Shown here: piece after piece, positions 1 to 64,000 of the stretch
Layout: every line of letters begins with the position of its first letter
Position numbering within the stretch: the first letter of the stretch is position 1
NCBI GenBank assembly: GCA_036273715.1
Contig: DASUHB010000074.1
Span: forward strand, 1-64,000
Length of the DNA stretch: 64,000 bases
Origin: Gemmatimonadaceae bacterium
GTDB taxonomy: Bacteria > Gemmatimonadota > Gemmatimonadetes > Gemmatimonadales > Gemmatimonadaceae
Direction: 5' to 3'
Translations under genes and position numbers: made by a program
The notes under the pieces: model-generated
What the model saw: only the letters and a program-made list of their open reading frames with translations
Databases searched by the model: none
Told to the model about the DNA's origin: nothing

Positions 1-443
1 GTGCCGTCCACGGTGAAGTGCTCGGACGAGAGCAGGTCCGCCGCCTGCGCCTCCGCCAGCACCGCGGCGAAGAAGCCGTCCGCGACATCGCCGATCAGCA
101 AGCGTTCCCGATTCTTCGTGAACACCGTCACATCCCAGATCGCGTCGTCGATGCCTAACCCCACAAACCACCGGAAGAGCAAGTTATATTCGAGCTGCTC
201 CATCAACTGCCGCTCGCTCCGCACCGTATAGAGCACCTGGAGCAAGAGGGCCCGCAGCAGGTGTTCGGGGGGGATCGAGGGCCGGCCGCCATCGGCATAG
301 ATCTGATCAAAGGTCGGCGAGAGCGTCGCTAACGCCCGATCCACCACCGGACGCATCGCGCGCAGCGGATGGTCCGCCGGAATCCGGTCCTCGATCGATA
401 CCACACTGAATAGCGCTCCTTGCTGCGGCTCGCTCCCGCGCAT
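1..443 (-). CDS. IS5-type transposase, N-terminal part (cut by window edge)
   Basis: Reading leftward from an ATG at 443, an open frame of 147 codons runs off the window without a stop. It starts MRGSEPQQGALF and contains the blocks DHPLRAMRPVVD, GRPSIPPEHLLRALLLQ, RSERQLMEQLEYNLLFRWF and VTVFTKNRERLL. These are the DUF772 N-terminal domain typical of IS5/IS1182-type transposases. The catalytic DDE part would lie beyond position 1. The start is fixed by an in-frame TGA two codons upstream. That TGA ends an overlapping nine-codon frame that begins at 473, which may couple translation. I infer it was intact at least through this domain; whether the whole element is active cannot be seen. Confidence 0.88.
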   Translation of the reverse strand, partial: MRGSEPQQGALFSVVSIEDRIPADHPLRAMRPVVDRALATLSPTFDQIYADGGRPSIPPEHLLRALLLQVLYTVRSERQLMEQLEYNLLFRWFVGLGIDDAIWDVTVFTKNRERLLIGDVADGFFAAVLAEAQAADLLSSEHFTVDG

Positions 444-535
444 CGCTCACGCTCGATGTTGAGGTCGCGCCATACTAACCATCGCGCATCTGCCGCGCCA
501 TCCTCAATTCCTCCTTTTTCCGCAACCTGCTAGGG
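1..535. mobile_element. One end of an IS5-family insertion sequence
   Basis: The transposase fragment plus about 90 bp upstream of its start form one end of an insertion sequence. A strong AGGAGG-type site lies near 509-515 on the minus strand. I could not identify the terminal inverted repeat or a target duplication because the other end is outside the window, so the right boundary is approximate. Confidence 0.5.
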
Positions 536-571
536 GCGGAATGCAACTACAGCGCCGAACATCCGCGCGGT

Positions 572-703
572 GTCCGCCTTGTTCGGTGTTGTCCGCCTGT
601 CGCTGTTGTTCGCCTGTCGCTGTTGTCCGCCTGTCGCTGTTGTCCGCCTGTTGTGTCCGCCTGTTGTGTCCGCCTGTAGTGTCCGCCTGTAGTGTCCGCC
701 TGT
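572..703. repeat. Tandem repeat with 17-bp then 13-bp units
   Basis: The core GTCCGCCTGT starts at 591, 625, 642, 655, 668, 681 and 694, with a one-base variant at 608 and a degenerate copy at 572. Spacing is 17 bp for the first copies and 13 bp for the rest. Neither unit is a multiple of three, so this is unlikely to be coding. It lies between the insertion sequence end and the CLC gene. The rest of the 444-803 gap holds an AT-rich patch at about 717-741 that could contain a promoter; nothing else is seen there. Confidence 0.85.
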
Positions 704-803
704 GGCCTGGGGCGATTATATTGGATGTCTATACATTAATCCCGGCGCCGCGCTCTGGATTCGCTGGAGCGCGGCGCCTCCCGTACACCCGACGAGCTTC
801 TGC

Positions 804-2783
804 ATGAAAGATCGGACGGCCTCGAGCGCAAGCACCACTGGCGGGTTGCCGGTTGCGCCATCGATGGGACCCGCCCTCGACGCCGCGCATGTCCCGCACG
901 AGCGCGCGGAAAATCATCGCCGCATCGTGTTCATCAGCGGACTCGCCATCCTCGTCGCGTTCGGGGCGGGATTCGTCGCCGTCGTCCTCATGCGGCTGAT
1001 CGGGCTGATCACGAACCTGTCGTTCTACGGGCGGTTCTCGACCGAATTCTCGTCGCCGGCGGACAATCATCTCGGGCTGTGGGTGATCCTGGTGCCCGTG
1101 GTCGGCGGCGTGATCGTGGGCATCATGGCGCGCTACGGCTCGGCGGCCATTCGCGGCCACGGCATTCCCGAAGCGATGGAGCAGGTGCTGTACAACGAGA
1201 GCCGCGTCCCGCCGCGGGTCACGATTCTCAAACCGGTGTCGGCGGCGTTCGCTATCGGTACCGGCGGTCCGTTCGGCGCCGAGGGCCCGATCATCGCGAC
1301 GGGTGGTGCGTTAGGCTCGCTCGTTGGGCAGCTGGTGCGCACCACGGCGGACGAGCGGAAGGTCCTGTTGGCCGCCGGCGCCGCTGCGGGCATGGCGGCG
1401 ACGTTCGGCAGCCCGGTGTCGGCCGTGCTGCTCGCCATCGAGCTGCTGCTGTTCGAGTATCGAGCGCGGTCGCTCGTGCCGGTGGCGCTGGCCAGCGCGA
1501 CGGCAACCGCCGTTCGTATCGCCTTCATGGGCTCGGGTCCGATCTTCCCGATGAGCAACATCGTGCAGCCGGGCGGCGCGGCGTTGGCGACCTACATCGT
1601 CCTCGGCGCGGTGGTCGGCCTGGCATCGGTCTACGTCACGCGCGCGGTGTACGCGATCGAAGATGGATTCGACAAGCTGCCGATTCACTGGATGTGGTGG
1701 CCGGCGATCGGCGGGCTGGCGGTGGGCATCATCGGGTACTTCGCGCCGCACACGATGGGCGTCGGGTACGACAACATCGAGCACATCGTGGCCGGCAACA
1801 TCGTCGGTGTTGCGTTGCTGGTGTTGGTGGTCGCGAAATTCGTGTCCTGGGCGATTTCGTTGGGCAGCGGCACGTCCGGCGGAACGCTGGCGCCGTTGTT
1901 CACGATCGGCGGCGGCTTGGGCTCGCTGCTCGGCAGCGTGGTGATCGCGCTGGCACCCGGGTTGGGCCTGGACGTGCGCGTGGCGGCGCTGGTCGGGATG
2001 GCGGCGATTTTCGCGGGCGCGTCGCGGGCGATGCTGGCGTCGGTCGTGTTCGCGTTCGAAACAACGCGGCAACCGTTAGGCTTGCTGCCGCTCCTCGGCG
2101 GGTGCAGCGCCGCCTATCTCGTGTCGCTGCTCATGATGCGCAGCACGATCATGACGGAGAAGCTGGCGCGGCGCGGGACGGACGTGGAATCGGACTATGC
2201 CGTCGACTATCTGTCGCAGATTCTGGTGAAGGATGTCGCGTCACCGGATGTCGTCGCGCTCGATGCCGATGATGCGATCGAAGAAGTGCGCGACTGGATG
2301 GCATCGCGTGAAGACGAGTCGCGGCACCAGGGGTTCCCGGTGGTAGACAAGGATGGTACGCTGTTAGGCGTCGTGGGCCGCGGGGACCTGCTCGATCTCG
2401 AGCTGCCGATCGATGCGAAGGTGCGCGATGTGATCAAGCGGCCGCCGGTGGTGATTTTCGCGGAGAGCACGGTGCGACAGGCGGCCGACCACATGGTGCG
2501 CCAGGGCGTCGGGCGTCTGCCGGTGGTGACGCGGGCGGATCCGGATCACGTTGTCGGCATCGTGACGCGCAGCGACCTTCTCGCCGCACACGCGACGCGG
2601 CTCGATTCCGCGAATCGGGCCAGCCGAACGATTCGTCTCGAGTTCCGCGCGCTGCCGTGGCGCTTCCGGCGGTCGCACGTGCGCGTCGGCGATGAGACGG
2701 CGACGATCACGACCGTCGAAACGGCGCCGTCGACGCTCCCTCCCGAGACGGACGACGACCAGACGCCGCCGCGGAAGGGATGA
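804..2783 (+). CDS. CLC-family chloride channel/antiporter with CBS pair
   Basis: A 659-residue inner-membrane chloride channel or Cl-/H+ exchanger. The CLC signatures appear in order: GHGIPEAMEQ, GTGGPFGAEGPII (with the gating glutamate in GAEGP) and SGGTLAPLFTIGG. About ten hydrophobic helices span roughly residues 40-430. Two CBS domains follow at about residues 465-590 (LVKDVASPDVV and VRDVIKRPPVV), which in this family bind nucleotides and tune gating. The tail is polar and threonine-rich. I chose the ATG at 804 because it gives a normal cytoplasmic N-terminus; an upstream in-frame GTG at 702 would add 34 residues from inside the tandem repeat. Transport specificity (channel or exchanger) cannot be read from sequence alone. 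Confidence 0.93.
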   Translation: MKDRTASSASTTGGLPVAPSMGPALDAAHVPHERAENHRRIVFISGLAILVAFGAGFVAVVLMRLIGLITNLSFYGRFSTEFSSPADNHLGLWVILVPVVGGVIVGIMARYGSAAIRGHGIPEAMEQVLYNESRVPPRVTILKPVSAAFAIGTGGPFGAEGPIIATGGALGSLVGQLVRTTADERKVLLAAGAAAGMAATFGSPVSAVLLAIELLLFEYRARSLVPVALASATATAVRIAFMGSGPIFPMSNIVQPGGAALATYIVLGAVVGLASVYVTRAVYAIEDGFDKLPIHWMWWPAIGGLAVGIIGYFAPHTMGVGYDNIEHIVAGNIVGVALLVLVVAKFVSWAISLGSGTSGGTLAPLFTIGGGLGSLLGSVVIALAPGLGLDVRVAALVGMAAIFAGASRAMLASVVFAFETTRQPLGLLPLLGGCSAAYLVSLLMMRSTIMTEKLARRGTDVESDYAVDYLSQILVKDVASPDVVALDADDAIEEVRDWMASREDESRHQGFPVVDKDGTLLGVVGRGDLLDLELPIDAKVRDVIKRPPVVIFAESTVRQAADHMVRQGVGRLPVVTRADPDHVVGIVTRSDLLAAHATRLDSANRASRTIRLEFRALPWRFRRSHVRVGDETATITTVETAPSTLPPETDDDQTPPRKG

Positions 2784-2807
2784 CGGTCAAGCGTTAGGCA
2801 GGATGGG

Positions 2808-3239
2808 TCACGCGTCGAGCGACGCGTTCAGGTCGATCTTCACATTGCCCTTGAGTGCCCCGGACACCGGACAGCCGTCCTTGGTGGCCTCGGCGATCTT
2901 TCGAAAGGTGGGCGCGTCGACGTTCGGGACCTTGGCGCGCACCGTGAGCACCATGGTCGTGATCTTGAATCCCTCACCGACCTTGTCGATCGTACACGCG
3001 GCCTTGGTTTCGACGCGCTGCGGCGGTGTGCCGTTCTGCTCCAGGCCGAGCGAGAGCGCCATGCTGTAACAAGCGGCCTCGGCAGCCGCGAGCAATTCTT
3101 CCGGATTCGAGCCCGGCGTATTGCCGAACCGCGTGCCGAACGAATACGCGCCGCCGATCTTGCCGCTCTGCCCCGAAAATGACCCTGTCCCAGATTGCAG
3201 GCCGCCTTCCCACACGGCCGTCGCCACACGTGTCGGCAT
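2808..3239 (-). CDS. osmC: OsmC-type organic hydroperoxide reductase
   Basis: A 143-residue protein matching OsmC in length and layout; it reduces organic hydroperoxides using a reactive cysteine pair. The two expected cysteines are in AAEAACYSMAL (about residue 60) and DGCPVSGAL (about residue 125). The stretch TRFGNTPGSNPEELLAAAEA is the classic family block. The ATG at 3239 is preceded by AAGGAG at normal spacing, which decides against the longer upstream reading. Convergent with the CLC gene, with 24 bp between stops, and divergent from sufE. In relatives it is induced by osmotic or peroxide stress, but no such operator was recognised here. Confidence 0.93.
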   Translation of the reverse strand: MPTRVATAVWEGGLQSGTGSFSGQSGKIGGAYSFGTRFGNTPGSNPEELLAAAEAACYSMALSLGLEQNGTPPQRVETKAACTIDKVGEGFKITTMVLTVRAKVPNVDAPTFRKIAEATKDGCPVSGALKGNVKIDLNASLDA

Positions 3240-3415
3240 CGTTTGCTCCTTGCTGTGTTGTCGATTCGTGACGCCGTCGGGCGTCCATTCCAAGATCTCC
3301 CGCGCACCGGGCGGCGGCAACCGCGGCGGCGTTCCGGACGTGCGACAGCGCGTGGCCGGCAGCCCCGGCCGTCGTATATGTTTCGCGCGTGAACGACCTG
3401 TGCGGGACGAGTCAT

Positions 3416-3874
3416 ATGGCCAACGAATCGACGCCTAACGAACACGACGCCGCGCCGCTGCCGCCGTCTCTCGACCGGGTGCTGCGGTACTTTCGCTCGC
3501 TCGGCCGCGAGGAGAAGATGCAGGCGCTCGTCTCGTACGCGAAGAAGCTCGAGCCGCTGCCCGAGCGCTACACGGCCATCGACCGGTCGAATTTCACCGT
3601 GCCCGAATGTCAGACGCGCGTGGACATCTTTCCGGAAGTCCGCGAAGGGCGGCTGCATTTTTTCGCCGACGTGAACGTGCGGCAGTCGCCGACGGTGGCG
3701 GCGTTTCTCGCCATCCTGTTTTCGGCGGTGAACGACCAACCGCCATCGACGACGCTGGCGATCCCATCGGACATCGTGCCGACGATGATGCACGACATCG
3801 GGTTGGGGGCCCGCGAGGCGGGGCTCACGGCGATGGTCGACCGCCTCAAGCGCTACGCGCGCGCCGCGGCATGA
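3416..3874 (+). CDS. sufE: SufE-like cysteine desulfuration protein
   Basis: A 152-residue SufE-family protein, which accepts persulfide sulfur from a cysteine desulfurase for Fe-S cluster assembly. The acceptor cysteine is expected in VPECQTRVDIF, matching the family C-Q-x-x-V context near residue 57. The REEKMQALVSYAKKLEPLPE helix before it is also typical. No sufS/sufBCD genes are adjacent, so it is a stand-alone copy here. The ATG at 3416 is preferred over a GTG nine codons upstream because GGACGAG sits just before it. The function is a firm family assignment, while its desulfurase partner is unknown. Confidence 0.86.
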   Translation: MANESTPNEHDAAPLPPSLDRVLRYFRSLGREEKMQALVSYAKKLEPLPERYTAIDRSNFTVPECQTRVDIFPEVREGRLHFFADVNVRQSPTVAAFLAILFSAVNDQPPSTTLAIPSDIVPTMMHDIGLGAREAGLTAMVDRLKRYARAAA

Positions 3875-3908
3875 GCGGCGCCGCCGCGTTCCGTTAGGCG
3901 AGGCGCGC

Positions 3909-4985
3909 ATGGTGCAGCGCCGCGTCATGCCGGCGATGCCGGCGTCCGGGCCCGCGGGTGATCCCGCCCCGAACACCGAAGACGACCTGGACCGGCGGCT
4001 CGCCGAGCCGACGCCGGCGGTGCTCGACGCGCTGCGGCCGTTGGGCGGCGACCTGGTGGTGCTGGGCGCGGGCGGCAAGATGGGCCCGACCTTGGCGCGC
4101 ATGGCGCGGCGCGCGTTGGACTTGTTAGGCCGCCGCGACCGCGTCATCGCCGTCTCGCGGTTCGCCTCTCCCGGTGCCGATGCCGCGCTCCGGATGGGAC
4201 ACGTCGAAACCATTCGCTGCGACCTGTCGGACCATGCGGCGGTGCGCGCGCTGCCCGAGGCGCCGCTGGTCGTGTTCATGGCCGGTCAGAAATTCGGCAC
4301 GACTGACGCACCCGGCGCCACGTGGATGATGAACACGGTGGTCCCGGCGTACGTCGCCGAGCGGTATGCGGGCGCGCGTATCATCGCGTTTTCGACGGGC
4401 AACGTGTATCCACTCACTCCAGCGGCCGGCGGCGGCGCACGCGAAGACCTGCCGCCGGCACCGGTCGGCGAATACGCGGCGTCGTGCCTCGGCCGCGAGC
4501 GTGTGTTGGAGTTCGCGTCGCGCCGCGACGGAACGACGATGGCGATCGTGCGCCTCAATTACGCGGTGGAGCTGCGGTACGGCGTGCTCGTCGACATCGT
4601 GCGCGCCGTGCTGCGCGGCGACCCGATAGACGTGCGCATGGGCTACGTGAACGTGATCTGGCAGGGCGATGCGAACGCGCGCGCGCTGCAATGCTTCGCG
4701 CACGCGGCGTCGCCGCCGTTCGTGATCAACATTACGGGCGGCGAAACACTATCGGTTCGCGATCTGGCCGAGCATGCCGGCCGTCTGTTAGGCCGCACGC
4801 CGCGCATCGAGGGCGACGAAGCGCCGGATGCGTTGCTGAGCGATGCGAGCCGGTCGATCGCGCTCTTCGGGCCGCCGGCCGTGTCCGTTGGGCAGATGAT
4901 GGCGTGGATTGCCGACTGGCTCCAGCGCGGCGGCCGCGTGCTGGACAAGCCGACGCACTTTGAGGAGCGGCGGGGCGCGTTTTGA
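3909..4985 (+). CDS. NAD-dependent epimerase/dehydratase-like protein lacking the active-site Lys
   Basis: A 358-residue extended-SDR (Rossmann) protein. The N-terminal nucleotide motif is GAGGKMG at about residues 53-59. FSTGNVYPLTP matches the S-x-x-V-Y region of sugar epimerases, and GEYAASCLGRERVLE aligns with the Y-x-x-S-K-L-x-x-E block. In this block the catalytic lysine of YxxxK is a cysteine, so normal epimerase chemistry is doubtful. A 40-residue N-terminal extension precedes the fold. The stop overlaps the TTG start of the downstream DapA-like gene, so the two are very likely co-translated. Its substrate is unknown; a sugar or sugar acid is an inference from the partner. Confidence 0.82.
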   Translation: MVQRRVMPAMPASGPAGDPAPNTEDDLDRRLAEPTPAVLDALRPLGGDLVVLGAGGKMGPTLARMARRALDLLGRRDRVIAVSRFASPGADAALRMGHVETIRCDLSDHAAVRALPEAPLVVFMAGQKFGTTDAPGATWMMNTVVPAYVAERYAGARIIAFSTGNVYPLTPAAGGGAREDLPPAPVGEYAASCLGRERVLEFASRRDGTTMAIVRLNYAVELRYGVLVDIVRAVLRGDPIDVRMGYVNVIWQGDANARALQCFAHAASPPFVINITGGETLSVRDLAEHAGRLLGRTPRIEGDEAPDALLSDASRSIALFGPPAVSVGQMMAWIADWLQRGGRVLDKPTHFEERRGAF

Positions 4986-6013
4986 TCCCGGCGCCGTTCG
5001 ACATCCGCGCGCACCTGGCTGCGGGCCAGGCGATTCCCGCGCATCCTCTGGCGCTGGATGCATCCGGCCGTCTGGACGATCGGTGTCAGCGAGCGCTGAC
5101 GCGCTACTACGCGAGCGCCGGCGCCGGTGGATTGGCCGTGGGCGTTCACACGACGCAGTTCGCGATTCGAGAGCACGGTCTGCTCGAGCCGGTGTTGTCG
5201 CTGGCCGCGGAGGTGTTGGAGGAGCTCGAGGCGGGCGGACGCGCCGCCATCGCGCGCGTGGCCGGCGTCTGCGGCCAAACGACGCAGGCTGTCGCCGAAG
5301 CGGCGTTGGCGCGCGATCGCGGATATCACGCGGCGCTGGTGAGCTACGGCGGCTGGGGAGATGCGCCCGATGCGGCATTGCTCGAACACGCCCGCGCCGT
5401 CGGCGAGGTGCTGCCGGTGTTCGGGTTCTACCTGCAGCCGGCCGTGGGCGGCCGTCCGTTAGGCTACGAGTTCTGGCGGCGGTTCGCGGCGCTCGAGGCG
5501 GTGGTGGCGATCAAGATCGCGCCGTTCAACCGCTATGCCACCTGGGATGTGGTGCGCGCGGTGGGCGATGCGGGCCGCCGCGACATCGCGCTCTACACCG
5601 GAAACGATGACGCGATCGTCGCCGACCTGTTGACGACGTTTCCTAACGGGATGCGGATGGCGGGCGGCTTGCTCGGGCAGTGGGCGGTGTGGACGCACCG
5701 GGCCGTCGCGCTGCTCCACGAGATCAGGACATCCGCATCCGCGGCGCCCGCGGCGCAATGGCTCGCGCGCGCCGCCGCGCTGACCGATGCGAACGCGGCG
5801 ATTTTCGATGCGGCCAACCGATTCGCGGGGTGCATTGCGGGCATCCAGGAGGTGCTGCACCGCCAGGGGCTCGTGCGCAGCACGCGGTGCCTCGATGCGC
5901 GAGACGTCCTCTCGCCCGGGCAGGCAGAGGCCATCACCCGTGTCTCGGCGGCGTATCCGGAGCTGCGCGACGACGACTTCGTGCGGGCCCATCTCGACGA
6001 GTGGTTGCGCTAG
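4982..6013 (+). CDS. DapA/NAL-superfamily class I aldolase-like protein
   Basis: A 343-residue TIM-barrel protein of the dihydrodipicolinate synthase/N-acetylneuraminate lyase superfamily. The Schiff-base lysine is expected in VVAIKIAPFNRY (about residue 180), and FGFYLQP carries the conserved tyrosine about 30 residues earlier. LYTGNDDAIVADLL fits the superfamily G-x-D-x-x block. It is about 45 residues longer than housekeeping DapA, and its context (coupled to an SDR protein, not lysine genes) argues against a lysine role. The TTG start at 4982 overlaps the previous stop. Likely a 2-keto acid or sugar-acid aldolase/dehydratase; the substrate is unknown. Confidence 0.82.
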   Translation: MIPAPFDIRAHLAAGQAIPAHPLALDASGRLDDRCQRALTRYYASAGAGGLAVGVHTTQFAIREHGLLEPVLSLAAEVLEELEAGGRAAIARVAGVCGQTTQAVAEAALARDRGYHAALVSYGGWGDAPDAALLEHARAVGEVLPVFGFYLQPAVGGRPLGYEFWRRFAALEAVVAIKIAPFNRYATWDVVRAVGDAGRRDIALYTGNDDAIVADLLTTFPNGMRMAGGLLGQWAVWTHRAVALLHEIRTSASAAPAAQWLARAAALTDANAAIFDAANRFAGCIAGIQEVLHRQGLVRSTRCLDARDVLSPGQAEAITRVSAAYPELRDDDFVRAHLDEWLR

Positions 6014-6098
6014 CGCCCGGCGGACTCTCGCGCACGTGCGTGCGCGCCGGTAGCTTCACGCCCGTCCGTCCCATTCCAACCATCTCCGGGTCGAGCGC

Positions 6099-7802
6099 AT
6101 GTCCACCCTCGCGTCATCTCCTCGCCGCTCTCGCCGCGCGTTTCTCGAGTACTTCGCTTCCGTTGGGCTGAGCACGACGCTGCTGCCCGGCATACTCTGG
6201 GCGCAGACATCGGCCGGCGAAGAAATCACGAGCGAATCGGTGGCCAAGGCAGCGGAGCTCGCCGGGCTCGAGTTCGATGACGACGAGCGGGCGATGATGG
6301 TTGCCGGCCTAACGCAACAGGAAAAACAGCTCGGCACGCTGCACGGAATCACGCTCACCAACGACGTCGTGCCGGCCGTGCACTTCACTCCGGTGCCGCC
6401 GGGGACGACCCTCGCGACGGGCGGGCACCCGATCGTGCGGTCGACGGTGGCGCCGCGCGCGGTGCCCGCCTCGCACGCCGAGCTCGCGTTTCTGCCCGTC
6501 ACCGAGCTCTCAGCGCTCGTGCGGCGGCGCAAGGTGACGAGCGAGCAGCTGACGCGGTTATCGCTCGATCGGCTGCAGGAATTCGATCCGAAACTGCACT
6601 GCGTGATCACGCTGACGGCGGACCGGGCCCTGGAGCACGCCCGCGCGGCCGATGAGGAAACGCGGCGCGGCCGATCGCGCGGGCCGTTGCACGGCATTCC
6701 CTGGGGCGCCAAGGATTTGCTGGCGGTGAAGGGTTATCCCACGACCTGGGGCAGCACCCCCTTCAAAGATCAGATGCTTCCCGAGGATGCTACCGTGGTG
6801 CGCCGCCTGGACGCGGCGGGCGCGGTGCTCGTCGCGAAGCTTTCGTTAGGCGAGCTCGCCATGGGCGACGTGTGGTTCGGCGGCATGACCCGCAACCCGT
6901 GGAAGCCGGATCAAGGGTCGAGCGGTTCGTCGGCGGGGCCGGCGTGCGCGACGGCCGCCGGACTCGTGGGCTTTTCGGTGGGCAGCGAGACGTTGGGCTC
7001 GATCTCATCGCCGTCCACGCGCTGCGGCGCGACCGGCCTGCGGCCCACGTTCGGGCGTGTGCCGCGCACGGGCGCCATGGCGCTCTCGTGGACGATGGAC
7101 AAGCTGGGACCGATCTGTCGGAGCGTCGAGGACTGCGCGCTGGTGCTGGACGCGATTCGCGGCAGCGACGGCCGCGATCCGACGGCGGTGGATGCGGCGT
7201 TCCCGTTCGACGCGCGCACCGCGCCGTCCTCGCTTCGGGTGGGATACATCAAGAGCGCGTTCGACGCGGATCACCCGACGAAGAAATTCGATGACGCAGC
7301 GCTCGATGCCTTACGCGAGATCGGCGCGAAGCTCGTGCCGGTGGAACTGCCCGACCAGCCGTGGGGCGCCATGACGATCGTGCTGCGCGCCGAGGGTGCG
7401 GCGGCGTTCGATGAGCTCACGCGGTCGGGGCGCGACAAGGAGATGGCCCAGCAGGGTCCGGACGCGTGGCCGAATACGTTCCGGGTCGCGCGGTTCATCC
7501 CTGCGGTAGAGTACGTGAACGCCAACCGGGCGCGGACGCTGGCCATGCGGGCGATCGAGCAGACGTTCGCCGACGTCGATGTCGTGGTCACGCCGACGTT
7601 CGGCGCGCAGCTCGTGGCGACGAACCTGACGGGGCATCCGGCGGTGATCGTGCCTAACGGATTCCGCGACGACGGCACGCCCGTATCGCTGACCTTCCTC
7701 GGCCGGTTGTACGGTGAAGCGCCGGCCCTCGCCCTGGCGCGCGCCTACCAGAATCACACCGGATTCCACCTCAAACATCCCGACTGGCTGCTGACTGCCT
7801 AA
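6099..7802 (+). CDS. Tat-exported amidase signature family protein
   Basis: A 567-residue amidase-signature hydrolase. The N-terminus has a twin-arginine signal (SRRAFLEYFASVG followed by a hydrophobic run ending near AQT), so export to the periplasm is likely. The Ser-Ser-Lys triad can be placed: lysine in IPWGAKDLLAVKG, the cis-serine in GSSGSSAGPA, and the nucleophile serine in GSETLGSISSPSTRCG. About 130 residues before the core are poorly conserved and include an acidic helix. The family hydrolyses amides, including Glu-tRNA amidation by GatA, but the export signal excludes GatA here. The substrate is not predictable. Confidence 0.9.
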   Translation: MSTLASSPRRSRRAFLEYFASVGLSTTLLPGILWAQTSAGEEITSESVAKAAELAGLEFDDDERAMMVAGLTQQEKQLGTLHGITLTNDVVPAVHFTPVPPGTTLATGGHPIVRSTVAPRAVPASHAELAFLPVTELSALVRRRKVTSEQLTRLSLDRLQEFDPKLHCVITLTADRALEHARAADEETRRGRSRGPLHGIPWGAKDLLAVKGYPTTWGSTPFKDQMLPEDATVVRRLDAAGAVLVAKLSLGELAMGDVWFGGMTRNPWKPDQGSSGSSAGPACATAAGLVGFSVGSETLGSISSPSTRCGATGLRPTFGRVPRTGAMALSWTMDKLGPICRSVEDCALVLDAIRGSDGRDPTAVDAAFPFDARTAPSSLRVGYIKSAFDADHPTKKFDDAALDALREIGAKLVPVELPDQPWGAMTIVLRAEGAAAFDELTRSGRDKEMAQQGPDAWPNTFRVARFIPAVEYVNANRARTLAMRAIEQTFADVDVVVTPTFGAQLVATNLTGHPAVIVPNGFRDDGTPVSLTFLGRLYGEAPALALARAYQNHTGFHLKHPDWLLTA

Positions 7803-7807
7803 CGGAA

Positions 7808-8401
7808 TCAAGCGCCATCGCGGCGCGCCCGCACCTCATCCAGGAGCCGCTCGATCTTGCCCTCGAGGCGGTCCATGCGCTGCGTGATGACGTCGTGCCA
7901 GCCCTCCTCACCGGTCGGATGCTTCAACACGAACGTGAGCGTCCCGCCCACTTCGAGCCGCGCGCACTCGATGGTGCTCAGGTCATCGATGCCCTGCTTG
8001 CGTGCCGCCGACGCGAGCTCCGACCGCGTGATCAGCTCCCGGCGCAGACGACGCTCGAGAAGCTTCCCGTCCTTGATCAGCATCACTTCGCGACCCTCGG
8101 CAAGGCGATCCAGTCGCGGGTGCAAGAAGAGAAACCGCACCACGGCGTAGTTGAGCACGAGGAGCACTACGGCGCCGAACAACCCGCCAACGAGCGAGTT
8201 GTCGTTTCCGATGATCGCGTTCTGCACCGTGTTCGAGAGCACCAGCAGCACGACCAGATCGAACGGATTCAGCTGGCCCAACTCGCGCTTGCCCGCCAGT
8301 CGAAGCCCAACGAGCAGGAAGAGGTACACGACGACAGTGCGGATGACCTTGTCGAGCAGCGGAACACCAGGCGTCAGGATGTCGGTCCAGATCGGATGCA
8401 T
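7808..8401 (-). CDS. DUF421 (YetF-type) membrane protein
   Basis: A 197-residue protein with three N-terminal membrane segments (VVVYLFLLVGLRLAG, FDLVVLLVLSNTV and GLFGAVVLLVLNYAVV) followed by a soluble DUF421 domain (REVMLIKDGKLLERRLRRELIT). The characteristic LAGKRELGQLNPFDLVVLLVLS region is present. The C-terminus ends in a charged helix (MDRLEGKIERLLDEVRAR). YetF-type proteins are linked to sporulation in Bacillus, but in Gram-negatives the role is unknown. The ATG at 8401 was chosen because the long upstream extension is low-complexity and lacks membrane character. Convergent with the amidase, with only a few bases between the stops. Confidence 0.85.
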   Translation of the reverse strand: MHPIWTDILTPGVPLLDKVIRTVVVYLFLLVGLRLAGKRELGQLNPFDLVVLLVLSNTVQNAIIGNDNSLVGGLFGAVVLLVLNYAVVRFLFLHPRLDRLAEGREVMLIKDGKLLERRLRRELITRSELASAARKQGIDDLSTIECARLEVGGTLTFVLKHPTGEEGWHDVITQRMDRLEGKIERLLDEVRARRDGA

Positions 8402-8522
8402 ATGGGCATGCGAGAAAGAGGGCGAACGGGTGGGGCGCGGGAAGGCTTGATAGTACTGCACGCCGTGTCGGAGCGACCAGAGGTCGCATGCAAACCCTTC
8501 ACGCTTCACCAGTGTCGAATCA

Positions 8523-9228
8523 GTGACACCGATGGTGCGACCCGTTCGGAGCTTGCCGATGAGTACGATGGCCTTGAACCTGTGGATGCTCGATACGGGA
8601 TTGTCGCGCCGGCGTCCCGTTGCAGCGATGCGCGCGGTCGAGCGGATGCCCGAGACGCAGCGCGAGGGCTGGCTCAACCGCCATGGTATCGAGTCGGCGG
8701 ATGTCGATTCGACCGGGCGGGGAATCATCGAGGTGCGCAAGTTCGTCGGCACACCGGCGGCGCGCATGACTGCAATTGCGGCGATGGCGCGCGTCGCTCG
8801 TGGGGAGCGCTTGATCCTGGATCTCAGGCGCCACCGTGGCGGCGATGAATCGATGGCCGCGTTGCTCACGAGCCTGCTGTTCGACACCGAGCCGCTCTAC
8901 ATCGACGAGCTCCATCACTCGGGAACGCCGCTCCCCGCGACGCGGCCCGAGGTGCGGTGCACGCGGCAAGTGGTGGAAGTGTGGATCAGCGGGGCGACGA
9001 GCGCCCTCGGACTGGCGTTCGCCATGAATCTCGGCCGTCTTGGACGCGCGGTGGTGCGCCGACTGAACGACGTGCACGGCTGACGCTCCTGTCCCGCGCG
9101 ATTGCCCGCGCGGAGCGCACGGCGACATCATTCGGGTCGACATCGACTCGAGGTTCGTTGGGCATGCACGCCGCAGATGCGCCGGGGATGGCGCGACGGA
9201 TCAGCACGACCGCGCCGGAGCTCGCGCG
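8523..9228 (+). pseudogene. Frameshifted S41 (C-terminal processing) peptidase relic
   Basis: The first frame (8523-9083, 186 residues) carries S41-like blocks: LILDLRRHRGGDESMAALL (the D-x-R-x-x-x-G core) and VVEVWISGATSALGLAFAMN, where the catalytic-serine block T-F-S-A-x-E would lie. It then stops. In the next frame, from about 9112, GAHGDIIRVDIDSRFVGHAR continues the family pattern G-G-A-H-x-x-x-x-x-R-x-D. The match therefore spans a frameshift, and the usual lysine region is also degraded. I read it as a decaying gene that no longer makes a functional protease. The true start is uncertain (GTG 8523 or ATG 8559). Confidence 0.6.
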
Positions 9229-9903
9229 GTGACGACGCTCGAGGAGTGGCCGCACCGCTGGGTGCCCGGCGCCTCCGGCGCCGCATCGCCCACCTTGCTG
9301 CTCCTGCACGGCACGGGCGGCGACGAGTCCGACCTGATTCCGTTAGGCGAAGAGTTGGCGCCTGGCGCATCGCTGCTCAGCCCGCGCGGACCGGTGAGCG
9401 AGCTCGGCATGCCGCGCTTTTTCCGCCGACACGCGGAGGGCGTCTTCGACGAGGCCGACATCCGTGCGCGCGTGCCGGCGCTTGCAGCCTTCATCGGCGC
9501 CGCGGCGACGACGTACGAATTCGCGCCTGGTTCGGTGTTCGCGTTAGGCTTCTCGAACGGCGCCAACATGGCCGCCAGTCTGCTCCTGCTCGTCCCCGGG
9601 CTGTTGCGCGGCGCGGTGCTCCTGCGCGCGGTCATGCCGCTCGAGCCGGCGACCCAGCCGAACCTCGCCGGCACGTCGGTCCTCATCTCGGCCGGGAAGG
9701 TGGATCCGTTCTCACCCGTGGAGCGTACACAGCGGCTGGCCGACGTGCTGCGCGCGGCCGGAGCCGACGTGTCGCTCCGTTGGCAACGGACCGGGCATCA
9801 GCTCGTTCCTGGCGATCTCGAGGACACGCGTGCGTGGCTGAGCCAGCACTTGCCGCACATCGGCGCCCAGGATTCGGCGCCGGGACCTCGCTCGCGTGGC
9901 TGA
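9229..9903 (+). CDS. Alpha/beta hydrolase (phospholipase/carboxylesterase type)
   Basis: A 224-residue serine hydrolase close to the YpfH/carboxylesterase family. TLLLLHGTGGDESDL is the oxyanion-hole strand, ALGFSNGANMAASLL holds the nucleophile serine (G-x-S-x-G), ISAGKVDPFSPVE provides the acid aspartate and RTGHQLVPGD the histidine. It is cytoplasmic, with no signal peptide. The start is a GTG at 9229, immediately after the protease relic and in the same frame as its tail. It is probably an esterase for small esters or lysophospholipids; the substrate is unknown. Confidence 0.88.
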   Translation: MTTLEEWPHRWVPGASGAASPTLLLLHGTGGDESDLIPLGEELAPGASLLSPRGPVSELGMPRFFRRHAEGVFDEADIRARVPALAAFIGAAATTYEFAPGSVFALGFSNGANMAASLLLLVPGLLRGAVLLRAVMPLEPATQPNLAGTSVLISAGKVDPFSPVERTQRLADVLRAAGADVSLRWQRTGHQLVPGDLEDTRAWLSQHLPHIGAQDSAPGPRSRG

Positions 9904-9910
9904 GAGTCGC

Positions 9911-10129
9911 TCAGAGCTCGCCGCTGTCCATCAGCCGGCGCGCGAGCGCATCCAGTGTTTGCGGCGTGTCGTAGGCGCCGCTGCGCAGTCGCCGCTTGAT
10001 CTCATCGACCTGACGGGTCGAGATCGAACGTGCGCCCGACCAGGGGGACCGGCTGCGGGCGAGAGCGCCATTGCGATCGCGATTTTCGCGCGGGTCGCCG
10101 GCGTCGTTCCAACGCGGTGTGGTCATCAT
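9911..10129 (-). CDS. Small FlgM-like anti-sigma factor candidate
   Basis: A 72-residue protein. The N-terminal half is polar and disordered-looking. The C-terminal part STRQVDEIKRRLRSGAYDT plus DALARRLMDSGEL resembles the sigma-28-binding helices of FlgM. FlgM holds FliA inactive until the flagellar hook is complete and is itself exported. The call is supported by context: a sigma-54 activator is divergent to it and a FliA-like sigma gene lies about 1.9 kb away. The match is short and could be fortuitous; a related DUF of unknown role is the alternative. Confidence 0.5.
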   Translation of the reverse strand: MMTTPRWNDAGDPRENRDRNGALARSRSPWSGARSISTRQVDEIKRRLRSGAYDTPQTLDALARRLMDSGEL

Positions 10130-10273
10130 GCCATGATGATCGGTCAGTCCGCGCGGAACTTTAGCGGCCTCTAGCGCTGAACTACCCGGCGCATGGCGAG
10201 GGCGCCGATTCCGCCCGGCAGTCGTGTCTCGGAAATTGTTGCCGCTCGCCGAGTCGGTGCGTCATCCAGACGC

Positions 10274-11701
10274 ATGGCTACCATCCTATGCGTCGATGAC
10301 GATGAATCGATCTCGCTGCTGCTCGCCGAGACGCTCAAGCAGGCTGGGCACGAACCGCTGAACGCGGCCAACGTGCCGGAAGCGCTGGCGCTTCTCGCGC
10401 GCGGCGGCATCGATCTCATCATCTCGGATTATCGTATGCCCGGCAACACCGGGCTCGATCTGCTCGCGCATCTCGAGCGCGAGGGCATCGACACGCCCGT
10501 GATCATGATGACCGGCTACGCGAGCATCGAGCACGCGGTTGCATCGATCAAAGCGGGCGCGGTGGACTACATCACCAAGCCGGTGCGTGCGGCGCAGCTC
10601 GAGCTTGCAGTCGATCAGGCGCTCGAGCTGGTGCGGTTGCGCCGCGAGAACGCGGCGCTCAAGCGCGAGATCATGGAAGCGCGCAGCGAGCGGCAGATCA
10701 TCGGCGAGAGTCAGGCTATTCGTCGCGCGCTCCAGTCGGCCGCATCAGCGGCGCCGACTCGTGCGACGGTGTTGTTGCAAGGCGAGTCGGGCACGGGCAA
10801 GGAATTATTCGCGCGCGCGATACACGAGTTGAGCGACCGGCGCGAGAAGCCATTCATCAAGCTGAACTGCGCTGCGCTGCCCGAGGGCTTGGTCGAGAGC
10901 GCATTGTTCGGTCACGAGCGTGGCGCGTTCACGGGTGCGCTCAAGCGAGTCGAAGGCGCGTTCGAGCGAGCGCACGGCGGCACGCTGCTGCTCGATGAAA
11001 TTTCCGAAATGCGTCTCGATCTGCAGGCGAAGCTGCTGCGCGTGTTGCAGGAGCAGGAATTCGAGCGGGTGGGCGGCACCTCGCCGATTCGCGTCGACGT
11101 GCGCGTGGTCGCGACGACGAACCGTGATCTCGCCGCGGAAGCGGCGGCGGGCCGGTTCCGTCAGGATCTGTTTTTCCGTCTCAGCGTGATTCCGGTGCGC
11201 ATTCCGCCGCTTCGCGAGCGTCTGGACGACATCCCGGTGCTGGCGCATCGCTTCGCGCTGCGCGCGGCGGCCGATGCGGGCAAGGATGTCGCCGGAATTT
11301 CGGCCGAGGCGTTGGCGCTGCTGCAGCAGCACGAGTGGCCGGGGAATGTGCGCGAGTTGCAGCACGTGATCGAGCGCGCGGTGATTCTGAGCTCGGATCC
11401 CATACTTCAGGCGCGTTCGTTAGACCAGGACACGTTCAAGAACGGACGGGCGGCTGCGCCCGTGCAGTTGGTGTCGACCAACGGCGCGACCAACGGCTCG
11501 GCCTCCGGCGCGCTCGGCGATGGCGTGGTGTTTACGTCACTGAGCCTGGACGCTGCCGAAGAGGTGTTGATCGCCAAGGCGCTCGAGGTTACGGGTCAGA
11601 ACCGGACGCGGGCGGCCGCGCTGCTCGGGATCAGCGTGCGTACGCTGCGCTACAAATTGAACGGGCCGCCGGCGGCGTCGTCGGAAGCTGCCGACGACTG
11701 A
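10274..11701 (+). CDS. NtrC-family sigma-54 response regulator
   Basis: A 475-residue activator with a receiver domain (residues 1-120; acidic pair in CVDDD, phosphoacceptor near D52 in ISDYRMPG, lysine in ITKPV), an AAA+ domain (Walker A GESGTGKE, sigma-54 contact loop GAFTGA, Walker B LLLDEISE, arginine region PLRERLDDIP) and a C-terminal helix-turn-helix (TRAAALLGISVRTLRYKL). It would activate sigma-54 promoters on phosphorylation. The start at 10274 places the methionine right before the receiver; a longer frame begins at 10193. A matching sigma-54 promoter lies 207 bp downstream of its stop, so it may activate the FliA-like gene. No full kinase gene is adjacent. Confidence 0.93.
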   Translation: MATILCVDDDESISLLLAETLKQAGHEPLNAANVPEALALLARGGIDLIISDYRMPGNTGLDLLAHLEREGIDTPVIMMTGYASIEHAVASIKAGAVDYITKPVRAAQLELAVDQALELVRLRRENAALKREIMEARSERQIIGESQAIRRALQSAASAAPTRATVLLQGESGTGKELFARAIHELSDRREKPFIKLNCAALPEGLVESALFGHERGAFTGALKRVEGAFERAHGGTLLLDEISEMRLDLQAKLLRVLQEQEFERVGGTSPIRVDVRVVATTNRDLAAEAAAGRFRQDLFFRLSVIPVRIPPLRERLDDIPVLAHRFALRAAADAGKDVAGISAEALALLQQHEWPGNVRELQHVIERAVILSSDPILQARSLDQDTFKNGRAAAPVQLVSTNGATNGSASGALGDGVVFTSLSLDAAEEVLIAKALEVTGQNRTRAAALLGISVRTLRYKLNGPPAASSEAADD

Positions 11702-11907
11702 GCCGGTGCCGGGCGCGGCAACGGTTGCCCGGTCCGGTCCGGCAATACCTGCCGCGGGGCACTCTTGCCCTGCCGTCCGGCCGCCCTCGGGCGCCGGGTC
11801 GACGCGATGCCGGCGCCCGTTCAGGGACCGCCTAACAGACACCCGCACAAGCCGTTAGGCATGCGGCGCCGCCGCCGGCGGACGCATGAAATCCGTCCAA
11901 TCGAGTG

Positions 11908-11923
11908 TGGAACACCGGTTGCT
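11908..11923 (+). promoter_or_regulatory. Sigma-54 promoter upstream of the FliA-like gene
   Basis: TGGAACACCGGTTGCT matches the consensus TGGCACG-N4-TTGCW at 10 of its 12 specified positions, with GG and GC correctly spaced. It lies about 60 bp before the sigma gene start at 11986 and just after the sigma-54 activator gene. This fits the flagellar hierarchy in which a sigma-54 activator switches on fliA. Otherwise the 11702-11985 gap holds two copies of the GTTAGGC motif and no gene. Confidence 0.7.
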
Positions 11924-11932
11924 TTTGAGGGG

Positions 11933-11946
11933 GTCGTCCGGACGAC
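11933..11946. promoter_or_regulatory. Perfect 14-bp palindrome near the predicted transcription start
   Basis: GTCGTCCGGACGAC reads the same on both strands and begins at the expected start site of the sigma-54 promoter (about 12 bp after its GC element). It could be an operator for a dimeric regulator. This is inferred from sequence symmetry only. Confidence 0.45.
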
Positions 11947-11985
11947 GCACCAGTGGTCCGGCCGGGACTCCTTCGGTGAGGCACG

Positions 11986-12747
11986 ATGTCGGACGCGGAT
12001 CTGTGGCAGCGGTTGGCGGCGGGTGACGCGCAGGGTCGCGAGCAGTTGATGGCGGCCCATCTCAGTCTCGTATACCACGTGGCGCGCGGCGTTCATCGCC
12101 GGTTGGGCGGCGCCGTGGAGCTGGACGAGCTGGTGAGCGCCGGCACGCTTGGCCTGGCCGAAGCGATCGACCGGTTCGACCCGAATCGGGGGTTGGCGTT
12201 CAGCACGTACGCGGTGCCGCGCATCCACGGCGCGATCGTGGACGAGCTGCGCCGGCTGGATCACGTGCCGTCATCGATCCGCCGCCGCGCTCGGGCGTTA
12301 GGCGCGACGCAGGCGGGGCTGGCGCACGACCTCGGCCGGACGCCGATGGCGCGGGAGACGGCGGTGCGGATGGGCGTCGACGTCGAGACGGTGAGCCGGT
12401 GGCAGGCGGATGCGGCGAGCACGGCGATGCTGCGCCTCGACGATCCGATGCCCGGCACCGGCGAGCAAGGAGAAGTGCGGACGCTGGGCGAGTCGCTCGC
12501 GGCGAGCGACGGCATTGAAGTGGAAGCGCGCCTGACGCGCGAGCAGGAGCTCGCCCACCTGCGGGCCGCGTTGCTCGAGCTGCCGGACGTCGAGCGGCGC
12601 GTGTTGACGCTGTATTTTCTCGAGGAGCTCAAGCTGCAGGACATCGCGCGGGTGCTCGAGGTGACGGAGTCGCGCGTCTCGCAGATCAAGCAGAAGGCGA
12701 TGGGCCGGCTGCGCGCGGCGCTGGCGCCGATGCGCTCGGTCGCCTAA
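11986..12747 (+). CDS. fliA: FliA-like sigma-28 family RNA polymerase sigma factor
   Basis: A 253-residue sigma factor with regions 2 (ELVSAGTLGLAEAIDRFDPNRG, FSTYAVPRIHGAIVDELRRLD), 3 (DHVPSSIRRRARALG) and 4 (LPDVERRVLTLYFLEELKLQDIARVLEVTESRVSQIKQKAMGRLR). The F-D-P-x-x-G and I-x-G-A-I/M-x-D-E-L-R-x-x-D patterns are those of FliA/WhiG-type factors rather than ECF factors. It is likely transcribed from the sigma-54 promoter described here. In flagellated bacteria this gene drives late flagellar and chemotaxis genes. No flagellar structural gene is in this window, so a non-flagellar role is still possible. A FlgM-like anti-sigma candidate is nearby. Confidence 0.85.
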   Translation: MSDADLWQRLAAGDAQGREQLMAAHLSLVYHVARGVHRRLGGAVELDELVSAGTLGLAEAIDRFDPNRGLAFSTYAVPRIHGAIVDELRRLDHVPSSIRRRARALGATQAGLAHDLGRTPMARETAVRMGVDVETVSRWQADAASTAMLRLDDPMPGTGEQGEVRTLGESLAASDGIEVEARLTREQELAHLRAALLELPDVERRVLTLYFLEELKLQDIARVLEVTESRVSQIKQKAMGRLRAALAPMRSVA

Positions 12748-12750
12748 CGC

Positions 12751-13371
12751 CTAACTCGCGCCGCGCTCGCGGCGTCGCGCCGCGGCCAGCGTCGGCATGA
12801 GGAGCTCGTAGCACGCGCCCCGCGCGGTTTCGGCGATGCCGATCGCCGGCGCGCCGGCTGCGGCCTCGTTCGATTGCGCGCCCGTCGGGCCGGTGTCGCC
12901 GGCCGTCGCACGGATGACCACCCATCGCGCATCGCCCAGCACATCCACCTGGACGCGGGTCGCGCGGACGCGTCGCGCGACGCGCATGGCGGCGATCACG
13001 AGCGCGGGCACGATGCGTCCGACATGTCCGGTGTCGACGAACGCCGGCTGCACGCCGCCGGCGACGCGAATGTCGCTGGGCGTACCCGCGACGTCGGGAT
13101 GACGCGCCGCGAGCTCGACGAGCGGGGACAGCACGTCGGCGACGTTGAGCGGTTCCGGAGGTCCCGGCGGCGGCGGCGACAGCAGGCGGAACTGCTGGAG
13201 CAGCGCATCCAGACGACCGGCTTCCGAGGCGAGCACGCTGCGCGTCGTTACGGCCGCGCCGGCGTCGCCGGCCAGGTCGGAGAGCGTCGCGATGGCCATG
13301 ACGCGATTGCTCAGCGCGTGGGTGAGACCGCGCAGCAATGCGTCGCGCACGGCGCCCCACGCGCTGTCCAA
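12751..13371 (-). CDS. Histidine-kinase-like/phosphotransferase-like protein
   Basis: A 206-residue protein. The N-terminal region LRGLTHALSNRVMAIATLS looks like a dimerisation helix with a phosphoacceptor histidine, followed by a long helix ending in a proline-rich linker (SPPPPGPPE). The C-terminal part could be a degenerate GHKL fold, but no convincing G-boxes are seen. This layout resembles ChpT-type phosphotransferases or an orphan kinase lacking its ATPase site. It starts at a TTG (13371) in a region with no better start, and it is convergent with the sigma-28 gene, separated by 3 bp. It might serve the orphan NtrC-type regulator nearby, but that is speculation. Confidence 0.5.
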   Translation of the reverse strand: MDSAWGAVRDALLRGLTHALSNRVMAIATLSDLAGDAGAAVTTRSVLASEAGRLDALLQQFRLLSPPPPGPPEPLNVADVLSPLVELAARHPDVAGTPSDIRVAGGVQPAFVDTGHVGRIVPALVIAAMRVARRVRATRVQVDVLGDARWVVIRATAGDTGPTGAQSNEAAAGAPAIGIAETARGACYELLMPTLAAARRRERGAS

Positions 13372-13494
13372 CGGGAGCGTTTCGCCGGGCTGGCCCGTGG
13401 GAATGTTCGTGGGAGATCCCTGTGCGGAGGGAAAGAGAACGGCGCGGGCGACACGAAGATAGCACGGGCGCGGCCGGGCGCGAGTGTCGATGCC

Positions 13495-14823
13495 TTACGC
13501 AGCGGCGCGGCGGCGGCGGCGCATGGCCGCGTACACCAGGGGCCCGAGCAGCGCGGCGGCGATGGCGCCGGCAACGGCCGGGCGGCCGTACTCGCCGTCG
13601 CGCATCTCGAGCGCGAGCACGCCCAACAGAATCACGAGCGGGAGCGCGGCCAGGAGCGTCACCGTGGCGCGGCCAGCCGGAATGCGGAAAGCGCCGCGCA
13701 GCTCGGGCTCGGTGCGGCGAAGCTGGATGAGCGCGCCGAACTCGAGGAAGAGCGCCATGGCATAGAGCAGCACGTCGGCGACGACGAGCCCCTGGATGGA
13801 GAGCAGGACGAACACCGAGTAACAGAGCGCGGAGACGACGACGGCATTGCGGGGCGTGCCCCGGTCGTCCGTGCGCCCGAGCCACGCGGGCAGATAGCCG
13901 TCGAGGGCCATGGCGAGCGGGATGCGCGAGTACGAGAGGAGCAGCGCGTTGAAGAGCGCCAGCGCGCTCACCATGCCGGCGGCGCCGATCCACACGGCGA
14001 GGGCCGAACCGCCTAACGATCCGGTCGCGGCGCGGGCGATCGCGGGCCACGCGCCGTCGCTCCAACGGGTCCAGTCGGTGGCGGCGAGCGCCGCCGCGAG
14101 CGCCGTGAGGTAGCCGAGCGTGACTAACGGGAGGGCGACGGCGAGGGCGCGCGGGTAGCTGCGCGAGGCGTCGACTACTTCGCCCTGCACCGTCGAGGCG
14201 TTGTCCCAGCCGATGTAGTTCCAGAGCGCAATCGAGAGCCCGATGCCCAACGCACCCGCCGGCGTCCGGCCGGGCTTGAGCAGCGGGTGCCACGGGACGT
14301 GCGTGATGTGCGGCAGCGCGGCGAGCGACATCGCCAGGAACGCGAGAATGATGAAGGCGCCGGACACGACCGATACGCGCCCAACCGGCAGCGCGCCGCG
14401 AAGATTGATCGCGGCCGCCGTCCAGATGACCACCAGTGCCACGAGCCATCGCGCATCCGGGCCGAGGGATGGGAGGAAGAAGCCCAGGTACTGCGTGAAC
14501 AGAACCGGATAGATCGCCATGTCGACCAACGAGTACATCCAGGTCCACCAGCCGTTCTGAACGGCCCAGAAAGGACCGAACGCCCGCCGCACCCATCGGT
14601 AGTAGCCGCCTTCCTCCGGGAGCATGCTGGCGAGCTCGCCGATGATCAGCGCCTCGGGCACGGACCACAGGATCGGTACGAGCAGCATGATGAGCAGCGC
14701 CAGCCCCGGTCCGACTTCGGCGACGAGGCCCTCAGTGGTGAACGGCCCGCCCGAGGTGGTGAAATAGAGAACGAAGACGAGCGAGAGGACGGTGAGTGAG
14801 CGTTTGAGCACCGGCGCGTTCAC
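13495..14823 (-). CDS. APC-superfamily amino acid permease
   Basis: A 442-residue transporter with about twelve hydrophobic helices. The first helix carries TTSGGPFTTEGLV, an APC substrate-binding motif (G-S/G-G-P), and EALIIGELASMLPEEGGYYRWV is the diagnostic second-helix block of polyamine/amino-acid permeases. IGWDNASTVQGEVVDASRSYPRAL matches the family middle motif. The start chosen is a GTG at 14823, just before the first helix; the open frame continues to 14967 but that extension has no membrane character. Substrate is not predictable beyond an amino acid or amine. Confidence 0.87.
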   Translation of the reverse strand: MNAPVLKRSLTVLSLVFVLYFTTSGGPFTTEGLVAEVGPGLALLIMLLVPILWSVPEALIIGELASMLPEEGGYYRWVRRAFGPFWAVQNGWWTWMYSLVDMAIYPVLFTQYLGFFLPSLGPDARWLVALVVIWTAAAINLRGALPVGRVSVVSGAFIILAFLAMSLAALPHITHVPWHPLLKPGRTPAGALGIGLSIALWNYIGWDNASTVQGEVVDASRSYPRALAVALPLVTLGYLTALAAALAATDWTRWSDGAWPAIARAATGSLGGSALAVWIGAAGMVSALALFNALLLSYSRIPLAMALDGYLPAWLGRTDDRGTPRNAVVVSALCYSVFVLLSIQGLVVADVLLYAMALFLEFGALIQLRRTEPELRGAFRIPAGRATVTLLAALPLVILLGVLALEMRDGEYGRPAVAGAIAAALLGPLVYAAMRRRRRAAA

Positions 14824-15036
14824 CCTGTGAGGTGGAAGCAACAGGCAATGGCTTGTCGCGGTGACTGGACCGCGCGTATCATCGAGGAGCGGCGTGGCAT
14901 GATAGCTGCCGAAATCATGGCGCGCGATGGACTTGGCCCGTGCGGGGACCATGACGCGCCCCCTCATCGGAACGGGTCACGTTCCACGCGGCACCGTTTG
15001 CCGCCCGCCTTATCGTTGGATCGCCTGCTCCCGGAT

Positions 15037-15939
15037 ATGACCGACCTCGTGCTGACCAGAGACCTTCCCGCGCCGCGGCGGCATTCGCTGTGGAGCGATC
15101 TTCGCCAGATCGCCGTGGACGAGCTGTGGAAGTATCGCGAGCTGCTCTACGAGCTCACGCTGCGCGATGTGCGTATCCGCTACAAGCAGGCGGTGATGGG
15201 CTTCGCCTGGGCGATCCTGATGCCGGCGTTGATCGTGGCGGCGGGGACGCTGGTGCGCTTTGCGATGGCGTACATGGGGGGCGGCCACGTGGCGCGCGAC
15301 GTCATCGCGGGGATGGCGGTGAAAGCCTTGCCGTGGGCGTTCTTCGTCGGCGCGATCGGATTTGCCACCACCAGCCTAACCGGAAATCTTCCGTTGGTCT
15401 CGAAGATCTACTTCCCGCGGGAGGTCCTGCCGCTGTCGGCCACGTTCGCGCAGTCGTTCGATTCGACGATCGGCGCGGTCACGGTGGGGATCGCGCTTCC
15501 GCTGTTGGGCATTCACTACGGGCTCGCCGTGTTATGGGTGCCGCTGCTGGCGGCGTTGATCTTCTGCGTGACGGCGGGAGCGGCGTTGTTCCTCGGTTGC
15601 GCCAATTTGTTCTTTCGGGATGTGAAGTACATTGTGCAGGTCATGCTCACGTTCGGGATCTTCTTCACGCCAGTGTTCTTCGAGCCGCGCATGTTCGGCC
15701 CGTTAGGCGCGCGGCTGATGATGTTGAATCCCCTGGCGCCGCTGCTCGAGGGGCTGCGCCTCAGCGTGGTGGAGGGGCACAACCTGCTCCAGCCACTCGT
15801 CATCGCGGGCAAGACGGGCGCGGTGGTCGCCTGGAGCCCGTGGTATCTCGCCTACGGCGCGGCCTGGGCCGTGCTCGGCCTCCTCGTGAGCGTGGTCGTG
15901 TTCCACCGGACCGAGGGCAAGTTCGCCGAATATGTCTGA
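15037..15939 (+). CDS. ABC-2 type polysaccharide export permease (Wzm-like)
   Basis: A 300-residue inner-membrane permease with about six helices. The soluble N-terminal segment is followed by ELTLRDVRIRYKQAVMGFAW, the typical amphipathic block of O-antigen/teichoic acid exporters, and by FFTPVFFE and YGAAWAVLGLLVSVVVF. Together with the downstream ATPase it would flip or export a lipid-linked polysaccharide. The ATG at 15037 gives the usual N-terminal length; the open frame starts at 14827 but the extra part is low-complexity. It overlaps the ATPase gene by 8 bp. Confidence 0.88.
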   Translation: MTDLVLTRDLPAPRRHSLWSDLRQIAVDELWKYRELLYELTLRDVRIRYKQAVMGFAWAILMPALIVAAGTLVRFAMAYMGGGHVARDVIAGMAVKALPWAFFVGAIGFATTSLTGNLPLVSKIYFPREVLPLSATFAQSFDSTIGAVTVGIALPLLGIHYGLAVLWVPLLAALIFCVTAGAALFLGCANLFFRDVKYIVQVMLTFGIFFTPVFFEPRMFGPLGARLMMLNPLAPLLEGLRLSVVEGHNLLQPLVIAGKTGAVVAWSPWYLAYGAAWAVLGLLVSVVVFHRTEGKFAEYV

Positions 15940-17161
15940 CATGACCGGCGCGCCGCGCATCCAGTTCGAGCAAGTATGGAAAAAATTCGCGCGCGGCGAG
16001 CTGCACGACAGCCTGCGCGATCTCGTGCCGGCCGCGGTGCGCCGGCTCGCCGGCCGCGGACCGGCGCGGGATGAGCTGTCGGGCGAAGAGTTCTGGGCGG
16101 TGCGCGACGTCTCGTTCGAGGTGCGCCCCGGCGAAGCGCTCGGCATTCTCGGGCCTAACGGGGCGGGCAAGTCGACCATCCTCAAGCTGCTCACGCGCAT
16201 CCTGGTGCCGACGCGCGGACGCTGCGCGATCACCGGGCGCGCGGGCGCGCTGATCGAGGTTGCGGCCGGTTTCCACCCCGACCTCACGGGCCGCGAGAAC
16301 GTGTTCCTGCAGGGCGCCATCCTCGGGATGAAGCGCAGCGAGATCAAGACCCGATTCGACGAGATCGTCTCGTTCGCCGAGATCGATGCGTTCATCGACA
16401 CGCCGGTCAAGCGCTACTCGAACGGCATGAACGCGCGGCTCGGCTTCGCGATCGCGGCGCACATCAGCCCCGACGTTCTCGTGATCGACGAGGTGCTCTC
16501 GGTCGGCGATATGCGGTTTCAGCAGAAAGCGTTCGACCGCATTCAGGAGCTGTGCACGAGCGGGATTCCGGTGGTGCTCGTGTCGCACCAGCTGGAGCGC
16601 ATCGCGTCGCTGTGTACGCACGCGCTCCTGCTCGAGCGCGGACGCATCGCGAAGCGCGGGACGCCCACCGAGTGCATCGAGGCGTATCTCGAGAGCGCGC
16701 GCAACAGCGAGTCGGCGGCGAGCCATACGTCGGCGCTCACGTTCGATGCGCTGTCGCTCGAATCCGAGCTGCCGGTGCGGTCGGGCGAGCGGGCGCAGTT
16801 TCGACTGAGCGGAGACGTGCGGCCGGCCAGCGACGCTGCGTCGCGGGATTTCTCGTTGCGCGTGCGGGCGCTCTCGACGGGGCGGCTCGTGTTCAGCGCG
16901 TCGGCCGCCGACTGCGGCGCATCGCTGCCGGCGCGCGGTCCGTTCGAGATGGACGTGGAGCTGCAATTCAACGTGGCGCCGGGCGTGTACAGTCTCGAGC
17001 TGGCCGTGTGGGACGCCGAGACGCGGCGCGACGTCGTGGCAGGTCCCGGCGTGACGGTGCAGGTCGAGGCCGGCGCGCTGACATTTTCGGGGACGTCGCA
17101 CCTGCTGCCGCGGGCGCGGGTGGTGGCGGCGCCCTCGACCGCCGCCGGCGGTTCTCGCTGA
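15932..17161 (+). CDS. Polysaccharide export ABC ATPase (Wzt-like) with C-terminal carbohydrate-binding domain
   Basis: A 409-residue ATPase. The N-terminal part (residues about 1-245) has the Wzt/TagH-type lead-in FARGELHDSLRDLVP, Walker A GPNGAGKST, signature YSNGMNARLGFA, Walker B VLVIDEVLSVGD and the switch histidine VVLVSHQ. The C-terminal part (about 260-400) is beta-rich and resembles the Wzt C-terminal domain that recognises the finished O-antigen chain. It forms an export pair with the overlapping permease gene. The two following genes, a pyruvyl transferase and a glycosyltransferase, suggest the exported polymer is modified by pyruvylation. Confidence 0.9.
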   Translation: MSDMTGAPRIQFEQVWKKFARGELHDSLRDLVPAAVRRLAGRGPARDELSGEEFWAVRDVSFEVRPGEALGILGPNGAGKSTILKLLTRILVPTRGRCAITGRAGALIEVAAGFHPDLTGRENVFLQGAILGMKRSEIKTRFDEIVSFAEIDAFIDTPVKRYSNGMNARLGFAIAAHISPDVLVIDEVLSVGDMRFQQKAFDRIQELCTSGIPVVLVSHQLERIASLCTHALLLERGRIAKRGTPTECIEAYLESARNSESAASHTSALTFDALSLESELPVRSGERAQFRLSGDVRPASDAASRDFSLRVRALSTGRLVFSASAADCGASLPARGPFEMDVELQFNVAPGVYSLELAVWDAETRRDVVAGPGVTVQVEAGALTFSGTSHLLPRARVVAAPSTAAGGSR

Positions 17162-17173
17162 CGCATCGGGGTC

Positions 17174-18211
17174 GTGGCCGCCGCTCCGCAGCCGCGCGCC
17201 CGAACAGTGATCCGGGCCGATGCCGCGGGCAGCGCGACGGCACTCGTGCAGGCGTTAGGCAGCAGGCTTGACGAGACGGTGCGCCGGCTGCTGGCCGGCG
17301 TATCGCAGGCGGCGCTGCTCGATGTGCCGACGCACCAGAACGTCGGCGACAGCGCGATCCATCTCGGCACGCTCGCGCTGCTGCGCCGCGCGGGCGTCCG
17401 CGTCTGCTACGCGTGCAGCATCGACACATACTCGCGCGAGACGCTCGCCCGTCAGTTAGGCGGCGGTGTGATTCTGCTCTCCGGCGGCGGCAGCCTCGGC
17501 GATGTGTGGCCGCTCCACCAGCAGTTGCGCGAGCGGGTGCTGGCCGACTTCCCGGACGTGCCGGTCATTCAGCTGCCGCAATCGCTGCACTTTCGCGATG
17601 CGGCCGCGCTGGCGCGCGCACGGACGGCGTTCGCGGCGCATCGGAAGCTCACGGTGCTGCTTCGCGATCATCGGAGCCTGGCCAGTGCGCGCGCGCAGTT
17701 CGACGCGCCGAGCGAAATGTGTCCCGATCTCGCGTTCGCGTTGGGCCCGCTTGCCCGAACGGCGGCGCCGCGCTCGCGCGTGGCGTGGCTGGGGCGCCAG
17801 GATCGCGAGGCCGCGCCACACGCCGGCGCGGGCGGCTACGCGACGTTCGATTGGGCACTGAGCCGGCGATCGCCGATCTCCCGAGCGGAGCGCCTCGGCC
17901 ACAGCTTCGTGTCGGCGCACCCGAGCATCGGGCCGTACGCGCACGGGCCGTTGATGCGGTTAGGCGTCGCCGCATCGAAGCAGCGGGTGCGGAGCGGATG
18001 CAAGATGCTGGCGGCCGGTCACACCGTGATCACGGATCGCCTGCACGGCCACATTCTCAGCCTGCTGCTCGGCATTCCGCACGTGGTGCTCGACAACAGC
18101 TATGGGAAGGTGCGTGCGTTCTACGAGACGTGGACGAGGGATGCGCCGATCGTCCGGTGGGCAGAGACCGCGGCGGACGCGGTGCGCGCGGTGGAGCAAT
18201 GGTCGTGGTGA
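17174..18211 (+). CDS. Polysaccharide pyruvyl transferase family protein
   Basis: A 345-residue protein with family motifs: NVGDSAIHLGTLALLRR (the N-x-G-D motif), ILLSGGGSLGDVWP, VIQLPQSLHF and TDRLHGHILSLLLGIPHVVLDN (the R-x-H-G catalytic region). These enzymes add pyruvate ketals to sugars in exopolysaccharides or cell-wall polymers. A GTG start at 17174 lies 12 bp after the upstream ATPase gene, and the downstream glycosyltransferase begins inside its last codons, so the four genes form one operon. Confidence 0.87.
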   Translation: MAAAPQPRARTVIRADAAGSATALVQALGSRLDETVRRLLAGVSQAALLDVPTHQNVGDSAIHLGTLALLRRAGVRVCYACSIDTYSRETLARQLGGGVILLSGGGSLGDVWPLHQQLRERVLADFPDVPVIQLPQSLHFRDAAALARARTAFAAHRKLTVLLRDHRSLASARAQFDAPSEMCPDLAFALGPLARTAAPRSRVAWLGRQDREAAPHAGAGGYATFDWALSRRSPISRAERLGHSFVSAHPSIGPYAHGPLMRLGVAASKQRVRSGCKMLAAGHTVITDRLHGHILSLLLGIPHVVLDNSYGKVRAFYETWTRDAPIVRWAETAADAVRAVEQWSW

Positions 18212-19164
18212 CGACGCCGACCGCCGACGCGGTGGACGCAAGCGTGATCGTCTGCACGCGCAATCGCAGCGGCGCGATGACGCTGCTCCTGGAAAGCCTG
18301 CAGCGGCTCGAGGTGCCCCCCGGCGTGCGGTGGGAGCTGATCGTCGTCGACAATGGATCGTCGGACGACACGCCGGCAACGCTCGCATCGTTCGAGACGC
18401 TGCTGCCGATGCAGATCGTGCGGGAACCGATGCCGGGGCTCGCGCGCGCGCGAAACGCCGGGCTCGCGGCGGCGCGCGGCCAAGTGCTGCTGTGCACGGA
18501 CGACGATTGTGTTCCCGATTCCAAGTGGCTGGCGGCGGTCTACGAGGAGTTCAGGCGCGCGCCGACGTTAGGCATGCTGGGCGGCCGGGTGGAGTTGTAC
18601 GACGCTCGGGACCGTCCGACCACGACGCGCACGTCGCGCGAGCGCCGGCGAATCACGGCGTTATTCGAGCTGGACGACATCATCGGCTGCAACATGTCCT
18701 TCCGGCGATCGGCGTTCGAGGCGATCGGGCCGTTCGACGTTGCGTTAGGCGGCGGGACAGGCGCCCGCGCGGGGGAAGACGTGGACTTCGTGTACCGCGC
18801 GCTGCGGGCCGGAATCCAGATGGCATACACGCCGGAGGCCCTCGTCTATCACAACCATGGCCGGCGCACGGATGCGCAGGTGCGCGATCTGACGCGCGCC
18901 TACACCGTCGCCCGGGGCGCCCTGTTCTGCAAGTATTTGCTGGCCGGCGACGCCGTCATCCTCCGGCGCATCCAGCAGGATCTCGCCTTCCACCGGCGTG
19001 CCTTCGCAGCCGATGTTCGCCGGGCGCGGTTTCCGACGCGAGTGTTCCGCCACTACGCGCAGATCGGCGCCGGGGCGGCGTACTGGATCCGGCACGGGCT
19101 CCTGGGACAATTTCGCAGGGCGGCGCGAGCTCGCGAAGAAACGAACACGACGCGGCCACGCTAG
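18199..19164 (+). CDS. Family 2 glycosyltransferase
   Basis: A 321-residue GT-A fold enzyme. It opens with VDASVIVCTRNRS, has ELIVVDNGSSDDT, the D-x-D motif CTDDDCVPD and the acceptor-binding region EDVDFVYRALRAG. ELDDIIGCNMSFRRSAFEAIGPFD is the G-x-x-M-x-x-R block. It starts at ATG 18199, overlapping the pyruvyl transferase by 13 bp. A longer frame from 17413 reads through the previous gene and was not used. The donor sugar is unknown. It likely helps build the polymer moved by the adjacent ABC exporter, and its end overlaps the convergent neighbour by 4 bp. Confidence 0.9.
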   Translation: MVVVTTPTADAVDASVIVCTRNRSGAMTLLLESLQRLEVPPGVRWELIVVDNGSSDDTPATLASFETLLPMQIVREPMPGLARARNAGLAAARGQVLLCTDDDCVPDSKWLAAVYEEFRRAPTLGMLGGRVELYDARDRPTTTRTSRERRRITALFELDDIIGCNMSFRRSAFEAIGPFDVALGGGTGARAGEDVDFVYRALRAGIQMAYTPEALVYHNHGRRTDAQVRDLTRAYTVARGALFCKYLLAGDAVILRRIQQDLAFHRRAFAADVRRARFPTRVFRHYAQIGAGAAYWIRHGLLGQFRRAARAREETNTTRPR

Positions 19165-21509
19165 AGGCGGAACAGGTAGCTCACCTTCACAAACACGCCG
19201 TCCGTCGTGCGGTACATCGAGCGCGAAAATTGGAACGCCGTGGGTTCGCTGAGCGACGTGCCGTAGCCGGCAAAAAAAACGGTGCCCGGGACCGGCTTGT
19301 ACGAGAGGAGGACGTCGTTGCGGAAGCTATTGGACGAGAAGGCGCCGAGCGCGGCGTACGCGGCGTTCGTCGAGTCGCGCCGCACGAGCGGCGCGCCGGT
19401 GCGCGGATCCTCGAGCGCCGCCTGTCGCTGCGCCACGTACTGCCCGATGTAACGCAGGAAAATCGAGCGCGTGAGCTGGTATTCCACCTGCAGGCGGGGG
19501 ATGTTCGTGATCGCGAACTCGCTGCCGTCGCGCAGGCGAGAGAGACGGTCGTAGATCCACGAGGCGTCGAAGCGAAACAGCGGCGTTGGTCGCCAGGCGA
19601 CATCCAGACTGCCGGTGACCTCGCGGCCCCGGCTCGCCTCGGCGAAGAGGACGGCATCGTCGATGCCGGCGGTCGCATTCACGACGACTTTGCGGTTGGG
19701 CGACGTGAGGCTCACGCTCTGGCCGTACAGCGAGTAGAGCCCGTGGGGCAGCACGAACGCGCTGGTGTCTGCGCCGGCCACGACGCCGTAGCCCCGGTAC
19801 GACGTGCTGTCGAATCGCTGAAAGTTGTCGTTGACGGTCAGACCGATGTTCCAGCCGCCACGCAGCGTCGTCGACGCCTGCGCCGAGTAGCCGCCCTCGA
19901 ACGTGCCGCCTAACTTGCCGAAGTCGGCGTAGTTCCAGAGCGGTTGGGCGTTGAGAAAAAACGAGACCTGCTCGACCAGCGCGCCCGGACCGCCGTAGAG
20001 CGTGTAGCGGTTGAAGATCATGGCGCGGACGAATCCCGTCCGGTTCACGAAGCCGCTCGCCGCCACGAAGTCCGGGCTCACGCCGAGAAACTCGACGTGG
20101 TTGCCGTACGCGCGGCCGGTGCGGTCGCCGAGCGTGACATCCCAGAGTGCGCCATTGCGATGGCCCAAACTGTCGTTAGTCGCCGAGCCGACGAACTGCA
20201 CTTGCGAGAACCAGATCTTGTGCCACAGGAAGCGCGCATCGACGCCGCCCATGCGATTGTAGTCGCCGCCATCGATGCGATCGGTGTAGACGAGTCCGAG
20301 ATTCGAGCTCGCCCCCAGATCGCGACGCAGGCGCAGAATGTTGTACACGGGGTCGCTGCCGGTGGCGGTATCGCGCTCGTCGACGGCGCCCAGATAGGCA
20401 ATGTTCAGATCACCGATTTTGCCGGTGAGCTTGGCGCCGGCGTCGGGCTGGACGATGTCGCGCGTGTAGATGAGGCGGTTGGGCGTGTCGTACTGATCGA
20501 GACCCTCGAGAAAGAACGGACGCTTCTCCGGAAAGAACAACGCGAATCGTTGGTTGAGCGTGACCTGCGCGACGTCGGCCTCGACCTGTGAGAAGTCGGG
20601 ATGCGCGGTGGCGCTCAGTCCGAGTCCGTTCGTCACATCCCAGAACATGGACCCGCCGAGCGCGGGCGTCGTGGAATAGCGGTAGACCCCGTTCACCGAG
20701 TCGCCGTCCACCTTGGTGGTGGCTTCCGGAATGACGTTCATGACCAGGCCGCGGTGCATGTGCGTTAGGCCGACGAGGCGGCCTGCCTGGATGAGGAAGC
20801 TGGCGTTCGCGCGCACGACGGGCGTCCACGTGTCCTCGTAGCCCGAGTGCTGCACTTCACGCACGATCTGTATGCCCCACGTTTGCGGATCGACACCCTG
20901 AAAGCGGATGCTGCGGAACGGGATCCGCACTTCGATTTCGTATCCCCAGGATGTGACGTGCCCGCGCGATTCCCAGACGAAGTCGGGATTGAGATCGATC
21001 GTGCCATCGAACCGCGCGTTGGGCCCCGAGCCGCCGCCCGCCGCGCCGGCATCCTGTCCTTCGCTGCGCACGCCGTCTTCCTGAACGCCGAGTGGATTGA
21101 CGGCGAACATGAACGCGCGGCGATGATCGGAGTAGGTGTCGAGCAGAATCTGGATATTGTCGTCCGCGTCGATGTTGTCGCGGTCGGCAAGGGTGGCTCG
21201 GACGACGTTGCCGTGGGGCTCGTACGCGCGGATGCCGAAGTAGATCGCATCGCCGGAATACCACACGAGCACGTCGGTGGAGTCGGTCGCCGCCGATCCG
21301 TCGACGGGGCGATATTCGGAGAATCCGGTGAGGTGCGCAGCGCGGCGCCAGACGGGCTCGTCGAGCGTGCCGTCGACGGTGATCGTCGTGTCGATGCGCG
21401 GCGGCGCGACATCGAGCTGACGCAACCGTCCGTCGTAGACGGTGCTGTCCGATCGAGCGGGGTTCGGCGCCTGGAGGAGCAGCGCGAACGACAGGAGAGA
21501 AATGAGCAT
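19161..21509 (-). CDS. DUF5916 outer-membrane protein with N-terminal CBM9-like domain
   Basis: A 782-residue exported protein. A signal peptide (LISLLSFALLLQAPNPARSD) is followed by a carbohydrate-binding-like region (TITVDGTLDEPVWRRAAHLTGF, residues about 35-220), and then by the DUF5916 region (DFSQVEADVAQVTLNQRFALFFPEKRPFFLEG), which continues as a beta-barrel-like stretch to the terminal F-R-L. Ending in an aromatic or hydrophobic residue fits an outer-membrane barrel. Such proteins are frequent in Gemmatimonadota and Acidobacteriota and may bind or take up glycans, but no biochemical role is firmly established. The ATG at 21509 was chosen because it directly precedes the signal peptide. 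Confidence 0.85.
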   Translation of the reverse strand: MLISLLSFALLLQAPNPARSDSTVYDGRLRQLDVAPPRIDTTITVDGTLDEPVWRRAAHLTGFSEYRPVDGSAATDSTDVLVWYSGDAIYFGIRAYEPHGNVVRATLADRDNIDADDNIQILLDTYSDHRRAFMFAVNPLGVQEDGVRSEGQDAGAAGGGSGPNARFDGTIDLNPDFVWESRGHVTSWGYEIEVRIPFRSIRFQGVDPQTWGIQIVREVQHSGYEDTWTPVVRANASFLIQAGRLVGLTHMHRGLVMNVIPEATTKVDGDSVNGVYRYSTTPALGGSMFWDVTNGLGLSATAHPDFSQVEADVAQVTLNQRFALFFPEKRPFFLEGLDQYDTPNRLIYTRDIVQPDAGAKLTGKIGDLNIAYLGAVDERDTATGSDPVYNILRLRRDLGASSNLGLVYTDRIDGGDYNRMGGVDARFLWHKIWFSQVQFVGSATNDSLGHRNGALWDVTLGDRTGRAYGNHVEFLGVSPDFVAASGFVNRTGFVRAMIFNRYTLYGGPGALVEQVSFFLNAQPLWNYADFGKLGGTFEGGYSAQASTTLRGGWNIGLTVNDNFQRFDSTSYRGYGVVAGADTSAFVLPHGLYSLYGQSVSLTSPNRKVVVNATAGIDDAVLFAEASRGREVTGSLDVAWRPTPLFRFDASWIYDRLSRLRDGSEFAITNIPRLQVEYQLTRSIFLRYIGQYVAQRQAALEDPRTGAPLVRRDSTNAAYAALGAFSSNSFRNDVLLSYKPVPGTVFFAGYGTSLSEPTAFQFSRSMYRTTDGVFVKVSYLFRL

Positions 21510-21575
21510 GCGATATCCGGACGTGGATTCTATGCGGAAGCGTGGGAATCGCCAACGGGTGCGCGGGCTGGCCAC

Positions 21576-21604
21576 TTGTCACGTGCGTGACAGCGCCGTA
21601 TAAA
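21576..21604 (+). promoter_or_regulatory. Sigma-70-type promoter with overlapping inverted repeat
   Basis: TTGTCA (21576) and TATAAA (21599) are separated by exactly 17 bp and match the -35 and -10 consensus at five of six positions each. TGTCACG-TG-CGTGACA (21577-21592) is a perfect inverted repeat overlapping the -35 element, so a dimeric repressor could bind there. It drives the DUF1080-GMC-subunit 3 operon, which starts at 21650. The binding protein was not identified. Confidence 0.75.
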
Positions 21605-21649
21605 CAGGTGGCCTCGTCGGTTGGCTCACTTCTCTCACCTTCGTTCCTG

Positions 21650-22408
21650 ATGCGATTCGCTCCATGCGTGGCGATTGCGGCAACACTGGCCGCGATCGGC
21701 GTGTCGAGCGCGCGATGCCAGGTGGACACGCGCTGGCCGCAGCACTCGATGGATCGGCCCAGGCCGCCGGTCGTTGATCCCGGTCCCGAGCGACCGCCGG
21801 TGCCGCCGCCGGCCGATGCGATCGTGCTCTTCGATCACGGCTCGCTTTCGGCGTGGCGTCAGCACGACGGCGGCCCGGCGCGTTGGGCGGTGCACGGCGA
21901 CTATTTCGAGGTCGAGCCCGGCACGGGCGACATCGTGACGGCGCGCGCGTTCGGCGATTGCCAGTTGCACGTCGAATGGGCAACGCCGACGCCGCCGAAA
22001 GGCGAGAGCCAGGAGCGCGGGAACAGCGGCGTGTTCCTGATGGGGCTGTACGAGGTGCAGGTGCTCGATTCGTACCACAACGACACCTATCCCGATGGCC
22101 AGGCGGCGGCGGTCTACGGCCAGTTTCCTCCGTTAGTCAACGCGAGCCGACCGCCGGGACAGTGGCAGTCTTACGACATTATCTTCCACCGGCCGCGGTT
22201 CGACGCCGGCGGCGCGGTGACGTCGCCCGCACGCCTAACGGTGTTCCACAACGGCGTGCTGGTGCAGGACAACGTGGCGCTGAGCGGTCCGACGGCCAAC
22301 AAGGTCCGGCCACCCTACCACGTGACGCCCGACAGCCTGCCGCTCGAGCTGCAGGACCACAACAACCGCGTTCGATATCGCGGCATCTGGATTCGCGCGA
22401 TCGACTGA
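21650..22408 (+). CDS. DUF1080 (3-keto-glycoside hydrolase family) secreted protein
   Basis: A 252-residue protein with a short signal sequence (FAPCVAIAATLAAIGVSSARC) followed by a DUF1080 domain: AIVLFDHGSLSAWRQ, NSGVFLMGLYEVQVLDS and QWQSYDIIFHRPRFD are the standard blocks. The cysteine near residue 22 could also be a lipoprotein site. DUF1080 proteins are reported to hydrolyse 3-keto-glucosides. The gene sits behind a regulated promoter and is followed 13 bp later by a GMC oxidoreductase, so the pair could oxidise a glycoside at C3 and then cleave it. Confidence 0.85.
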   Translation: MRFAPCVAIAATLAAIGVSSARCQVDTRWPQHSMDRPRPPVVDPGPERPPVPPPADAIVLFDHGSLSAWRQHDGGPARWAVHGDYFEVEPGTGDIVTARAFGDCQLHVEWATPTPPKGESQERGNSGVFLMGLYEVQVLDSYHNDTYPDGQAAAVYGQFPPLVNASRPPGQWQSYDIIFHRPRFDAGGAVTSPARLTVFHNGVLVQDNVALSGPTANKVRPPYHVTPDSLPLELQDHNNRVRYRGIWIRAID

Positions 22409-22421
22409 TCCGAGGAGATCC

Positions 22422-24116
22422 ATGCAGGCTGCAGGAACACGCAAGACGTACGACGTATGCATCGTGGGTTCGGGGGCGGGCGGCGGAATGTCGGCGTACG
22501 TGCTCACGCAGGCCGGCGCGGATGTGGTGATGCTCGAGGCCGGCGGACCATGGGACAACGCCACCGACTCGAAGATGATGGAGTGGCCGTACCAATCGCC
22601 GAGGCGCGGGCGCGGCTCCAGGGAGCGGCCGTTCGGCGAGTTCGACGGCTGTATCGGCGGGTGGGACATCGACGGCGAACCCTACACGACTGCGGCCGGC
22701 ACGAAGTTCGATTGGTGGCGCGCGAGAATGGTCGGCGGACGCACGAACCACTGGGGCCGCATCTCGCTGCGATTCGGGCCCGATGATTTTCGCCGCCGCA
22801 GCCTCGATGGGTTAGGCGACGACTGGCCGATCAGTTACGACGATCTGAAACCGTACTACGATCGCGTCGATCGCCTGATCGGAGTTTTCGGCAGCGTCGA
22901 GGGCCTGCACAACAATCCGGACGGGATTTTTCAGCCGCCGCCCGCGCCGCGCTGCTACGAGCTGCTGATCAAGCAAGCCGCGGACAAGCTGCGCGTCACG
23001 TGTATTCCGGCCCGGCTATCGATTCTCACGCAGCCGCTGAACGGCCGACCCGCCTGTCATCACTGCGGCCAGTGCAACCGCGGCTGCAAGACGAACTCGA
23101 ATTTCTCGAGCTCGGGCGTGCTCATTCCGCCGGCGAAGCAGAGCGGCAAGTTGACGCTCCTCACGAGCGCGATGGCATACGAGGTCACGACAGACGGGCG
23201 CGGCATGGCGACGGGCGTGTCGTACGTCGACAAGAAGACCGGGACGGTCGAGCACGTGCGAGCGCGCGTCGTGGTGCTGGCCGCGAGCGCGTGCGAGTCC
23301 GCTCGCCTGCTGCTCAATTCGAAGTCCTCGCGATTTCCGCAGGGGCTCGCCAACTCGAGCGGCGTCGTTGGGCGTTATCTGACCGATACCACCGGAACGG
23401 ACGTGGCCGGCTACATCCCGAAGATGGTCGACCACATTCCGCACAATGAAGACGGCGTCGGCGGCAATCATCTCTACATGCCGTGGTGGCTCGACAACAA
23501 GCACCTGGATTTCCCACGTGGCTACCACATCGAGTTGTGGGGCGGATTGGAGATGCCGGCCTACGGCGCCATGGGCGGCATCCAGCGGTATCCGAACGCG
23601 GGCGGGTACGGGAAGTCGCTCAAGGATGCGTATCGCCATTACTACGGCGCGTCCGTCGGATTTTCGGGGCGCGGCGAGATGATTCCGAACGCCGACTGCT
23701 ATTGCGAGCTCGATCACGAAACGGTGGATCGCTGGGGGATACCCGTGCTGCGCTTCCACTGGAAGTGGACCGACCACGAGTACAACCAGGTGCGCCACAT
23801 GCAGCAGACGTTCCGGGCGATCGTGCACGAGATGGGCGGCGAGGTGTTCTCGCCGATGCCGACGAAGGAGCGCGGCTACGGCATCGCGAACGGCGGCCAG
23901 ATCATCCACGAGTTAGGCACGACGCGCATGGGCCGCGACCCGGGCAATTCGGTGCTCAACGCGCACTGCCAGGCGCACGACGTACCCAACCTGTTCGTGG
24001 CCGACGGCGGCCCGTTCGTGTCGCAGGCCGACAAGAATCCGACGTGGACGATTCTCGCGTTGGCCTGGCGGACGGCGGACTACATCACCGAACAGCGCAA
24101 GGCCGGGGCGATATGA
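22422..24116 (+). CDS. GMC-family oxidoreductase (glucoside 3-dehydrogenase type)
   Basis: A 564-residue FAD enzyme. GSGAGGGMSAYVLTQAGADV is the N-terminal FAD-binding motif and MVGGRTNHWG contacts the flavin. The C-terminal GMC block is HELGTTRMGRDPGNSVLNAHC together with NPTWTILALAWRTADYI. A C-x-x-C-x-x-x-C cluster (CHHCGQCNRGC) lies near residue 215. It lacks its own signal. Export with the Tat-signalled subunit 3 encoded next is known in related gluconate and fructose dehydrogenases. A strong GAGGAG site precedes the ATG. Likely oxidises sugars at C3 in the periplasm; no cytochrome subunit is seen nearby. Confidence 0.9.
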   Translation: MQAAGTRKTYDVCIVGSGAGGGMSAYVLTQAGADVVMLEAGGPWDNATDSKMMEWPYQSPRRGRGSRERPFGEFDGCIGGWDIDGEPYTTAAGTKFDWWRARMVGGRTNHWGRISLRFGPDDFRRRSLDGLGDDWPISYDDLKPYYDRVDRLIGVFGSVEGLHNNPDGIFQPPPAPRCYELLIKQAADKLRVTCIPARLSILTQPLNGRPACHHCGQCNRGCKTNSNFSSSGVLIPPAKQSGKLTLLTSAMAYEVTTDGRGMATGVSYVDKKTGTVEHVRARVVVLAASACESARLLLNSKSSRFPQGLANSSGVVGRYLTDTTGTDVAGYIPKMVDHIPHNEDGVGGNHLYMPWWLDNKHLDFPRGYHIELWGGLEMPAYGAMGGIQRYPNAGGYGKSLKDAYRHYYGASVGFSGRGEMIPNADCYCELDHETVDRWGIPVLRFHWKWTDHEYNQVRHMQQTFRAIVHEMGGEVFSPMPTKERGYGIANGGQIIHELGTTRMGRDPGNSVLNAHCQAHDVPNLFVADGGPFVSQADKNPTWTILALAWRTADYITEQRKAGAI

Positions 24117-24760
24117 CGGATCACGACGACGAACGCGAGGGGGCGGAGCCGGCATCGCCTAACGGCAACGGCATGTCGCGCCGCTCGATGCTCGAGCTCG
24201 TAGTGCTCGGCACGCTCGCCACGGCGTGCAACAGCGCGGAACGCACGGCGACGAAGGTGGCCGCGACGGCCGGCGCGGACACTGCGCGCTCCGTTGCGGG
24301 CGCCCATCAGCCGAGCGTCTTCACGCCCCATGAATGGGAGACGGTGAACGTGCTGGTCGACATCATCATTCCGCGCGACGAGCGATCGGGGAGCGCGACC
24401 GACGCCGCGGTGCCGGAGTTCATGGATCGCATCCTGACGCTGTACCCCGAGGACAGTCTGCCCATTCGCGGCGGCCTGGCGTGGCTGGACCACGAATGCG
24501 CGGATCGATTCGGGCACCCCTTCGTGCAGTGCACGACGAACGAGCGCAACGCCGTGCTCGACGACATTGCGTGGCCGAGCCGCGCCAGGCCCGAATTCAG
24601 CCAGGGCGTGGCGTTCTTCAACCGGTTTCGCGACTTCACCGCGTCCGGATTTTACTCGAGCAAGATGGGCGTGGCCGATCTGCAGTACGAGGGCAACGTG
24701 TACGTCCCGCAGTGGACGGGGTGTCCGTCGGCCGCGCTCCACAAGCTGGGCGTCGGTTAG
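24113..24760 (+). CDS. Gluconate 2-dehydrogenase subunit 3 family protein
   Basis: A 215-residue small subunit whose ATG overlaps the GMC stop (ATGA). The N-terminus has a twin-arginine sequence (SRRSMLELVVLGTLATAC); the cysteine after it could be a lipoprotein site, giving a membrane-anchored Tat lipoprotein. The body contains VNVLVDIIIPRDERSGSAT and ADLQYEGNVYVPQWTGCP, the family blocks. These subunits carry the catalytic GMC partner through the Tat pathway and hold it at the membrane. The overlap and the pairing make a two-subunit dehydrogenase very likely. Confidence 0.9.
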   Translation: MTDHDDEREGAEPASPNGNGMSRRSMLELVVLGTLATACNSAERTATKVAATAGADTARSVAGAHQPSVFTPHEWETVNVLVDIIIPRDERSGSATDAAVPEFMDRILTLYPEDSLPIRGGLAWLDHECADRFGHPFVQCTTNERNAVLDDIAWPSRARPEFSQGVAFFNRFRDFTASGFYSSKMGVADLQYEGNVYVPQWTGCPSAALHKLGVG

Positions 24761-24764
24761 TCCG

Positions 24765-27308
24765 TTAGACAGGCCGCGCCGGCGTCGCGTCGAGGAGATC
24801 GCGGATCCGCCGCGCCAGGTGGTCGGGGCGAAACGGCTTCTGGATGAAGGCCGCCCCCGGCTCGAGCATGCCCTGCCGCAGCACGGCGTCGTCGGTGTAT
24901 CCCGACATGTAGAGCACCTTGAGATCGGGCTTGACGGTCCGTAGCTCGCGAACCAGATCCCGCCCGCTCAGCTCCGGCATCACGACGTCGGTGACCAACA
25001 GATCGATGCCGCCCGGCCGGCGGCCGGCGAGCTGCGCTGCTTCGCGGCCGGTCGCCGCTTCGACCACCGTGTAGCCATGGCGCTCCAGCACATCACGCAC
25101 GACCGCGCGCACCGCCGCGGTATCCTCGGCGACCATGATGGTTTCGGTGCCGCGCAGCGATCGTGCAGGTCGCTCGCCCGTCTCCAATGACTCGGGCGGC
25201 CCATCGACCCGCGGCAAATAAATCTTGAAGGTCGATCCCTTTCCCGGCTCGCTGTACACCCAGATGAATCCGTCGCTCTGTTTGACGATGCCGTATACGG
25301 TCGCCAGGCCTAACCCTGTCCCCTTCCCGATCTCCTTGGTCGTGAAGAACGGCTCGAAGATGCGCGCCTTGGTCGCCTCGTCCATCCCGATGCCGGTGTC
25401 GCTGACGGCCATCAACACGTGTGGTCCGGCCGCGGGGCCGGGCCGCTCGGGCGCGAATTCCGTATCGACCATCACGTTGGCGGTCTCGATCGTCAGCCGA
25501 CCTCCGTTAGGCATGGCGTCGCGCGCGTTGACGGCGAGATTCATGAGCACCTGCTCCATCTGGCCGGGATCGGCCCGCACCGACGCGAGCGCCGGGTCGA
25601 GCCGCGTTTCGACCGTGACGTCCTCGCCGATGAGTCGGCCCAACAACTTCTGCGCGCCGGACACCACCGCATTGAGATCGATGATCCGCGGTGCGAGCAC
25701 CTGCCGACGGCTGAAGGCGAGCAGCTGCCGCGTGAGGTCCGCCGCCGCGACCGCCGCGCGCTTGATCTCGGCCACGTCCTGACGCCGCTCGTCCTGCGGA
25801 TCGAGGTCCATGAGCAGCAAATCCGAGTAGCCGGTGATCGCGGTGAGAAGATTGTTGAAGTCGTGCGCGACGCCGCCCGCCAATCGCCCAACGGCTTCCA
25901 TTTTCTGCGCCTGTCGGAATTGCTCCTCGAGTTGGCGCCGTTCCGTGACGTCCACCCAGACGCCCACCACCTCGGCGTCCTCGCCGAACGTGTCGCCGAC
26001 GACGCGTGACTCGTCCCGGATCCAGCGATACGTGCCCGAGCGCTCCCGAAACCGGTACTCGTAGACCATGCGACCGGTTCGCGCCAACTCGTTCTGCGCC
26101 TCGAGGGTGCGCGCCATGTCGTCGGGATGGACGCCGGCGATCCACCATCCGTCGGCCAGAACTTCCTCGACGCTGTACCCGATGAACCGCGTGATGTTGT
26201 CGCTCACCCACACGCCGTGAAAGTTTGCGCCTCGCAGCTTCGTCACGTAGAGCACCGCGTTGCTCGAGGTGAGCGCTTGCGCGAGACGGTTCTGCACCTC
26301 GCGCAGCTCGCGCTCGGCACGCTGGCGCGCCGTGACGTCGTTGATCACCACGAGCTCGGCCGGGCGGCCTTCCCACGTTAGGCTGCAGGCGCTGATCTCG
26401 ACGTCCATCACCGCGCCGGATTTGGTGCGGTGGCGCCACGTGCCCACGGAGTGGAGGGCGTGCGGCGGCTGGTCGAGCTCGTGGTGCAGCCGCTGCACTT
26501 CCTCGGGCGGCCGAAGCGCATCGATGGTGAGCGACAGGAACTCGTCTTTCGTGTACCCGTAGGCCTGCGTCGCCGCGACGTTCACCGCCAGGATGCGGTG
26601 CGTTTCGCGATCGAAGACCCACGAGGGCAGCGGCGTGTGCTCGAACAGCAGTCGATGGCGTTGTTCCGAGCTTGCCAGCTGCTCGAAAATGCGGCTCAGC
26701 GCGATCGCTTGCCCGACCTGGAACGCCACCGTGCGGGCGAACGCGAGCCATTCGTCGCCGCCTAACGATTTGCTCGCCGAGTCGAACAGCAGCACGCCCT
26801 GCTCCTCGCCCCGAGCACTGATCGGCGCCAGCATCGCTTCCAACGTGCTCGCGCGGTGCAGGAAATCACCGGCCACGGCCTGCGGCACGCTGGACGATGG
26901 TATCGCGATTGGTTTGCCTTCATCGAGGACCAAATCCAGCAGATCGGCGTGCCCGAACAGCGTCGGAAGTCCCGCCGCGATGTCTTCGCTGTAACCGACC
27001 TGAGCCACGCAGCGCCACCCATCGGCGCCGCGCACGAGGATCGCAGCGCGGGACAGCCCGGCCGCATCGACGCACTGCGTCAGGACATCCTGCAGCGAGC
27101 CCTCCGCATCGCCGCGTTGGGCAAGAGCGTTGGCGATCGTGTTCAGCACCGGCAGAGCTGCCGCCCGCAGCGACACCCGGCGGGAGATGTCGGATCGCAG
27201 CGCCACCTGGCGCTGCAACTGATGAATGAGCGGCGAATCGTATTCGACGCGTTGGACCGCTGGCGCCGGCCCGACCGCCTGGTCTGCGGAAGGGGTACGG
27301 ATCGCCAC
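24765..27308 (-). CDS. Hybrid sensor histidine kinase (GAF-PAS-PAS-HK-REC)
   Basis: An 847-residue cytoplasmic kinase with no membrane segment. Domains in order: a GAF-like region (about 60-205), two PAS domains (about 215-335 and 345-465, with [12 protein letters not shown] in the second), a HisKA domain with [16 protein letters not shown], an ATPase ([47 protein letters not shown]) and a C-terminal receiver ([36 protein letters not shown]). This class usually senses a small ligand or redox state in the cytoplasm. Its stop lies 4 bp from the convergent dehydrogenase operon. No output regulator is adjacent. Confidence 0.92.
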
Positions 27309-27453
27309 GCCGATGACCGAGCGAGATCCGGCATCTCCGGCGAACGGCTCACGAGGTCGAACGCGCCTGATTGGCGTGCGAGCTGGCGCCGCTCGTCATC
27401 GACCGTCGTGGGGTCCGGCAAGGTGCGCGTGTCGATCGGCATCTGCACGTAAA

Positions 27454-27680
27454 TCAATACCAGGTGCGGCGTGAACTCGCGCCAACCTCGGGATCGACAT
27501 TCATCGTGACATCGATTTGCTTTTCGGTGGCCATCGATGGCAGCATGCGTTCACTTTCTGAGTCATCGTCGTCAGGGCGAGGCATCCGGGCCGGATATCG
27601 ACCTTCGTTGCCTCGACTTTCGACAGATCGAGGACATGACTAAGGTACCGCCTGCGGGCGCGCAAGAGCGTTCGCCTGGT
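27454..27680 (-). pseudogene. Broken histidine kinase fragment
   Basis: On the minus strand, RYLSHVLDLSKVEATKVDIR matches the end of a HisKA domain and linker found in many sensor kinases. After a frameshift, PSMATEKQIDVTMNVDPEVG continues the typical start of the ATPase domain, then a TGA ends the frame at 27454. No intact kinase can be read through. It fills most of the 27309-27700 gap, which otherwise holds no gene. It is likely the remains of a second sensor gene next to the intact hybrid kinase. Confidence 0.6.
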
Positions 27681-27700
27681 CCTAACGCACGAATCCAGAC

Positions 27701-28942
27701 ATGACCACTGGTCCACTCGGCATCGGCGTCATTGGCAGCGGCTTCAATGCGCGTTTTCACCTCCACGCCTTTCGTGCGGTGCGGGACGCGGAGATCCGCG
27801 GTGTGTACAGCCCGCACGAGGCGCATGCCGCCGAGGCGGCCACGCTGGCTCGGTCGCTCGACGTGGGTCCTGCACGTGCATTCAGGACCATCGCCACGAT
27901 GGTAGCCGATCCGGCGATCGACGCGATCTGGTTGTGCGGCCGCAACGACGCGCGCGTCGAGAACATCGAAGCCATCGTCGACGCGGCGGCCGGGCGCGCA
28001 GCGCCGTTGCGCGGCATTGCCTGCGAGAAGCCCCTGGGGCGAAGTGTCGCCGAGGCAACGCGGCTGACGCGCGCCGTGAAGCGCGCGAACATCATGCACG
28101 GGTATCTCGAGAATCAGGCGTTCGCGCCTCCGGTGGTTCAGGGGCGGGATCTGATCTGGTCGCGCGGTGCGCGACTAACGGGCCGCCCGTATCTCGCGCG
28201 CGCGGCGGAAGAACACAGCGGCCCGCACGCGCCGTGGTTCTGGCAGGGGCGACTGCAAGGCGGCGGCGTGCTCAACGACATGATGTGCCACTCGGCGCTC
28301 GTGGTGCGACATCTGCTTACCGAACCCGGTCACCCGCTGTCATCGCTTGCCGTGAGGCGGGTGACCGGGCATATCGCAAGCCTCAAGTGGTCGCGACCCG
28401 AGTACGCAAAGCGTCTGGCGCGCACCATGGGCAAGGACGTCGATTACACGAAACATCCGTCGGAGGACTTCGCGAGCGTCACGCTCGAGTTCGAGGACGC
28501 CGAGGGACGGACCGTGTTAGGCGAAGCGAGCACATCCTGGAGTTTCATCGGCGCCGGGCTGCGGCTCTCGGCCGAGCTGCTGGGTCCGGAATACTCGATG
28601 GCGTGGAATTCGTTGGACAGCGGCCTCACGGTATTTTTCAGCCGCGAAGTGCACGGTCGCGCGGGCGAGGATCTCGTCGAAAAGCAGAACGCCGAGATGG
28701 GACTCATGCCCGTCGTAGCGGGCGAAGCCGCCGTCTATGGCTACGAAGCGGAAGATCGGCATTTCGTGCGGGCGTTTCTCGGAAAAGAAACCCCGCTGCT
28801 CACGTTCGACGATGGCCTGGACGTGGTGCGCATCCTCATGGCGGCGTACATGAGCGCGGAGCGGGGCAAAACGGTCGAGTTTCCGCCGCGCGGATTGGAG
28901 GGGTTCGTGCCGCAGGTTGCCAGGGGCGAGTGGAGGCCGTGA
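27701..28942 (+). CDS. Gfo/Idh/MocA-family oxidoreductase
   Basis: A 413-residue cytoplasmic NAD(P)-dependent dehydrogenase-fold protein. The N-terminal Rossmann motif is GVIGSGFNARFHLHAF, and GIACEKPLGRSVAEATRLTRAV carries the E-K-P signature lysine. The second domain includes GGGVLNDMMCHSALVVRHLL, where the family has its catalytic D-x-x-x-H. Family members oxidise or rearrange sugars, inositols or their keto forms. It is not signalled for export, unlike the later paralogue. The monooxygenase gene follows after 26 bp on the same strand. Confidence 0.88.
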   Translation: MTTGPLGIGVIGSGFNARFHLHAFRAVRDAEIRGVYSPHEAHAAEAATLARSLDVGPARAFRTIATMVADPAIDAIWLCGRNDARVENIEAIVDAAAGRAAPLRGIACEKPLGRSVAEATRLTRAVKRANIMHGYLENQAFAPPVVQGRDLIWSRGARLTGRPYLARAAEEHSGPHAPWFWQGRLQGGGVLNDMMCHSALVVRHLLTEPGHPLSSLAVRRVTGHIASLKWSRPEYAKRLARTMGKDVDYTKHPSEDFASVTLEFEDAEGRTVLGEASTSWSFIGAGLRLSAELLGPEYSMAWNSLDSGLTVFFSREVHGRAGEDLVEKQNAEMGLMPVVAGEAAVYGYEAEDRHFVRAFLGKETPLLTFDDGLDVVRILMAAYMSAERGKTVEFPPRGLEGFVPQVARGEWRP

Positions 28943-28968
28943 CATGATTTGGGTTGCCGCCTAACCAC

Positions 28969-30546
28969 ATGAACGGCGTCGACACGCCGGTATTGATCGC
29001 CGGAGCGGGGCCAACAGGCCTCGCGCTCGCCCTCTGGCTCGCCAGGTTAGGCGTTGCGTTTCGCCTCATCGACAAGACCGATAATGTCGCGCCGTTCTCG
29101 CGGGCGCTCGGCGTGCACGCGCGCACGCTCGAGCTCTACCAGCAACTGGGCTTCGCCGAGCAGGTAATCGCCGGCGGGCTCATCGTACCGAGCATTACCT
29201 TGTGGGCGCGGCGCAAGAAGGTGCTCACCGTGCCGTTCAGGAACGTGGGGGAAGGTACGACGCCCTTCCCCTTCGTGCTCGACTTCGCGCAGGACGCGCA
29301 CGAGCGCCTGTTGGTGTCGCAACTCGGTGAGATGGGTGTGGTGGTCGAGCGACGAACCGAGCTCACCGCCTTTACGGATGACGGCGACGCTATCCGCGCC
29401 ACGCTTCGCCATGCGGACGGATCGACCGAAGAGTGCGTGAGCTCATATCTCGCCGGCTGCGACGGCGTGCACTCCATCGTGCGCGAGAAAGCCGGCGCCC
29501 GATTCGCCGGCGGAACGTACGAGCATCTGTTTTACGTCGCCGACGTCGACGCCAGCGGCCCAACGGTCGGCACCGGACTTCACGTGGACCTCGACGAGGC
29601 GGACCTGCTCGCCATCTTCGACATGAAAGGCGCGGGGCGCGTCCGGCTGGTGGGGACCGTCAAGGCCGGCACGACGCCTAACGGCGGGAAGGCCATCGGG
29701 TTCGATGACGTCGCACGCCGTCCCATGGATCAGATGCACCTCCAGGTGCAGAAGGTGAACTGGTTTTCGACGTACCGTGTTCACCACAAGGTGGCGAGCC
29801 GGTTCCGGACGGGTCGGACATTCCTCGTCGGCGACGCCGCGCACGTGCACAGTCCCGTCGGCGCGCAGGGCATGAACACCGGAATCGGCGACGCCGTGAA
29901 TCTCGCCTGGAAGCTCGCCGCGGTCGTCCGCGATGGCGCGGATCCGAGCCTGCTCGACACCTATGAGACCGAGCGCATCGCGTTCGCACGCCGGTTGGTG
30001 GCGACGACGGATCGCGTGTTCGCCATCGCGACCAAGCGAGGCCCGGCCGCGGCGTTCGCACGGACGACATTGTTTCCGTTAGCCGCGTCGCTGCTCTTTC
30101 GTTTTCGCGCGGTGCGGTATCTTCTCTTTCACACGGTATCGCAACTCGGCATCCGCTATCCGGAGAGCGCGCTCAGCGTCGGGATGGCTGGATCGATACG
30201 CGCCGGCGATCGGCTCCCGTGGGTGGCGCCCAACGGCGATGGGACCGCGGCGGGGAACTTCGCGCCGCTGGCGTCGCTGCGTTGGCAAGTTCACACCTAC
30301 GGGGAAGCCGCTTCGGGCGTACGACAGGCGTGCGCCGAGCTAGGCGTCGAATATCACGCGTTCGCGTGGCGAGCAGCGATGGCGAGATCGGGATTCGCGC
30401 GCGGCGCGGTCTACCTGGTGCGGCCGGACGGTTACGTCGCGTTCGCCGACGCGACTGGTGGCGCGGAGCGGCTGGAGGCATACGTTGCCGACCGGCCGTG
30501 GGTGCGCGGCGATCCCATGGAGGACCTGGACCGTGTCCGTGTCTAG
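28969..30546 (+). CDS. FAD-dependent aromatic monooxygenase (PheA/TfdB family)
   Basis: A 525-residue flavoprotein hydroxylase. PVLIAGAGPTGLALALWLA is the G-x-G-x-x-G FAD motif, AGCDGVHSIVREKAG is the D-G motif and FLVGDAAHVHSPVGAQGMN is the G-D motif; all three are diagnostic of group A flavin monooxygenases. The C-terminal part is a thioredoxin-like domain common in phenol hydroxylases. The ATG at 28969 is preferred over a TTG five codons upstream because it lies close to the FAD strand. Substrate is an aromatic or polyketide-type compound, not determined. It overlaps the convergent Gfo/Idh gene by 4 bp. Confidence 0.88.
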   Translation: MNGVDTPVLIAGAGPTGLALALWLARLGVAFRLIDKTDNVAPFSRALGVHARTLELYQQLGFAEQVIAGGLIVPSITLWARRKKVLTVPFRNVGEGTTPFPFVLDFAQDAHERLLVSQLGEMGVVVERRTELTAFTDDGDAIRATLRHADGSTEECVSSYLAGCDGVHSIVREKAGARFAGGTYEHLFYVADVDASGPTVGTGLHVDLDEADLLAIFDMKGAGRVRLVGTVKAGTTPNGGKAIGFDDVARRPMDQMHLQVQKVNWFSTYRVHHKVASRFRTGRTFLVGDAAHVHSPVGAQGMNTGIGDAVNLAWKLAAVVRDGADPSLLDTYETERIAFARRLVATTDRVFAIATKRGPAAAFARTTLFPLAASLLFRFRAVRYLLFHTVSQLGIRYPESALSVGMAGSIRAGDRLPWVAPNGDGTAAGNFAPLASLRWQVHTYGEAASGVRQACAELGVEYHAFAWRAAMARSGFARGAVYLVRPDGYVAFADATGGAERLEAYVADRPWVRGDPMEDLDRVRV

Positions 30547-31883
30547 AGGGTCCAGCCGGAACGGTACTCGGTGCGGACGTACTCCTCGGGCACCTTTGCG
30601 TTAGTCACGTCGCCCGTTTCAGGATTGAGCTCGAGCGCCTGATTCATGCGGATGGCAAGGTTGCCGAGGAGCACCATCTGCGTGAGTGGCCCCGCGTGTC
30701 CGGCGAAGTTGGAACCCGCCGGCGGACCGCCCTTGCACGCGCGAATCCATTCCTGGTACACGCCCGGTGTGCGCGGATACTTCTGCGGTGGCGGGTGCGC
30801 GGAGAACTCCGCCTGCCGTTTGGGGTCGAGCAAGCGCACCGCATCGCCATAGCAATCGGCGACCAGCTTGCCGTCGGTGCCGATCCACAGTTGCGTGCCG
30901 ACATCCGCGTAGCGCGGCCAGTCGAATTCGGGTGCGAGCTCCACCGGGCGCGCCTCGGCGAGACCGCCGTCGTGCCACACCGCGCGCACCGGTGCGCGCG
31001 CGCCGCGTGCGCCGAACTCGTAGACGATGCGCGACAGCTTGGGCGCGGTCTCGGGATAGAGCTCGGTCGTCTCGGCCTCGATGCGCGCCGGGAAGCCGAG
31101 GTTCAAGGTCCAGAACGCCGCATCCATGGCGTGCGCCGCGATGTCGCCTAACGCGCCGCAGCCGAAGTCCCACCAGCCGCGCCAGGTGAACGGCGCGTAC
31201 GCGGGATTGTACGGGCGGGCCGGCGCCGGGCCTAACCAGAGATTCCAGTCCAGCCACGGCGGCACTTCGTATGCCGCCAGCGGCCGCTCGAGGCCCTGGG
31301 GCCAGATCGGCCGGTCGGTCCAGTAGTGCACTTCGCGCACGGTCCCGATCGCACCCGCTTCCACGAGTTCGCGGATGAGGCGCGTGCCGGCGCCGGCGTG
31401 ACCCTGATTGCCCATCTGCGTGGCGACCTTCGTGTGCGCGGCAGCATCCATTATCGCCTTCACTTCGGTCAGCGTGTGTGCGAGCGGCTTCTGACAGAAG
31501 ACGTGCTTGCCGTGTTTCATGGCGAGCAGCGCGGCGGCGGCGTGCGAATGATCCGGGATAGTCACCGTGACCGCGTCGATGTTGTTTGCTTCCTTGTCCA
31601 GCATCTCGCGGTAGTCGCGATACTGCTTTGCTTTCGGGAAGCGGCGAAACGACGTCGCCGCGCTGTGCAGATCGACGTCGCAGAGCGCGTAGATGTTTTC
31701 GGTGCTCACACCCTGCACATCGCTTTCGCCTTTGCCGCCCACGCCGATGCAGGCGATGTTGAGCGTATCGCTGGGCGCGCGATAGCCGCGGCCGAGCACG
31801 TGGCGCGGCACGATGGTGAACGCCGCGCCGGCGAGCGCAACGTCGCCGATAAACTCGCGACGCGAAACCGGTTCGCGGGCCAT
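30543..31883 (-). CDS. Tat-exported Gfo/Idh/MocA-family oxidoreductase
   Basis: A 446-residue protein with a twin-arginine signal (VSRREFIGDVALAGAAFTIV) ahead of the dehydrogenase domain (IACIGVGGKGESDV). CQKPLAHTLTEVKAIMDAA supplies the family E/Q-K-P motif with glutamine in place of glutamate. The substrate domain includes GCGALGDIAAHAMDAAFW. Exported Gfo/Idh proteins of this type are frequent in Gemmatimonadota, Planctomycetes and Acidobacteriota and act on sugars or glycosides. It lies 14 bp downstream of a sugar/nucleoside-type transporter gene on the same strand, so they are likely one operon. Confidence 0.9.
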   Translation of the reverse strand: MAREPVSRREFIGDVALAGAAFTIVPRHVLGRGYRAPSDTLNIACIGVGGKGESDVQGVSTENIYALCDVDLHSAATSFRRFPKAKQYRDYREMLDKEANNIDAVTVTIPDHSHAAAALLAMKHGKHVFCQKPLAHTLTEVKAIMDAAAHTKVATQMGNQGHAGAGTRLIRELVEAGAIGTVREVHYWTDRPIWPQGLERPLAAYEVPPWLDWNLWLGPAPARPYNPAYAPFTWRGWWDFGCGALGDIAAHAMDAAFWTLNLGFPARIEAETTELYPETAPKLSRIVYEFGARGARAPVRAVWHDGGLAEARPVELAPEFDWPRYADVGTQLWIGTDGKLVADCYGDAVRLLDPKRQAEFSAHPPPQKYPRTPGVYQEWIRACKGGPPAGSNFAGHAGPLTQMVLLGNLAIRMNQALELNPETGDVTNAKVPEEYVRTEYRSGWTL

Positions 31884-31897
31884 ACGATGCGGTCGCG

Positions 31898-33118
31898 TTA
31901 GGCGGCGATGGCCGCCGCCGGTTTGGGCTCTTCCGTCGGCACCCGCGGACGGAACAGCATGGCAAAGAGCACGAAAATCACCGCCGCCCCGCATGCCGGC
32001 ACGAGCCACACCGACCGCCAGTCGTGGGCGCCGCCTGGCAGCCGGTACCTGTCAACCACGGGACCGGACAAGAGCGAGCCGATGAAGAGACCGACCCCCT
32101 GCGTGATGAACGCCAGGAATCCCTGCGCCGCGGCGCGGATCGACACGCGGGCGCGCTGGTCGACGTAGATCTGCCCCGTCACGAAGAAGAAATCGTAGCA
32201 GACGCCGTGGAGGATGATGCCGGCATAGAGCATCCACACGTTCACCGTGACGTTGCCGAACGCGAAGAAGAGATAGCGTACCGCCCACGCCGCCATGCCC
32301 AACAGCAGAATCCGCTTCACGCCTAACCGCGACAGCGCCCACGGCAGCAGCAGCATGAAGCCGATCTCGAAGAACTGGCCCAACGTCATCTTGGCCGCGG
32401 CGTCCTGCATTCCGATTTCGTTCAGGAACGGGTTGGTGAACGTGTAGTAGAACTGCAGCGGGATGCAGAGCAGGAACGAGCCGAGGATGAAAATCGCGAA
32501 CGCGTTGTCCTTGAGCAGCGACAGCGCATCGAGGCCGAGCACGTCGCGCACGGTGATCGTCTTGCCCGCGGCGTGGGGCGGCGTGTGCGGCAGCGCGAAC
32601 GAGAATAGGCCTAACACGATCGAGGCCGCCGCCGCCAGCTGCAGCGGCACCGCCGTCGCCTCGAGCTTGAGAAAGCCGACGATGAGCCCGGCCACGATCC
32701 ACCCGATCGTGCCCAGCACCCGCACGAGCGGAAACTCCCGCGTCGGGTCGGTCATGTGGTCGAAAGAAATCGAGTTGGTGAGCGCCAGCGTCGGCATGTA
32801 GCAGAGCGCGTACACGATGAGCACGGCGTAGAACCCGCCGAACCCGTGCATCGTGGATGCGATCCACAACACGATGCCCCCCACGATGTGGAGCAGCGCC
32901 AGGATCTTCTCGGTGGCGAAGAACCGGTCGGCCACCATACCGACGAAGAACGGCGAAATCATCGCCGCGATGGCCGTGGCGCCATAGGCGAGGCCGACCT
33001 GCGTGCCGTCGAACTTGAGCGACGTCCCCAGGTACGTCCCCATGGTGACGAACCAGGCGCCCCAGACGAAGTACTCAAGGAACATCATCGTCGAGAGCTT
33101 GACGCGAACCGCGGTCAT
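31898..33118 (-). CDS. Nucleoside:H+ symporter-type MFS transporter
   Basis: A 406-residue permease of the NupG-like MFS branch with about twelve helices. [19 protein letters not shown] at the N-terminus and [24 protein letters not shown] are typical of this branch, and [19 protein letters not shown] in the second half supports it. It would carry nucleosides or small sugars with protons. The start at ATG 33118 gives the standard N-terminus; the open frame extends far upstream but only in low-complexity sequence. The downstream Gfo/Idh gene may process the imported or periplasmic compound. Confidence 0.85.
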
Positions 33119-33226
33119 GTCCGGTCTCCAGAAAAATAACGGCGCGCGAGAAGATACCGCGCGCACCGAGCGCAGCAAGGGACGCGGCTCTACCGCGACG
33201 CGCGCCGCGCGCGCATGGTTCGACGT

Positions 33227-34399
33227 ATGACCACACGCCTCTACTACTCCGATGCGTACCAAACCGAATTCGACGCGCGCGTCGTGGAGCGCGCAGATGA
33301 CGGCCGCCGAATCTATCTCGAGCGCACCGCCTTCTATCCGACGTCGGGTGGACAGCCGCACGACACGGGCACGCTCGGCGGCGCCGCCGTTCGCGACGTG
33401 ATTGACGAAGGCGAGCGCATTGCGCACGTGGTCGACGCTCCGGTGGAGCGAGACTCGGTCACCGGCCGCATCGACTGGGCGCGCCGCTTCGACAACATGC
33501 AGCAGCACACGGGGCAGCATCTCTTGTCCGCCGTGGTGGCGGATCTCTTCGGTTGGGCAACCGTGAGCGTGCGCTTCGGCGCCGGCGTTTCGACACTCGA
33601 TGTCGACGTCGCTTCGATCACGCCCGAGCAGGCGGCGCGCGCCGAGCGCCGCGCGAACGAAATCGTATTCGAGAATCGGCCCGTGACCGTGTCGTATGAA
33701 GAAGCTGCAACCGCGTCCGGACTGCGCAAAGCGTCGGCGCGTGAAGGGACCCTTCGCATCGTGACTATCGCCGACCTCGACCGCAGCGCCTGCGGCGGCA
33801 CGCACGTGCGCGCGACCGGAGAGATCGGGGCGATCCTCGTAGGGAAGATCGACAAGGTGCGTCAGTCGGCGCGGATCGAGTTCGTGTGCGGGATGCGTGC
33901 GGTCGAGCGAGCACGGGCCGATCACGACGCGTTGTCGCGGTTGGCGCAGTCGCTCTCGGCGGCGCCGCACGAAGTGGCCGACCTCGTCGCGCGGCAGAGC
34001 ACGCGCCTCAAGGACGCCGACTCACGGCTGCGGCAGCTCGAGACGGAGCTGGCATCGCGCGTCGCGCGCGAGAGGTACGACGCCGCGCAACCGGACACCG
34101 CCGGCGTGCGACGCGTGGTCGAGCGGCGTGTCGCGGGCTCGCTCGACGAGCTGCGGCCGCTCGCGCTTGCGACGTCGTCGTTGCCGCGCGCGATGTTCAT
34201 CGGCGCCGTCGAGTCGCCGAATGCGTCGGTGCTCGTTGCCGCGTCCGAGGATTCCGGCGTCGACGCCGGGCGGACGCTCAAGGCCGTGCTCGCCGACGCC
34301 GGCGGGCGCGGGGGCGGATCGGCGCGGCTGGCGCAGGGCACCCTTCCCTCGCGCGACGCGCTCGACGGTGCGATGGCATCCCTCGGCGGTGCCCGTTAG
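33227..34399 (+). CDS. Alanyl-tRNA editing protein (AlaX) with DHHA1 domain
   Basis: A 390-residue tRNA editing factor that clears serine or glycine from mischarged tRNA(Ala). It has the zinc-site histidines in [12 protein letters not shown] and the C-x-x-x-H block [15 protein letters not shown]. The middle region is a coiled-coil ([20 protein letters not shown]), and the C-terminal [23 protein letters not shown] is a DHHA1 domain. This is the long AlaX form rather than the short one. The ATG at 33227 is chosen over one four codons upstream because it better matches the conserved TRLYYSD start. Confidence 0.9.
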
Positions 34400-34476
34400 G
34401 CATCGGGTCGGGCCCGTGGTGGCACGTCCCGTGAAGGATGCTCGTGGCACGTGTTCAACTTCCGCAGGAGGCAGCT

Positions 34477-35133
34477 ATGAGGATCGGCATCATTGGCGCG
34501 GGGCACATCGGAGGAAACCTTGCGCGGCGGCTGACGGCCGCCGGGTACGACGTCTCGATCGCGAATTCGCGCGGTCCCGAATCGCTGGTCGATGTCGCAT
34601 CGAAAACGGGCGCCAGGCCCGTGTGGGCGAAAGACGCGGCGCGCGAGAAAGACCTCGTCATCGTGACGATTCCCGAAAAAGACGTGAAAGAGCTGCCCAA
34701 GGATCTCTTCGCATCCGCGAAAGCCGACACGGTCGTCGTGGACACGGGCAACTACTATCCCAAGCGCGACGGAAAGATTGCATCGATCGAAGACGGCACG
34801 ACAGAAAGCCGCTGGGTGTCGGAGCAGCTGGGGCGTCCGGTGGTGAAGGCATTCAACACGATCTATGCGCACAACATCGTCGATCGGCCGCGGCCCAAAG
34901 GCGACGACAAGCGGCTGGCGCTGCCTGTCGCCGGCGACGATACGCGGGCGAAGCAGGTGGTGATGAAGGTGATCGACGAAATCGGCTTCGACAGCGTGGA
35001 CGCGGGGGGCCTGGATGATTCCTGGCGGCAGCAGCCGGGCACGCCGGTGTACGGCACGGAGCTCGACGCGAACGGCGTCAAACGCGCGCTGTCCGAGGCG
35101 CACCACGAGCGGCCGAAGGAATTCCGCGCCTAA
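34477..35133 (+). CDS. F420-dependent-NADP-reductase-like oxidoreductase
   Basis: A 218-residue Rossmann protein. It starts MRIGIIGAGHIGGNLARRL with the nucleotide-binding glycines and has ANSRGPESL, the arginine of which is typical of NADP recognition in this group, and VVKAFNTIYAHNI, the usual middle block. Family members include F420H2:NADP reductases and related NADP-binding enzymes. The ATG at 34477 is preceded by AGGAGG at normal spacing, which excludes the upstream in-frame start. No F420-linked gene is nearby, so the cofactor is uncertain. Confidence 0.85.
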   Translation: MRIGIIGAGHIGGNLARRLTAAGYDVSIANSRGPESLVDVASKTGARPVWAKDAAREKDLVIVTIPEKDVKELPKDLFASAKADTVVVDTGNYYPKRDGKIASIEDGTTESRWVSEQLGRPVVKAFNTIYAHNIVDRPRPKGDDKRLALPVAGDDTRAKQVVMKVIDEIGFDSVDAGGLDDSWRQQPGTPVYGTELDANGVKRALSEAHHERPKEFRA

Positions 35134-35152
35134 CGAATGAGTGTCCGATGTT

Positions 35153-35180
35153 CCGCGGCGCCCGCTGGGGAGCGCCGCGG
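35153..35180. terminator. GC-rich hairpin between convergent genes
   Basis: CCGCGGCGC and GCGCCGCGG pair as a nine-base stem with a ten-base loop, located between the stop of the NADP-binding oxidoreductase and the stop of the ABC permease. No U-run follows, so it is a possible bidirectional pause or terminator site rather than a classic terminator. Confidence 0.5.
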
Positions 35181-35190
35181 GACGACCGGG

Positions 35191-37731
35191 CTACTCTGCG
35201 CGCAGGGCGATCATCGGATCGACACGCGTCGCGCGCCGCGCCGGCAGGTACGCAGCCACCAAGACGGCGGCGATGAGCACGAGAACCACCGCGGCCATGG
35301 TGAGTGGATCCGTTGCCGTTACCTGATAGAGCTGCGTGCGGAGAACCCGCGTGCCGGCGAGGGCGAGCGCGAGGCCGATACCGGCCCCAAGAGCGCCCAT
35401 GCGTACGGCGTGCGCGGCCACCAGCCACCGAATGTTCCGGTCGGACGCGCCGAGTGCCATGCGGACGCCGATCTCGTGCGTGCGTCCGCGGACCAGCGCG
35501 GCCAACAGCGCGAAAACGCCCAATGCGGCCAGCAGGAGGACGGTCGCGGCCAGAACGCCTAACGTCGTGGCGAGCGCGCGGGCGCGCGCCGTTTGGGCGG
35601 ACAAAAGCGCGGCCCCGGTCTCGACCTTGCGGATGCCGGCGTCGGGATCGATGTCGCGTACGATGCGGGTGAGCGCCGGGAGCATGGATCGCGGGTTGCC
35701 CCGCGTGCGAACGGCGAGCCAGACGCCGAGGAACGCTTCTCCCGGCGCCGAGACGTATACCGCAGGCCTCGGCGCTTGCGTTAGGCCGCGAAAGCGCGTG
35801 TCGGCCACGACGCCGACCACCGTGTACCACTTCCGATGGGCGTTCGAGAGCCCCAGGCTGAGCTGCTGCCCAATGGGGTTGCGTCCGGGCCATGCCGCAC
35901 GCGCCAGGGCCTCGCTGACCACCGCCGTGGGCGTTCCGTTAGGCACGTCCTGGGGTCCGAAGAACCGGCCGCGCTCGAGGCGCATGCCCAACGCCTGGAA
36001 GTAGCCCGGCGCTGCAACGTCCCAATCGACCATCGGGTTGTGCGAGGCCGCCTCCGGCGGCTGACCGGCGGCCAGGTAGTGCGATGTCAAACCCGTGGCC
36101 GAGAACGGCTCGACGGCCGTGGTGGTGACGCCGACGACGCCCGGTGTCACGGCAAGACGCTGCACCGATTGCGTCACCAGGCTGCGAAAGCGCGCGCCGT
36201 AGCGCGCGAGCTCGGCGGTATCCGTGGTCGGCGGCACCATGAGCTCGAGTCCCGCAATGAGCTGCTGTCGAGGCGTGAATCCAAGATCGATCTCGTCGAT
36301 GTGCGCGAGACTCCGCGCAACCAGCCCCGCACCCGCCAGAATCACGACGGCGAAAGCGACCTGCACGACGACGACAGCGCTCCGAAGCCGGCTGGTGCGA
36401 TGGTCGGCGGATACCCGAACGCCGCTCGACCGCAACTCACGCTCGAGATGCGGTACGGCAATCGACAGGGCCGGCGTGACCCCGAACAGGAGAACGGCGA
36501 ACGCGGTCAGGCCCACGGCGAACGCGACGACCGCACCACTGATGTGCACCTGATCGAGCCGCGGCCAGTCTGCCGGGGCCAGTCCGACGCCGAGCCGCAC
36601 CAGCGCCGCGGCGAGCGCGAGCCCGGCGACTCCGCCTAACGCAGCGAGCATCGCACTCTCGGTGAGGAGCTGCCGCACGATGCGTGCACGCGATGCGCCG
36701 ATGGCCGCCCTGACCACGAGATCCGGTGTCCGTTCGACGCCACGAGCCAGCAGTAACCCCGCGACGTTGATGCAGGCCACGAGGAGCACGAGCAGCGCCG
36801 CGGCGCCGACCACGAGCAGCACCGTCCGGGTCTTGCCTGTTACGGCGGTCGCGTACGAGGCGACCTCCACCACGCGGCTTGCCGCCGGGCCCATCGAGCG
36901 TGACCCGTATGTTCGCGCCACGGCGGAGAAATCGGCGCGCGCGGCAGACATGGTCGCGCCGTCGCGGAGCCGGCCGACAAGATTGAAATAGCCTCCATCG
37001 GGCGATCGGTCTGCTCCGTACGGCCGTTCCATTTGGTCGAGCGAGACCCAGGCCTCGGTTCCTTCGGGATAATCGAACCCCGGTACCGCAACACCGAGGA
37101 CGCGGGCCTGCATTCCCTGGACCGCCACGATGCGGCCGACGACTTGCGAGTCGCCGCCGAACGTCGACCGCCACGCCGCATAGCTGAGCACGAGCGGCGG
37201 TTCTGCACCGGCGCTGTCGTCCGAGGGCCGCATGAGCCGGCCTAACGCAGGACGCGCGCCGAGGACCTCGAACAATTCGCCGCCGACCGCAGTCGTCGCG
37301 AGGGTCGTCAGGTGATCGCCGTAGCGTGCCGCGAACGGGGTCGCCCCAGCCGAGAACACGCGCCCGAACGCACGAAAGGCCGTGCTCCGAGCACGCAGGG
37401 AGTCGAGGAATCCATTCGTGAGCGCGATGTCGCCGAGAGCCGCCGGCTGCGATGCATTGCGCAAACGAAGCACGACGAGGTGGTCCTGATCGCGCACCGG
37501 CAGCGGCGCCAGCAGCACCGCGTTGACGATCGCGAAGGCCGCCACCGTCACGCCGATCGCGACGGCGAGAGTGACAACGATCCCGGCTGCGAGGGCCGGC
37601 CGTCGACGCAGACTGCGCAGTGACAGCCTCGCGTCCGTCTGCAACCCGTCCAGCCAGGACGGGACACGGTTCCAGCCGCGGCCAGTCGAGCCGCTGCCTA
37701 ACGATCCTTTCGCATTGCGAGCACGCCGCAT
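35191..37731 (-). CDS. ADOP-type FtsX/MacB permease
   Basis: An 846-residue protein made of two MacB-type halves. Each half has a first helix, a large periplasmic domain and FtsX helices. The first helix is ALAAGIVVTLAVAIGVTVAAF, and the central FtsX block includes LVVRAAIGASRARIVRQLLT. The second half repeats this as EIGVRMALGASDRNIRWLVA, and the protein ends in PARRATRVDPMIALRAE. Such acidobacterial-type duplicated permeases usually work with a separate ATPase, which is not adjacent here. Function may be efflux or lipoprotein release. The ATG at 37731 lies just upstream of the conserved start region. Confidence 0.87.
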   Translation of the reverse strand: MRRARNAKGSLGSGSTGRGWNRVPSWLDGLQTDARLSLRSLRRRPALAAGIVVTLAVAIGVTVAAFAIVNAVLLAPLPVRDQDHLVVLRLRNASQPAALGDIALTNGFLDSLRARSTAFRAFGRVFSAGATPFAARYGDHLTTLATTAVGGELFEVLGARPALGRLMRPSDDSAGAEPPLVLSYAAWRSTFGGDSQVVGRIVAVQGMQARVLGVAVPGFDYPEGTEAWVSLDQMERPYGADRSPDGGYFNLVGRLRDGATMSAARADFSAVARTYGSRSMGPAASRVVEVASYATAVTGKTRTVLLVVGAAALLVLLVACINVAGLLLARGVERTPDLVVRAAIGASRARIVRQLLTESAMLAALGGVAGLALAAALVRLGVGLAPADWPRLDQVHISGAVVAFAVGLTAFAVLLFGVTPALSIAVPHLERELRSSGVRVSADHRTSRLRSAVVVVQVAFAVVILAGAGLVARSLAHIDEIDLGFTPRQQLIAGLELMVPPTTDTAELARYGARFRSLVTQSVQRLAVTPGVVGVTTTAVEPFSATGLTSHYLAAGQPPEAASHNPMVDWDVAAPGYFQALGMRLERGRFFGPQDVPNGTPTAVVSEALARAAWPGRNPIGQQLSLGLSNAHRKWYTVVGVVADTRFRGLTQAPRPAVYVSAPGEAFLGVWLAVRTRGNPRSMLPALTRIVRDIDPDAGIRKVETGAALLSAQTARARALATTLGVLAATVLLLAALGVFALLAALVRGRTHEIGVRMALGASDRNIRWLVAAHAVRMGALGAGIGLALALAGTRVLRTQLYQVTATDPLTMAAVVLVLIAAVLVAAYLPARRATRVDPMIALRAE

Positions 37732-37800
37732 GGGCCCTCCATCGCCGGACCTCAAACGGATATGTCGCGGTCATCCGAAGGCGTCAAGCGGCGCGACGGC

Positions 37801-38658
37801 TCAGAACGTCAGACCATGCAGATAGGTGAAGCTGGTTTCTGCGTCGGCGATCGGCGACGGTGGCTCGTCGTGCTCGACGAAGGTGTACTCGAGCCCGGCG
37901 CGCTTGGCATAGCGGAAGATTCGAGGCCAGTCGATCGTGCCCTTGCCCACATCGACCATCCTGCCGTCTCTGGTGATGTCTTTCGCATGGATCATCGGGA
38001 AGCGCCCGGCGTGCTGCGCGAAGTACCGCTGCGGATCCTGGCCGCCCTTCACGATCCAGAAAATGTCGAGCTCCATCTTCACGAGGGCGGGATCGCTTTC
38101 GGCGAGCAGGATGTCGTATCCGAGGCGTCCATCGACAGGCGCGAACTCGAAGTCGTGATTGTGGTAGGCGAAGCCGATGCCCCGCTTGCGCGCGGCTTCG
38201 GCGGCCACCGTCATCTCGTGCGCGGCCTTGGTGTACCCGGCGACGGTGCGTTCGGGCTCATCGATCCAGGGATTGACGATGTAGGTCTGGCCGAGCATCG
38301 CGGCGTCATCGAGCGTGCGATCCCAGTTGCGCCGGATGTCCTGCATGCTGCTATGGGACGACCGCGCGCGAACTCCATGCCGGTCCAGGATCGCGCGCAT
38401 TTCCTTGGCGGTCTTGTCGTGGAGGCCGGCGAGCTCGACTTCCTTGTAGCCGATTGCCGCAACGGCCGCGATCGTGCCTTCCACATCCCGATCCATCAAG
38501 CTGCGAACGGTATAGAGCTGCAAGCCGAGTTGGCCTAACCGGGCCTTCGGCGCACTCTGACTGCGGGCGACGTGTGGCACGGCCCGCGCGCCAAGCAAAA
38601 CGCCGGCGGCAAGCATGCCGCCGGCGTTCCGCAAGAAGTCGCGACGCTCGGAGTCCAT
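37801..38658 (-). CDS. Tat-exported sugar phosphate isomerase/epimerase-like protein
   Basis: A 285-residue TIM-barrel protein of the AP endonuclease family 2 fold. The N-terminus is a twin-arginine signal (ERRDFLRNAGGMLAAGVLLG). The core holds LGLQLYTVRSLMDRD, GYKEVELAGLHDK, AYHNHDFEF and VKMELDIFW; the glutamate and histidine residues in these blocks form the metal site. Exported isomerases of this type act on free sugars or keto-sugars rather than phosphates. It may belong with the 3-keto-glycoside genes located upstream, but no operon link is seen. Confidence 0.86.
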   Translation of the reverse strand: MDSERRDFLRNAGGMLAAGVLLGARAVPHVARSQSAPKARLGQLGLQLYTVRSLMDRDVEGTIAAVAAIGYKEVELAGLHDKTAKEMRAILDRHGVRARSSHSSMQDIRRNWDRTLDDAAMLGQTYIVNPWIDEPERTVAGYTKAAHEMTVAAEAARKRGIGFAYHNHDFEFAPVDGRLGYDILLAESDPALVKMELDIFWIVKGGQDPQRYFAQHAGRFPMIHAKDITRDGRMVDVGKGTIDWPRIFRYAKRAGLEYTFVEHDEPPSPIADAETSFTYLHGLTF

Positions 38659-38682
38659 CGTCCGACCCGGTGATTCGCCGAG

Positions 38683-39414
38683 TTACCGGCGAAGCCGGGA
38701 CAGGAGGCGCAGGATCTCCAGGTACAGCCAGACCAGCGTCATGAGCAGTGCGAATCCGCCGTACCACTCCATGTATTTCGGAGCGCCCATCTGCGCACCG
38801 CGCTCGATGAGATCGAAGTCGAGGATCAGGTTGAGCGCCGCGACGCCGGCAAACACCACGCTCAAGCCGATGCCCAACGGACTGGAGCTCCACAGAATGG
38901 GCATCGACACGTGGAATAAGCCGAGCACCATCGTGAGCACGTAAAACAGCATGATGCCGATGGTCGCCGAGATGATGATGCGGCGGAACATCGGCGTGGC
39001 GCGGATGAGGCCGCTCTGATACGCCAGCAGCATGCCTAACGCGACGGTGAACGTGAGGCCGACCGCCTGGAGCACAAGGCCGTGGTACGCCGCGGCATAG
39101 ATCGCCGAGATCGCGCCGAGCGCCAGTCCCTCGAGCACCGCGTACAGCGGCGCGGTGATCGGCGACGTCTGGGGCTTGAACATCGCAACCAGCGCAACGA
39201 TCAACCCGCCGAACACGCCGATCATGACTGCCGGGCCGACGACCGCGGGATTGGACACCGTTGCCGTCCACACCCACCCGGCCGAAAAAATCGTGAGTGC
39301 CACGAGCAACAGCGACTTGAACGCCGTGCCCGAGACGGTCATTCGCTCGGCGCTTACGCCGGCAATGGCGTTCCGGAAAACAGATTCACGCAACGCGGGA
39401 TTCGAACGTGCCAT
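38683..39414 (-). CDS. Bax inhibitor-1/YccA family membrane protein
   Basis: A 243-residue protein with seven predicted membrane helices. The family blocks are seen in SPITAPLYAVLEGLALGAIS and EWYGGFALLMTLVWLYLEILR, where the conserved aspartate of the family appears as the acidic part of NLILDFDLIERG. Homologues modulate membrane proteases or calcium leak in other bacteria. The gap downstream to 39551 is short. An AT-richer patch at about 39480-39530 lies upstream of its start and may contain its promoter. Confidence 0.9.
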   Translation of the reverse strand: MARSNPALRESVFRNAIAGVSAERMTVSGTAFKSLLLVALTIFSAGWVWTATVSNPAVVGPAVMIGVFGGLIVALVAMFKPQTSPITAPLYAVLEGLALGAISAIYAAAYHGLVLQAVGLTFTVALGMLLAYQSGLIRATPMFRRIIISATIGIMLFYVLTMVLGLFHVSMPILWSSSPLGIGLSVVFAGVAALNLILDFDLIERGAQMGAPKYMEWYGGFALLMTLVWLYLEILRLLSRLRR

Positions 39415-39550
39415 GGAATTCTCGACGCTATGGGAAATGGCCCGATGCCCGCGCGCGAAAGCACGCGGCAGCAGTAGACATCCGTTCTACACTACAAATC
39501 TATGCAAGATTCTGAAAGGCTGGGTCTTCAGGGAGTCCGCGCAGCCGAAC

Positions 39551-39991
39551 CTAGTGACTACCCGGCGGCACTCGGTCCTGTGCTGCATGATCGGGATGCG
39601 GCGGCCGGAACATGAGGTCGAACGCGAGCCAGAGATTGCGCGCGAATGGCAGGAACAGGACGGGCATCAGAATCGCAAGAATCACCGACAGACCCCATAC
39701 CAAGTTCCACGGCACGTTGGGCCACAGCACGATAATGACGATCACCGCGATCCCCACGGATACGAGCTCGGCCGCCACGAGATTAAACATGTAGGCGCCG
39801 AGCCAGTAGTCCTCGGATTCGCCGCGCTCGAAGACGAGATCGCAAGTCGGGCACGCGTGCTTGGTCTTGAACCAGGACCGCCAGATCCCGCTCCCGCCGC
39901 ATCGTGGGCAACGCAGACGCACGGCGCGCACGATCATCTTGGGCGGCGACGGCAGCGACCATTCAATTGGCAATCTCATCGGTTGCGGCAT
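39551..39991 (-). CDS. DUF983 membrane protein
   Basis: A 146-residue protein with an N-terminal zinc-ribbon (LRCPRCGGSGIW and HACPTCDLVF, two C-x-x-C pairs) followed by two hydrophobic segments (LVSVGIAVIVIIVLW and LVWGLSVILAILMPVLFLP). This is the DUF983 layout, whose function is unknown; some homologues lie near cytochrome oxidase genes. The ATG at 39991 is chosen because the longer open frame above it is basic and low-complexity. Confidence 0.84.
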   Translation of the reverse strand: MPQPMRLPIEWSLPSPPKMIVRAVRLRCPRCGGSGIWRSWFKTKHACPTCDLVFERGESEDYWLGAYMFNLVAAELVSVGIAVIVIIVLWPNVPWNLVWGLSVILAILMPVLFLPFARNLWLAFDLMFRPPHPDHAAQDRVPPGSH

Positions 39992-40049
39992 GCGAACTCC
40001 CGGCTGCCAAAAGCTAGCGCGGGTGCGTCGCCTGCGCGCCGAACATCGA

Positions 40050-41531
40050 TCAGCGAATGTCGCCGCGTTCGGGCTCGCGATCGGGGTTTTCGGTGCCAGA
40101 GGTCGCGCCTGACCCGCGCTCCACTTCCGAGCCGGGAACCGCGGATTCCTGCACCCAGCCCGTGGGCCGCTTGGACCAAACTGATCCGTCGTCGCAGATG
40201 ACGAGGATGTCGTCGTCGCGACGCATGGCTGAGACGGGCCGGCGAACGCGCGTGCTGTGCGTCGGCAGTCCGGGCTGACGATCGGGGTGCGGCGTGCTGT
40301 CGGACAGCGCTTCCTCGATGTCGTATTCGCGTCCACCGGATGTGCGCGGCGCATCGGCGAGGCCGCGCGGCCGCGCCGTAGGCACTTCGCGCTCACCAGT
40401 GGCCGGCTGCTCGGCCGGCGACGCCGGAGCAACCTCCGATGTAGCGGGCTTGGCGGCGGGCGTCTCGGACTCGCGGGCAGGCGCGGCGTCTTCCGGTCGG
40501 TTGGCGGACGGCGCTCCGCCGAGATCGTACGGCTCTTCGGGCGGCTCGTCCATGGGCGGCGCATCGGCCAACGGCGCGCCGCCTAACGAGACGGGACGGT
40601 CGCGCAGTCGCGGATAGTTGTGGACGTAGTCCCAGACCTTCGAGAGCACGTTCACGGCTTCCGAATGTTCTTCGTCCAGGCGGCGGCCGAACTCGGCGTA
40701 CGCTTCGTCGAGTGCGTGCGAGATGTCGTCGGCCTGCTTGCGGCGCAGCTCGGCTTCACGGCTTGCGGCGTCGCGTTCCGTGCACGCCAACGCGTACTGC
40801 TCCCGGAGCGTGCTCACGTACGATCGCAGCGTCTGCTGCTTTTCGTTGCCCTCGCGACGCTCCTTCGACAGTTCCGTCTCGAGGCGAATGCGCTCCTCCT
40901 CGAGGAGCGTCACGCGACGCGCCAGGTCCGCGCGCACGTCCGCCGACGCGGCGCGCTCGGAATGCAGATCCTCCGCCGTACGCTCGAGGAGCGCGCGCGT
41001 GGCCGCGAGGTCGGCCTCCAAACGCGATGTGATTCGGACGGCGCTCTCGCGCGCGGCTGCGAGCTCGGAGCGCAAGCCGAGGGCGCTTTCCTGTGAGGCG
41101 GTGAGCTCGGCTGCGGCGGCGGCGCGGCGGGAGGCCGCCTCCTGACGCTCGGTTTCGAGCGCCATGCTCAGGCGAAGCTCGGTCTCGCGCGCGGCCGCGC
41201 GGCTCGAGTCGACAGCGTGCTGGAGCTCGGCGATCGTGCGGCGCGCCTGATCGAGATCGCCGCCCAACGTCACGCGCTCGCGGCGCACCAGACCGAGCTC
41301 GCGCAGCTCCTCATCTTGATGGCGGAGGCGCTCGGCGTGCTCCTTGATCGTCGCCTTGAGCCGGTCGATCGAGGCTTCGCGGCGGCGCAACTGCACGACG
41401 TGCTCGCGGCGCGTGACGCGCCGCTGCCGCCTAACGAACAGGGCGGTGACCAGCGCGCCCACGACGGCGCCGACCACCAGCCACAGAATCACCCACTGGG
41501 TTGGCAAACCCACGAGATGGAACCTCGGCAT
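40050..41531 (-). CDS. Membrane-anchored coiled-coil protein, function unknown
   Basis: A 493-residue protein with one N-terminal membrane helix (VILWLVVGAVVGALVTALFV) and then about 250 residues of heptad coiled-coil (roughly residues 40-300), rich in Ala, Glu and Arg. A Pro/Ala-rich disordered stretch and a short C-terminal segment (DDDILVICDDGSVWSKRPTGW) follow. I do not recognise a family. The layout resembles cytoskeleton-like or cell-shape scaffolds, but there is no direct evidence. A 227-bp gap beyond its start holds nothing I can identify. Confidence 0.75.
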   Translation of the reverse strand: MPRFHLVGLPTQWVILWLVVGAVVGALVTALFVRRQRRVTRREHVVQLRRREASIDRLKATIKEHAERLRHQDEELRELGLVRRERVTLGGDLDQARRTIAELQHAVDSSRAAARETELRLSMALETERQEAASRRAAAAAELTASQESALGLRSELAAARESAVRITSRLEADLAATRALLERTAEDLHSERAASADVRADLARRVTLLEEERIRLETELSKERREGNEKQQTLRSYVSTLREQYALACTERDAASREAELRRKQADDISHALDEAYAEFGRRLDEEHSEAVNVLSKVWDYVHNYPRLRDRPVSLGGAPLADAPPMDEPPEEPYDLGGAPSANRPEDAAPARESETPAAKPATSEVAPASPAEQPATGEREVPTARPRGLADAPRTSGGREYDIEEALSDSTPHPDRQPGLPTHSTRVRRPVSAMRRDDDILVICDDGSVWSKRPTGWVQESAVPGSEVERGSGATSGTENPDREPERGDIR

Positions 41532-41758
41532 CGAAGCGATTGCGGCCTACACCGGCCGCTGCGCGACATCGCGCATGAGCCTTCCGAATCAGTCGCGGCC
41601 TCGGGAATCATACTTTCGGCTGTCCCGAATGGCCGAAGCAAAGCCGCGGCGGCCTGCGGTGCAAGGGACGCGCCTGCATCGGCGCGTGTCTGGGAGCATC
41701 CAACCTATTGGCCATCAATTGCTTACCGTGTCTCGCGAAGTGCCGTTGCGCGAGTACA

Positions 41759-43525
41759 TCACCAATCAGCCCGGGTGGATGTCGCCTGTGCGCCACGTGA
41801 TCCCCCACCCACCTGTCCGGTCACCATCGCGCGCTGCAGCGCATCCAGCATCTGCCGTGCTTGCGATTCCGAGATCTGCGGAGCCGACTGGCCGCCCTGC
41901 GGGTTTCCGAATCCGCCGCCCTGCGTTGCGCCGGCGCCCGTTCGCGGCGCGCCGGCGTAGCCGGACTTGGTGAGATTGCCGCCGCCCCAGTCGGCCTTCC
42001 GGTGCGGACCGCCGCCGAACCGCGTTTCCTCGTCGCCGAGCCGACGCAGCGCAAGCTCGAGATTCCATTTGGCGTCGACGTCGGCGGGGTCGAGCACCAG
42101 CGCCTCGGTGTACGCGTTGATGGCAGCGTGGAGCATGGGACGCTTGTCGGGCTCCTCGTCGGCCACGTGCATATAGGCGTTGCCGAGGTTGAACAGCGCT
42201 TGACGCCGGATCTCGGGGGGACCGCCGAGGGCGAGGCGATAGTTCGTGACGGCCTCGTCGAACTGGGCCAACCGGTACAGCGTGTTGCCGATGTCGTACG
42301 ACAAGAACGCCTGCGCGTCGGCGTCATTGGCTTGCCGGGCGTCGCGGACGAGCGCGCGCAGCTCATCGAGCGCGTCGCGATAGCGGCCGGCATTGTAGAG
42401 CGACACGGCGCGCGCCGCCCGACGTCCATCCACGCGCGGCTTCGCGCCTAACGCAGCGGACAGGCCGGCGGCAACGAGCACGGCGGCGGCTGCGCGCGCG
42501 GCAGCGCGTGTCGCCGAACCGCGGCGCGACCGGCCGACGGGCAGGCCGAGCAGCAGCGACTCGAGGACGAGGGCGGCGAGCGCGAGGGCGGCCGGCCATT
42601 CGAAGCGGTCGATGAGGCCGGCCCGTTCCCGGGACGCCGTGCGAGCGGCGCCTAACTGACGAATCGCGGCGATCACCGGTGCGGCGGCGGGTGGACCCGA
42701 CCAGCGGACATATTTCCCCCCGGCGACCGCGGCCGTCGCGTCGAGATCCGATTCGGCGAGTCGCGAGACGACAACCTGGCCGCGCCAATCACGATGCGGG
42801 CGCGCGTCCGTCGGGCTCTGGGGCACCGTCGTGCCGGCGGACGAGCCGACGCCGACAGCATACAGATGGATGTGCGAGCGCGCCAGGACACTCGCGCCGT
42901 CGCGCATCGATCCCTGCGTCGCTTCGCCATCCGTTAGGAGGACGACCGTGTGGGAGCCGGCGCCGCCGTCGCGCGCGAAGGCGGTCGCGGCGAGATCGAG
43001 CGCGCCCTCGATGTCGGTGGCGGGGTCGGGGATGTCTTCCGTGCTCACGGCATCGACGAAGCGCGAGAAGATGCCGTGGTCGGTCGTGAGCGGGAGTTGC
43101 AGGAACGCGTTGCCGCCGAACACCTCGAGGCCCACGCGGTCGTGCGGCAGCGAATCGGCGATCGTGCGCGCCGCCGCCTTGGCCTGGGCGAGACGCGATG
43201 GATACGCATCCGCCGCGTTCATGGAGCGCGAGAGGTCGAGCACGAACAACACATCGCGCGACGAGCGCTCGACGGCGGCGCGCGACTCGCCCCATTGCGG
43301 CCGCGCGAGGGCCAGGCCGATGCATACCAACGCGGCGAGGGCAACCGCATCCGCGACGAGGCGGCGGCGGCGCGGCGGCAGCGCCGAGGCACGCGCGATG
43401 AGGGAGGCCTCGCCATAGCGGGCGCGATCGGCACGATTCAGCCGGCTGCGCCGAACGCACGCGTACACGCCTAACGGCAGCAGCGCGGCGAGCGCGGCGA
43501 GCCAGAGCGGAGCATCCAGACGCAT
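41759..43525 (-). CDS. BatB-type von Willebrand protein fused to a TPR region
   Basis: A 588-residue protein. The first half is a Bat-type vWA protein with two helices (WLAALAALLPLGVYACV, ADAVALAALVCIGLAL), the MIDAS motif DLSRSMNAADAYP and DIEGALDLAATAFA. A middle membrane segment near ALALAALVLESLLLGLPVG precedes a TPR-like part (YNAGRYRDALDELRALV, FNLGNAYMHVA), ending in a Gly/Gln-rich tail. In other bacteria these parts are separate BatB and BatC proteins, so this is a fusion. It follows BatA by 2 bp. The start was set at the ATG 43525. Confidence 0.85.
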   Translation of the reverse strand: MRLDAPLWLAALAALLPLGVYACVRRSRLNRADRARYGEASLIARASALPPRRRRLVADAVALAALVCIGLALARPQWGESRAAVERSSRDVLFVLDLSRSMNAADAYPSRLAQAKAAARTIADSLPHDRVGLEVFGGNAFLQLPLTTDHGIFSRFVDAVSTEDIPDPATDIEGALDLAATAFARDGGAGSHTVVLLTDGEATQGSMRDGASVLARSHIHLYAVGVGSSAGTTVPQSPTDARPHRDWRGQVVVSRLAESDLDATAAVAGGKYVRWSGPPAAAPVIAAIRQLGAARTASRERAGLIDRFEWPAALALAALVLESLLLGLPVGRSRRGSATRAAARAAAAVLVAAGLSAALGAKPRVDGRRAARAVSLYNAGRYRDALDELRALVRDARQANDADAQAFLSYDIGNTLYRLAQFDEAVTNYRLALGGPPEIRRQALFNLGNAYMHVADEEPDKRPMLHAAINAYTEALVLDPADVDAKWNLELALRRLGDEETRFGGGPHRKADWGGGNLTKSGYAGAPRTGAGATQGGGFGNPQGGQSAPQISESQARQMLDALQRAMVTGQVGGGSRGAQATSTRADW

Positions 43526-43527
43526 CG

Positions 43528-44556
43528 TCAGGGCACCGTCCGGAGCCACGTGGTGCGCAACGCCAGCTCGAGCGACAGGAGCACGAGTGCCGGCACCAGA
43601 AGCCAGCGCGCGTGCTCGTTCCAGGTGAGCACCTCGCGTTCGTCGAGTGAGGATTTCTCCACGTGGTCGATTTCGCCCACGATGTCGTCGAGCGCGCGCT
43701 CATCGGTGGCGCGGTAGTAGGCGCCGCCGGAGATGGCCGCGACCGAACGAAGCAGTTGTTCATCGCGCGCGCTCAGGACGGCCGGTTCTTCGCCGTACGC
43801 GAGCTCGCGCTGCTGGTAGCGCTGGCCCATGCCGCGCACCCAGGCATCGGAAGGAAGGCGCGAGCCCGGGCGGGCACTCATGCCGATCACGTAGATGCGG
43901 ACACCGATCGCGCGCGCAATTCGCGCGGCGACGAGTGGATCGGGCGCGCCGGTGTTGTTGCCGCCGTCGGTGAGGAGCACGATGACGCCGCTGTTGCGCG
44001 GCAGGTCCTTGAGGTGATTCTCGGACATCGCGAGCGCGGTGCCGATGGCGGTGCCATCCGGCAGGAGGCCGATGTCGACGCGATCGAGCAGCTCGGTGAG
44101 GACGCCGCGATCATCGGTGAGCGGCGCCTGGGTGAACGGCCGGCTGGCGAAGATGACGAGGCCCATGAAGTCGCCGCGGCGCTGGTCGATGAAGCGTGCG
44201 AGGACGTGCTTGGCGGCGGTGATGCGGTTATCGGGCGCGAAGTCGAGCGCCTTCATCGAGCTCGAGATGTCGAGCGCGATCACGATGTTGCGGCCTTTGG
44301 TGGAAATGTCGCGCACCTCGCCGGGCGAGCGCGGGCGGGCGAGGGCGGTGACTAACGCAAGCAGGCCGAGGGCGCGCAGGGCGACGGGCCACCAGAGGGC
44401 GCGCTCGCGCCGGGAGGGCGGCGCCGATTCGAGGAGCCGCAATGCGGGGAGGCCGAGCGCAGCACGCGGGGCGCGGCGGCGGCGCGGCCAGGCGAACCAC
44501 AGATACGCCGGAATGATGGGGAGCAGGGCGAAGGCCCAGGGCTCAGCGAATCGCAT
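43528..44556 (-). CDS. BatA-type von Willebrand membrane protein
   Basis: A 342-residue protein with N-terminal membrane helices, a vWA domain (IVIALDISSSMKALDF holds the MIDAS D-x-S-x-S, later VIVLLTDGGNNTG) and a C-terminal helix (LLVPALVLLSLELALR). The MoxR-associated Bat proteins are linked to oxidative or metal stress and to envelope assembly in some bacteria. It overlaps the upstream gene by 14 bp, showing tight translational coupling in this operon. Confidence 0.87.
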   Translation of the reverse strand: MRFAEPWAFALLPIIPAYLWFAWPRRRRAPRAALGLPALRLLESAPPSRRERALWWPVALRALGLLALVTALARPRSPGEVRDISTKGRNIVIALDISSSMKALDFAPDNRITAAKHVLARFIDQRRGDFMGLVIFASRPFTQAPLTDDRGVLTELLDRVDIGLLPDGTAIGTALAMSENHLKDLPRNSGVIVLLTDGGNNTGAPDPLVAARIARAIGVRIYVIGMSARPGSRLPSDAWVRGMGQRYQQRELAYGEEPAVLSARDEQLLRSVAAISGGAYYRATDERALDDIVGEIDHVEKSSLDEREVLTWNEHARWLLVPALVLLSLELALRTTWLRTVP

Positions 44557-45502
44557 GGGCTGCCGGATCGGCGGCGACGACGGTCGGCGTCAGGCTGAGG
44601 CGCCAGTGATCGAGCAGCGCGGACGCCTGGTCGAGGAACGCGCGCGCCGCGGCGGCATCGGGGCGGAGCCGCGCGAATTTGACGAGATCGGCTTCGCCGA
44701 ACACGGCGGCCGCGTGGGCTCGACTATCGGCGAGATCGGCGGGCAGCGCGCGGAGGAGCTCCGGCGTCGTGCGATGTACGGCGGGGGTGTCGTGGGCGGC
44801 CTCGAGGTAGCGGCGCAGGGTGTCCGTGGCCTCATCGTAGAAGCGTCCCACGTCGCGCGCCGCGAGGTCCGAGGCGCCGAGCGCTTCGAGCCGGCGCCGC
44901 GCCGCCTCGTACGCGCCTAACGGAGGCTCGGCGACCGCGACGGGCGGTGCGGTGTGACCGCGCCGGCGGCCGCGGAGCGCGATGATGGCGCCGGCGGCAG
45001 CCAGGAGAACGGCGATGACGACGAGCCACCAGTGCGACGATGCACCCTGGGCTCCGCCTAACGATGCGATCGGCCGGATGTCGCGCATGGCGATCGCCGT
45101 GTCGGGCAATGTCGCGGCGACCGTGACGAGCACGGCGCCGCTGACGACGGAATCCGGGACCTCGGCGCCCGCGCGGCGATACGGCAGCGCGAACGCGGGC
45201 GTGGTGAGACTCCCCGTTTGAAAGAATGCGACGCGCGCGCGGTAGCGGCGCGAGCCGTCGGCGGCCCGCGGCATGGTGTCCATCGAGAGCAGGCGGACGC
45301 TGTTCGGCAGCGAGTCTCGCGGATGCGGATCGCCGGCGATGGACGCGCCCTCGGGAAGCGTGGCGCGCAGGACGATGGTCACCGTATCGCCGACGGTGAC
45401 CGAGCCGCCGCCGGAGGCCTCGAGGCGCTGTGCGGAGAGGCGTGCGGGCGCGACACTCAGGACCAGCGCCGCAGCGCAGGCGCAGGCGAGCTGCCGGCGC
45501 AT
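44543..45502 (-). CDS. BatD-like protein of a Bat/MoxR operon
   Basis: A 319-residue membrane protein. A signal peptide (LACACAAALVLSVAPARLSA) is followed by a beta-rich domain (SVTVGDTVTIVLRATLP), one membrane segment (WWLVVIAVLLAAAGAIIAL, about residues 155-175) and a helical cytoplasmic tail. The position and layout suit the BatD role (or a DUF4381-like relative), but sequence similarity alone would be weak. The ATG 45502 is preferred since the longer frame upstream has no signal. It lies 2 bp after the DUF58 gene. Confidence 0.68.
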   Translation of the reverse strand: MRRQLACACAAALVLSVAPARLSAQRLEASGGGSVTVGDTVTIVLRATLPEGASIAGDPHPRDSLPNSVRLLSMDTMPRAADGSRRYRARVAFFQTGSLTTPAFALPYRRAGAEVPDSVVSGAVLVTVAATLPDTAIAMRDIRPIASLGGAQGASSHWWLVVIAVLLAAAGAIIALRGRRRGHTAPPVAVAEPPLGAYEAARRRLEALGASDLAARDVGRFYDEATDTLRRYLEAAHDTPAVHRTTPELLRALPADLADSRAHAAAVFGEADLVKFARLRPDAAAARAFLDQASALLDHWRLSLTPTVVAADPAAHAIR

Positions 45503-45504
45503 GG

Positions 45505-46386
45505 TCAGTGCCGCATGCGGCGTTCGCGCCGCCGGAAGAAGCCTAACAAGGGACCGATGTAGCCGTCGGCGGTGCGCAGCCGGATCAGGTCGGCGCCGGC
45601 GGAGCGCAGCCGGCGGGCGACGGCCGCGTCGCGTGCGGCCGCAGCGCGGCCGAACGCGGCGCGGACGTCGCCGCGGGCGCTGTCGACCCACCGCCACTCG
45701 TCGCGCTCCGGATCCCGGAGCGCGACGAGCCCCACATCGGGCAGATCTACGTCGCGCTCATCGATCAGGTGCACGCCGATCGTATCGTGCCGCCGTGCGA
45801 CCATCTCGAGCGCACGGTCGTACTCGCCCGCCAGCCAGTCGGAAAACACGAAGATCACAGCGCGCCGCTTGAGAATGCGCATGGCAAATTCGAATGCCGC
45901 CGCGAGGTTCGTCCCCCGTCCGCGCGGCTCGAACGACACCATCTCGCGAATCACGCGCAGCACGTGCCGCTTGCCCTTGGCCGGCGCGACGAACTGCTCG
46001 ACGCGATCGGAGAAGAGGATCGCACCCACGCGGTCGTTGTTGCGCACGGCGGCCAGCGCGAGGACCGCGCTGACTTCCGTGGCCAGCTCCGCTTTCGTGC
46101 GGCGGCGCGTGCCGAACGCGTCCGAGGCGCTGTGGTCGATGAGAAAGAGCACGGTGAGCTCCCGCTCTTCCGTGTATCGCCTAACGTAAGGCGCGCCCGT
46201 GCGCGCGGTGACGCGCCAGTCGATGGTGCGGACGTCGTCCCCGGGCAGGTAGGGCCGCACGTCGGCAAACTCGACGCCCCGGCCCTTGAACACGCTCGAG
46301 TACTCGCCGGCCAATACATCCTGCACCAGTCGCCGGCTCCGGATCTCGAGCTGGCGGACCTGTCGCAGGACGTCGGGCAGACTCAC
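45505..46386 (-). CDS. DUF58 domain protein of the MoxR operon
   Basis: A 293-residue cytoplasmic protein. GVEFADVRPYLPGDDVRTID is the DUF58 signature; VLFLIDHSASDAFG and VFVFSDWLAGEYD are vWA-like metal-site regions. DUF58 proteins are encoded directly after MoxR ATPases and are thought to be their partner or substrate. Its start overlaps the moxR stop by 4 bp. Confidence 0.9.
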   Translation of the reverse strand: MSLPDVLRQVRQLEIRSRRLVQDVLAGEYSSVFKGRGVEFADVRPYLPGDDVRTIDWRVTARTGAPYVRRYTEERELTVLFLIDHSASDAFGTRRRTKAELATEVSAVLALAAVRNNDRVGAILFSDRVEQFVAPAKGKRHVLRVIREMVSFEPRGRGTNLAAAFEFAMRILKRRAVIFVFSDWLAGEYDRALEMVARRHDTIGVHLIDERDVDLPDVGLVALRDPERDEWRWVDSARGDVRAAFGRAAAARDAAVARRLRSAGADLIRLRTADGYIGPLLGFFRRRERRMRH

Positions 46387-47390
46387 GGCACGCGCAGCGC
46401 GTCGAGGATGCGGTCGAGGACTTGATCGGCCGTCACGCTCTCGGCGTCCGCCTCGTAGGTGAGAATGACGCGGTGGCGCAGCACGTCGTGCGCGAGCGTC
46501 TTGAGGTCCGATGGCGCGACGTAGCCGCGTCCCTCGAGAAAGGCATGCGCCTTCGCCGCGCGGACCAACGCAATCGCCGCGCGCGGACTGGCGCCGTACG
46601 CGACCAACGGTGCTAACGACGCCAGACCGGCCGCGGCCGGATCGCGCGTCGCCCGCACCAGATCGAGCGCGTACTCTCGCGCGCGGGGGTCGAGATAGAT
46701 CTGGTCCACCATGCGGCGCGCCGCGAGAATGCGTGCGGCATCGACGACCGGTTGCACCACCGGCAGCGCGCCGCCGGTCATCCGGTCGAGCATAGCGCTC
46801 TCTTCGTCCCTCGCCGGATAGGTGACGATCAGCTTCATCATGAAGCGGTCGACCTGCGCTTCGGGCAGCGGATACGTGCCTTCCTGCTCGATCGGATTCT
46901 GCGTCGCGAGCACGAGGAACGGCTCCTCGAGCGGATACGTCACGCCGCCGATCGTCACCTGCTTCTCCTGCATCGCCTCGAGCAGCGCGCTCTGCACTTT
47001 GGCCGGCGCGCGATTGATCTCGTCGGCGAGTATAATGTTGGCGAAGATGGGACCTTGCTGGACCGTGAACCCGCCGCTCCGTTGGTCATAGATCATCGTG
47101 CCGACGAGATCCGCGGGCAGCAGATCCGGCGTGAATTGGACGCGACGGAACGATGCGTCGATGGAGGCGGCGAGCGCTCGCACGGCCAGCGTTTTTGCCA
47201 GGCCGGGCACGCCCTCGAGCAACACGTGTCCATCGGCCAGCAGCCCAACGAGCAGCCGGTCGAGCATCGCGCGCTGCCCGATCACCACGCCGGCGAGCTC
47301 GGCGCGAATACGCTCGGCGAAGGAACTTTCGCCGCGCACGCGTGCGTTGAGCTCGTCGAGATCTGTCGCGGTTCGGAGGTCCAGGGCCAT
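46383..47390 (-). CDS. MoxR-type AAA+ ATPase
   Basis: A 335-residue chaperone-like ATPase. It holds Walker A (GVPGLAKT), Walker B (NIILADEINRAPAKVQSALL), the sensor block FLVLATQNPIEQEGTYPLPEAQ and a C-terminal lid. MoxR proteins help activate or assemble metal-dependent and vWA partner proteins encoded downstream. It is first in the operon moxR-DUF58-batD-batA-batB, all tightly packed, with three gene junctions overlapping by 4-14 bp or 2 bp apart. Confidence 0.93.
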   Translation of the reverse strand: MALDLRTATDLDELNARVRGESSFAERIRAELAGVVIGQRAMLDRLLVGLLADGHVLLEGVPGLAKTLAVRALAASIDASFRRVQFTPDLLPADLVGTMIYDQRSGGFTVQQGPIFANIILADEINRAPAKVQSALLEAMQEKQVTIGGVTYPLEEPFLVLATQNPIEQEGTYPLPEAQVDRFMMKLIVTYPARDEESAMLDRMTGGALPVVQPVVDAARILAARRMVDQIYLDPRAREYALDLVRATRDPAAAGLASLAPLVAYGASPRAAIALVRAAKAHAFLEGRGYVAPSDLKTLAHDVLRHRVILTYEADAESVTADQVLDRILDALRVP

Positions 47391-47441
47391 GACGTAACTA
47401 TAGAAGGGAGAGCAGCGCGTGGCGCCGTTTGGCCGTCAAGC

Positions 47442-47450
47442 TGCTATATT
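47442..47450 (+). promoter_or_regulatory. Extended -10 promoter for the nad operon
   Basis: TGCTATATT is an extended -10 element (TG-N-TATATT). No clear -35 is seen, which is typical of extended -10 sites. It lies about 180 bp before nadB and would start an approximately 170-nt leader. Confidence 0.5.
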
Positions 47451-47465
47451 TGTAGGTGCTGGGAG

Positions 47466-47484
47466 GGTTCCGCACCGCGGAACC
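47466..47484 (+). promoter_or_regulatory. Perfect hairpin in the nad leader
   Basis: GGTTCCGC-ACC-GCGGAACC forms an uninterrupted eight-base-pair stem with a three-base loop. It lies just downstream of the likely transcription start. It could be an operator, as it is also a DNA dyad, or an RNA structure. Confidence 0.5.
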
Positions 47485-47542
47485 AAGGCGTTTCCCAACC
47501 GGCCCCCCAGCTCGGTTCCACTCATCACCAATGGGAGATCAG

Positions 47543-47590
47543 ATGAACCTACGCGCCCGAACGCTCCGCCCGATCAACCCGTTCGCATAG
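47543..47590 (+). CDS. 15-codon leader ORF upstream of nadB
   Basis: A short open frame encodes MNLRARTLRPINPFA and ends at a TAG. GGGAG five bases before its ATG is a clean ribosome site. A second hairpin starts three bases after its stop. The peptide has no recognised family. A translated leader that controls nadB through the hairpin is inferred from the arrangement. Confidence 0.45.
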   Translation: MNLRARTLRPINPFA

Positions 47591-47592
47591 TA

Positions 47593-47619
47593 CCGACCGG
47601 ACGTTCACCGTCCGTTCGG
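47593..47619 (+). promoter_or_regulatory. Hairpin just before the nadB start codon
   Basis: CCGACCGGACG and CGTCCGTTCGG pair around a TTCAC loop with one mismatch (10 of 11 pairs). It ends 7 bases before the nadB ATG, so it covers the nadB ribosome-loading region, and no good ribosome site is seen outside it. It may gate nadB translation, possibly coupled to the leader ORF stop three bases earlier. No U-run follows, so it is not a terminator. Confidence 0.5.
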
Positions 47620-47626
47620 CGACATT

Positions 47627-49183
47627 ATGCTTGGGTCTTCAATAGAACGGCGAGCACTTCGGTGCCGCTACCTGGTCATCGGCAGCGGGGTTGCCGGACT
47701 GCACACGGCATGGCGCGCGTCGCTGTCGGGGGACGTCGTGCTGCTCACGAAGCGGTCGCTCTTCGACAGCGCCACGGCGTACGCCCAGGGCGGCATTGCC
47801 GCGGCCATTGGCGCCGGTGATTCGCCGGAGCTGCACCAACAGGACACGCTCGCCGCCGGCGCCGCGATGTGCGACCGCGCGGCGGTGGACGTGCTGGTGC
47901 GCGAAGGGCCGGCGCGCGTGAGAGAGCTGAGCTCGGCCGGCGTGCATTTCGACCTCGACCCGCGCGGCGAGTTTCTGTTAGGCAAGGAAGCGGCGCACTC
48001 GGAGCGGCGCATCGTGCATGCGCACGGCGACCAGACGGGCGCCGAAGTGGTGCGCGCGCTGGTCGAGCGCGTGCGGGCGACGAGCCGGGTGACGGTGCTC
48101 GAACGGACGCGGGCGCTCGAGCTGATCGTCGAAGACGGCGTCTGTTTCGGCGTGCGCGCGAGCCAGGCGGGCGCGCCGCTCGAGATTCACGCCGACGCGA
48201 CCGTGCTGGCGACGGGTGGATGCGGTCAGGTCTATCGCTACACGACGAATCCCGTTGTCGCGACCGGCGATGGGCTCGCGCTGGCGCACCGCGCCGGGGC
48301 CGAGCTCGAGGACATGGAATTCGTCCAGTTCCATCCGACGGCGCTGGACACGCCCGAGACGCCGCTGGCGCTCATCTCGGAAGCGGTGCGCGGCGAAGGC
48401 GCGACCCTGGTCAATGCGTTAGGCGAGCGCTTCATGCCGGGCCGCCACCCCGACGCCGAGCTCGCGCCGCGCGACGTGGTGGCGCGCGAGGTGTTTCGCG
48501 AGCAGCAGGCCACCGGCGCCGTGCGGCTCGATGCGACGTCGTTAGGCGCCGGGTTCGCCCAGCGCTTCCCCGGCATTTTCGCGCTGTGCATGGCGCGGGG
48601 CGTGGACCCGCGCGTCGAGGCCATCCCCGTCACCCCGGCGGCGCACTACGCGATGGGCGGCATCGTGACCGACCTCGCGGGACGATCCACCCTGCATTGC
48701 CTCTACGCGTGCGGCGAAGTGGCGCGCACCGGCGTGCACGGCGCGAATCGGCTCGCGTCCAATTCCCTGCTCGAGGGACTCGTGTTCGCCGAGCGCGTGG
48801 CGCGCGATCTCGAGACCGTGTCTCCGCTGGATGCAACGCCGCCGGCTCGCGACTGGCGCGTACCGCCGCTCACCGACCGTGGCGCGGCCCAAGTGGCGGC
48901 GAATATGGTCCGCGATACGATGTGGAAATACGCCGGCATCGTGCGCTCCGCGTACGGGTTGGGCACTTGCCTCGCCACGCTCGAGGACATCGAGCGCCGG
49001 CTTCCCGAAGGCGCCACCGAAGAGGCGAATCTGGTCGAGACGGCGCGCCTCATCGCGCTGGCGGCGCTGCTGCGCGAAGAGTCGCGCGGCGGACATTACC
49101 GCACCGATTTCCCGCACCCGCGTCCCAGCTGGCAGCACCGGCACGTGTTATGGCGGGGCAGCGGTGCGCTCGTGACGACGTGA
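47627..49183 (+). CDS. nadB: L-aspartate oxidase
   Basis: A 518-residue flavoenzyme that oxidises aspartate to iminoaspartate in NAD synthesis. YLVIGSGVAGLHTAWRA is the FAD motif; FDSATAYAQGGIAAAIGAGDSPELH and HAHGDQTGAEVVRALV are typical blocks; TGVHGANRLASNSLLEGLVF is the C-terminal FAD block. It is the first gene of nadB-nadA-nadC, with 12 bp to nadA. The ATG at 47627 lies just after a hairpin; the ribosome site is weak. Confidence 0.95.
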   Translation: MLGSSIERRALRCRYLVIGSGVAGLHTAWRASLSGDVVLLTKRSLFDSATAYAQGGIAAAIGAGDSPELHQQDTLAAGAAMCDRAAVDVLVREGPARVRELSSAGVHFDLDPRGEFLLGKEAAHSERRIVHAHGDQTGAEVVRALVERVRATSRVTVLERTRALELIVEDGVCFGVRASQAGAPLEIHADATVLATGGCGQVYRYTTNPVVATGDGLALAHRAGAELEDMEFVQFHPTALDTPETPLALISEAVRGEGATLVNALGERFMPGRHPDAELAPRDVVAREVFREQQATGAVRLDATSLGAGFAQRFPGIFALCMARGVDPRVEAIPVTPAAHYAMGGIVTDLAGRSTLHCLYACGEVARTGVHGANRLASNSLLEGLVFAERVARDLETVSPLDATPPARDWRVPPLTDRGAAQVAANMVRDTMWKYAGIVRSAYGLGTCLATLEDIERRLPEGATEEANLVETARLIALAALLREESRGGHYRTDFPHPRPSWQHRHVLWRGSGALVTT

Positions 49184-49195
49184 TCCGGAGACCTT

Positions 49196-50200
49196 ATGTC
49201 ATCCACTGATCGATATTCGGACATACAGGACGAGATTCGCGCGCTGGCGCGCGATCGCAACGCGATCGTTCTCGCCCACAATTATCAACGGCCCGAAGTG
49301 CAGGACGTGGCCGACGTGGTCGGCGACTCGTTAGGCCTATCGCGCGAAGCGGCGCGGACGGATGCCGACGTCATCGTGTTCTGCGGCGTGCACTTCATGG
49401 CCGAGACGGCGGCGATTCTCGCGCCGCAGAAAACCGTACTGCTCCCGGACCTCGGCGCCGGCTGCTCGTTGTCGGCGACCATCGATGCCACGCAGCTGCG
49501 CGCGTGGAAAGCCGAGCACCCGGGCGCGGTGGTCGTGAGCTACGTGAACACGACGGCGGAGGTCAAGGCCGAGAGCGACTACTGCTGCACGTCGGGCAAC
49601 GCCGTGGAAGTGGTGCAATCGGTGCCGGCCGACCGCGAGATCCTGTTCCTCCCCGACATGTTCCTCGGCGCGCACGTTAGGCGCCTCACGGGGCGGGCCA
49701 ACATGCACGTATGGATGGGCGAGTGCCACGTGCACGCGGGCATCACGCCCGCACGCGTGGCCGAGCAGCGCGCGGCGCATCCCGAGGCCGAGTTTCTCGT
49801 GCACCCCGAGTGCGGCTGCTCGACGAGCCTGCTCGAAGCGATGTCGGCGGGCGACATCGATCCGTCGGGGGTGCAGATATTGTCCACCGAAGGAATGATT
49901 CGACGGCCGTCGCAATCGAGCGCGGACACGTTCATCGTGGCCACGGAAGTGGGCATCCTGCATCGCCTCGAGCGGGCGTATCCCGATCGAACCTTCCTTG
50001 CCGCCGACGATCGCGCATCGTGTCAGTACATGAAGGTCACGACGCTGCCGAAGGTGAAGCACTCGCTCGAGGCGATGGAGTACCGCATCACGGTGCCGCG
50101 GGAGATTGCGGATCGGGCGCGCGGGGCGATTGATCGGATGGTGGCGATCGGCGGCGCCGCGCCCGCGGCGAGCGCGCCGGCGGCGATGGTGGGGGAGTGA
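49196..50200 (+). CDS. nadA: Quinolinate synthase
   Basis: A 334-residue [4Fe-4S] enzyme that condenses iminoaspartate with dihydroxyacetone phosphate. The three cluster cysteines are in [20 protein letters not shown] and [35 protein letters not shown] is the conserved N-terminal block. The C-terminus has an extra alanine-rich tail. It overlaps nadC by one base, as in a coupled operon. Confidence 0.96.
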
Positions 50201-51093
50201 TGGCCTCCGATCTGGCCGGGACGAGTCTATCGTTAGGCTTCCCGTTGTCGGCGGCCGCGACGCGCGCACTGGTGCGGGCGGCGCTCGATGAGGACCGGGC
50301 ATTCGAGGACGTGACGACGCTCGCCACGGTGCCCGCCGAGGCGGAGGGGCGTGCGGCGATCGTCGCGCGGTCGGCCGGCGTGATCGCGGGGCTGCCGCTC
50401 GCGATCACGGCGTTCGAAACCATGAGCCGTGATGTGACCGTGCACGTCGTGTCGGGCGACGGCGAGCACGTCGGCGCCGGCAGCGTGGTGGCCGAAGTCG
50501 CGGGCCCGTGGCGCGCGCTGCTGAGCGCCGAGCGCGTAGCGCTCAATTTCGTGCAGCGGTTGTCCGGGGTGGCGACGCTGACCGCGCGGTACGTCGAGGC
50601 CGCGCGCGGGACCGCGGCTCGCATTTACGACACGCGGAAGACGACGCCGACGTTACGGGCGCTCCAGAAGTACGCGGTGCGGTGCGGCGGCGGCGTCAAC
50701 CACCGCGCTGATCTGGCCGACGGGGTCTTGATCAAGGACAACCACCTCGCTGCGTTAGGCGGCGACATCGCGCTCGCGGTGCGCCGGGCGCGCGGGGCGG
50801 GGCGGCCCGGCATCTGTATCGAAGTCGAGTGCGACGACGTCGCGCAGGTCGATGCCGCCCTCGCGGCCGGTGCGGACGTCATCCTGCTCGACAACATGTC
50901 GCTCGATGCGATGCGCGCGTGCGCGGCGCGCGTGGCGGGACGTGTCCCGCTCGAGGCGTCGGGCGGCGTGACGCTCGAGCGCGTGCGGGCAATCGCGGAG
51001 ACGGGCGTCGATCGGATTTCCGTTGGCGGGCTGACGCACTCGCCGCCCGCGCTGGACCTGGGATTGGACTACCTGTCGTCGTTCAACTCCTGA
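50200..51093 (+). CDS. nadC: Nicotinate-nucleotide pyrophosphorylase (quinolinate phosphoribosyltransferase)
   Basis: A 297-residue enzyme that makes nicotinate mononucleotide from quinolinate. RIYDTRKTTPTLRALQKYAV, CGGGVNHRADLADGVLIKDN, EVECDDVAQ and LEASGGVTLERV are the family blocks in the right order. The ATG at 50200 overlaps the nadA stop by one base; a GTG just before it is also possible, adding one residue. GGGGGA lies just upstream. It ends the nad operon. Confidence 0.95.
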   Translation: MASDLAGTSLSLGFPLSAAATRALVRAALDEDRAFEDVTTLATVPAEAEGRAAIVARSAGVIAGLPLAITAFETMSRDVTVHVVSGDGEHVGAGSVVAEVAGPWRALLSAERVALNFVQRLSGVATLTARYVEAARGTAARIYDTRKTTPTLRALQKYAVRCGGGVNHRADLADGVLIKDNHLAALGGDIALAVRRARGAGRPGICIEVECDDVAQVDAALAAGADVILLDNMSLDAMRACAARVAGRVPLEASGGVTLERVRAIAETGVDRISVGGLTHSPPALDLGLDYLSSFNS

Positions 51094-51169
51094 ATTTCCG
51101 GTAGCACGCGAACGCCACGGCACGGCCGCGATGCTCATCACCGTGACTCCCGTTTTCGGAGTGCGAGCA

Positions 51170-51529
51170 ATGGATCTGATCACGACACTGCGCGCCATTC
51201 CCCCGATTGTCGTTTTGCTCGTTGCAACCACGCTGGAAGTGACGGGCGACGCGATCGTGCGTATCGCCCTCTATGATCGTCCGGGCATCACGGTCGCCCG
51301 GTTCGGATTGTTCGCGTTAGGCGCCGCGTTCCTCTTCGGGTACGGCAGCTTCGTGAATCTGACCGCGCTCGAGTTTCGCCGCGTCGTCGGGCTCTACATC
51401 GCAACGCTGTTCGTGGTGTGGCAGATCATCAATTTCGCGTTCTTCCGCACCGCGCCGACGCTGCCGATCTGCGTGGGCGGGGCGCTGATCGTGATCGGCG
51501 GCGGGATCGTCGCGTTCTGGAGCGCCTAG
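51170..51529 (+). CDS. SMR-like four-helix membrane protein
   Basis: A 119-residue protein with four hydrophobic segments (VVLLVATTLEVTGDAIVRIA, FGLFALGAAFLFGYGSF, VVGLYIATLFVVWQIINF and ICVGGALIVIGGGIVAFW). The first carries TLEVTGDA, which matches the SMR family E-V-x-G pattern with the coupling glutamate. It could export a small cation or drug, but length and similarity are modest. The ATG at 51170 follows GTGCGAGCA; a start at 51131 is also possible. The 51530-51767 gap has no gene that I can identify. Confidence 0.55.
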   Translation: MDLITTLRAIPPIVVLLVATTLEVTGDAIVRIALYDRPGITVARFGLFALGAAFLFGYGSFVNLTALEFRRVVGLYIATLFVVWQIINFAFFRTAPTLPICVGGALIVIGGGIVAFWSA

Positions 51530-51767
51530 TAAAGCGCGTCTGAGTGCCGGGCAGCATCTGGTTCTGGTAGTGACGCCCATGAAGACACGGGCAACGCACG
51601 ATCCTCCGGGCATGGCACGGACCGCTCCGCTGCCGGGCGCGCACCGCGCTGGCGCGAGCTCACTTCCGCCGCGTCTTGAACGACAGTCGCTGTGTTTTCG
51701 TGCAGGAGGCATTGTCCCGATGCGATCACCATTTCAGACGCAGTCCACCAGCCGCCCGAAGCGGGGC

Positions 51768-54020
51768 CTAACGAGTACCGTCGGTGATCAAGCCCAGCGC
51801 CGCGAGCGCATCGATCAGGCTCCTGAGCGCGTCCGCGGTCGATCCGCCCGACACGCGTGGCCGCGCCACCGGCGCTGCTCCGAAGAAGCCGAGGCGCGCA
51901 CCTGCTCCGGCGCCCAGGACCACGGAGCCCGGGACCTGCATGGTGCCATCGGCCGCACGGGCGAGGAATGCCGCCGGCCGCGCGCCGAATTCGCCTAACG
52001 ATACCGTTGCGCCCTCCGGGGCACCGGGAGGCGCGAGCACGATCGGCCCCGGCCACATCCTCGTGACCGTCGCGCCGGCATACGCGAGCTCGCAAAACCC
52101 CTCGACCGTCGCGTGCACGTTCGACGCGTGCTGGGCCACGACCAGCGACTTGTCGATCGATCCGCCGGCCATCGCGACTCCGCTCACGCGCAGCACCGCA
52201 CCATCTTTGGTGACGCGAATGAGTGGGCGCACGAACACGTCCCATTGCGTCGTCGCGTCGGGTGGGGTGCCTAACGGCTCGCGAAAGGTGATCATGTCGG
52301 CGGTGTTGTCGCTCACGTCGGCCGTCTGGCCCTTCCCCGTGCCGTCGGTGGCCACCCACGTCCAGCCGGTGAACCGGTGCGGCGCCCAGCCGGCGCCGGC
52401 TCTGGTGATCGATGTCCGCGTCCCCGATGTCGTCGACTGCTTGACCACCATCGGCGGGTTGAGCACGCGGACCCCCGACAGGTCCGTGTAGTGCGCCGCG
52501 GTCGTGATCACGTCGCCGCCGGCCTCGCGCTGAGCTGCGTTAGGCACGAGCGCCGGCGAATCGATCTCGATGTCGGCCACGCGGATCGACCAGAATACGT
52601 TGTACGGGCTGTACGCATACGCGAGGAACGCCCGGCTCCCCTCTGAGCGGATCCCCGACACCGTGAAGTAGCCCTGCAGCCCGTTCACGATCTGGATGTC
52701 CGCGTGCCCCGCGGTTTGCAGCGTGCCGCCGTAGATCGCGACGTTGGTCGCGCGCACCGAGACGTTGTATCCATAGCGCACGGCGTCGATGCCGTGTACG
52801 TTGTGATTGAGATTGTTGGCGAACGTGCCGGTGCCGAAGACCCAACCGTTGCGATACCACGGTCCGGCGTAGGCCGGCCCGCCGGCGCCGCGCGCGCGAC
52901 AATTCAGGAATTCCGTAATGTCCTCCTGGAAATTGTCGTAGCGGTCGTCGAGTCCGCCGATCTGCCACGCGGCCTCCCACGTTAGGCCGCCAACTTTGAC
53001 GAACGCGAAGTTGGTGGACGACGATCCGCGCGCGGTCAGCTCCGGATTGCGGTGGTAATAGATGCCGGTGTAGGCGCCGGCCTCGGACGCACCTTCGACG
53101 CTGAAGCGGTCGAACGACCCCTCGAAGCAGCCGTCCAGGTCGAGCACGGCCTCGGGCAGCACGACGAACATCGTCGTCGCATCCGGCGCCACGTGCAGCG
53201 CCTTCGTGAACGTGATCAAGTCGGAGGTGTTCCTCGCGACCTTCGCGCTCTGGCCGACACCGGTGCCGCCCGTCATGCACACCCACATGTCGCGCAGCTC
53301 ATCGGTGCGCCATGCGGCGCCGGCGCGGGCGATGGTGTTGACCGAGCCGCCGCTCGCGCGCGCGGCCGGCTTGCCGTGCGCACGGATCACGGAGTTCTCC
53401 ATGCCCGCGCCGGTGATCGCAAAGCCCTCGGTGCTCACGATGCGCAGGGGCTGCGTGATCCGGTAGACGGCGCCCGCGCCTAACCGAATGCGCGCCGTGG
53501 CCCAGCGCGGCGGCCCTTTCGTGGTGGGCAGCACGGCGCCGGAGGCCGGCAGCGCGGTGAACGGCTCGAACGGCGAACCGCAGCAGGCGTCGATGCACGA
53601 TTGCAGCGCGACGGTGTCGTCGGTGGCGCCGTCGCCGTGCGCGCCCCACCACTCCGGCAGCACGTCGGAGAGAAGCGCGGAGCGCGTGTTGGTTCCGGTG
53701 ATGTTCGGCGGCACGAAGCGCACCGTTAGACCGGCCCCGAAGATCTGGTGCAGGCCGGCCTGGATCGCGCCGCGCACGAGGAGCGTCGGGTTCGCGCCCG
53801 CACGGGCGACGAACCGAGCGCCGTTCACCAGCCACACCGCGACGTTGCGCGGGATCTCGAGATCCGCGGCGAGCGCGTACTCACCGGGCGGGAAGTACAT
53901 CGTACCGCCCCACGCCGGGATCGTGCGCGCGAGCTCGCGCAGCGCGGCCGACGCGTCGCCCGACACGCCGGCCGTCGCGCCATGCGCGGTCACATCGAAA
54001 AGGCCGCCGAAATCCGCCAT
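51768..54020 (-). CDS. Orphan phage-tail-like beta-helix protein
   Basis: A 750-residue protein without a signal peptide. WWGAHGDGATDDTVALQSC (about residues 124-142) is the pectate-lyase-superfamily/tail-spike signature. The middle part is likely a right-handed beta-helix. Residues about 228-287 and 536-595 repeat the same module (ARAGAAW / TRAGAGW, then GTGVGQSAKV / GTGKGQTADV, then PDATT in both). The end LGFFGAAPVA ... LRSLIDALAALGLITDGT matches the tail of many phage structural proteins. No other phage gene is near, so it may be a phage remnant, a domesticated tail fibre or a secreted polysaccharide-active protein. Confidence 0.7.
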   Translation of the reverse strand: MADFGGLFDVTAHGATAGVSGDASAALRELARTIPAWGGTMYFPPGEYALAADLEIPRNVAVWLVNGARFVARAGANPTLLVRGAIQAGLHQIFGAGLTVRFVPPNITGTNTRSALLSDVLPEWWGAHGDGATDDTVALQSCIDACCGSPFEPFTALPASGAVLPTTKGPPRWATARIRLGAGAVYRITQPLRIVSTEGFAITGAGMENSVIRAHGKPAARASGGSVNTIARAGAAWRTDELRDMWVCMTGGTGVGQSAKVARNTSDLITFTKALHVAPDATTMFVVLPEAVLDLDGCFEGSFDRFSVEGASEAGAYTGIYYHRNPELTARGSSSTNFAFVKVGGLTWEAAWQIGGLDDRYDNFQEDITEFLNCRARGAGGPAYAGPWYRNGWVFGTGTFANNLNHNVHGIDAVRYGYNVSVRATNVAIYGGTLQTAGHADIQIVNGLQGYFTVSGIRSEGSRAFLAYAYSPYNVFWSIRVADIEIDSPALVPNAAQREAGGDVITTAAHYTDLSGVRVLNPPMVVKQSTTSGTRTSITRAGAGWAPHRFTGWTWVATDGTGKGQTADVSDNTADMITFREPLGTPPDATTQWDVFVRPLIRVTKDGAVLRVSGVAMAGGSIDKSLVVAQHASNVHATVEGFCELAYAGATVTRMWPGPIVLAPPGAPEGATVSLGEFGARPAAFLARAADGTMQVPGSVVLGAGAGARLGFFGAAPVARPRVSGGSTADALRSLIDALAALGLITDGTR

Positions 54021-54140
54021 GGCTCGGCAATGTGCGAGGTAGCGATGATGACCGGAAGGATTCGATCACGATCTTTACGCGGGCCGGCGCCACCGTGCGC
54101 GCGTGAGCACTTGTCTTTTTCTACAGCCGAGCGGAGCCTT

Positions 54141-54719
54141 ATGGGTATGCCAGCCGCTGCGCACCGCTGGACCGCGGAAGAAGTGCGGGCCCTGCCCGAG
54201 GATGGGAATCGCCACGAGCTCATCTCCGGCGAGCTCGTCGTGACGCCGTCCCCTCGTGCCATCCATCAAGTGGCGGTGGCCGAGCTCCTGTGGAGTATAC
54301 GCACGTGGCTCGAGCGCACGGGCGTGGGCCGGATTCTCACCTCGCCGTCCGACCTGTCGTTAGGCGAAGACGAGCTGCTGCAGCCCGACCTCTTCGTCTA
54401 TCGCACCGCCGGCGGCAACCATCCGCGCGACTGGGCAGAGATTAGCGCCGTGCTCCTGGTGATCGAGGTGCTCTCGCCATCAACGGCGCGATACGATCGC
54501 CAGCTTAAACGTCGCCGATATCAGCGCGCCCGGGTCCCCGAATATTGGATCGTCGATCTCGATTCGCGGCTCGTCGAGCGCTGGCGCCCGGACGATGAGC
54601 GACCGGAAATTGTCGAGGAGCGGCTCTGTTGGGAACCGGCACCGGCGACCGAACCCTTCGAGCTCGATCTCAAAGCGCTGTTTGCGGAACTGTGGGGCGA
54701 CGACCGGTCAATCCACTGA
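54141..54719 (+). CDS. Uma2-family protein (PD-(D/E)XK endonuclease-like fold)
   Basis: A 192-residue protein with RHELISGELVVTPSP near residue 30, LLQPDLFVY, LVIEVLSPSTARYDR and EYWIVDLDSRLVERW, the order of Uma2 (DUF820) proteins. The E, D and E-x-x in these blocks form a nuclease-like metal site, but biological activity is not established. Family members spread widely in genomes and occur in many copies. Its 3' end overlaps the convergent symporter gene by 50 bp. Confidence 0.85.
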   Translation: MGMPAAAHRWTAEEVRALPEDGNRHELISGELVVTPSPRAIHQVAVAELLWSIRTWLERTGVGRILTSPSDLSLGEDELLQPDLFVYRTAGGNHPRDWAEISAVLLVIEVLSPSTARYDRQLKRRRYQRARVPEYWIVDLDSRLVERWRPDDERPEIVEERLCWEPAPATEPFELDLKALFAELWGDDRSIH

Positions 54720-56139
54720 CCACGAACAGCACCACCACGTTGACGAGCATCGCAATGATGCCGACGTTGAGATCGGTGATCACCGCCGGCCACGACGGAA
54801 AGAGCGATTCCATCGTCGCTCCGGTGAGCGTCAGCGCGGCCACCGTCGCCTCGCCGGCCAGAATTCCCGCGATCGCGCCCTGACGGCTGGCGATCGGCCG
54901 GTTCGGCAGACTCAACATCAGCGCCGGGAAGAGCTGCGTCACCACGTTGTACGCTGCCAGCAGCAGCTTGACCAGCGTCGATCCGCCGCGCAAGGTCAGC
55001 AGCACCGACACGAGCGCCACCGCCGGCACCAGGGCGCGTGCCAGCCGCGTCACCTCGGCCTCAGGGATCTCGGGAGACGCCAGCTTCGCGTACACGTTTT
55101 TCGACAGAATCGTGCACGCCGACATGAGCAACATCGAGCCCGGCACGAGCGCCGTCAGCAGACCGGCCGCGCCCACCACGCCGAGCATCCACGGGCCGAG
55201 CGCGTGGCGTGTGACGCGCAGCAGCGAGAGGTCCACCGACGTTCCCGTGAGGCCCGGCACCTCGAGCAGCGCGGCGAAGCCGGTGAAGAACACGAACAGC
55301 AGGACGAGCTGATAGAGCGGCATCACCACCGCGTTCCGCCGGAACACGTTCTCGTTGCGCGCCGTATAGCACGATCCGAAGGTGTGCGGCCACATGTAGA
55401 AGCCTAACGTCGTCAGGACGACGGTCGAAATGAACCACGCCGGACTCATACCGGTTCGCGGCAACGTGAGGAAGCCGGGATGGGCGCGATTGATGTCGGC
55501 GAACATCGCCCCGTAGCCGCCGTGCAGCCGCGCGGGGAGATAGATGCCCAGCACCAGTGCGACCGCCAGGATGAGTATGTCCTTGAGCACGGCGGTCCAC
55601 GCCGAGCCGCGCACGCCCGATGCGACGACATAGATCACCAGCACGACGCTTCCCGCCCACACCGCCTGTCCGGCCGAGATCGCGCCGGCCGAGGCTTCGG
55701 ACACGATGATGCCGAGGCCTTTGAGCTGGAGCACCAGATACGGGATCATCGCGGCGACGCTCACCAGCGAGACGATTACGCCTAACGATTCGCTCTCGTA
55801 CTTCTGCACGAAAAAGTCCGCCTGCGAGACCAGCGCGTGCGCGTTGGCGTAGCGCCAGATCACCGGCAGCAGGAAGTACGACATGCCATAGGCCAGCGTG
55901 CCGTAACACAGGATATAGAATGCGGGCGCGCCCTTCCCGTACGCCCACCCGCTGCCGCCGAGGAACGTGAAGGTGGTGTAGATCTCGCCGGCCATGAGCA
56001 CGAAGACGAACACCGTGCCGAAGCCGCGGCCGCCGACACTCCACTGCTCGAGCGTCATCGGGTGGCCGCGCCGCGCCCGGATGCCTAACGCAAGCGCCGC
56101 GAGAAAGCTGATCCCGATGAGCAGGAGCGCCGGATTCAC
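54670..56139 (-). CDS. Sodium:solute symporter family (SSS) protein
   Basis: A 489-residue transporter with about 13 helices. AGEIYTTFTFLGGSGWAYGKG is a typical first-core segment, and SCYTARNENVFRRNAVVMPL and LLTALVPGSMLLMSACTILS are further family blocks. Substrate is not predictable; the adjoining M20 peptidase suggests an acylated amino acid or peptide. It overlaps the DUF3311 gene by 4 bp, and that gene overlaps the M20 gene by 4 bp, so the three are one coupled operon in the order M20, DUF3311, SSS. Confidence 0.88.
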   Translation of the reverse strand: MNPALLLIGISFLAALALGIRARRGHPMTLEQWSVGGRGFGTVFVFVLMAGEIYTTFTFLGGSGWAYGKGAPAFYILCYGTLAYGMSYFLLPVIWRYANAHALVSQADFFVQKYESESLGVIVSLVSVAAMIPYLVLQLKGLGIIVSEASAGAISAGQAVWAGSVVLVIYVVASGVRGSAWTAVLKDILILAVALVLGIYLPARLHGGYGAMFADINRAHPGFLTLPRTGMSPAWFISTVVLTTLGFYMWPHTFGSCYTARNENVFRRNAVVMPLYQLVLLFVFFTGFAALLEVPGLTGTSVDLSLLRVTRHALGPWMLGVVGAAGLLTALVPGSMLLMSACTILSKNVYAKLASPEIPEAEVTRLARALVPAVALVSVLLTLRGGSTLVKLLLAAYNVVTQLFPALMLSLPNRPIASRQGAIAGILAGEATVAALTLTGATMESLFPSWPAVITDLNVGIIAMLVNVVVLFVVSGLTGRRPTVPQTAL

Positions 56140-56345
56140 GGCTGCGCGCGCTCGCTGCGTGGCTCACGTGCCCGGTCGAGCACGTAGATGATCCACATGA
56201 TCACCGACGTCAGCACGACCCACGCGGTGACCCAGAACAACAGGAACGGCAGGCCCAACACGTACGGCGTGACCCGGTTGGCGAACGGCACGCCGCCCAA
56301 CATGCCGATGGCCGGCACGACGGCCAGCCATCGGTACCACTTCAC
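56136..56345 (-). CDS. DUF3311 small membrane protein
   Basis: A 69-residue protein with two hydrophobic segments (AVVPAIGMLGGVPFANR, LGLPFLLFWVTAWVVLTSVI) and a charged C-terminus. This is the DUF3311 family, which nearly always sits directly next to an SSS symporter gene and may be its accessory subunit. The overlaps with both neighbours support this. Confidence 0.85.
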   Translation of the reverse strand: MKWYRWLAVVPAIGMLGGVPFANRVTPYVLGLPFLLFWVTAWVVLTSVIMWIIYVLDRAREPRSERAQP

Positions 56346-57550
56346 GCGGCGCGCGCTCCGCTCAGATAGTCGAGCGCCGCGCCGATGAAGATCGCGACGC
56401 CGGATTCGAGCGCGCGCTCGTCGATGTCGAAGCGCTCGTGGTGGTGCGGGTGCACGATGCCGCGCGCTTCGTTGCGCGCGCCGATGAAGAAAAAGCAGCC
56501 GGGCGTCTTCTGGAGGTACGCCGAGAAATCTTCGCCGCCCATGGTCGGCCTGGCCTGGACCACCGCGGCTGCGCCTAACGTTCGCTCGACCACCCGCTGC
56601 AGGAACGCCGTCGCACGGGCCTCGTTGACCACCGGACGGTAGCCCCGATCGAATTTCAGCGTGTACGTCGCGCCGTGCGCGCTCGTCACGCCCTGCACGA
56701 TGCGATCGAACAGCACCGGGATCTCATCGCGCAATCCCGCATCGAACGTACGGATCGTGCCCGCGAGCTCGACCGAACCGGGCAGCACGTTGTACGTCGT
56801 GCCCCCCGCGATGCGCGTGACCGACACGACCGCGCGCTCGATCGGGTCCACGTTGCGCGAGACGATGTGCTGCAGGTTCGTCACCACCTGCGCGGCCACG
56901 GCGATCGCGTCCACGGTTTCGTGCGGCGCCGCCGCGTGTCCGCCGCGTCCGTGAATGACGAGATCGAACACGTCGGGCGACGCCATGAGCGGACCGGATG
57001 CCACACCCACTTTGCCGAATTCCATCGGCAACCACAGATGGGAGCCAATCACCATGTCGACGCCCGCCATGACGCCCGCGGCGACCAGTTCTTCCGCGCC
57101 GCCCGGATACAGCTCTTCGGCGTGCTGGAAGAGAAAGCGGACTTCGCCGTGCAGCCGCTCGCGCAATTGGCCTAACGCAGTGGCGGCGCCGAGGAGCATG
57201 GCCGTGTGGCCGTCGTGTCCGCAGGCGTGCATCACACCGGGCGCCTGCGAGGCGTACTCGACCTCGCTCTTCTCGAGAATCGGCAGGGCGTCCATGTCCG
57301 CGCGAACGGCGAGCACCGGTCCGTCGTGCACGCCGCGCAGCCGCGCGACAACGCTCGTCCTGGTCGGGCGCGTCAACTCGAAGCCACCCATCGCGCGCAG
57401 CGTCTCGTAGACGAACTGCGCCGTCTGCTCCTCGTGATATGAGAGCTCGGGATGCCTGTGCAGATGACGCCGCCAACCGACGACGGTGTCGCGCAGCTGC
57501 GCGGCGTGCTCTCGGGGCGACAGGGTGGACGCAGGCAGCGTCGATGTCAT
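56342..57550 (-). CDS. M20 family amidohydrolase/aminoacylase
   Basis: A 402-residue metal-dependent amidohydrolase. RRHLHRHPELSYHEEQTA, AVRADMDALPILE, VMHACGHDGHTAMLLGAA, LFQHAEELYPGGAEELV and TMGGEDFSAYLQKTPGCFFF are the M20D blocks, including the metal ligands and catalytic glutamate. These enzymes cleave N-acyl amino acids or hippurate-like compounds. It is the first gene of the operon with DUF3311 and the SSS symporter, so it likely processes what the symporter imports. Confidence 0.92.
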   Translation of the reverse strand: MTSTLPASTLSPREHAAQLRDTVVGWRRHLHRHPELSYHEEQTAQFVYETLRAMGGFELTRPTRTSVVARLRGVHDGPVLAVRADMDALPILEKSEVEYASQAPGVMHACGHDGHTAMLLGAATALGQLRERLHGEVRFLFQHAEELYPGGAEELVAAGVMAGVDMVIGSHLWLPMEFGKVGVASGPLMASPDVFDLVIHGRGGHAAAPHETVDAIAVAAQVVTNLQHIVSRNVDPIERAVVSVTRIAGGTTYNVLPGSVELAGTIRTFDAGLRDEIPVLFDRIVQGVTSAHGATYTLKFDRGYRPVVNEARATAFLQRVVERTLGAAAVVQARPTMGGEDFSAYLQKTPGCFFFIGARNEARGIVHPHHHERFDIDERALESGVAIFIGAALDYLSGARAA

Positions 57551-57647
57551 GAAGTTCTCCGGTCCGAAGCCATCACCGTGCGGAAACGCTCAACGGGACA
57601 CAAGCGAATGTGACCGTCGTACAGAGCCGATGCCAGTGCCGGCGGCG

Positions 57648-58847
57648 TCATCTCACGGCCGCCTCGAGCTGCGCCGGCGGCGGAGCCCAGAATCGAAGCG
57701 CGAGCGCGGCGGCGATGAGTTGGGACGCCACCACGAGCGTCACGCATCCCGCCCAACCCGCGTGTTCCCAGACGAGTCCCGGCAGCACTCCGCCGACGCT
57801 GCCGCCCAGGTAGTACACGGTGACGTACGCACCGGACGCGAGCGCGCGCAGCTCGGGCGGAGAGGCGATGCGCAAATAACTGGTCGCCGCCGCCTGGCAC
57901 ACGAAGGTGCCGGTGCACGCGATCGCGAGCCCGGCGATCACGAGCGCGAGCACGTGGCCCAACGTGAGCAGCGCGCCGGCGATCCCGGTGAGGAGCGCGG
58001 CCACGATCACCACGCGGGGACCGACGCGGTCGATGAACCGCCCGGCGATCGGCGTGGCGATGGCGCCGACGACGTAGACGGCGAACACGCCGCTCACGGC
58101 CGCGGTGCCTAACGAGAACGGCGGGGCGCTCAGGTAGAACGTCACGTACGTGAAGAGCGCGACGAGCGTGAACAACACGTTGCAGCCGATCGCGTACGTC
58201 GCGACGAGCCGCCGGTCGCGCAGCCGCGCGAACGAGGCCGCGGGTCCGGCGCCCTTCGCCCGCGGCGTGTGGTGCCGGGAGGGCGGGAGCCAGCGCCAGG
58301 TGGCCGCAGCACCGGCGAGATTGACGATGCCTAACATCAGGAACGCCTCGCGCCAGCCGGTGTGCGCCGCCACCAGTCCCGTGAGAATGCGGCCGCTCAA
58401 TCCGCCTAACACCGTGCCGGTCACGAATGCCGCCATCACCGTCCCCACGCGGCCCGGCCCCGCCTCCTCCGTCACGTACGCGAGCGCGATCACGTACACA
58501 CCGGGCGTCGTCGCACCCTGAAGAAACCGCCAGACGACCAACGCGCCGAGCCCGGGCGAGGTCGCCGCAAGCAGCGTCGGGATCGCCAGCGCCACGATCG
58601 CCAGCACGATCACGCTCTTACGGCGCGCGCGATCGCCCAGCGCACCGACAAAGGGCGCGACCATGGCCACCGCAATGGTCGACGCGCTGACCGTCAGACC
58701 AGCCTCTGCTTTGGTCGCGTGGAACAACGTCTCGAACAGCGGCAGCAACGGCTGTGTCGCGTACAGGTCGAGAAACGTGCAGAATCCCGCGAACGAAATC
58801 GCGAGCATGCCCGCGCGATTCAACCCTGGCCGTGTGACGCCGGTCAT
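57648..58847 (-). CDS. MFS drug/metabolite transporter (YnfM-like)
   Basis: A 399-residue transporter with twelve helices. FAGFCTFLDLYATQPLLPLF at the N-terminus, SASTIAVAMVAPFVGALGDR and VVWRFLQGATTPGVYVIALA are typical of the YnfM/arabinose-efflux branch, and the second half includes VYVVGAIATPIAGRFIDRVG. The gap before it (57551-57647) has no gene that I see. Substrate not predictable. Confidence 0.88.
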   Translation of the reverse strand: MTGVTRPGLNRAGMLAISFAGFCTFLDLYATQPLLPLFETLFHATKAEAGLTVSASTIAVAMVAPFVGALGDRARRKSVIVLAIVALAIPTLLAATSPGLGALVVWRFLQGATTPGVYVIALAYVTEEAGPGRVGTVMAAFVTGTVLGGLSGRILTGLVAAHTGWREAFLMLGIVNLAGAAATWRWLPPSRHHTPRAKGAGPAASFARLRDRRLVATYAIGCNVLFTLVALFTYVTFYLSAPPFSLGTAAVSGVFAVYVVGAIATPIAGRFIDRVGPRVVIVAALLTGIAGALLTLGHVLALVIAGLAIACTGTFVCQAAATSYLRIASPPELRALASGAYVTVYYLGGSVGGVLPGLVWEHAGWAGCVTLVVASQLIAAALALRFWAPPPAQLEAAVR

Positions 58848-58947
58848 GACGGTCGAGCGGCAGAATCGCGCATAGCACTGGCGAAAGGCCGGCGCGGCCT
58901 CATTATATTCCCCGCAGCACCGGTGACCTCAACGCAGTGGTGCTCGC

Positions 58948-59490
58948 ATGAACGATTTTCGAGTGACGCTTGGCCACGCGCATCTCAAAGTGCGAGATCT
59001 CGAGCGCGCGATCACGTTCTACACGCAATTCCTCGGACTCCGCCTTACGGAGCGCGTCGGCAGCCAATTCGCGTTTCTCTCCGGCGGCGCGCTGCATCAC
59101 GACCTCGCGCTGCAGGCGCTGGGCACGGCAGCGCCCGGCACACCGCGCCACGCCGTCGGATTGTTTCATCTGGCGTTCGAAGTGCCGGATCGCGAGAGCT
59201 TCGCCGCGGCATACCACACGCTCGATGCGGCCGGCATTCCCGTCGCAGCCGTCGATCACGGCATTAGTTGGGCAATGTACTTCGCCGATCCCGACGGCAA
59301 CGGCCTCGAGATCTACTGGGATACGCGTCGCGAGCCGCACGGCGCGGAGACGTGGAACGGGCGCAGCGACCTCTTGAGCGCCCAACGCATCGATGGCGTT
59401 GCGCCGAACGTGCCGCACGTGCTCGTGAATCCGCCGCTCACTCGAGATGCCGGAGAAAACGCTCCGGGCTGGCGAGAAACTCGCGCGTGA
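58948..59490 (+). CDS. VOC/glyoxalase family protein
   Basis: A 180-residue protein. GHAHLKVRDLERAITFYTQF provides the first metal histidine, LFHLAFEVPDRESF the second and ADPDGNGLEIYWDT the glutamate. These repeats form a vicinal oxygen chelate metal site like glyoxalases, dioxygenases and resistance proteins. Substrate unknown. Its 3' end overlaps the convergent AAA ATPase gene by 53 bp. Confidence 0.9.
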   Translation: MNDFRVTLGHAHLKVRDLERAITFYTQFLGLRLTERVGSQFAFLSGGALHHDLALQALGTAAPGTPRHAVGLFHLAFEVPDRESFAAAYHTLDAAGIPVAAVDHGISWAMYFADPDGNGLEIYWDTRREPHGAETWNGRSDLLSAQRIDGVAPNVPHVLVNPPLTRDAGENAPGWRETRA

Positions 59491-60253
59491 GCGCGACGTG
59501 CTCGAGCTGCTCGTACGGAATTGCCGTCACCGGATTCACATCGAAGCTGTAGATCCGCGCACCGGGATACGCGAGCACGATCGGCGAATGCGTCGCGACG
59601 ATGAACTGTCCGTCCTGCCGCACCATGTCGAACATCATCGCGAGCAACGCGAGCTGGCTCTGCGGTGAGAGCGCTGCTTCCGGCTCGTCCAGAAGATAAA
59701 GTCCCGCCGGAACGAACCGCGCCTGAAAGAGCTTGAGGAAGCTCTGGCCGTGCGAGTTCGCATCGAGGTCGACGCCGTAGCGCTTTTCCATTTCGGCGAG
59801 CGACGTTCGCACCGGCATCTCGGCCAGGCCTCGTGCGTACGCCGAGCGCTCCGCATACTCGGTTTCGATGTCCTGGAGTCGGGCGAGGAGCTCGGACCGT
59901 TCGCGCGACAATCGTTTGGTGTAGCCGAAGAAGTCCTCGGCGCGCAAGAAAAACCCGCGCGACGTGCGGTGCGCCCACGACAGGCGCAACGCCCGTGCGA
60001 GCCGTCGTTGGGCGGCGAGCGATACATCGCGTTCGATGTCCTCGCTGCCCACGGAAGGAATCGAGGCCGCGCTCGCAATGCCCTCGAGCAGCGTGGACTT
60101 GCCCGAGCCGTTTTCGCCCACGAAAAACGTGACCGGCGCCGACAGGTCAAGCACCGGCAGCGTCCGGATGGCCGGCACCGAGAATGGGAACGTTTCCACC
60201 GGCGGCGCGTCCGGCGGCGGCGGACGCCGCGTGATCGTGAGCAGATGGGTCAC
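59438..60253 (-). CDS. AAA/ABC-type ATPase (RecF/AAA_21-like)
   Basis: A 271-residue ATPase. Walker A is VGENGSGKSTLLEGIAS and Walker B is LYLLDEPEAALSPQSQLALL, followed by ATHSPIVLAYPGARIY. This is the AAA_21/ABC-like group, often annotated as predicted ATPases in anti-phage or repair islands, but alone it is not diagnostic. A coiled insertion (FGYTKRLSRERSELLARLQD) is present in the middle. No partner nuclease is encoded beside it. Confidence 0.87.
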   Translation of the reverse strand: MTHLLTITRRPPPPDAPPVETFPFSVPAIRTLPVLDLSAPVTFFVGENGSGKSTLLEGIASAASIPSVGSEDIERDVSLAAQRRLARALRLSWAHRTSRGFFLRAEDFFGYTKRLSRERSELLARLQDIETEYAERSAYARGLAEMPVRTSLAEMEKRYGVDLDANSHGQSFLKLFQARFVPAGLYLLDEPEAALSPQSQLALLAMMFDMVRQDGQFIVATHSPIVLAYPGARIYSFDVNPVTAIPYEQLEHVALTREFLASPERFLRHLE

Positions 60254-60259
60254 GCGCGC

Positions 60260-60646
60260 CTAACGATGCCGGCCGGCGCTTCCTCCTTCGTCGCGGCCGC
60301 GGCGCTGAACGCGCATCGTCGCCTCGTCGATCCGGCCGAGGTATTCTGCGATCGGCTCGTGTCCGCGCCGCTTGGGCAGCACGAAGAGCGGGTCGTCGGG
60401 CTCGCGGGCCGCTCCAGTGTCCACGAAGAGATCGCCGCCGTGGGCATCGACTTCCTGCTCGAAGCGCTCGACGGCGTCCTCGAGATCGCCGATCTCGGTA
60501 TCGCTCTCGGAGCCGGTGATGTGCACCCCGCGCGACTCCAGGTGCGCGATGGTTTCCTGTCGCACGCGACGACGTTCTTCGCGGCGGTGCGGATCGAGGG
60601 CTTCTTCACGCTCCTCGTACGCGTCGGACGATCCCGCGTCGGCCAT
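60260..60646 (-). CDS. Hypothetical acidic protein
   Basis: A 128-residue protein with no membrane segment. The N-terminal half is helical and strongly charged (EEREEALDPHRREERRRVRQ), then HLESRGVHITGSESDTEIGD and a C-terminal arginine-rich tail. No family is recognised. It is 6 bp from the ATPase gene and probably co-transcribed with it. Coding is supported by an uninterrupted frame and by codon bias like the neighbours. Confidence 0.65.
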   Translation of the reverse strand: MADAGSSDAYEEREEALDPHRREERRRVRQETIAHLESRGVHITGSESDTEIGDLEDAVERFEQEVDAHGGDLFVDTGAAREPDDPLFVLPKRRGHEPIAEYLGRIDEATMRVQRRGRDEGGSAGRHR

Positions 60647-60711
60647 GGTGGTTCCTCCTCGGATGTTCGCGTTGCGTTAGGCGCGCGGCGCGTCGCGACG
60701 GCGCCGGGTGC

Positions 60712-60999
60712 TCAACGGTGCAGCTCCTCCGGCGTCAACTCGAGCTGGTCAACGTAGCACCAGCCCCAGTCCTCACCCGGTTCGAAGCTCCGGATGATCG
60801 GATGGTGCGTCTGGTGGTAGTGCTTGGTCGCGTGCTTGCTTGGCGAATCGTCGCAGCAGCCCACGTGGCCGCACTCGAGACAGAGTCGAAGATGCACCCA
60901 CCATCCATTGGTGGCGAGACATTCTTCGCAGCCCTGCGGCGTTCGTGGCTCGACGTCGCGGATCTGACCAAGGTGGGTGCATTGCGTATGGGACGCCAT
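60712..60999 (-). CDS. UBP-type zinc finger protein
   Basis: A 95-residue protein with CTHL, GCEECLATNGWWVHLRLCLEC, VGCCDDSPSKHATKHYHQTHH and IRSFEPGEDWGWCY, the zinc ligands of a UBP-type finger. In eukaryotes this domain binds ubiquitin; in bacteria it is widespread with unknown function. The ATG at 60999 gives the conserved start; the open frame extends further upstream without similarity. The 61000-61264 gap has no gene that I identify. Confidence 0.9.
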   Translation of the reverse strand: MASHTQCTHLGQIRDVEPRTPQGCEECLATNGWWVHLRLCLECGHVGCCDDSPSKHATKHYHQTHHPIIRSFEPGEDWGWCYVDQLELTPEELHR

Positions 61000-61264
61000 G
61001 GGTCCTCCCGTAAGGTTGCCCGCCGGCCGCGAAGACCCCGCAGAGCGGCGCGCTGACAATGAATACATAGTGGAATGGAGCAGCGTGTTCGCGCTCCGCA
61101 AGGATTGGGCGCGACACGAATCGGTCCCCGAAGTATGCCGCCTTGCGCCATGTCATACGTCGTCATACACTGTCCATTTCGCGCACATGGGCTGAAGCGT
61201 GTGCCGCTCCGGCGACGCGGACGATGGTTCGCTTTTCGTCCGGGCCGGCAGCCGGGAGATCGTG

Positions 61265-61867
61265 ATGACGCCATCCCTCGAGCCAATCGGCGGCGATCCA
61301 ACCACCGGCAGCGAAGATCGTGCGATCGTCGCGGCCGTCCGTGACGGCAGTGCGAGCGCGTTCCGGGCGCTGTTCTGCGCGCACTACGAGGTGCTCTGCC
61401 GCTACGCGTACCGGTTCGTGCGGTCGCGCGCGATCGCCGAAGAGCTGGTGAGCGACGTTTTTCTCCGCATCTGGACGCAGCGGGCGCGCTGGGAAGTGCG
61501 CGGGAACGTGCGCGCGTATCTCTTCAGTGCGACGCGCAATCTGGCCATCGACCATCTGCGCCGAGAGCTGGTTGAGCGCAGATCACTCGACGCGACGAGC
61601 CGCGAGATGCGGGCGACGGGTCCCGCGTCATCGACCGAGGCGGAGCGCCGGCTGGCGGCGGCCGAGGTGGCGGCGGCGATGCAGCGGGCGGTGGACGAGC
61701 TGCCGCCGCGGCCGCGCCAGGTTTTTCTCCTGCGGTGGCAGCGGCAGCTGACGAACCTCGAGATCGCGGCGTCGTTAGGCATCGCGGTCAAGACGGTGGA
61801 GATGCATATGACGCGCGCGTTGGACGCGTTGCGCGCGTCGCTTGCGCCCGACCTGCTCGGCGACTGA
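61265..61867 (+). CDS. ECF-family RNA polymerase sigma factor
   Basis: A 200-residue sigma factor with regions 2 (FRALFCAHYEVLCRYAYRFV, SDVFLRIWTQRARW) and 4 (LPPRPRQVFLLRWQRQLTNL, IAASLGIAVKTVEMHMTRAL). It precedes a FecR-like anti-sigma factor and a TonB receptor, the usual cell-surface signalling set. The ATG at 61265 follows a GTG codon; an upstream start at 61199 is less likely. GTCATAC occurs twice just upstream and again before fecR, which may mark an autoregulated promoter. Confidence 0.93.
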   Translation: MTPSLEPIGGDPTTGSEDRAIVAAVRDGSASAFRALFCAHYEVLCRYAYRFVRSRAIAEELVSDVFLRIWTQRARWEVRGNVRAYLFSATRNLAIDHLRRELVERRSLDATSREMRATGPASSTEAERRLAAAEVAAAMQRAVDELPPRPRQVFLLRWQRQLTNLEIAASLGIAVKTVEMHMTRALDALRASLAPDLLGD

Positions 61868-61972
61868 CGGCTCGCGCCGCATACAGGGTTCATGCGCCCC
61901 TCGTCCGTCATACGGGGCATGATCCTATGCAGGCGTGAGTCTCTGACGTTTCCGCATTTCACTGGGCGCACC

Positions 61973-62980
61973 ATGGACATCGATCTGCTGCGCCGCTTCG
62001 TGTTGGGCGAGTGCGACGCGAGCGAGCGCGAGCGTGTCGCGCGGTGGGTGGCCGAGGATGACGGGCGGCGCGGCGTGATCGAGGCCGTCCGGCGGCTGCT
62101 CGACGAGCCAGGAGCATGGATCGGGGAATTTGATGCGCGTGCCGCGTGGCCGCGGCTCCTCCGGTCGGTGCGGCACCGCGAGCGGATCGTTCAGGTGCGG
62201 GGCGAACGCGCGGGTCGTCTGGCGGGCGGCGCCGGCCGGAGAACGGCGGCGTGGGCGCTCGCGGCCGGCGTGCTGATTGCGTTAGGCGTTCGCATGTCGT
62301 GGCGTCCGCTGGCGCGGCTGTTGTCGCAGCCGGCGCCGGCCGTGGCGATGCGCAGCGTCACGACAGGGCGTGGCCAGCGGGCGGTGATCGTGCTCACCGA
62401 CGGCACGCGCGTGCAACTCGCCGCGGACAGCCGGATCACGTACCCAGCGACATTCACCGCCGGCGTCCGCACGGTGACGCTCGACGGAGAGGCCTACTTC
62501 GATGTCCGGCACGACGACGCCCATCCGTTCGAAGTGCGCACGCGGACCGGCGTCGTCCGCGACATAGGGACGACGTTTCTCGTACGACAGTACCGCGAGG
62601 ACACGCGGCTCGAGGTCGTCGTCGCGGCGGGACGCGTCGCGGTGGCCGGCATCACGATGAGCGCCGGCCACATGCTGCGGGTCGACAGCGTTGGGCGGGC
62701 CGACGTGACCGCCGTGGATGCCCAACGGTACCTCGGCTGGATGCACGGGGCGCTCGTCTTCGATGACACACCGTTGGGAGAGGTGGCCGCAGAGCTGTCG
62801 CGTTGGTACGACGCCGACGTCACGCTCGCGGACACGGCGATCGCGCGCCGGCGGTTCACCGGCACCTTCGGCGATGAACCGCTCGACTCCATCGTCCGCG
62901 CACTCGCCGTGCCCATGCACGTTCGCGTCGAGCGACGAGGGCGAACCATCAGGTTCTTCCCGCTGCCGCACAATCGTTAG
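61973..62980 (+). CDS. FecR-type anti-sigma factor
   Basis: A 335-residue single-pass inner-membrane protein. The N-terminal cytoplasmic domain is about 75 residues, then a membrane helix (AAWALAAGVLIALGVRM), then the FecR periplasmic domain (GQRAVIVLTDGTRVQLAADS, TVTLDGEAYFDVRHDDAHPF, VRTRTGVVRDIGTTFLV) and the C-terminal DUF4974-like region (ALVFDDTPLGEVAAELSRWY). It links the outer-membrane receptor to the sigma factor. The start is ATG 61973. It is followed 76 bp later by the receptor gene. Confidence 0.92.
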   Translation: MDIDLLRRFVLGECDASERERVARWVAEDDGRRGVIEAVRRLLDEPGAWIGEFDARAAWPRLLRSVRHRERIVQVRGERAGRLAGGAGRRTAAWALAAGVLIALGVRMSWRPLARLLSQPAPAVAMRSVTTGRGQRAVIVLTDGTRVQLAADSRITYPATFTAGVRTVTLDGEAYFDVRHDDAHPFEVRTRTGVVRDIGTTFLVRQYREDTRLEVVVAAGRVAVAGITMSAGHMLRVDSVGRADVTAVDAQRYLGWMHGALVFDDTPLGEVAAELSRWYDADVTLADTAIARRRFTGTFGDEPLDSIVRALAVPMHVRVERRGRTIRFFPLPHNR

Positions 62981-63056
62981 GCAATAACCCGGCGATCTCC
63001 GTCCGACAATTCGATCCACCGTCAACGGGCCCGCCCCCCGGGCCGGAGGCACATCC

Positions 63057-64000
63057 ATGCGCGTCTACGCCGTCTGCCGTACCATCCTGCGCGCCGCGTG
63101 CGTCGTCCCGATCATCGGCGCGCATACGCCGCTGTTCGCGCAGGGCACCTCGCGTGCGCCGGCCGCGCGCTTCGCGCCCGACGCCGCCATCGACCTCCTG
63201 GGGTTCCAGGATTCGGCCGGCGCCGGCGCCAGAGTGACGCTCGTTGCCCACGAGGCGAAGTTAGGCGACATCCTCGCCGCCATCGCCCGGCAGACGGGCC
63301 GCACGTTGATGTACAGCCACGATGTCGTGGACGTCGACCAGCGGACGTCGATCGATGTGCACGATGCCGATCTCGCCACGGCGCTCGAGGCAGCCCTGCG
63401 CGGAACGCACATCATCGCACGCATCTCGGGGCACGATCGGATCGTGCTCGACCGCGCGCCCGACGCCGCGGCACACGCGGCCCGCCTGTCCGGCCGGGTC
63501 GTGGATGCGGCAGACGGCCGCGGCGTCCCACAGGCGAGCGTCGCCGTGCGCAACACGACGCACGCGACGCTCACCGGCGAAGACGGACGCTTCGTGCTCT
63601 CGGATGTCGAGAGCGGCACGCACGAGCTCGTCGTGCGACGAATCGGCTACGTCCCGTTAGTCCAAACGATCGCGCTCGCCGACGGCCAGGACACGGCGCT
63701 CTCGATTCGCTTGCAGCCGTCCACGAGCACCCTCGATAAGGTGATCGTGACGGGCACGATCCTCCCGACCGAAGTGAAGGCCATCCCGACGCCGGTGACG
63801 GTCGTGGAAGGAAGCCAGATCGAGCAACAAGGATTCCGGCATCTCGATCAGGCGATCCGCATGTACGTGCCGACCGCGCTCGCGTTCGACAACGGACCGA
63901 ATGCCGAGCAGGACCAGATCAGCGTGCGCGGCGCGAGCTCGCTGGCCACTGGATCGCCGATCAAGGTGTACGTCGACGGCATCGAAGTCGCGTCCGACGA
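63057..64000 (+). CDS. TonB-dependent receptor with STN domain (partial, cut by window edge)
   Basis: The first 314 residues of an outer-membrane receptor. A signal peptide ends near AQG. An STN secretin/TonB short domain (KLGDILAAIARQTGRTLMYS to TALEAALRGTHI) allows signalling to FecR. A carboxypeptidase-like domain (ARLSGRVVDAADGRGVPQAS, VLSDVESGTHELVVRRIGYV) and the plug domain follow (SIRLQPSTSTLDKVIVTG, IRMYVPTALAFDNGPNAEQ). This is SusC/FecA-type. The substrate cannot be told because the barrel lies outside the window. Confidence 0.92.
   Translation, partial: MRVYAVCRTILRAACVVPIIGAHTPLFAQGTSRAPAARFAPDAAIDLLGFQDSAGAGARVTLVAHEAKLGDILAAIARQTGRTLMYSHDVVDVDQRTSIDVHDADLATALEAALRGTHIIARISGHDRIVLDRAPDAAAHAARLSGRVVDAADGRGVPQASVAVRNTTHATLTGEDGRFVLSDVESGTHELVVRRIGYVPLVQTIALADGQDTALSIRLQPSTSTLDKVIVTGTILPTEVKAIPTPVTVVEGSQIEQQGFRHLDQAIRMYVPTALAFDNGPNAEQDQISVRGASSLATGSPIKVYVDGIEVASD

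Follow-up and report, generated by a model that had tools for sequence, protein, structure and literature searches.

A predicted sigma-54 to sigma-28 cascade with FlgM-type feedback in an apparently aflagellate lineage of the Gemmatimonadaceae

Introduction

In the flagellar hierarchies of Vibrio, Pseudomonas and Campylobacter, FlrA/FleQ and FlrC/FleR, or FlgR, act with sigma-54, and FliA with FlgM follows. Flagellate bacteria remove FlgM by export through the hook-basal body, and this export through the hook is the textbook coupling of gene expression to organelle assembly. FliA-family sigma factors are also found in bacteria without flagella, namely WhiG of Streptomyces, itself held by RsiG, and sigma-28 of Chlamydia; to our knowledge no sigma-54 activator stands over either of these two factors. 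In the Alphaproteobacteria, CckA-ChpT-CtrA constitutes a phosphorelay (PMC3692519). Soil genomes of Gemmatimonadota carry flagellar genes in few cases, according to one survey (PMC10581226), and our literature search found no paper on FliA/FlgM in aflagellate Gemmatimonadota.

Here we analyze a regulatory island within a window of 64,000 nucleotides (68% G+C), the whole stretch of DNA under study, from contig C74 of the MAG GCA_036273715.1 (hereafter G000; 4.34 Mb, 81 contigs, 98.7% complete), whose nearest named relatives are Gemmatimonadaceae MAGs. Comparisons were made within a genus set of six genomes (G000-G005, of which those other than G000 are 74-88% complete) and across a family survey of 126 genomes, each at least 85% complete. 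The features of the island are collected in Table 1.

Table 1. Predicted genes and sequence elements of the island, with positions in the 64,000-nucleotide window
Feature	Position	Strand	Remarks
FlgM-like small protein, 72 aa, putative anti-sigma-28	9911-10129	-	sub-threshold Pfam FlgM match
Sigma-28-type promoter TAAAGTTC-N11-ACCGATCA of the FlgM-like gene	10137-10163	-	near-perfect, conserved
Enhancer-type dyad CGGAAATTGTTGCCG	10230-10244	+	just upstream of ntrC
NtrC-type response regulator / sigma-54 activator	10274-11701	+	REC, AAA+ with GAFTGA, Fis-type HTH (Pfam)
Enhancer dyad 1 CGGCAACGGTTGCCC	11716-11730	+	tandem partner of dyad 2
Enhancer dyad 2 CGGCAATACCTGCCG	11740-11754	+	tandem partner of dyad 1
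Inverted repeat GCCTAAC-N17-GTTAGGC	11830-11860		between ntrC and fliA
Predicted sigma-54 promoter TGGAACACCGGTTGCT	11908-11923	+	GG-N10-GC spacing; conserved in relatives
14-bp palindrome GTCGTCCGGACGAC	11933-11946		covers predicted start; judged incidental
FliA/WhiG-family sigma factor, 253 aa	11986-12747	+	TIGR02479
DHp plus degenerate ATPase-domain protein, putative histidine phosphotransferase	12751-13371	-	convergent with fliA

Results

The predicted sigma-54 promoter of fliA

The initial annotation had described a sigma-54 promoter with correct GG-N10-GC spacing at 11908, lying between a sigma-54 activator gene and a FliA-like gene, and both statements are borne out by the element itself, by the domains of the activator and by the score of the sigma factor, which reaches 196.4 bits against NCBIfam TIGR02479 (cut-off 189.6) and thus belongs to the FliA/WhiG family. 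The spacing alone is meaningless, since bare GG-N10-GC occurs 1381 times in the window, where TGGAACACCGGTTGCT is the sole match to TGGNACN5TTGCW on either strand. Across the whole genome this strict pattern gave three forward matches and its reversed control 3+3, so that a strict match by itself is at chance level. As a regulon finder the pattern was rejected: the other two genome matches do not precede genes, and the control is equal.

Two things set TGGAACACCGGTTGCT apart from a chance match: its conservation, and its position between ntrC and fliA. It sits 78 bp upstream of fliA, and identical or near-identical 16-mers lie 76-78 bp upstream of fliA in G004, G005, G001 and G002, the relatives' versions being TGGAAC[AG][CT]CGGTTGCT and, in G002, TGGCGCGTCGGTTGCC. 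The element combines the GG-N10-GC core with a near-consensus TGGCACG-N4-TTGCW, and it is accompanied by upstream enhancer-type dyads, a GAFTGA activator and an rpoN gene elsewhere in the genome, as a sigma-54 promoter should be; the absence of rpoN had been named beforehand as grounds for giving up the promoter, and the presence of the gene in G000 removes them. The flagellate relative G017 carries a perfect TGGCACGGCGCTTGCT before its flagellar-cluster fliA. It is quite improbable that the match in G000 is fortuitous, in which case a sigma-70 promoter or transcription running on from ntrC would serve fliA and the NtrC-type regulator would act elsewhere. Such a reading would fit the chance rate of the strict pattern genome-wide and the weaker best sites at distant module loci, which in several genera nonetheless lie 65-117 bp upstream of fliA, although in several genera outside that of G000 the best site does not rise above shuffles; it is opposed by the retention of the 16-mer in G005, G001 and G002 amid a spacer that has diverged around it, by upstream dyads that track the adjacency of ntrC, and by the intact GAFTGA activator next door. 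On these sequence comparisons we take the predicted sigma-54 promoter of fliA to be real.

The 14-bp palindrome of the initial annotation exists and overlaps the predicted start, but the weight placed on it is unsupported: 18 perfect palindromes of this length occur in the 68% GC window, including GTCGTCCGGACGAC, which differs at one position in L002, is missing from L003 and L004, and is not conserved in G005 and G001. Being of a type common in the window and not conserved, it was rejected as an operator; the core circuit of the flagellar-style regulatory island proposed in that annotation holds without it. The inverted repeat between ntrC and fliA, the window's single closely spaced GCCTAAC/GTTAGGC pair, is kept in L002-L004 and could possibly form a terminator-like hairpin.

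The same 7-mer, GTTAGGC/GCCTAAC (often CGTTAGGC), is present in 97 copies in the 64 kb window (for example at 11830-11860, 12742 and 12749), the highest number among 7-mers matched for G+C, for which the median is 6. Stretches of 19 kb from G002 and G021 likewise contain it often (13 and 14 copies), and in stretches of G014, G018, G020 and G048 it is absent or rare. Its density recalls DNA-uptake-type signatures.

Tandem dyads and the NtrC-type activator

The start of the NtrC-type gene was placed at the conserved MATILCVDDDE rather than at 10193, as homologues in relatives begin at the same methionine; the protein scores above no NCBIfam FlbD or FlgR cut-off. Between this gene and the sigma-54 promoter lie tandem CGGCAAnnnnTGCCG dyads with 24-bp spacing, conserved as a pair in the genus. 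Of 19 loci with an adjacent ntrC, 15 have tandem dyads (spacing 17 or 24 bp) that score above shuffles (p<=0.04), as does one of 14 loci lacking that neighbour, the flagellar-cluster fliA of G042; because loci within the genus are not independent, these counts are descriptive. The perfect tandem pattern is found once in G000 and occurs in 5 of 17 genomes, there only upstream of fliA, with none for the control in those genomes. A single dyad, searched genome-wide with one mismatch, was discarded as an indicator, since it gave fewer matches than its reversed control and is uninformative; only the tandem pair is specific. From the co-occurrence we infer that the dyads are binding sites of the neighbouring NtrC-type regulator. 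The further dyad just upstream of ntrC, conserved in L002-L004 and with one change in L044, may be an autoregulatory site of that gene.

The FlgM-like gene and the output of FliA

A FlgM-like gene had been noted about 1.9 kb away, and we locate its ORF at 1.8 kb (Table 1). The C-terminal half of the protein reads IKRRLxSGxYDTPQ..DALARRL, and its best Pfam match, PF04316 FlgM (E 0.043, 14.5 bits), aligns over that half and falls below the gathering cut-off of 25 for the family. The profile is matched by 4 of 8 homologues, all eight of which share invariant R, G, Y, A and G. An attempt to establish FlgM identity by a PDB profile search returned only noise and matched no FlgM structure. Among the module loci in which a homologue was detected, most have it divergent from ntrC.

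As expected for a flgM gene, a sigma-28-type promoter lies before it, present in each of the five genus genomes that carry the module (G000, G004, G005, G001 and G002) and in G018. The strict sigma-28 pattern has two matches in the genome, one at flgM and the other not before a gene. The -10 element ends only 7 bp upstream of the ATG, so that a leaderless flgM mRNA is possible. Searches of G000 with strict, relaxed and TMAAGYT patterns yielded no further canonical sigma-28 promoter before a gene, the other sites examined in this genome lying inside predicted genes or, for L057, not before one. This points to one of three situations: a small sigma-28 regulon, degenerate promoters within it, or flgM as the main target. 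The output genes are probably non-flagellar.

A phosphotransferase-like gene and a hybrid kinase

The last gene of the island, convergent with fliA, encodes a putative histidine phosphotransferase of ChpT/Spo0B-like architecture. An alignment of nine homologues shows an invariant phospho-acceptor-type H followed by N-R, and profile searching links the protein to ZraS (E 7e-6) and CpxA. Foldseek matches its AlphaFold model (pLDDT 79) to DHp-CA units of histidine kinases, while Pfam gives the protein no match of its own and no ATPase/HATPase match; from the alignment, the ATPase half appears degenerate, with ATP binding probably lost. Three genomes (G018, G044 and G045) carry, immediately upstream of the homologous gene, a hybrid kinase of dCache-HAMP-PAS-HisKA-HATPase-REC architecture, which is the gene order expected of a phosphorelay. 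The homologues in G020 and G017 are found within a flagellar cluster. Upstream of 13371 on the - strand the frame remains open and similar (PTGQPGE.LPLD), and the codons of the genus at which a start would fit are ATT or ATC, leaving the true start uncertain.

Distribution of the island and of the flagellar marker

The initial annotation had remarked that no flagellar structural genes lie in the window and had called for a genome search, and the case proves stronger: FlhA, the one flagellar marker searched, is absent from G000 as a whole and from the five other genus genomes, which as a single-marker result falls short of showing that every flagellar gene is missing. Because this marker is absent, the sigma factor is not classed as a flagellar FliA, a class that calls for flagellar export or structural genes in the genome. 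In the family, 66 of 126 genomes have FlhA and 78 of 126 a FliA of the same kind. Comparison of the two lists gave 15 of 126 with FliA and without FlhA (G000, G004, G014, G018, G041, G044, G045, G046, G048, G049, G100, G104, G107, G121 and G126), and in all 15 fliA adjoins this NtrC-type gene, an arrangement seen at none of the nine flagellar-cluster fliA loci examined. In G003, a member of the genus that is 88% complete, no FliA match was obtained.

These counts bear on whether the organism could be flagellate after all, its flagellar genes having fallen into gaps of the assembly and the island being a flagellar regulatory locus of the ordinary kind. With 81 contigs in the MAG and other genus members 74-88% complete, there is some room for this reading, but FlhA is absent in six of six genus genomes by a search that succeeds in 66 genomes of the family, and the flagellar-cluster loci lack the neighbouring ntrC; we judge it the least probable of the explanations weighed here.

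Four FlhA-positive genomes (G016, G132, G133 and G136; loci L050, L148, L149 and L150) carry a second FliA beside a phosphotransferase-like gene. These loci have no adjacent ntrC, a FlgM-like gene lies nearby in two, and three show a sigma-54 site above shuffles; the second FliAs form one clade (support 0.997).

History and selection

In a FastTree phylogeny of 45 FliA sequences the genus of G000 and g34 form a group (support 0.98) that is separate from the flagellar FliAs, and the seven genomes of this module clade all lack FlhA; judged from the tree, the clade is old. Module FliAs of g14 and g15 lie close to flagellar FliAs in the tree, suggesting that the flagellum was lost at a later time in those two. 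FlgN-like genes occur beside the module in two FlhA-negative g15 genomes, at 831-1292 of L144 (G104; E 2e-8) and, below threshold, at 4674-5081 of L145 (G107; E 0.008).

Comparison of G000 with G005 and G001 gave dN/dS values of 0.13 for FliA, 0.07-0.08 for the NtrC-type gene, 0.2-0.3 for the FlgM-like gene and about 0.25 for the phosphotransferase-like gene (higher, at 0.50, against G002), and the range of 0.07-0.3 indicates that the island genes are maintained under purifying selection. We consider it unlikely that the island is a relic, a set of regulators left over from a recently lost flagellum and now decaying without present function. Something of this kind is what g15 looks like, where the flagellar FliA of G019 falls together with the module FliAs of G104 and G107 and the FlgN-like genes persist; the genus and g34, in contrast, form an old clade of seven FlhA-negative genomes, the dN/dS values are low within close species, and the sigma-54 and sigma-28 promoters are both conserved.

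Discussion

In the reading that we consider probable, the island forms a regulatory cascade from sigma-54 to sigma-28, with feedback of the FlgM type, that has been kept in an apparently aflagellate lineage. The best support for this circuit is the tandem dyads, the sigma-28 promoter of flgM and the phosphotransferase-like gene, none of which figured in the initial annotation. In the proposed mechanism, a kinase, which in some relatives may be the dCache-HAMP-PAS hybrid, would pass phosphate via the DHp protein to the NtrC-type regulator; the regulator would bind the dyads at 11716-11754 and loop to sigma-54 polymerase at 11908, and transcription of fliA would start near 11934. Transcription of flgM by FliA would follow, from the promoter at 10163-10137, and binding of FliA by the resulting FlgM would give delayed negative feedback. 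With the flagellar export route seemingly absent, the loop would be plain homeostatic or pulse-type feedback, or would be relieved by a route other than export.

The switch now probably runs something other than flagellum building. The more ambitious reading, that the full phosphorelay, NtrC-type, sigma-54, FliA and FlgM switch has long been kept by aflagellate Gemmatimonadaceae and rewired to serve a non-flagellar programme in which FlgM inhibits by feedback alone, free of the export checkpoint, seems to us evenly poised between true and false. If the cascade is as proposed, FliA, a FlgM-like protein and their promoters without an export apparatus would amount to a natural experiment on the switch alone and on how regulators survive the machine they once controlled. 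The finding reaches beyond one promoter, and its main point is in our view sound; the island offers a testable circuit with clear bounds, in a phylum of which very few species have been cultured.

With the hierarchies of Vibrio, Pseudomonas and Campylobacter the island shares an NtrC-type activator, a predicted sigma-54 promoter, a FliA-family sigma factor and a putative FlgM-type inhibitor with its own sigma-28 promoter. It differs from them in that its genome lacks FlhA, and thus apparently a flagellar export route for FlgM, in that activator, sigma and inhibitor genes stand together in one compact island, and in that the activator lies under every FlbD/FlgR cut-off. Like WhiG of Streptomyces and sigma-28 of Chlamydia, it would employ a FliA/WhiG-family sigma for a non-flagellar programme; unlike them, it has a FlgM-like putative inhibitor and predicted sigma-54 control. 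Its putative counterparts to CckA-ChpT-CtrA are a hybrid kinase, a DHp/pseudo-ATPase phosphotransferase, a response regulator and a link to flagellar control, whereas the regulator here is a sigma-54 activator and the putative phosphotransferase is not recognisably ChpT by sequence.
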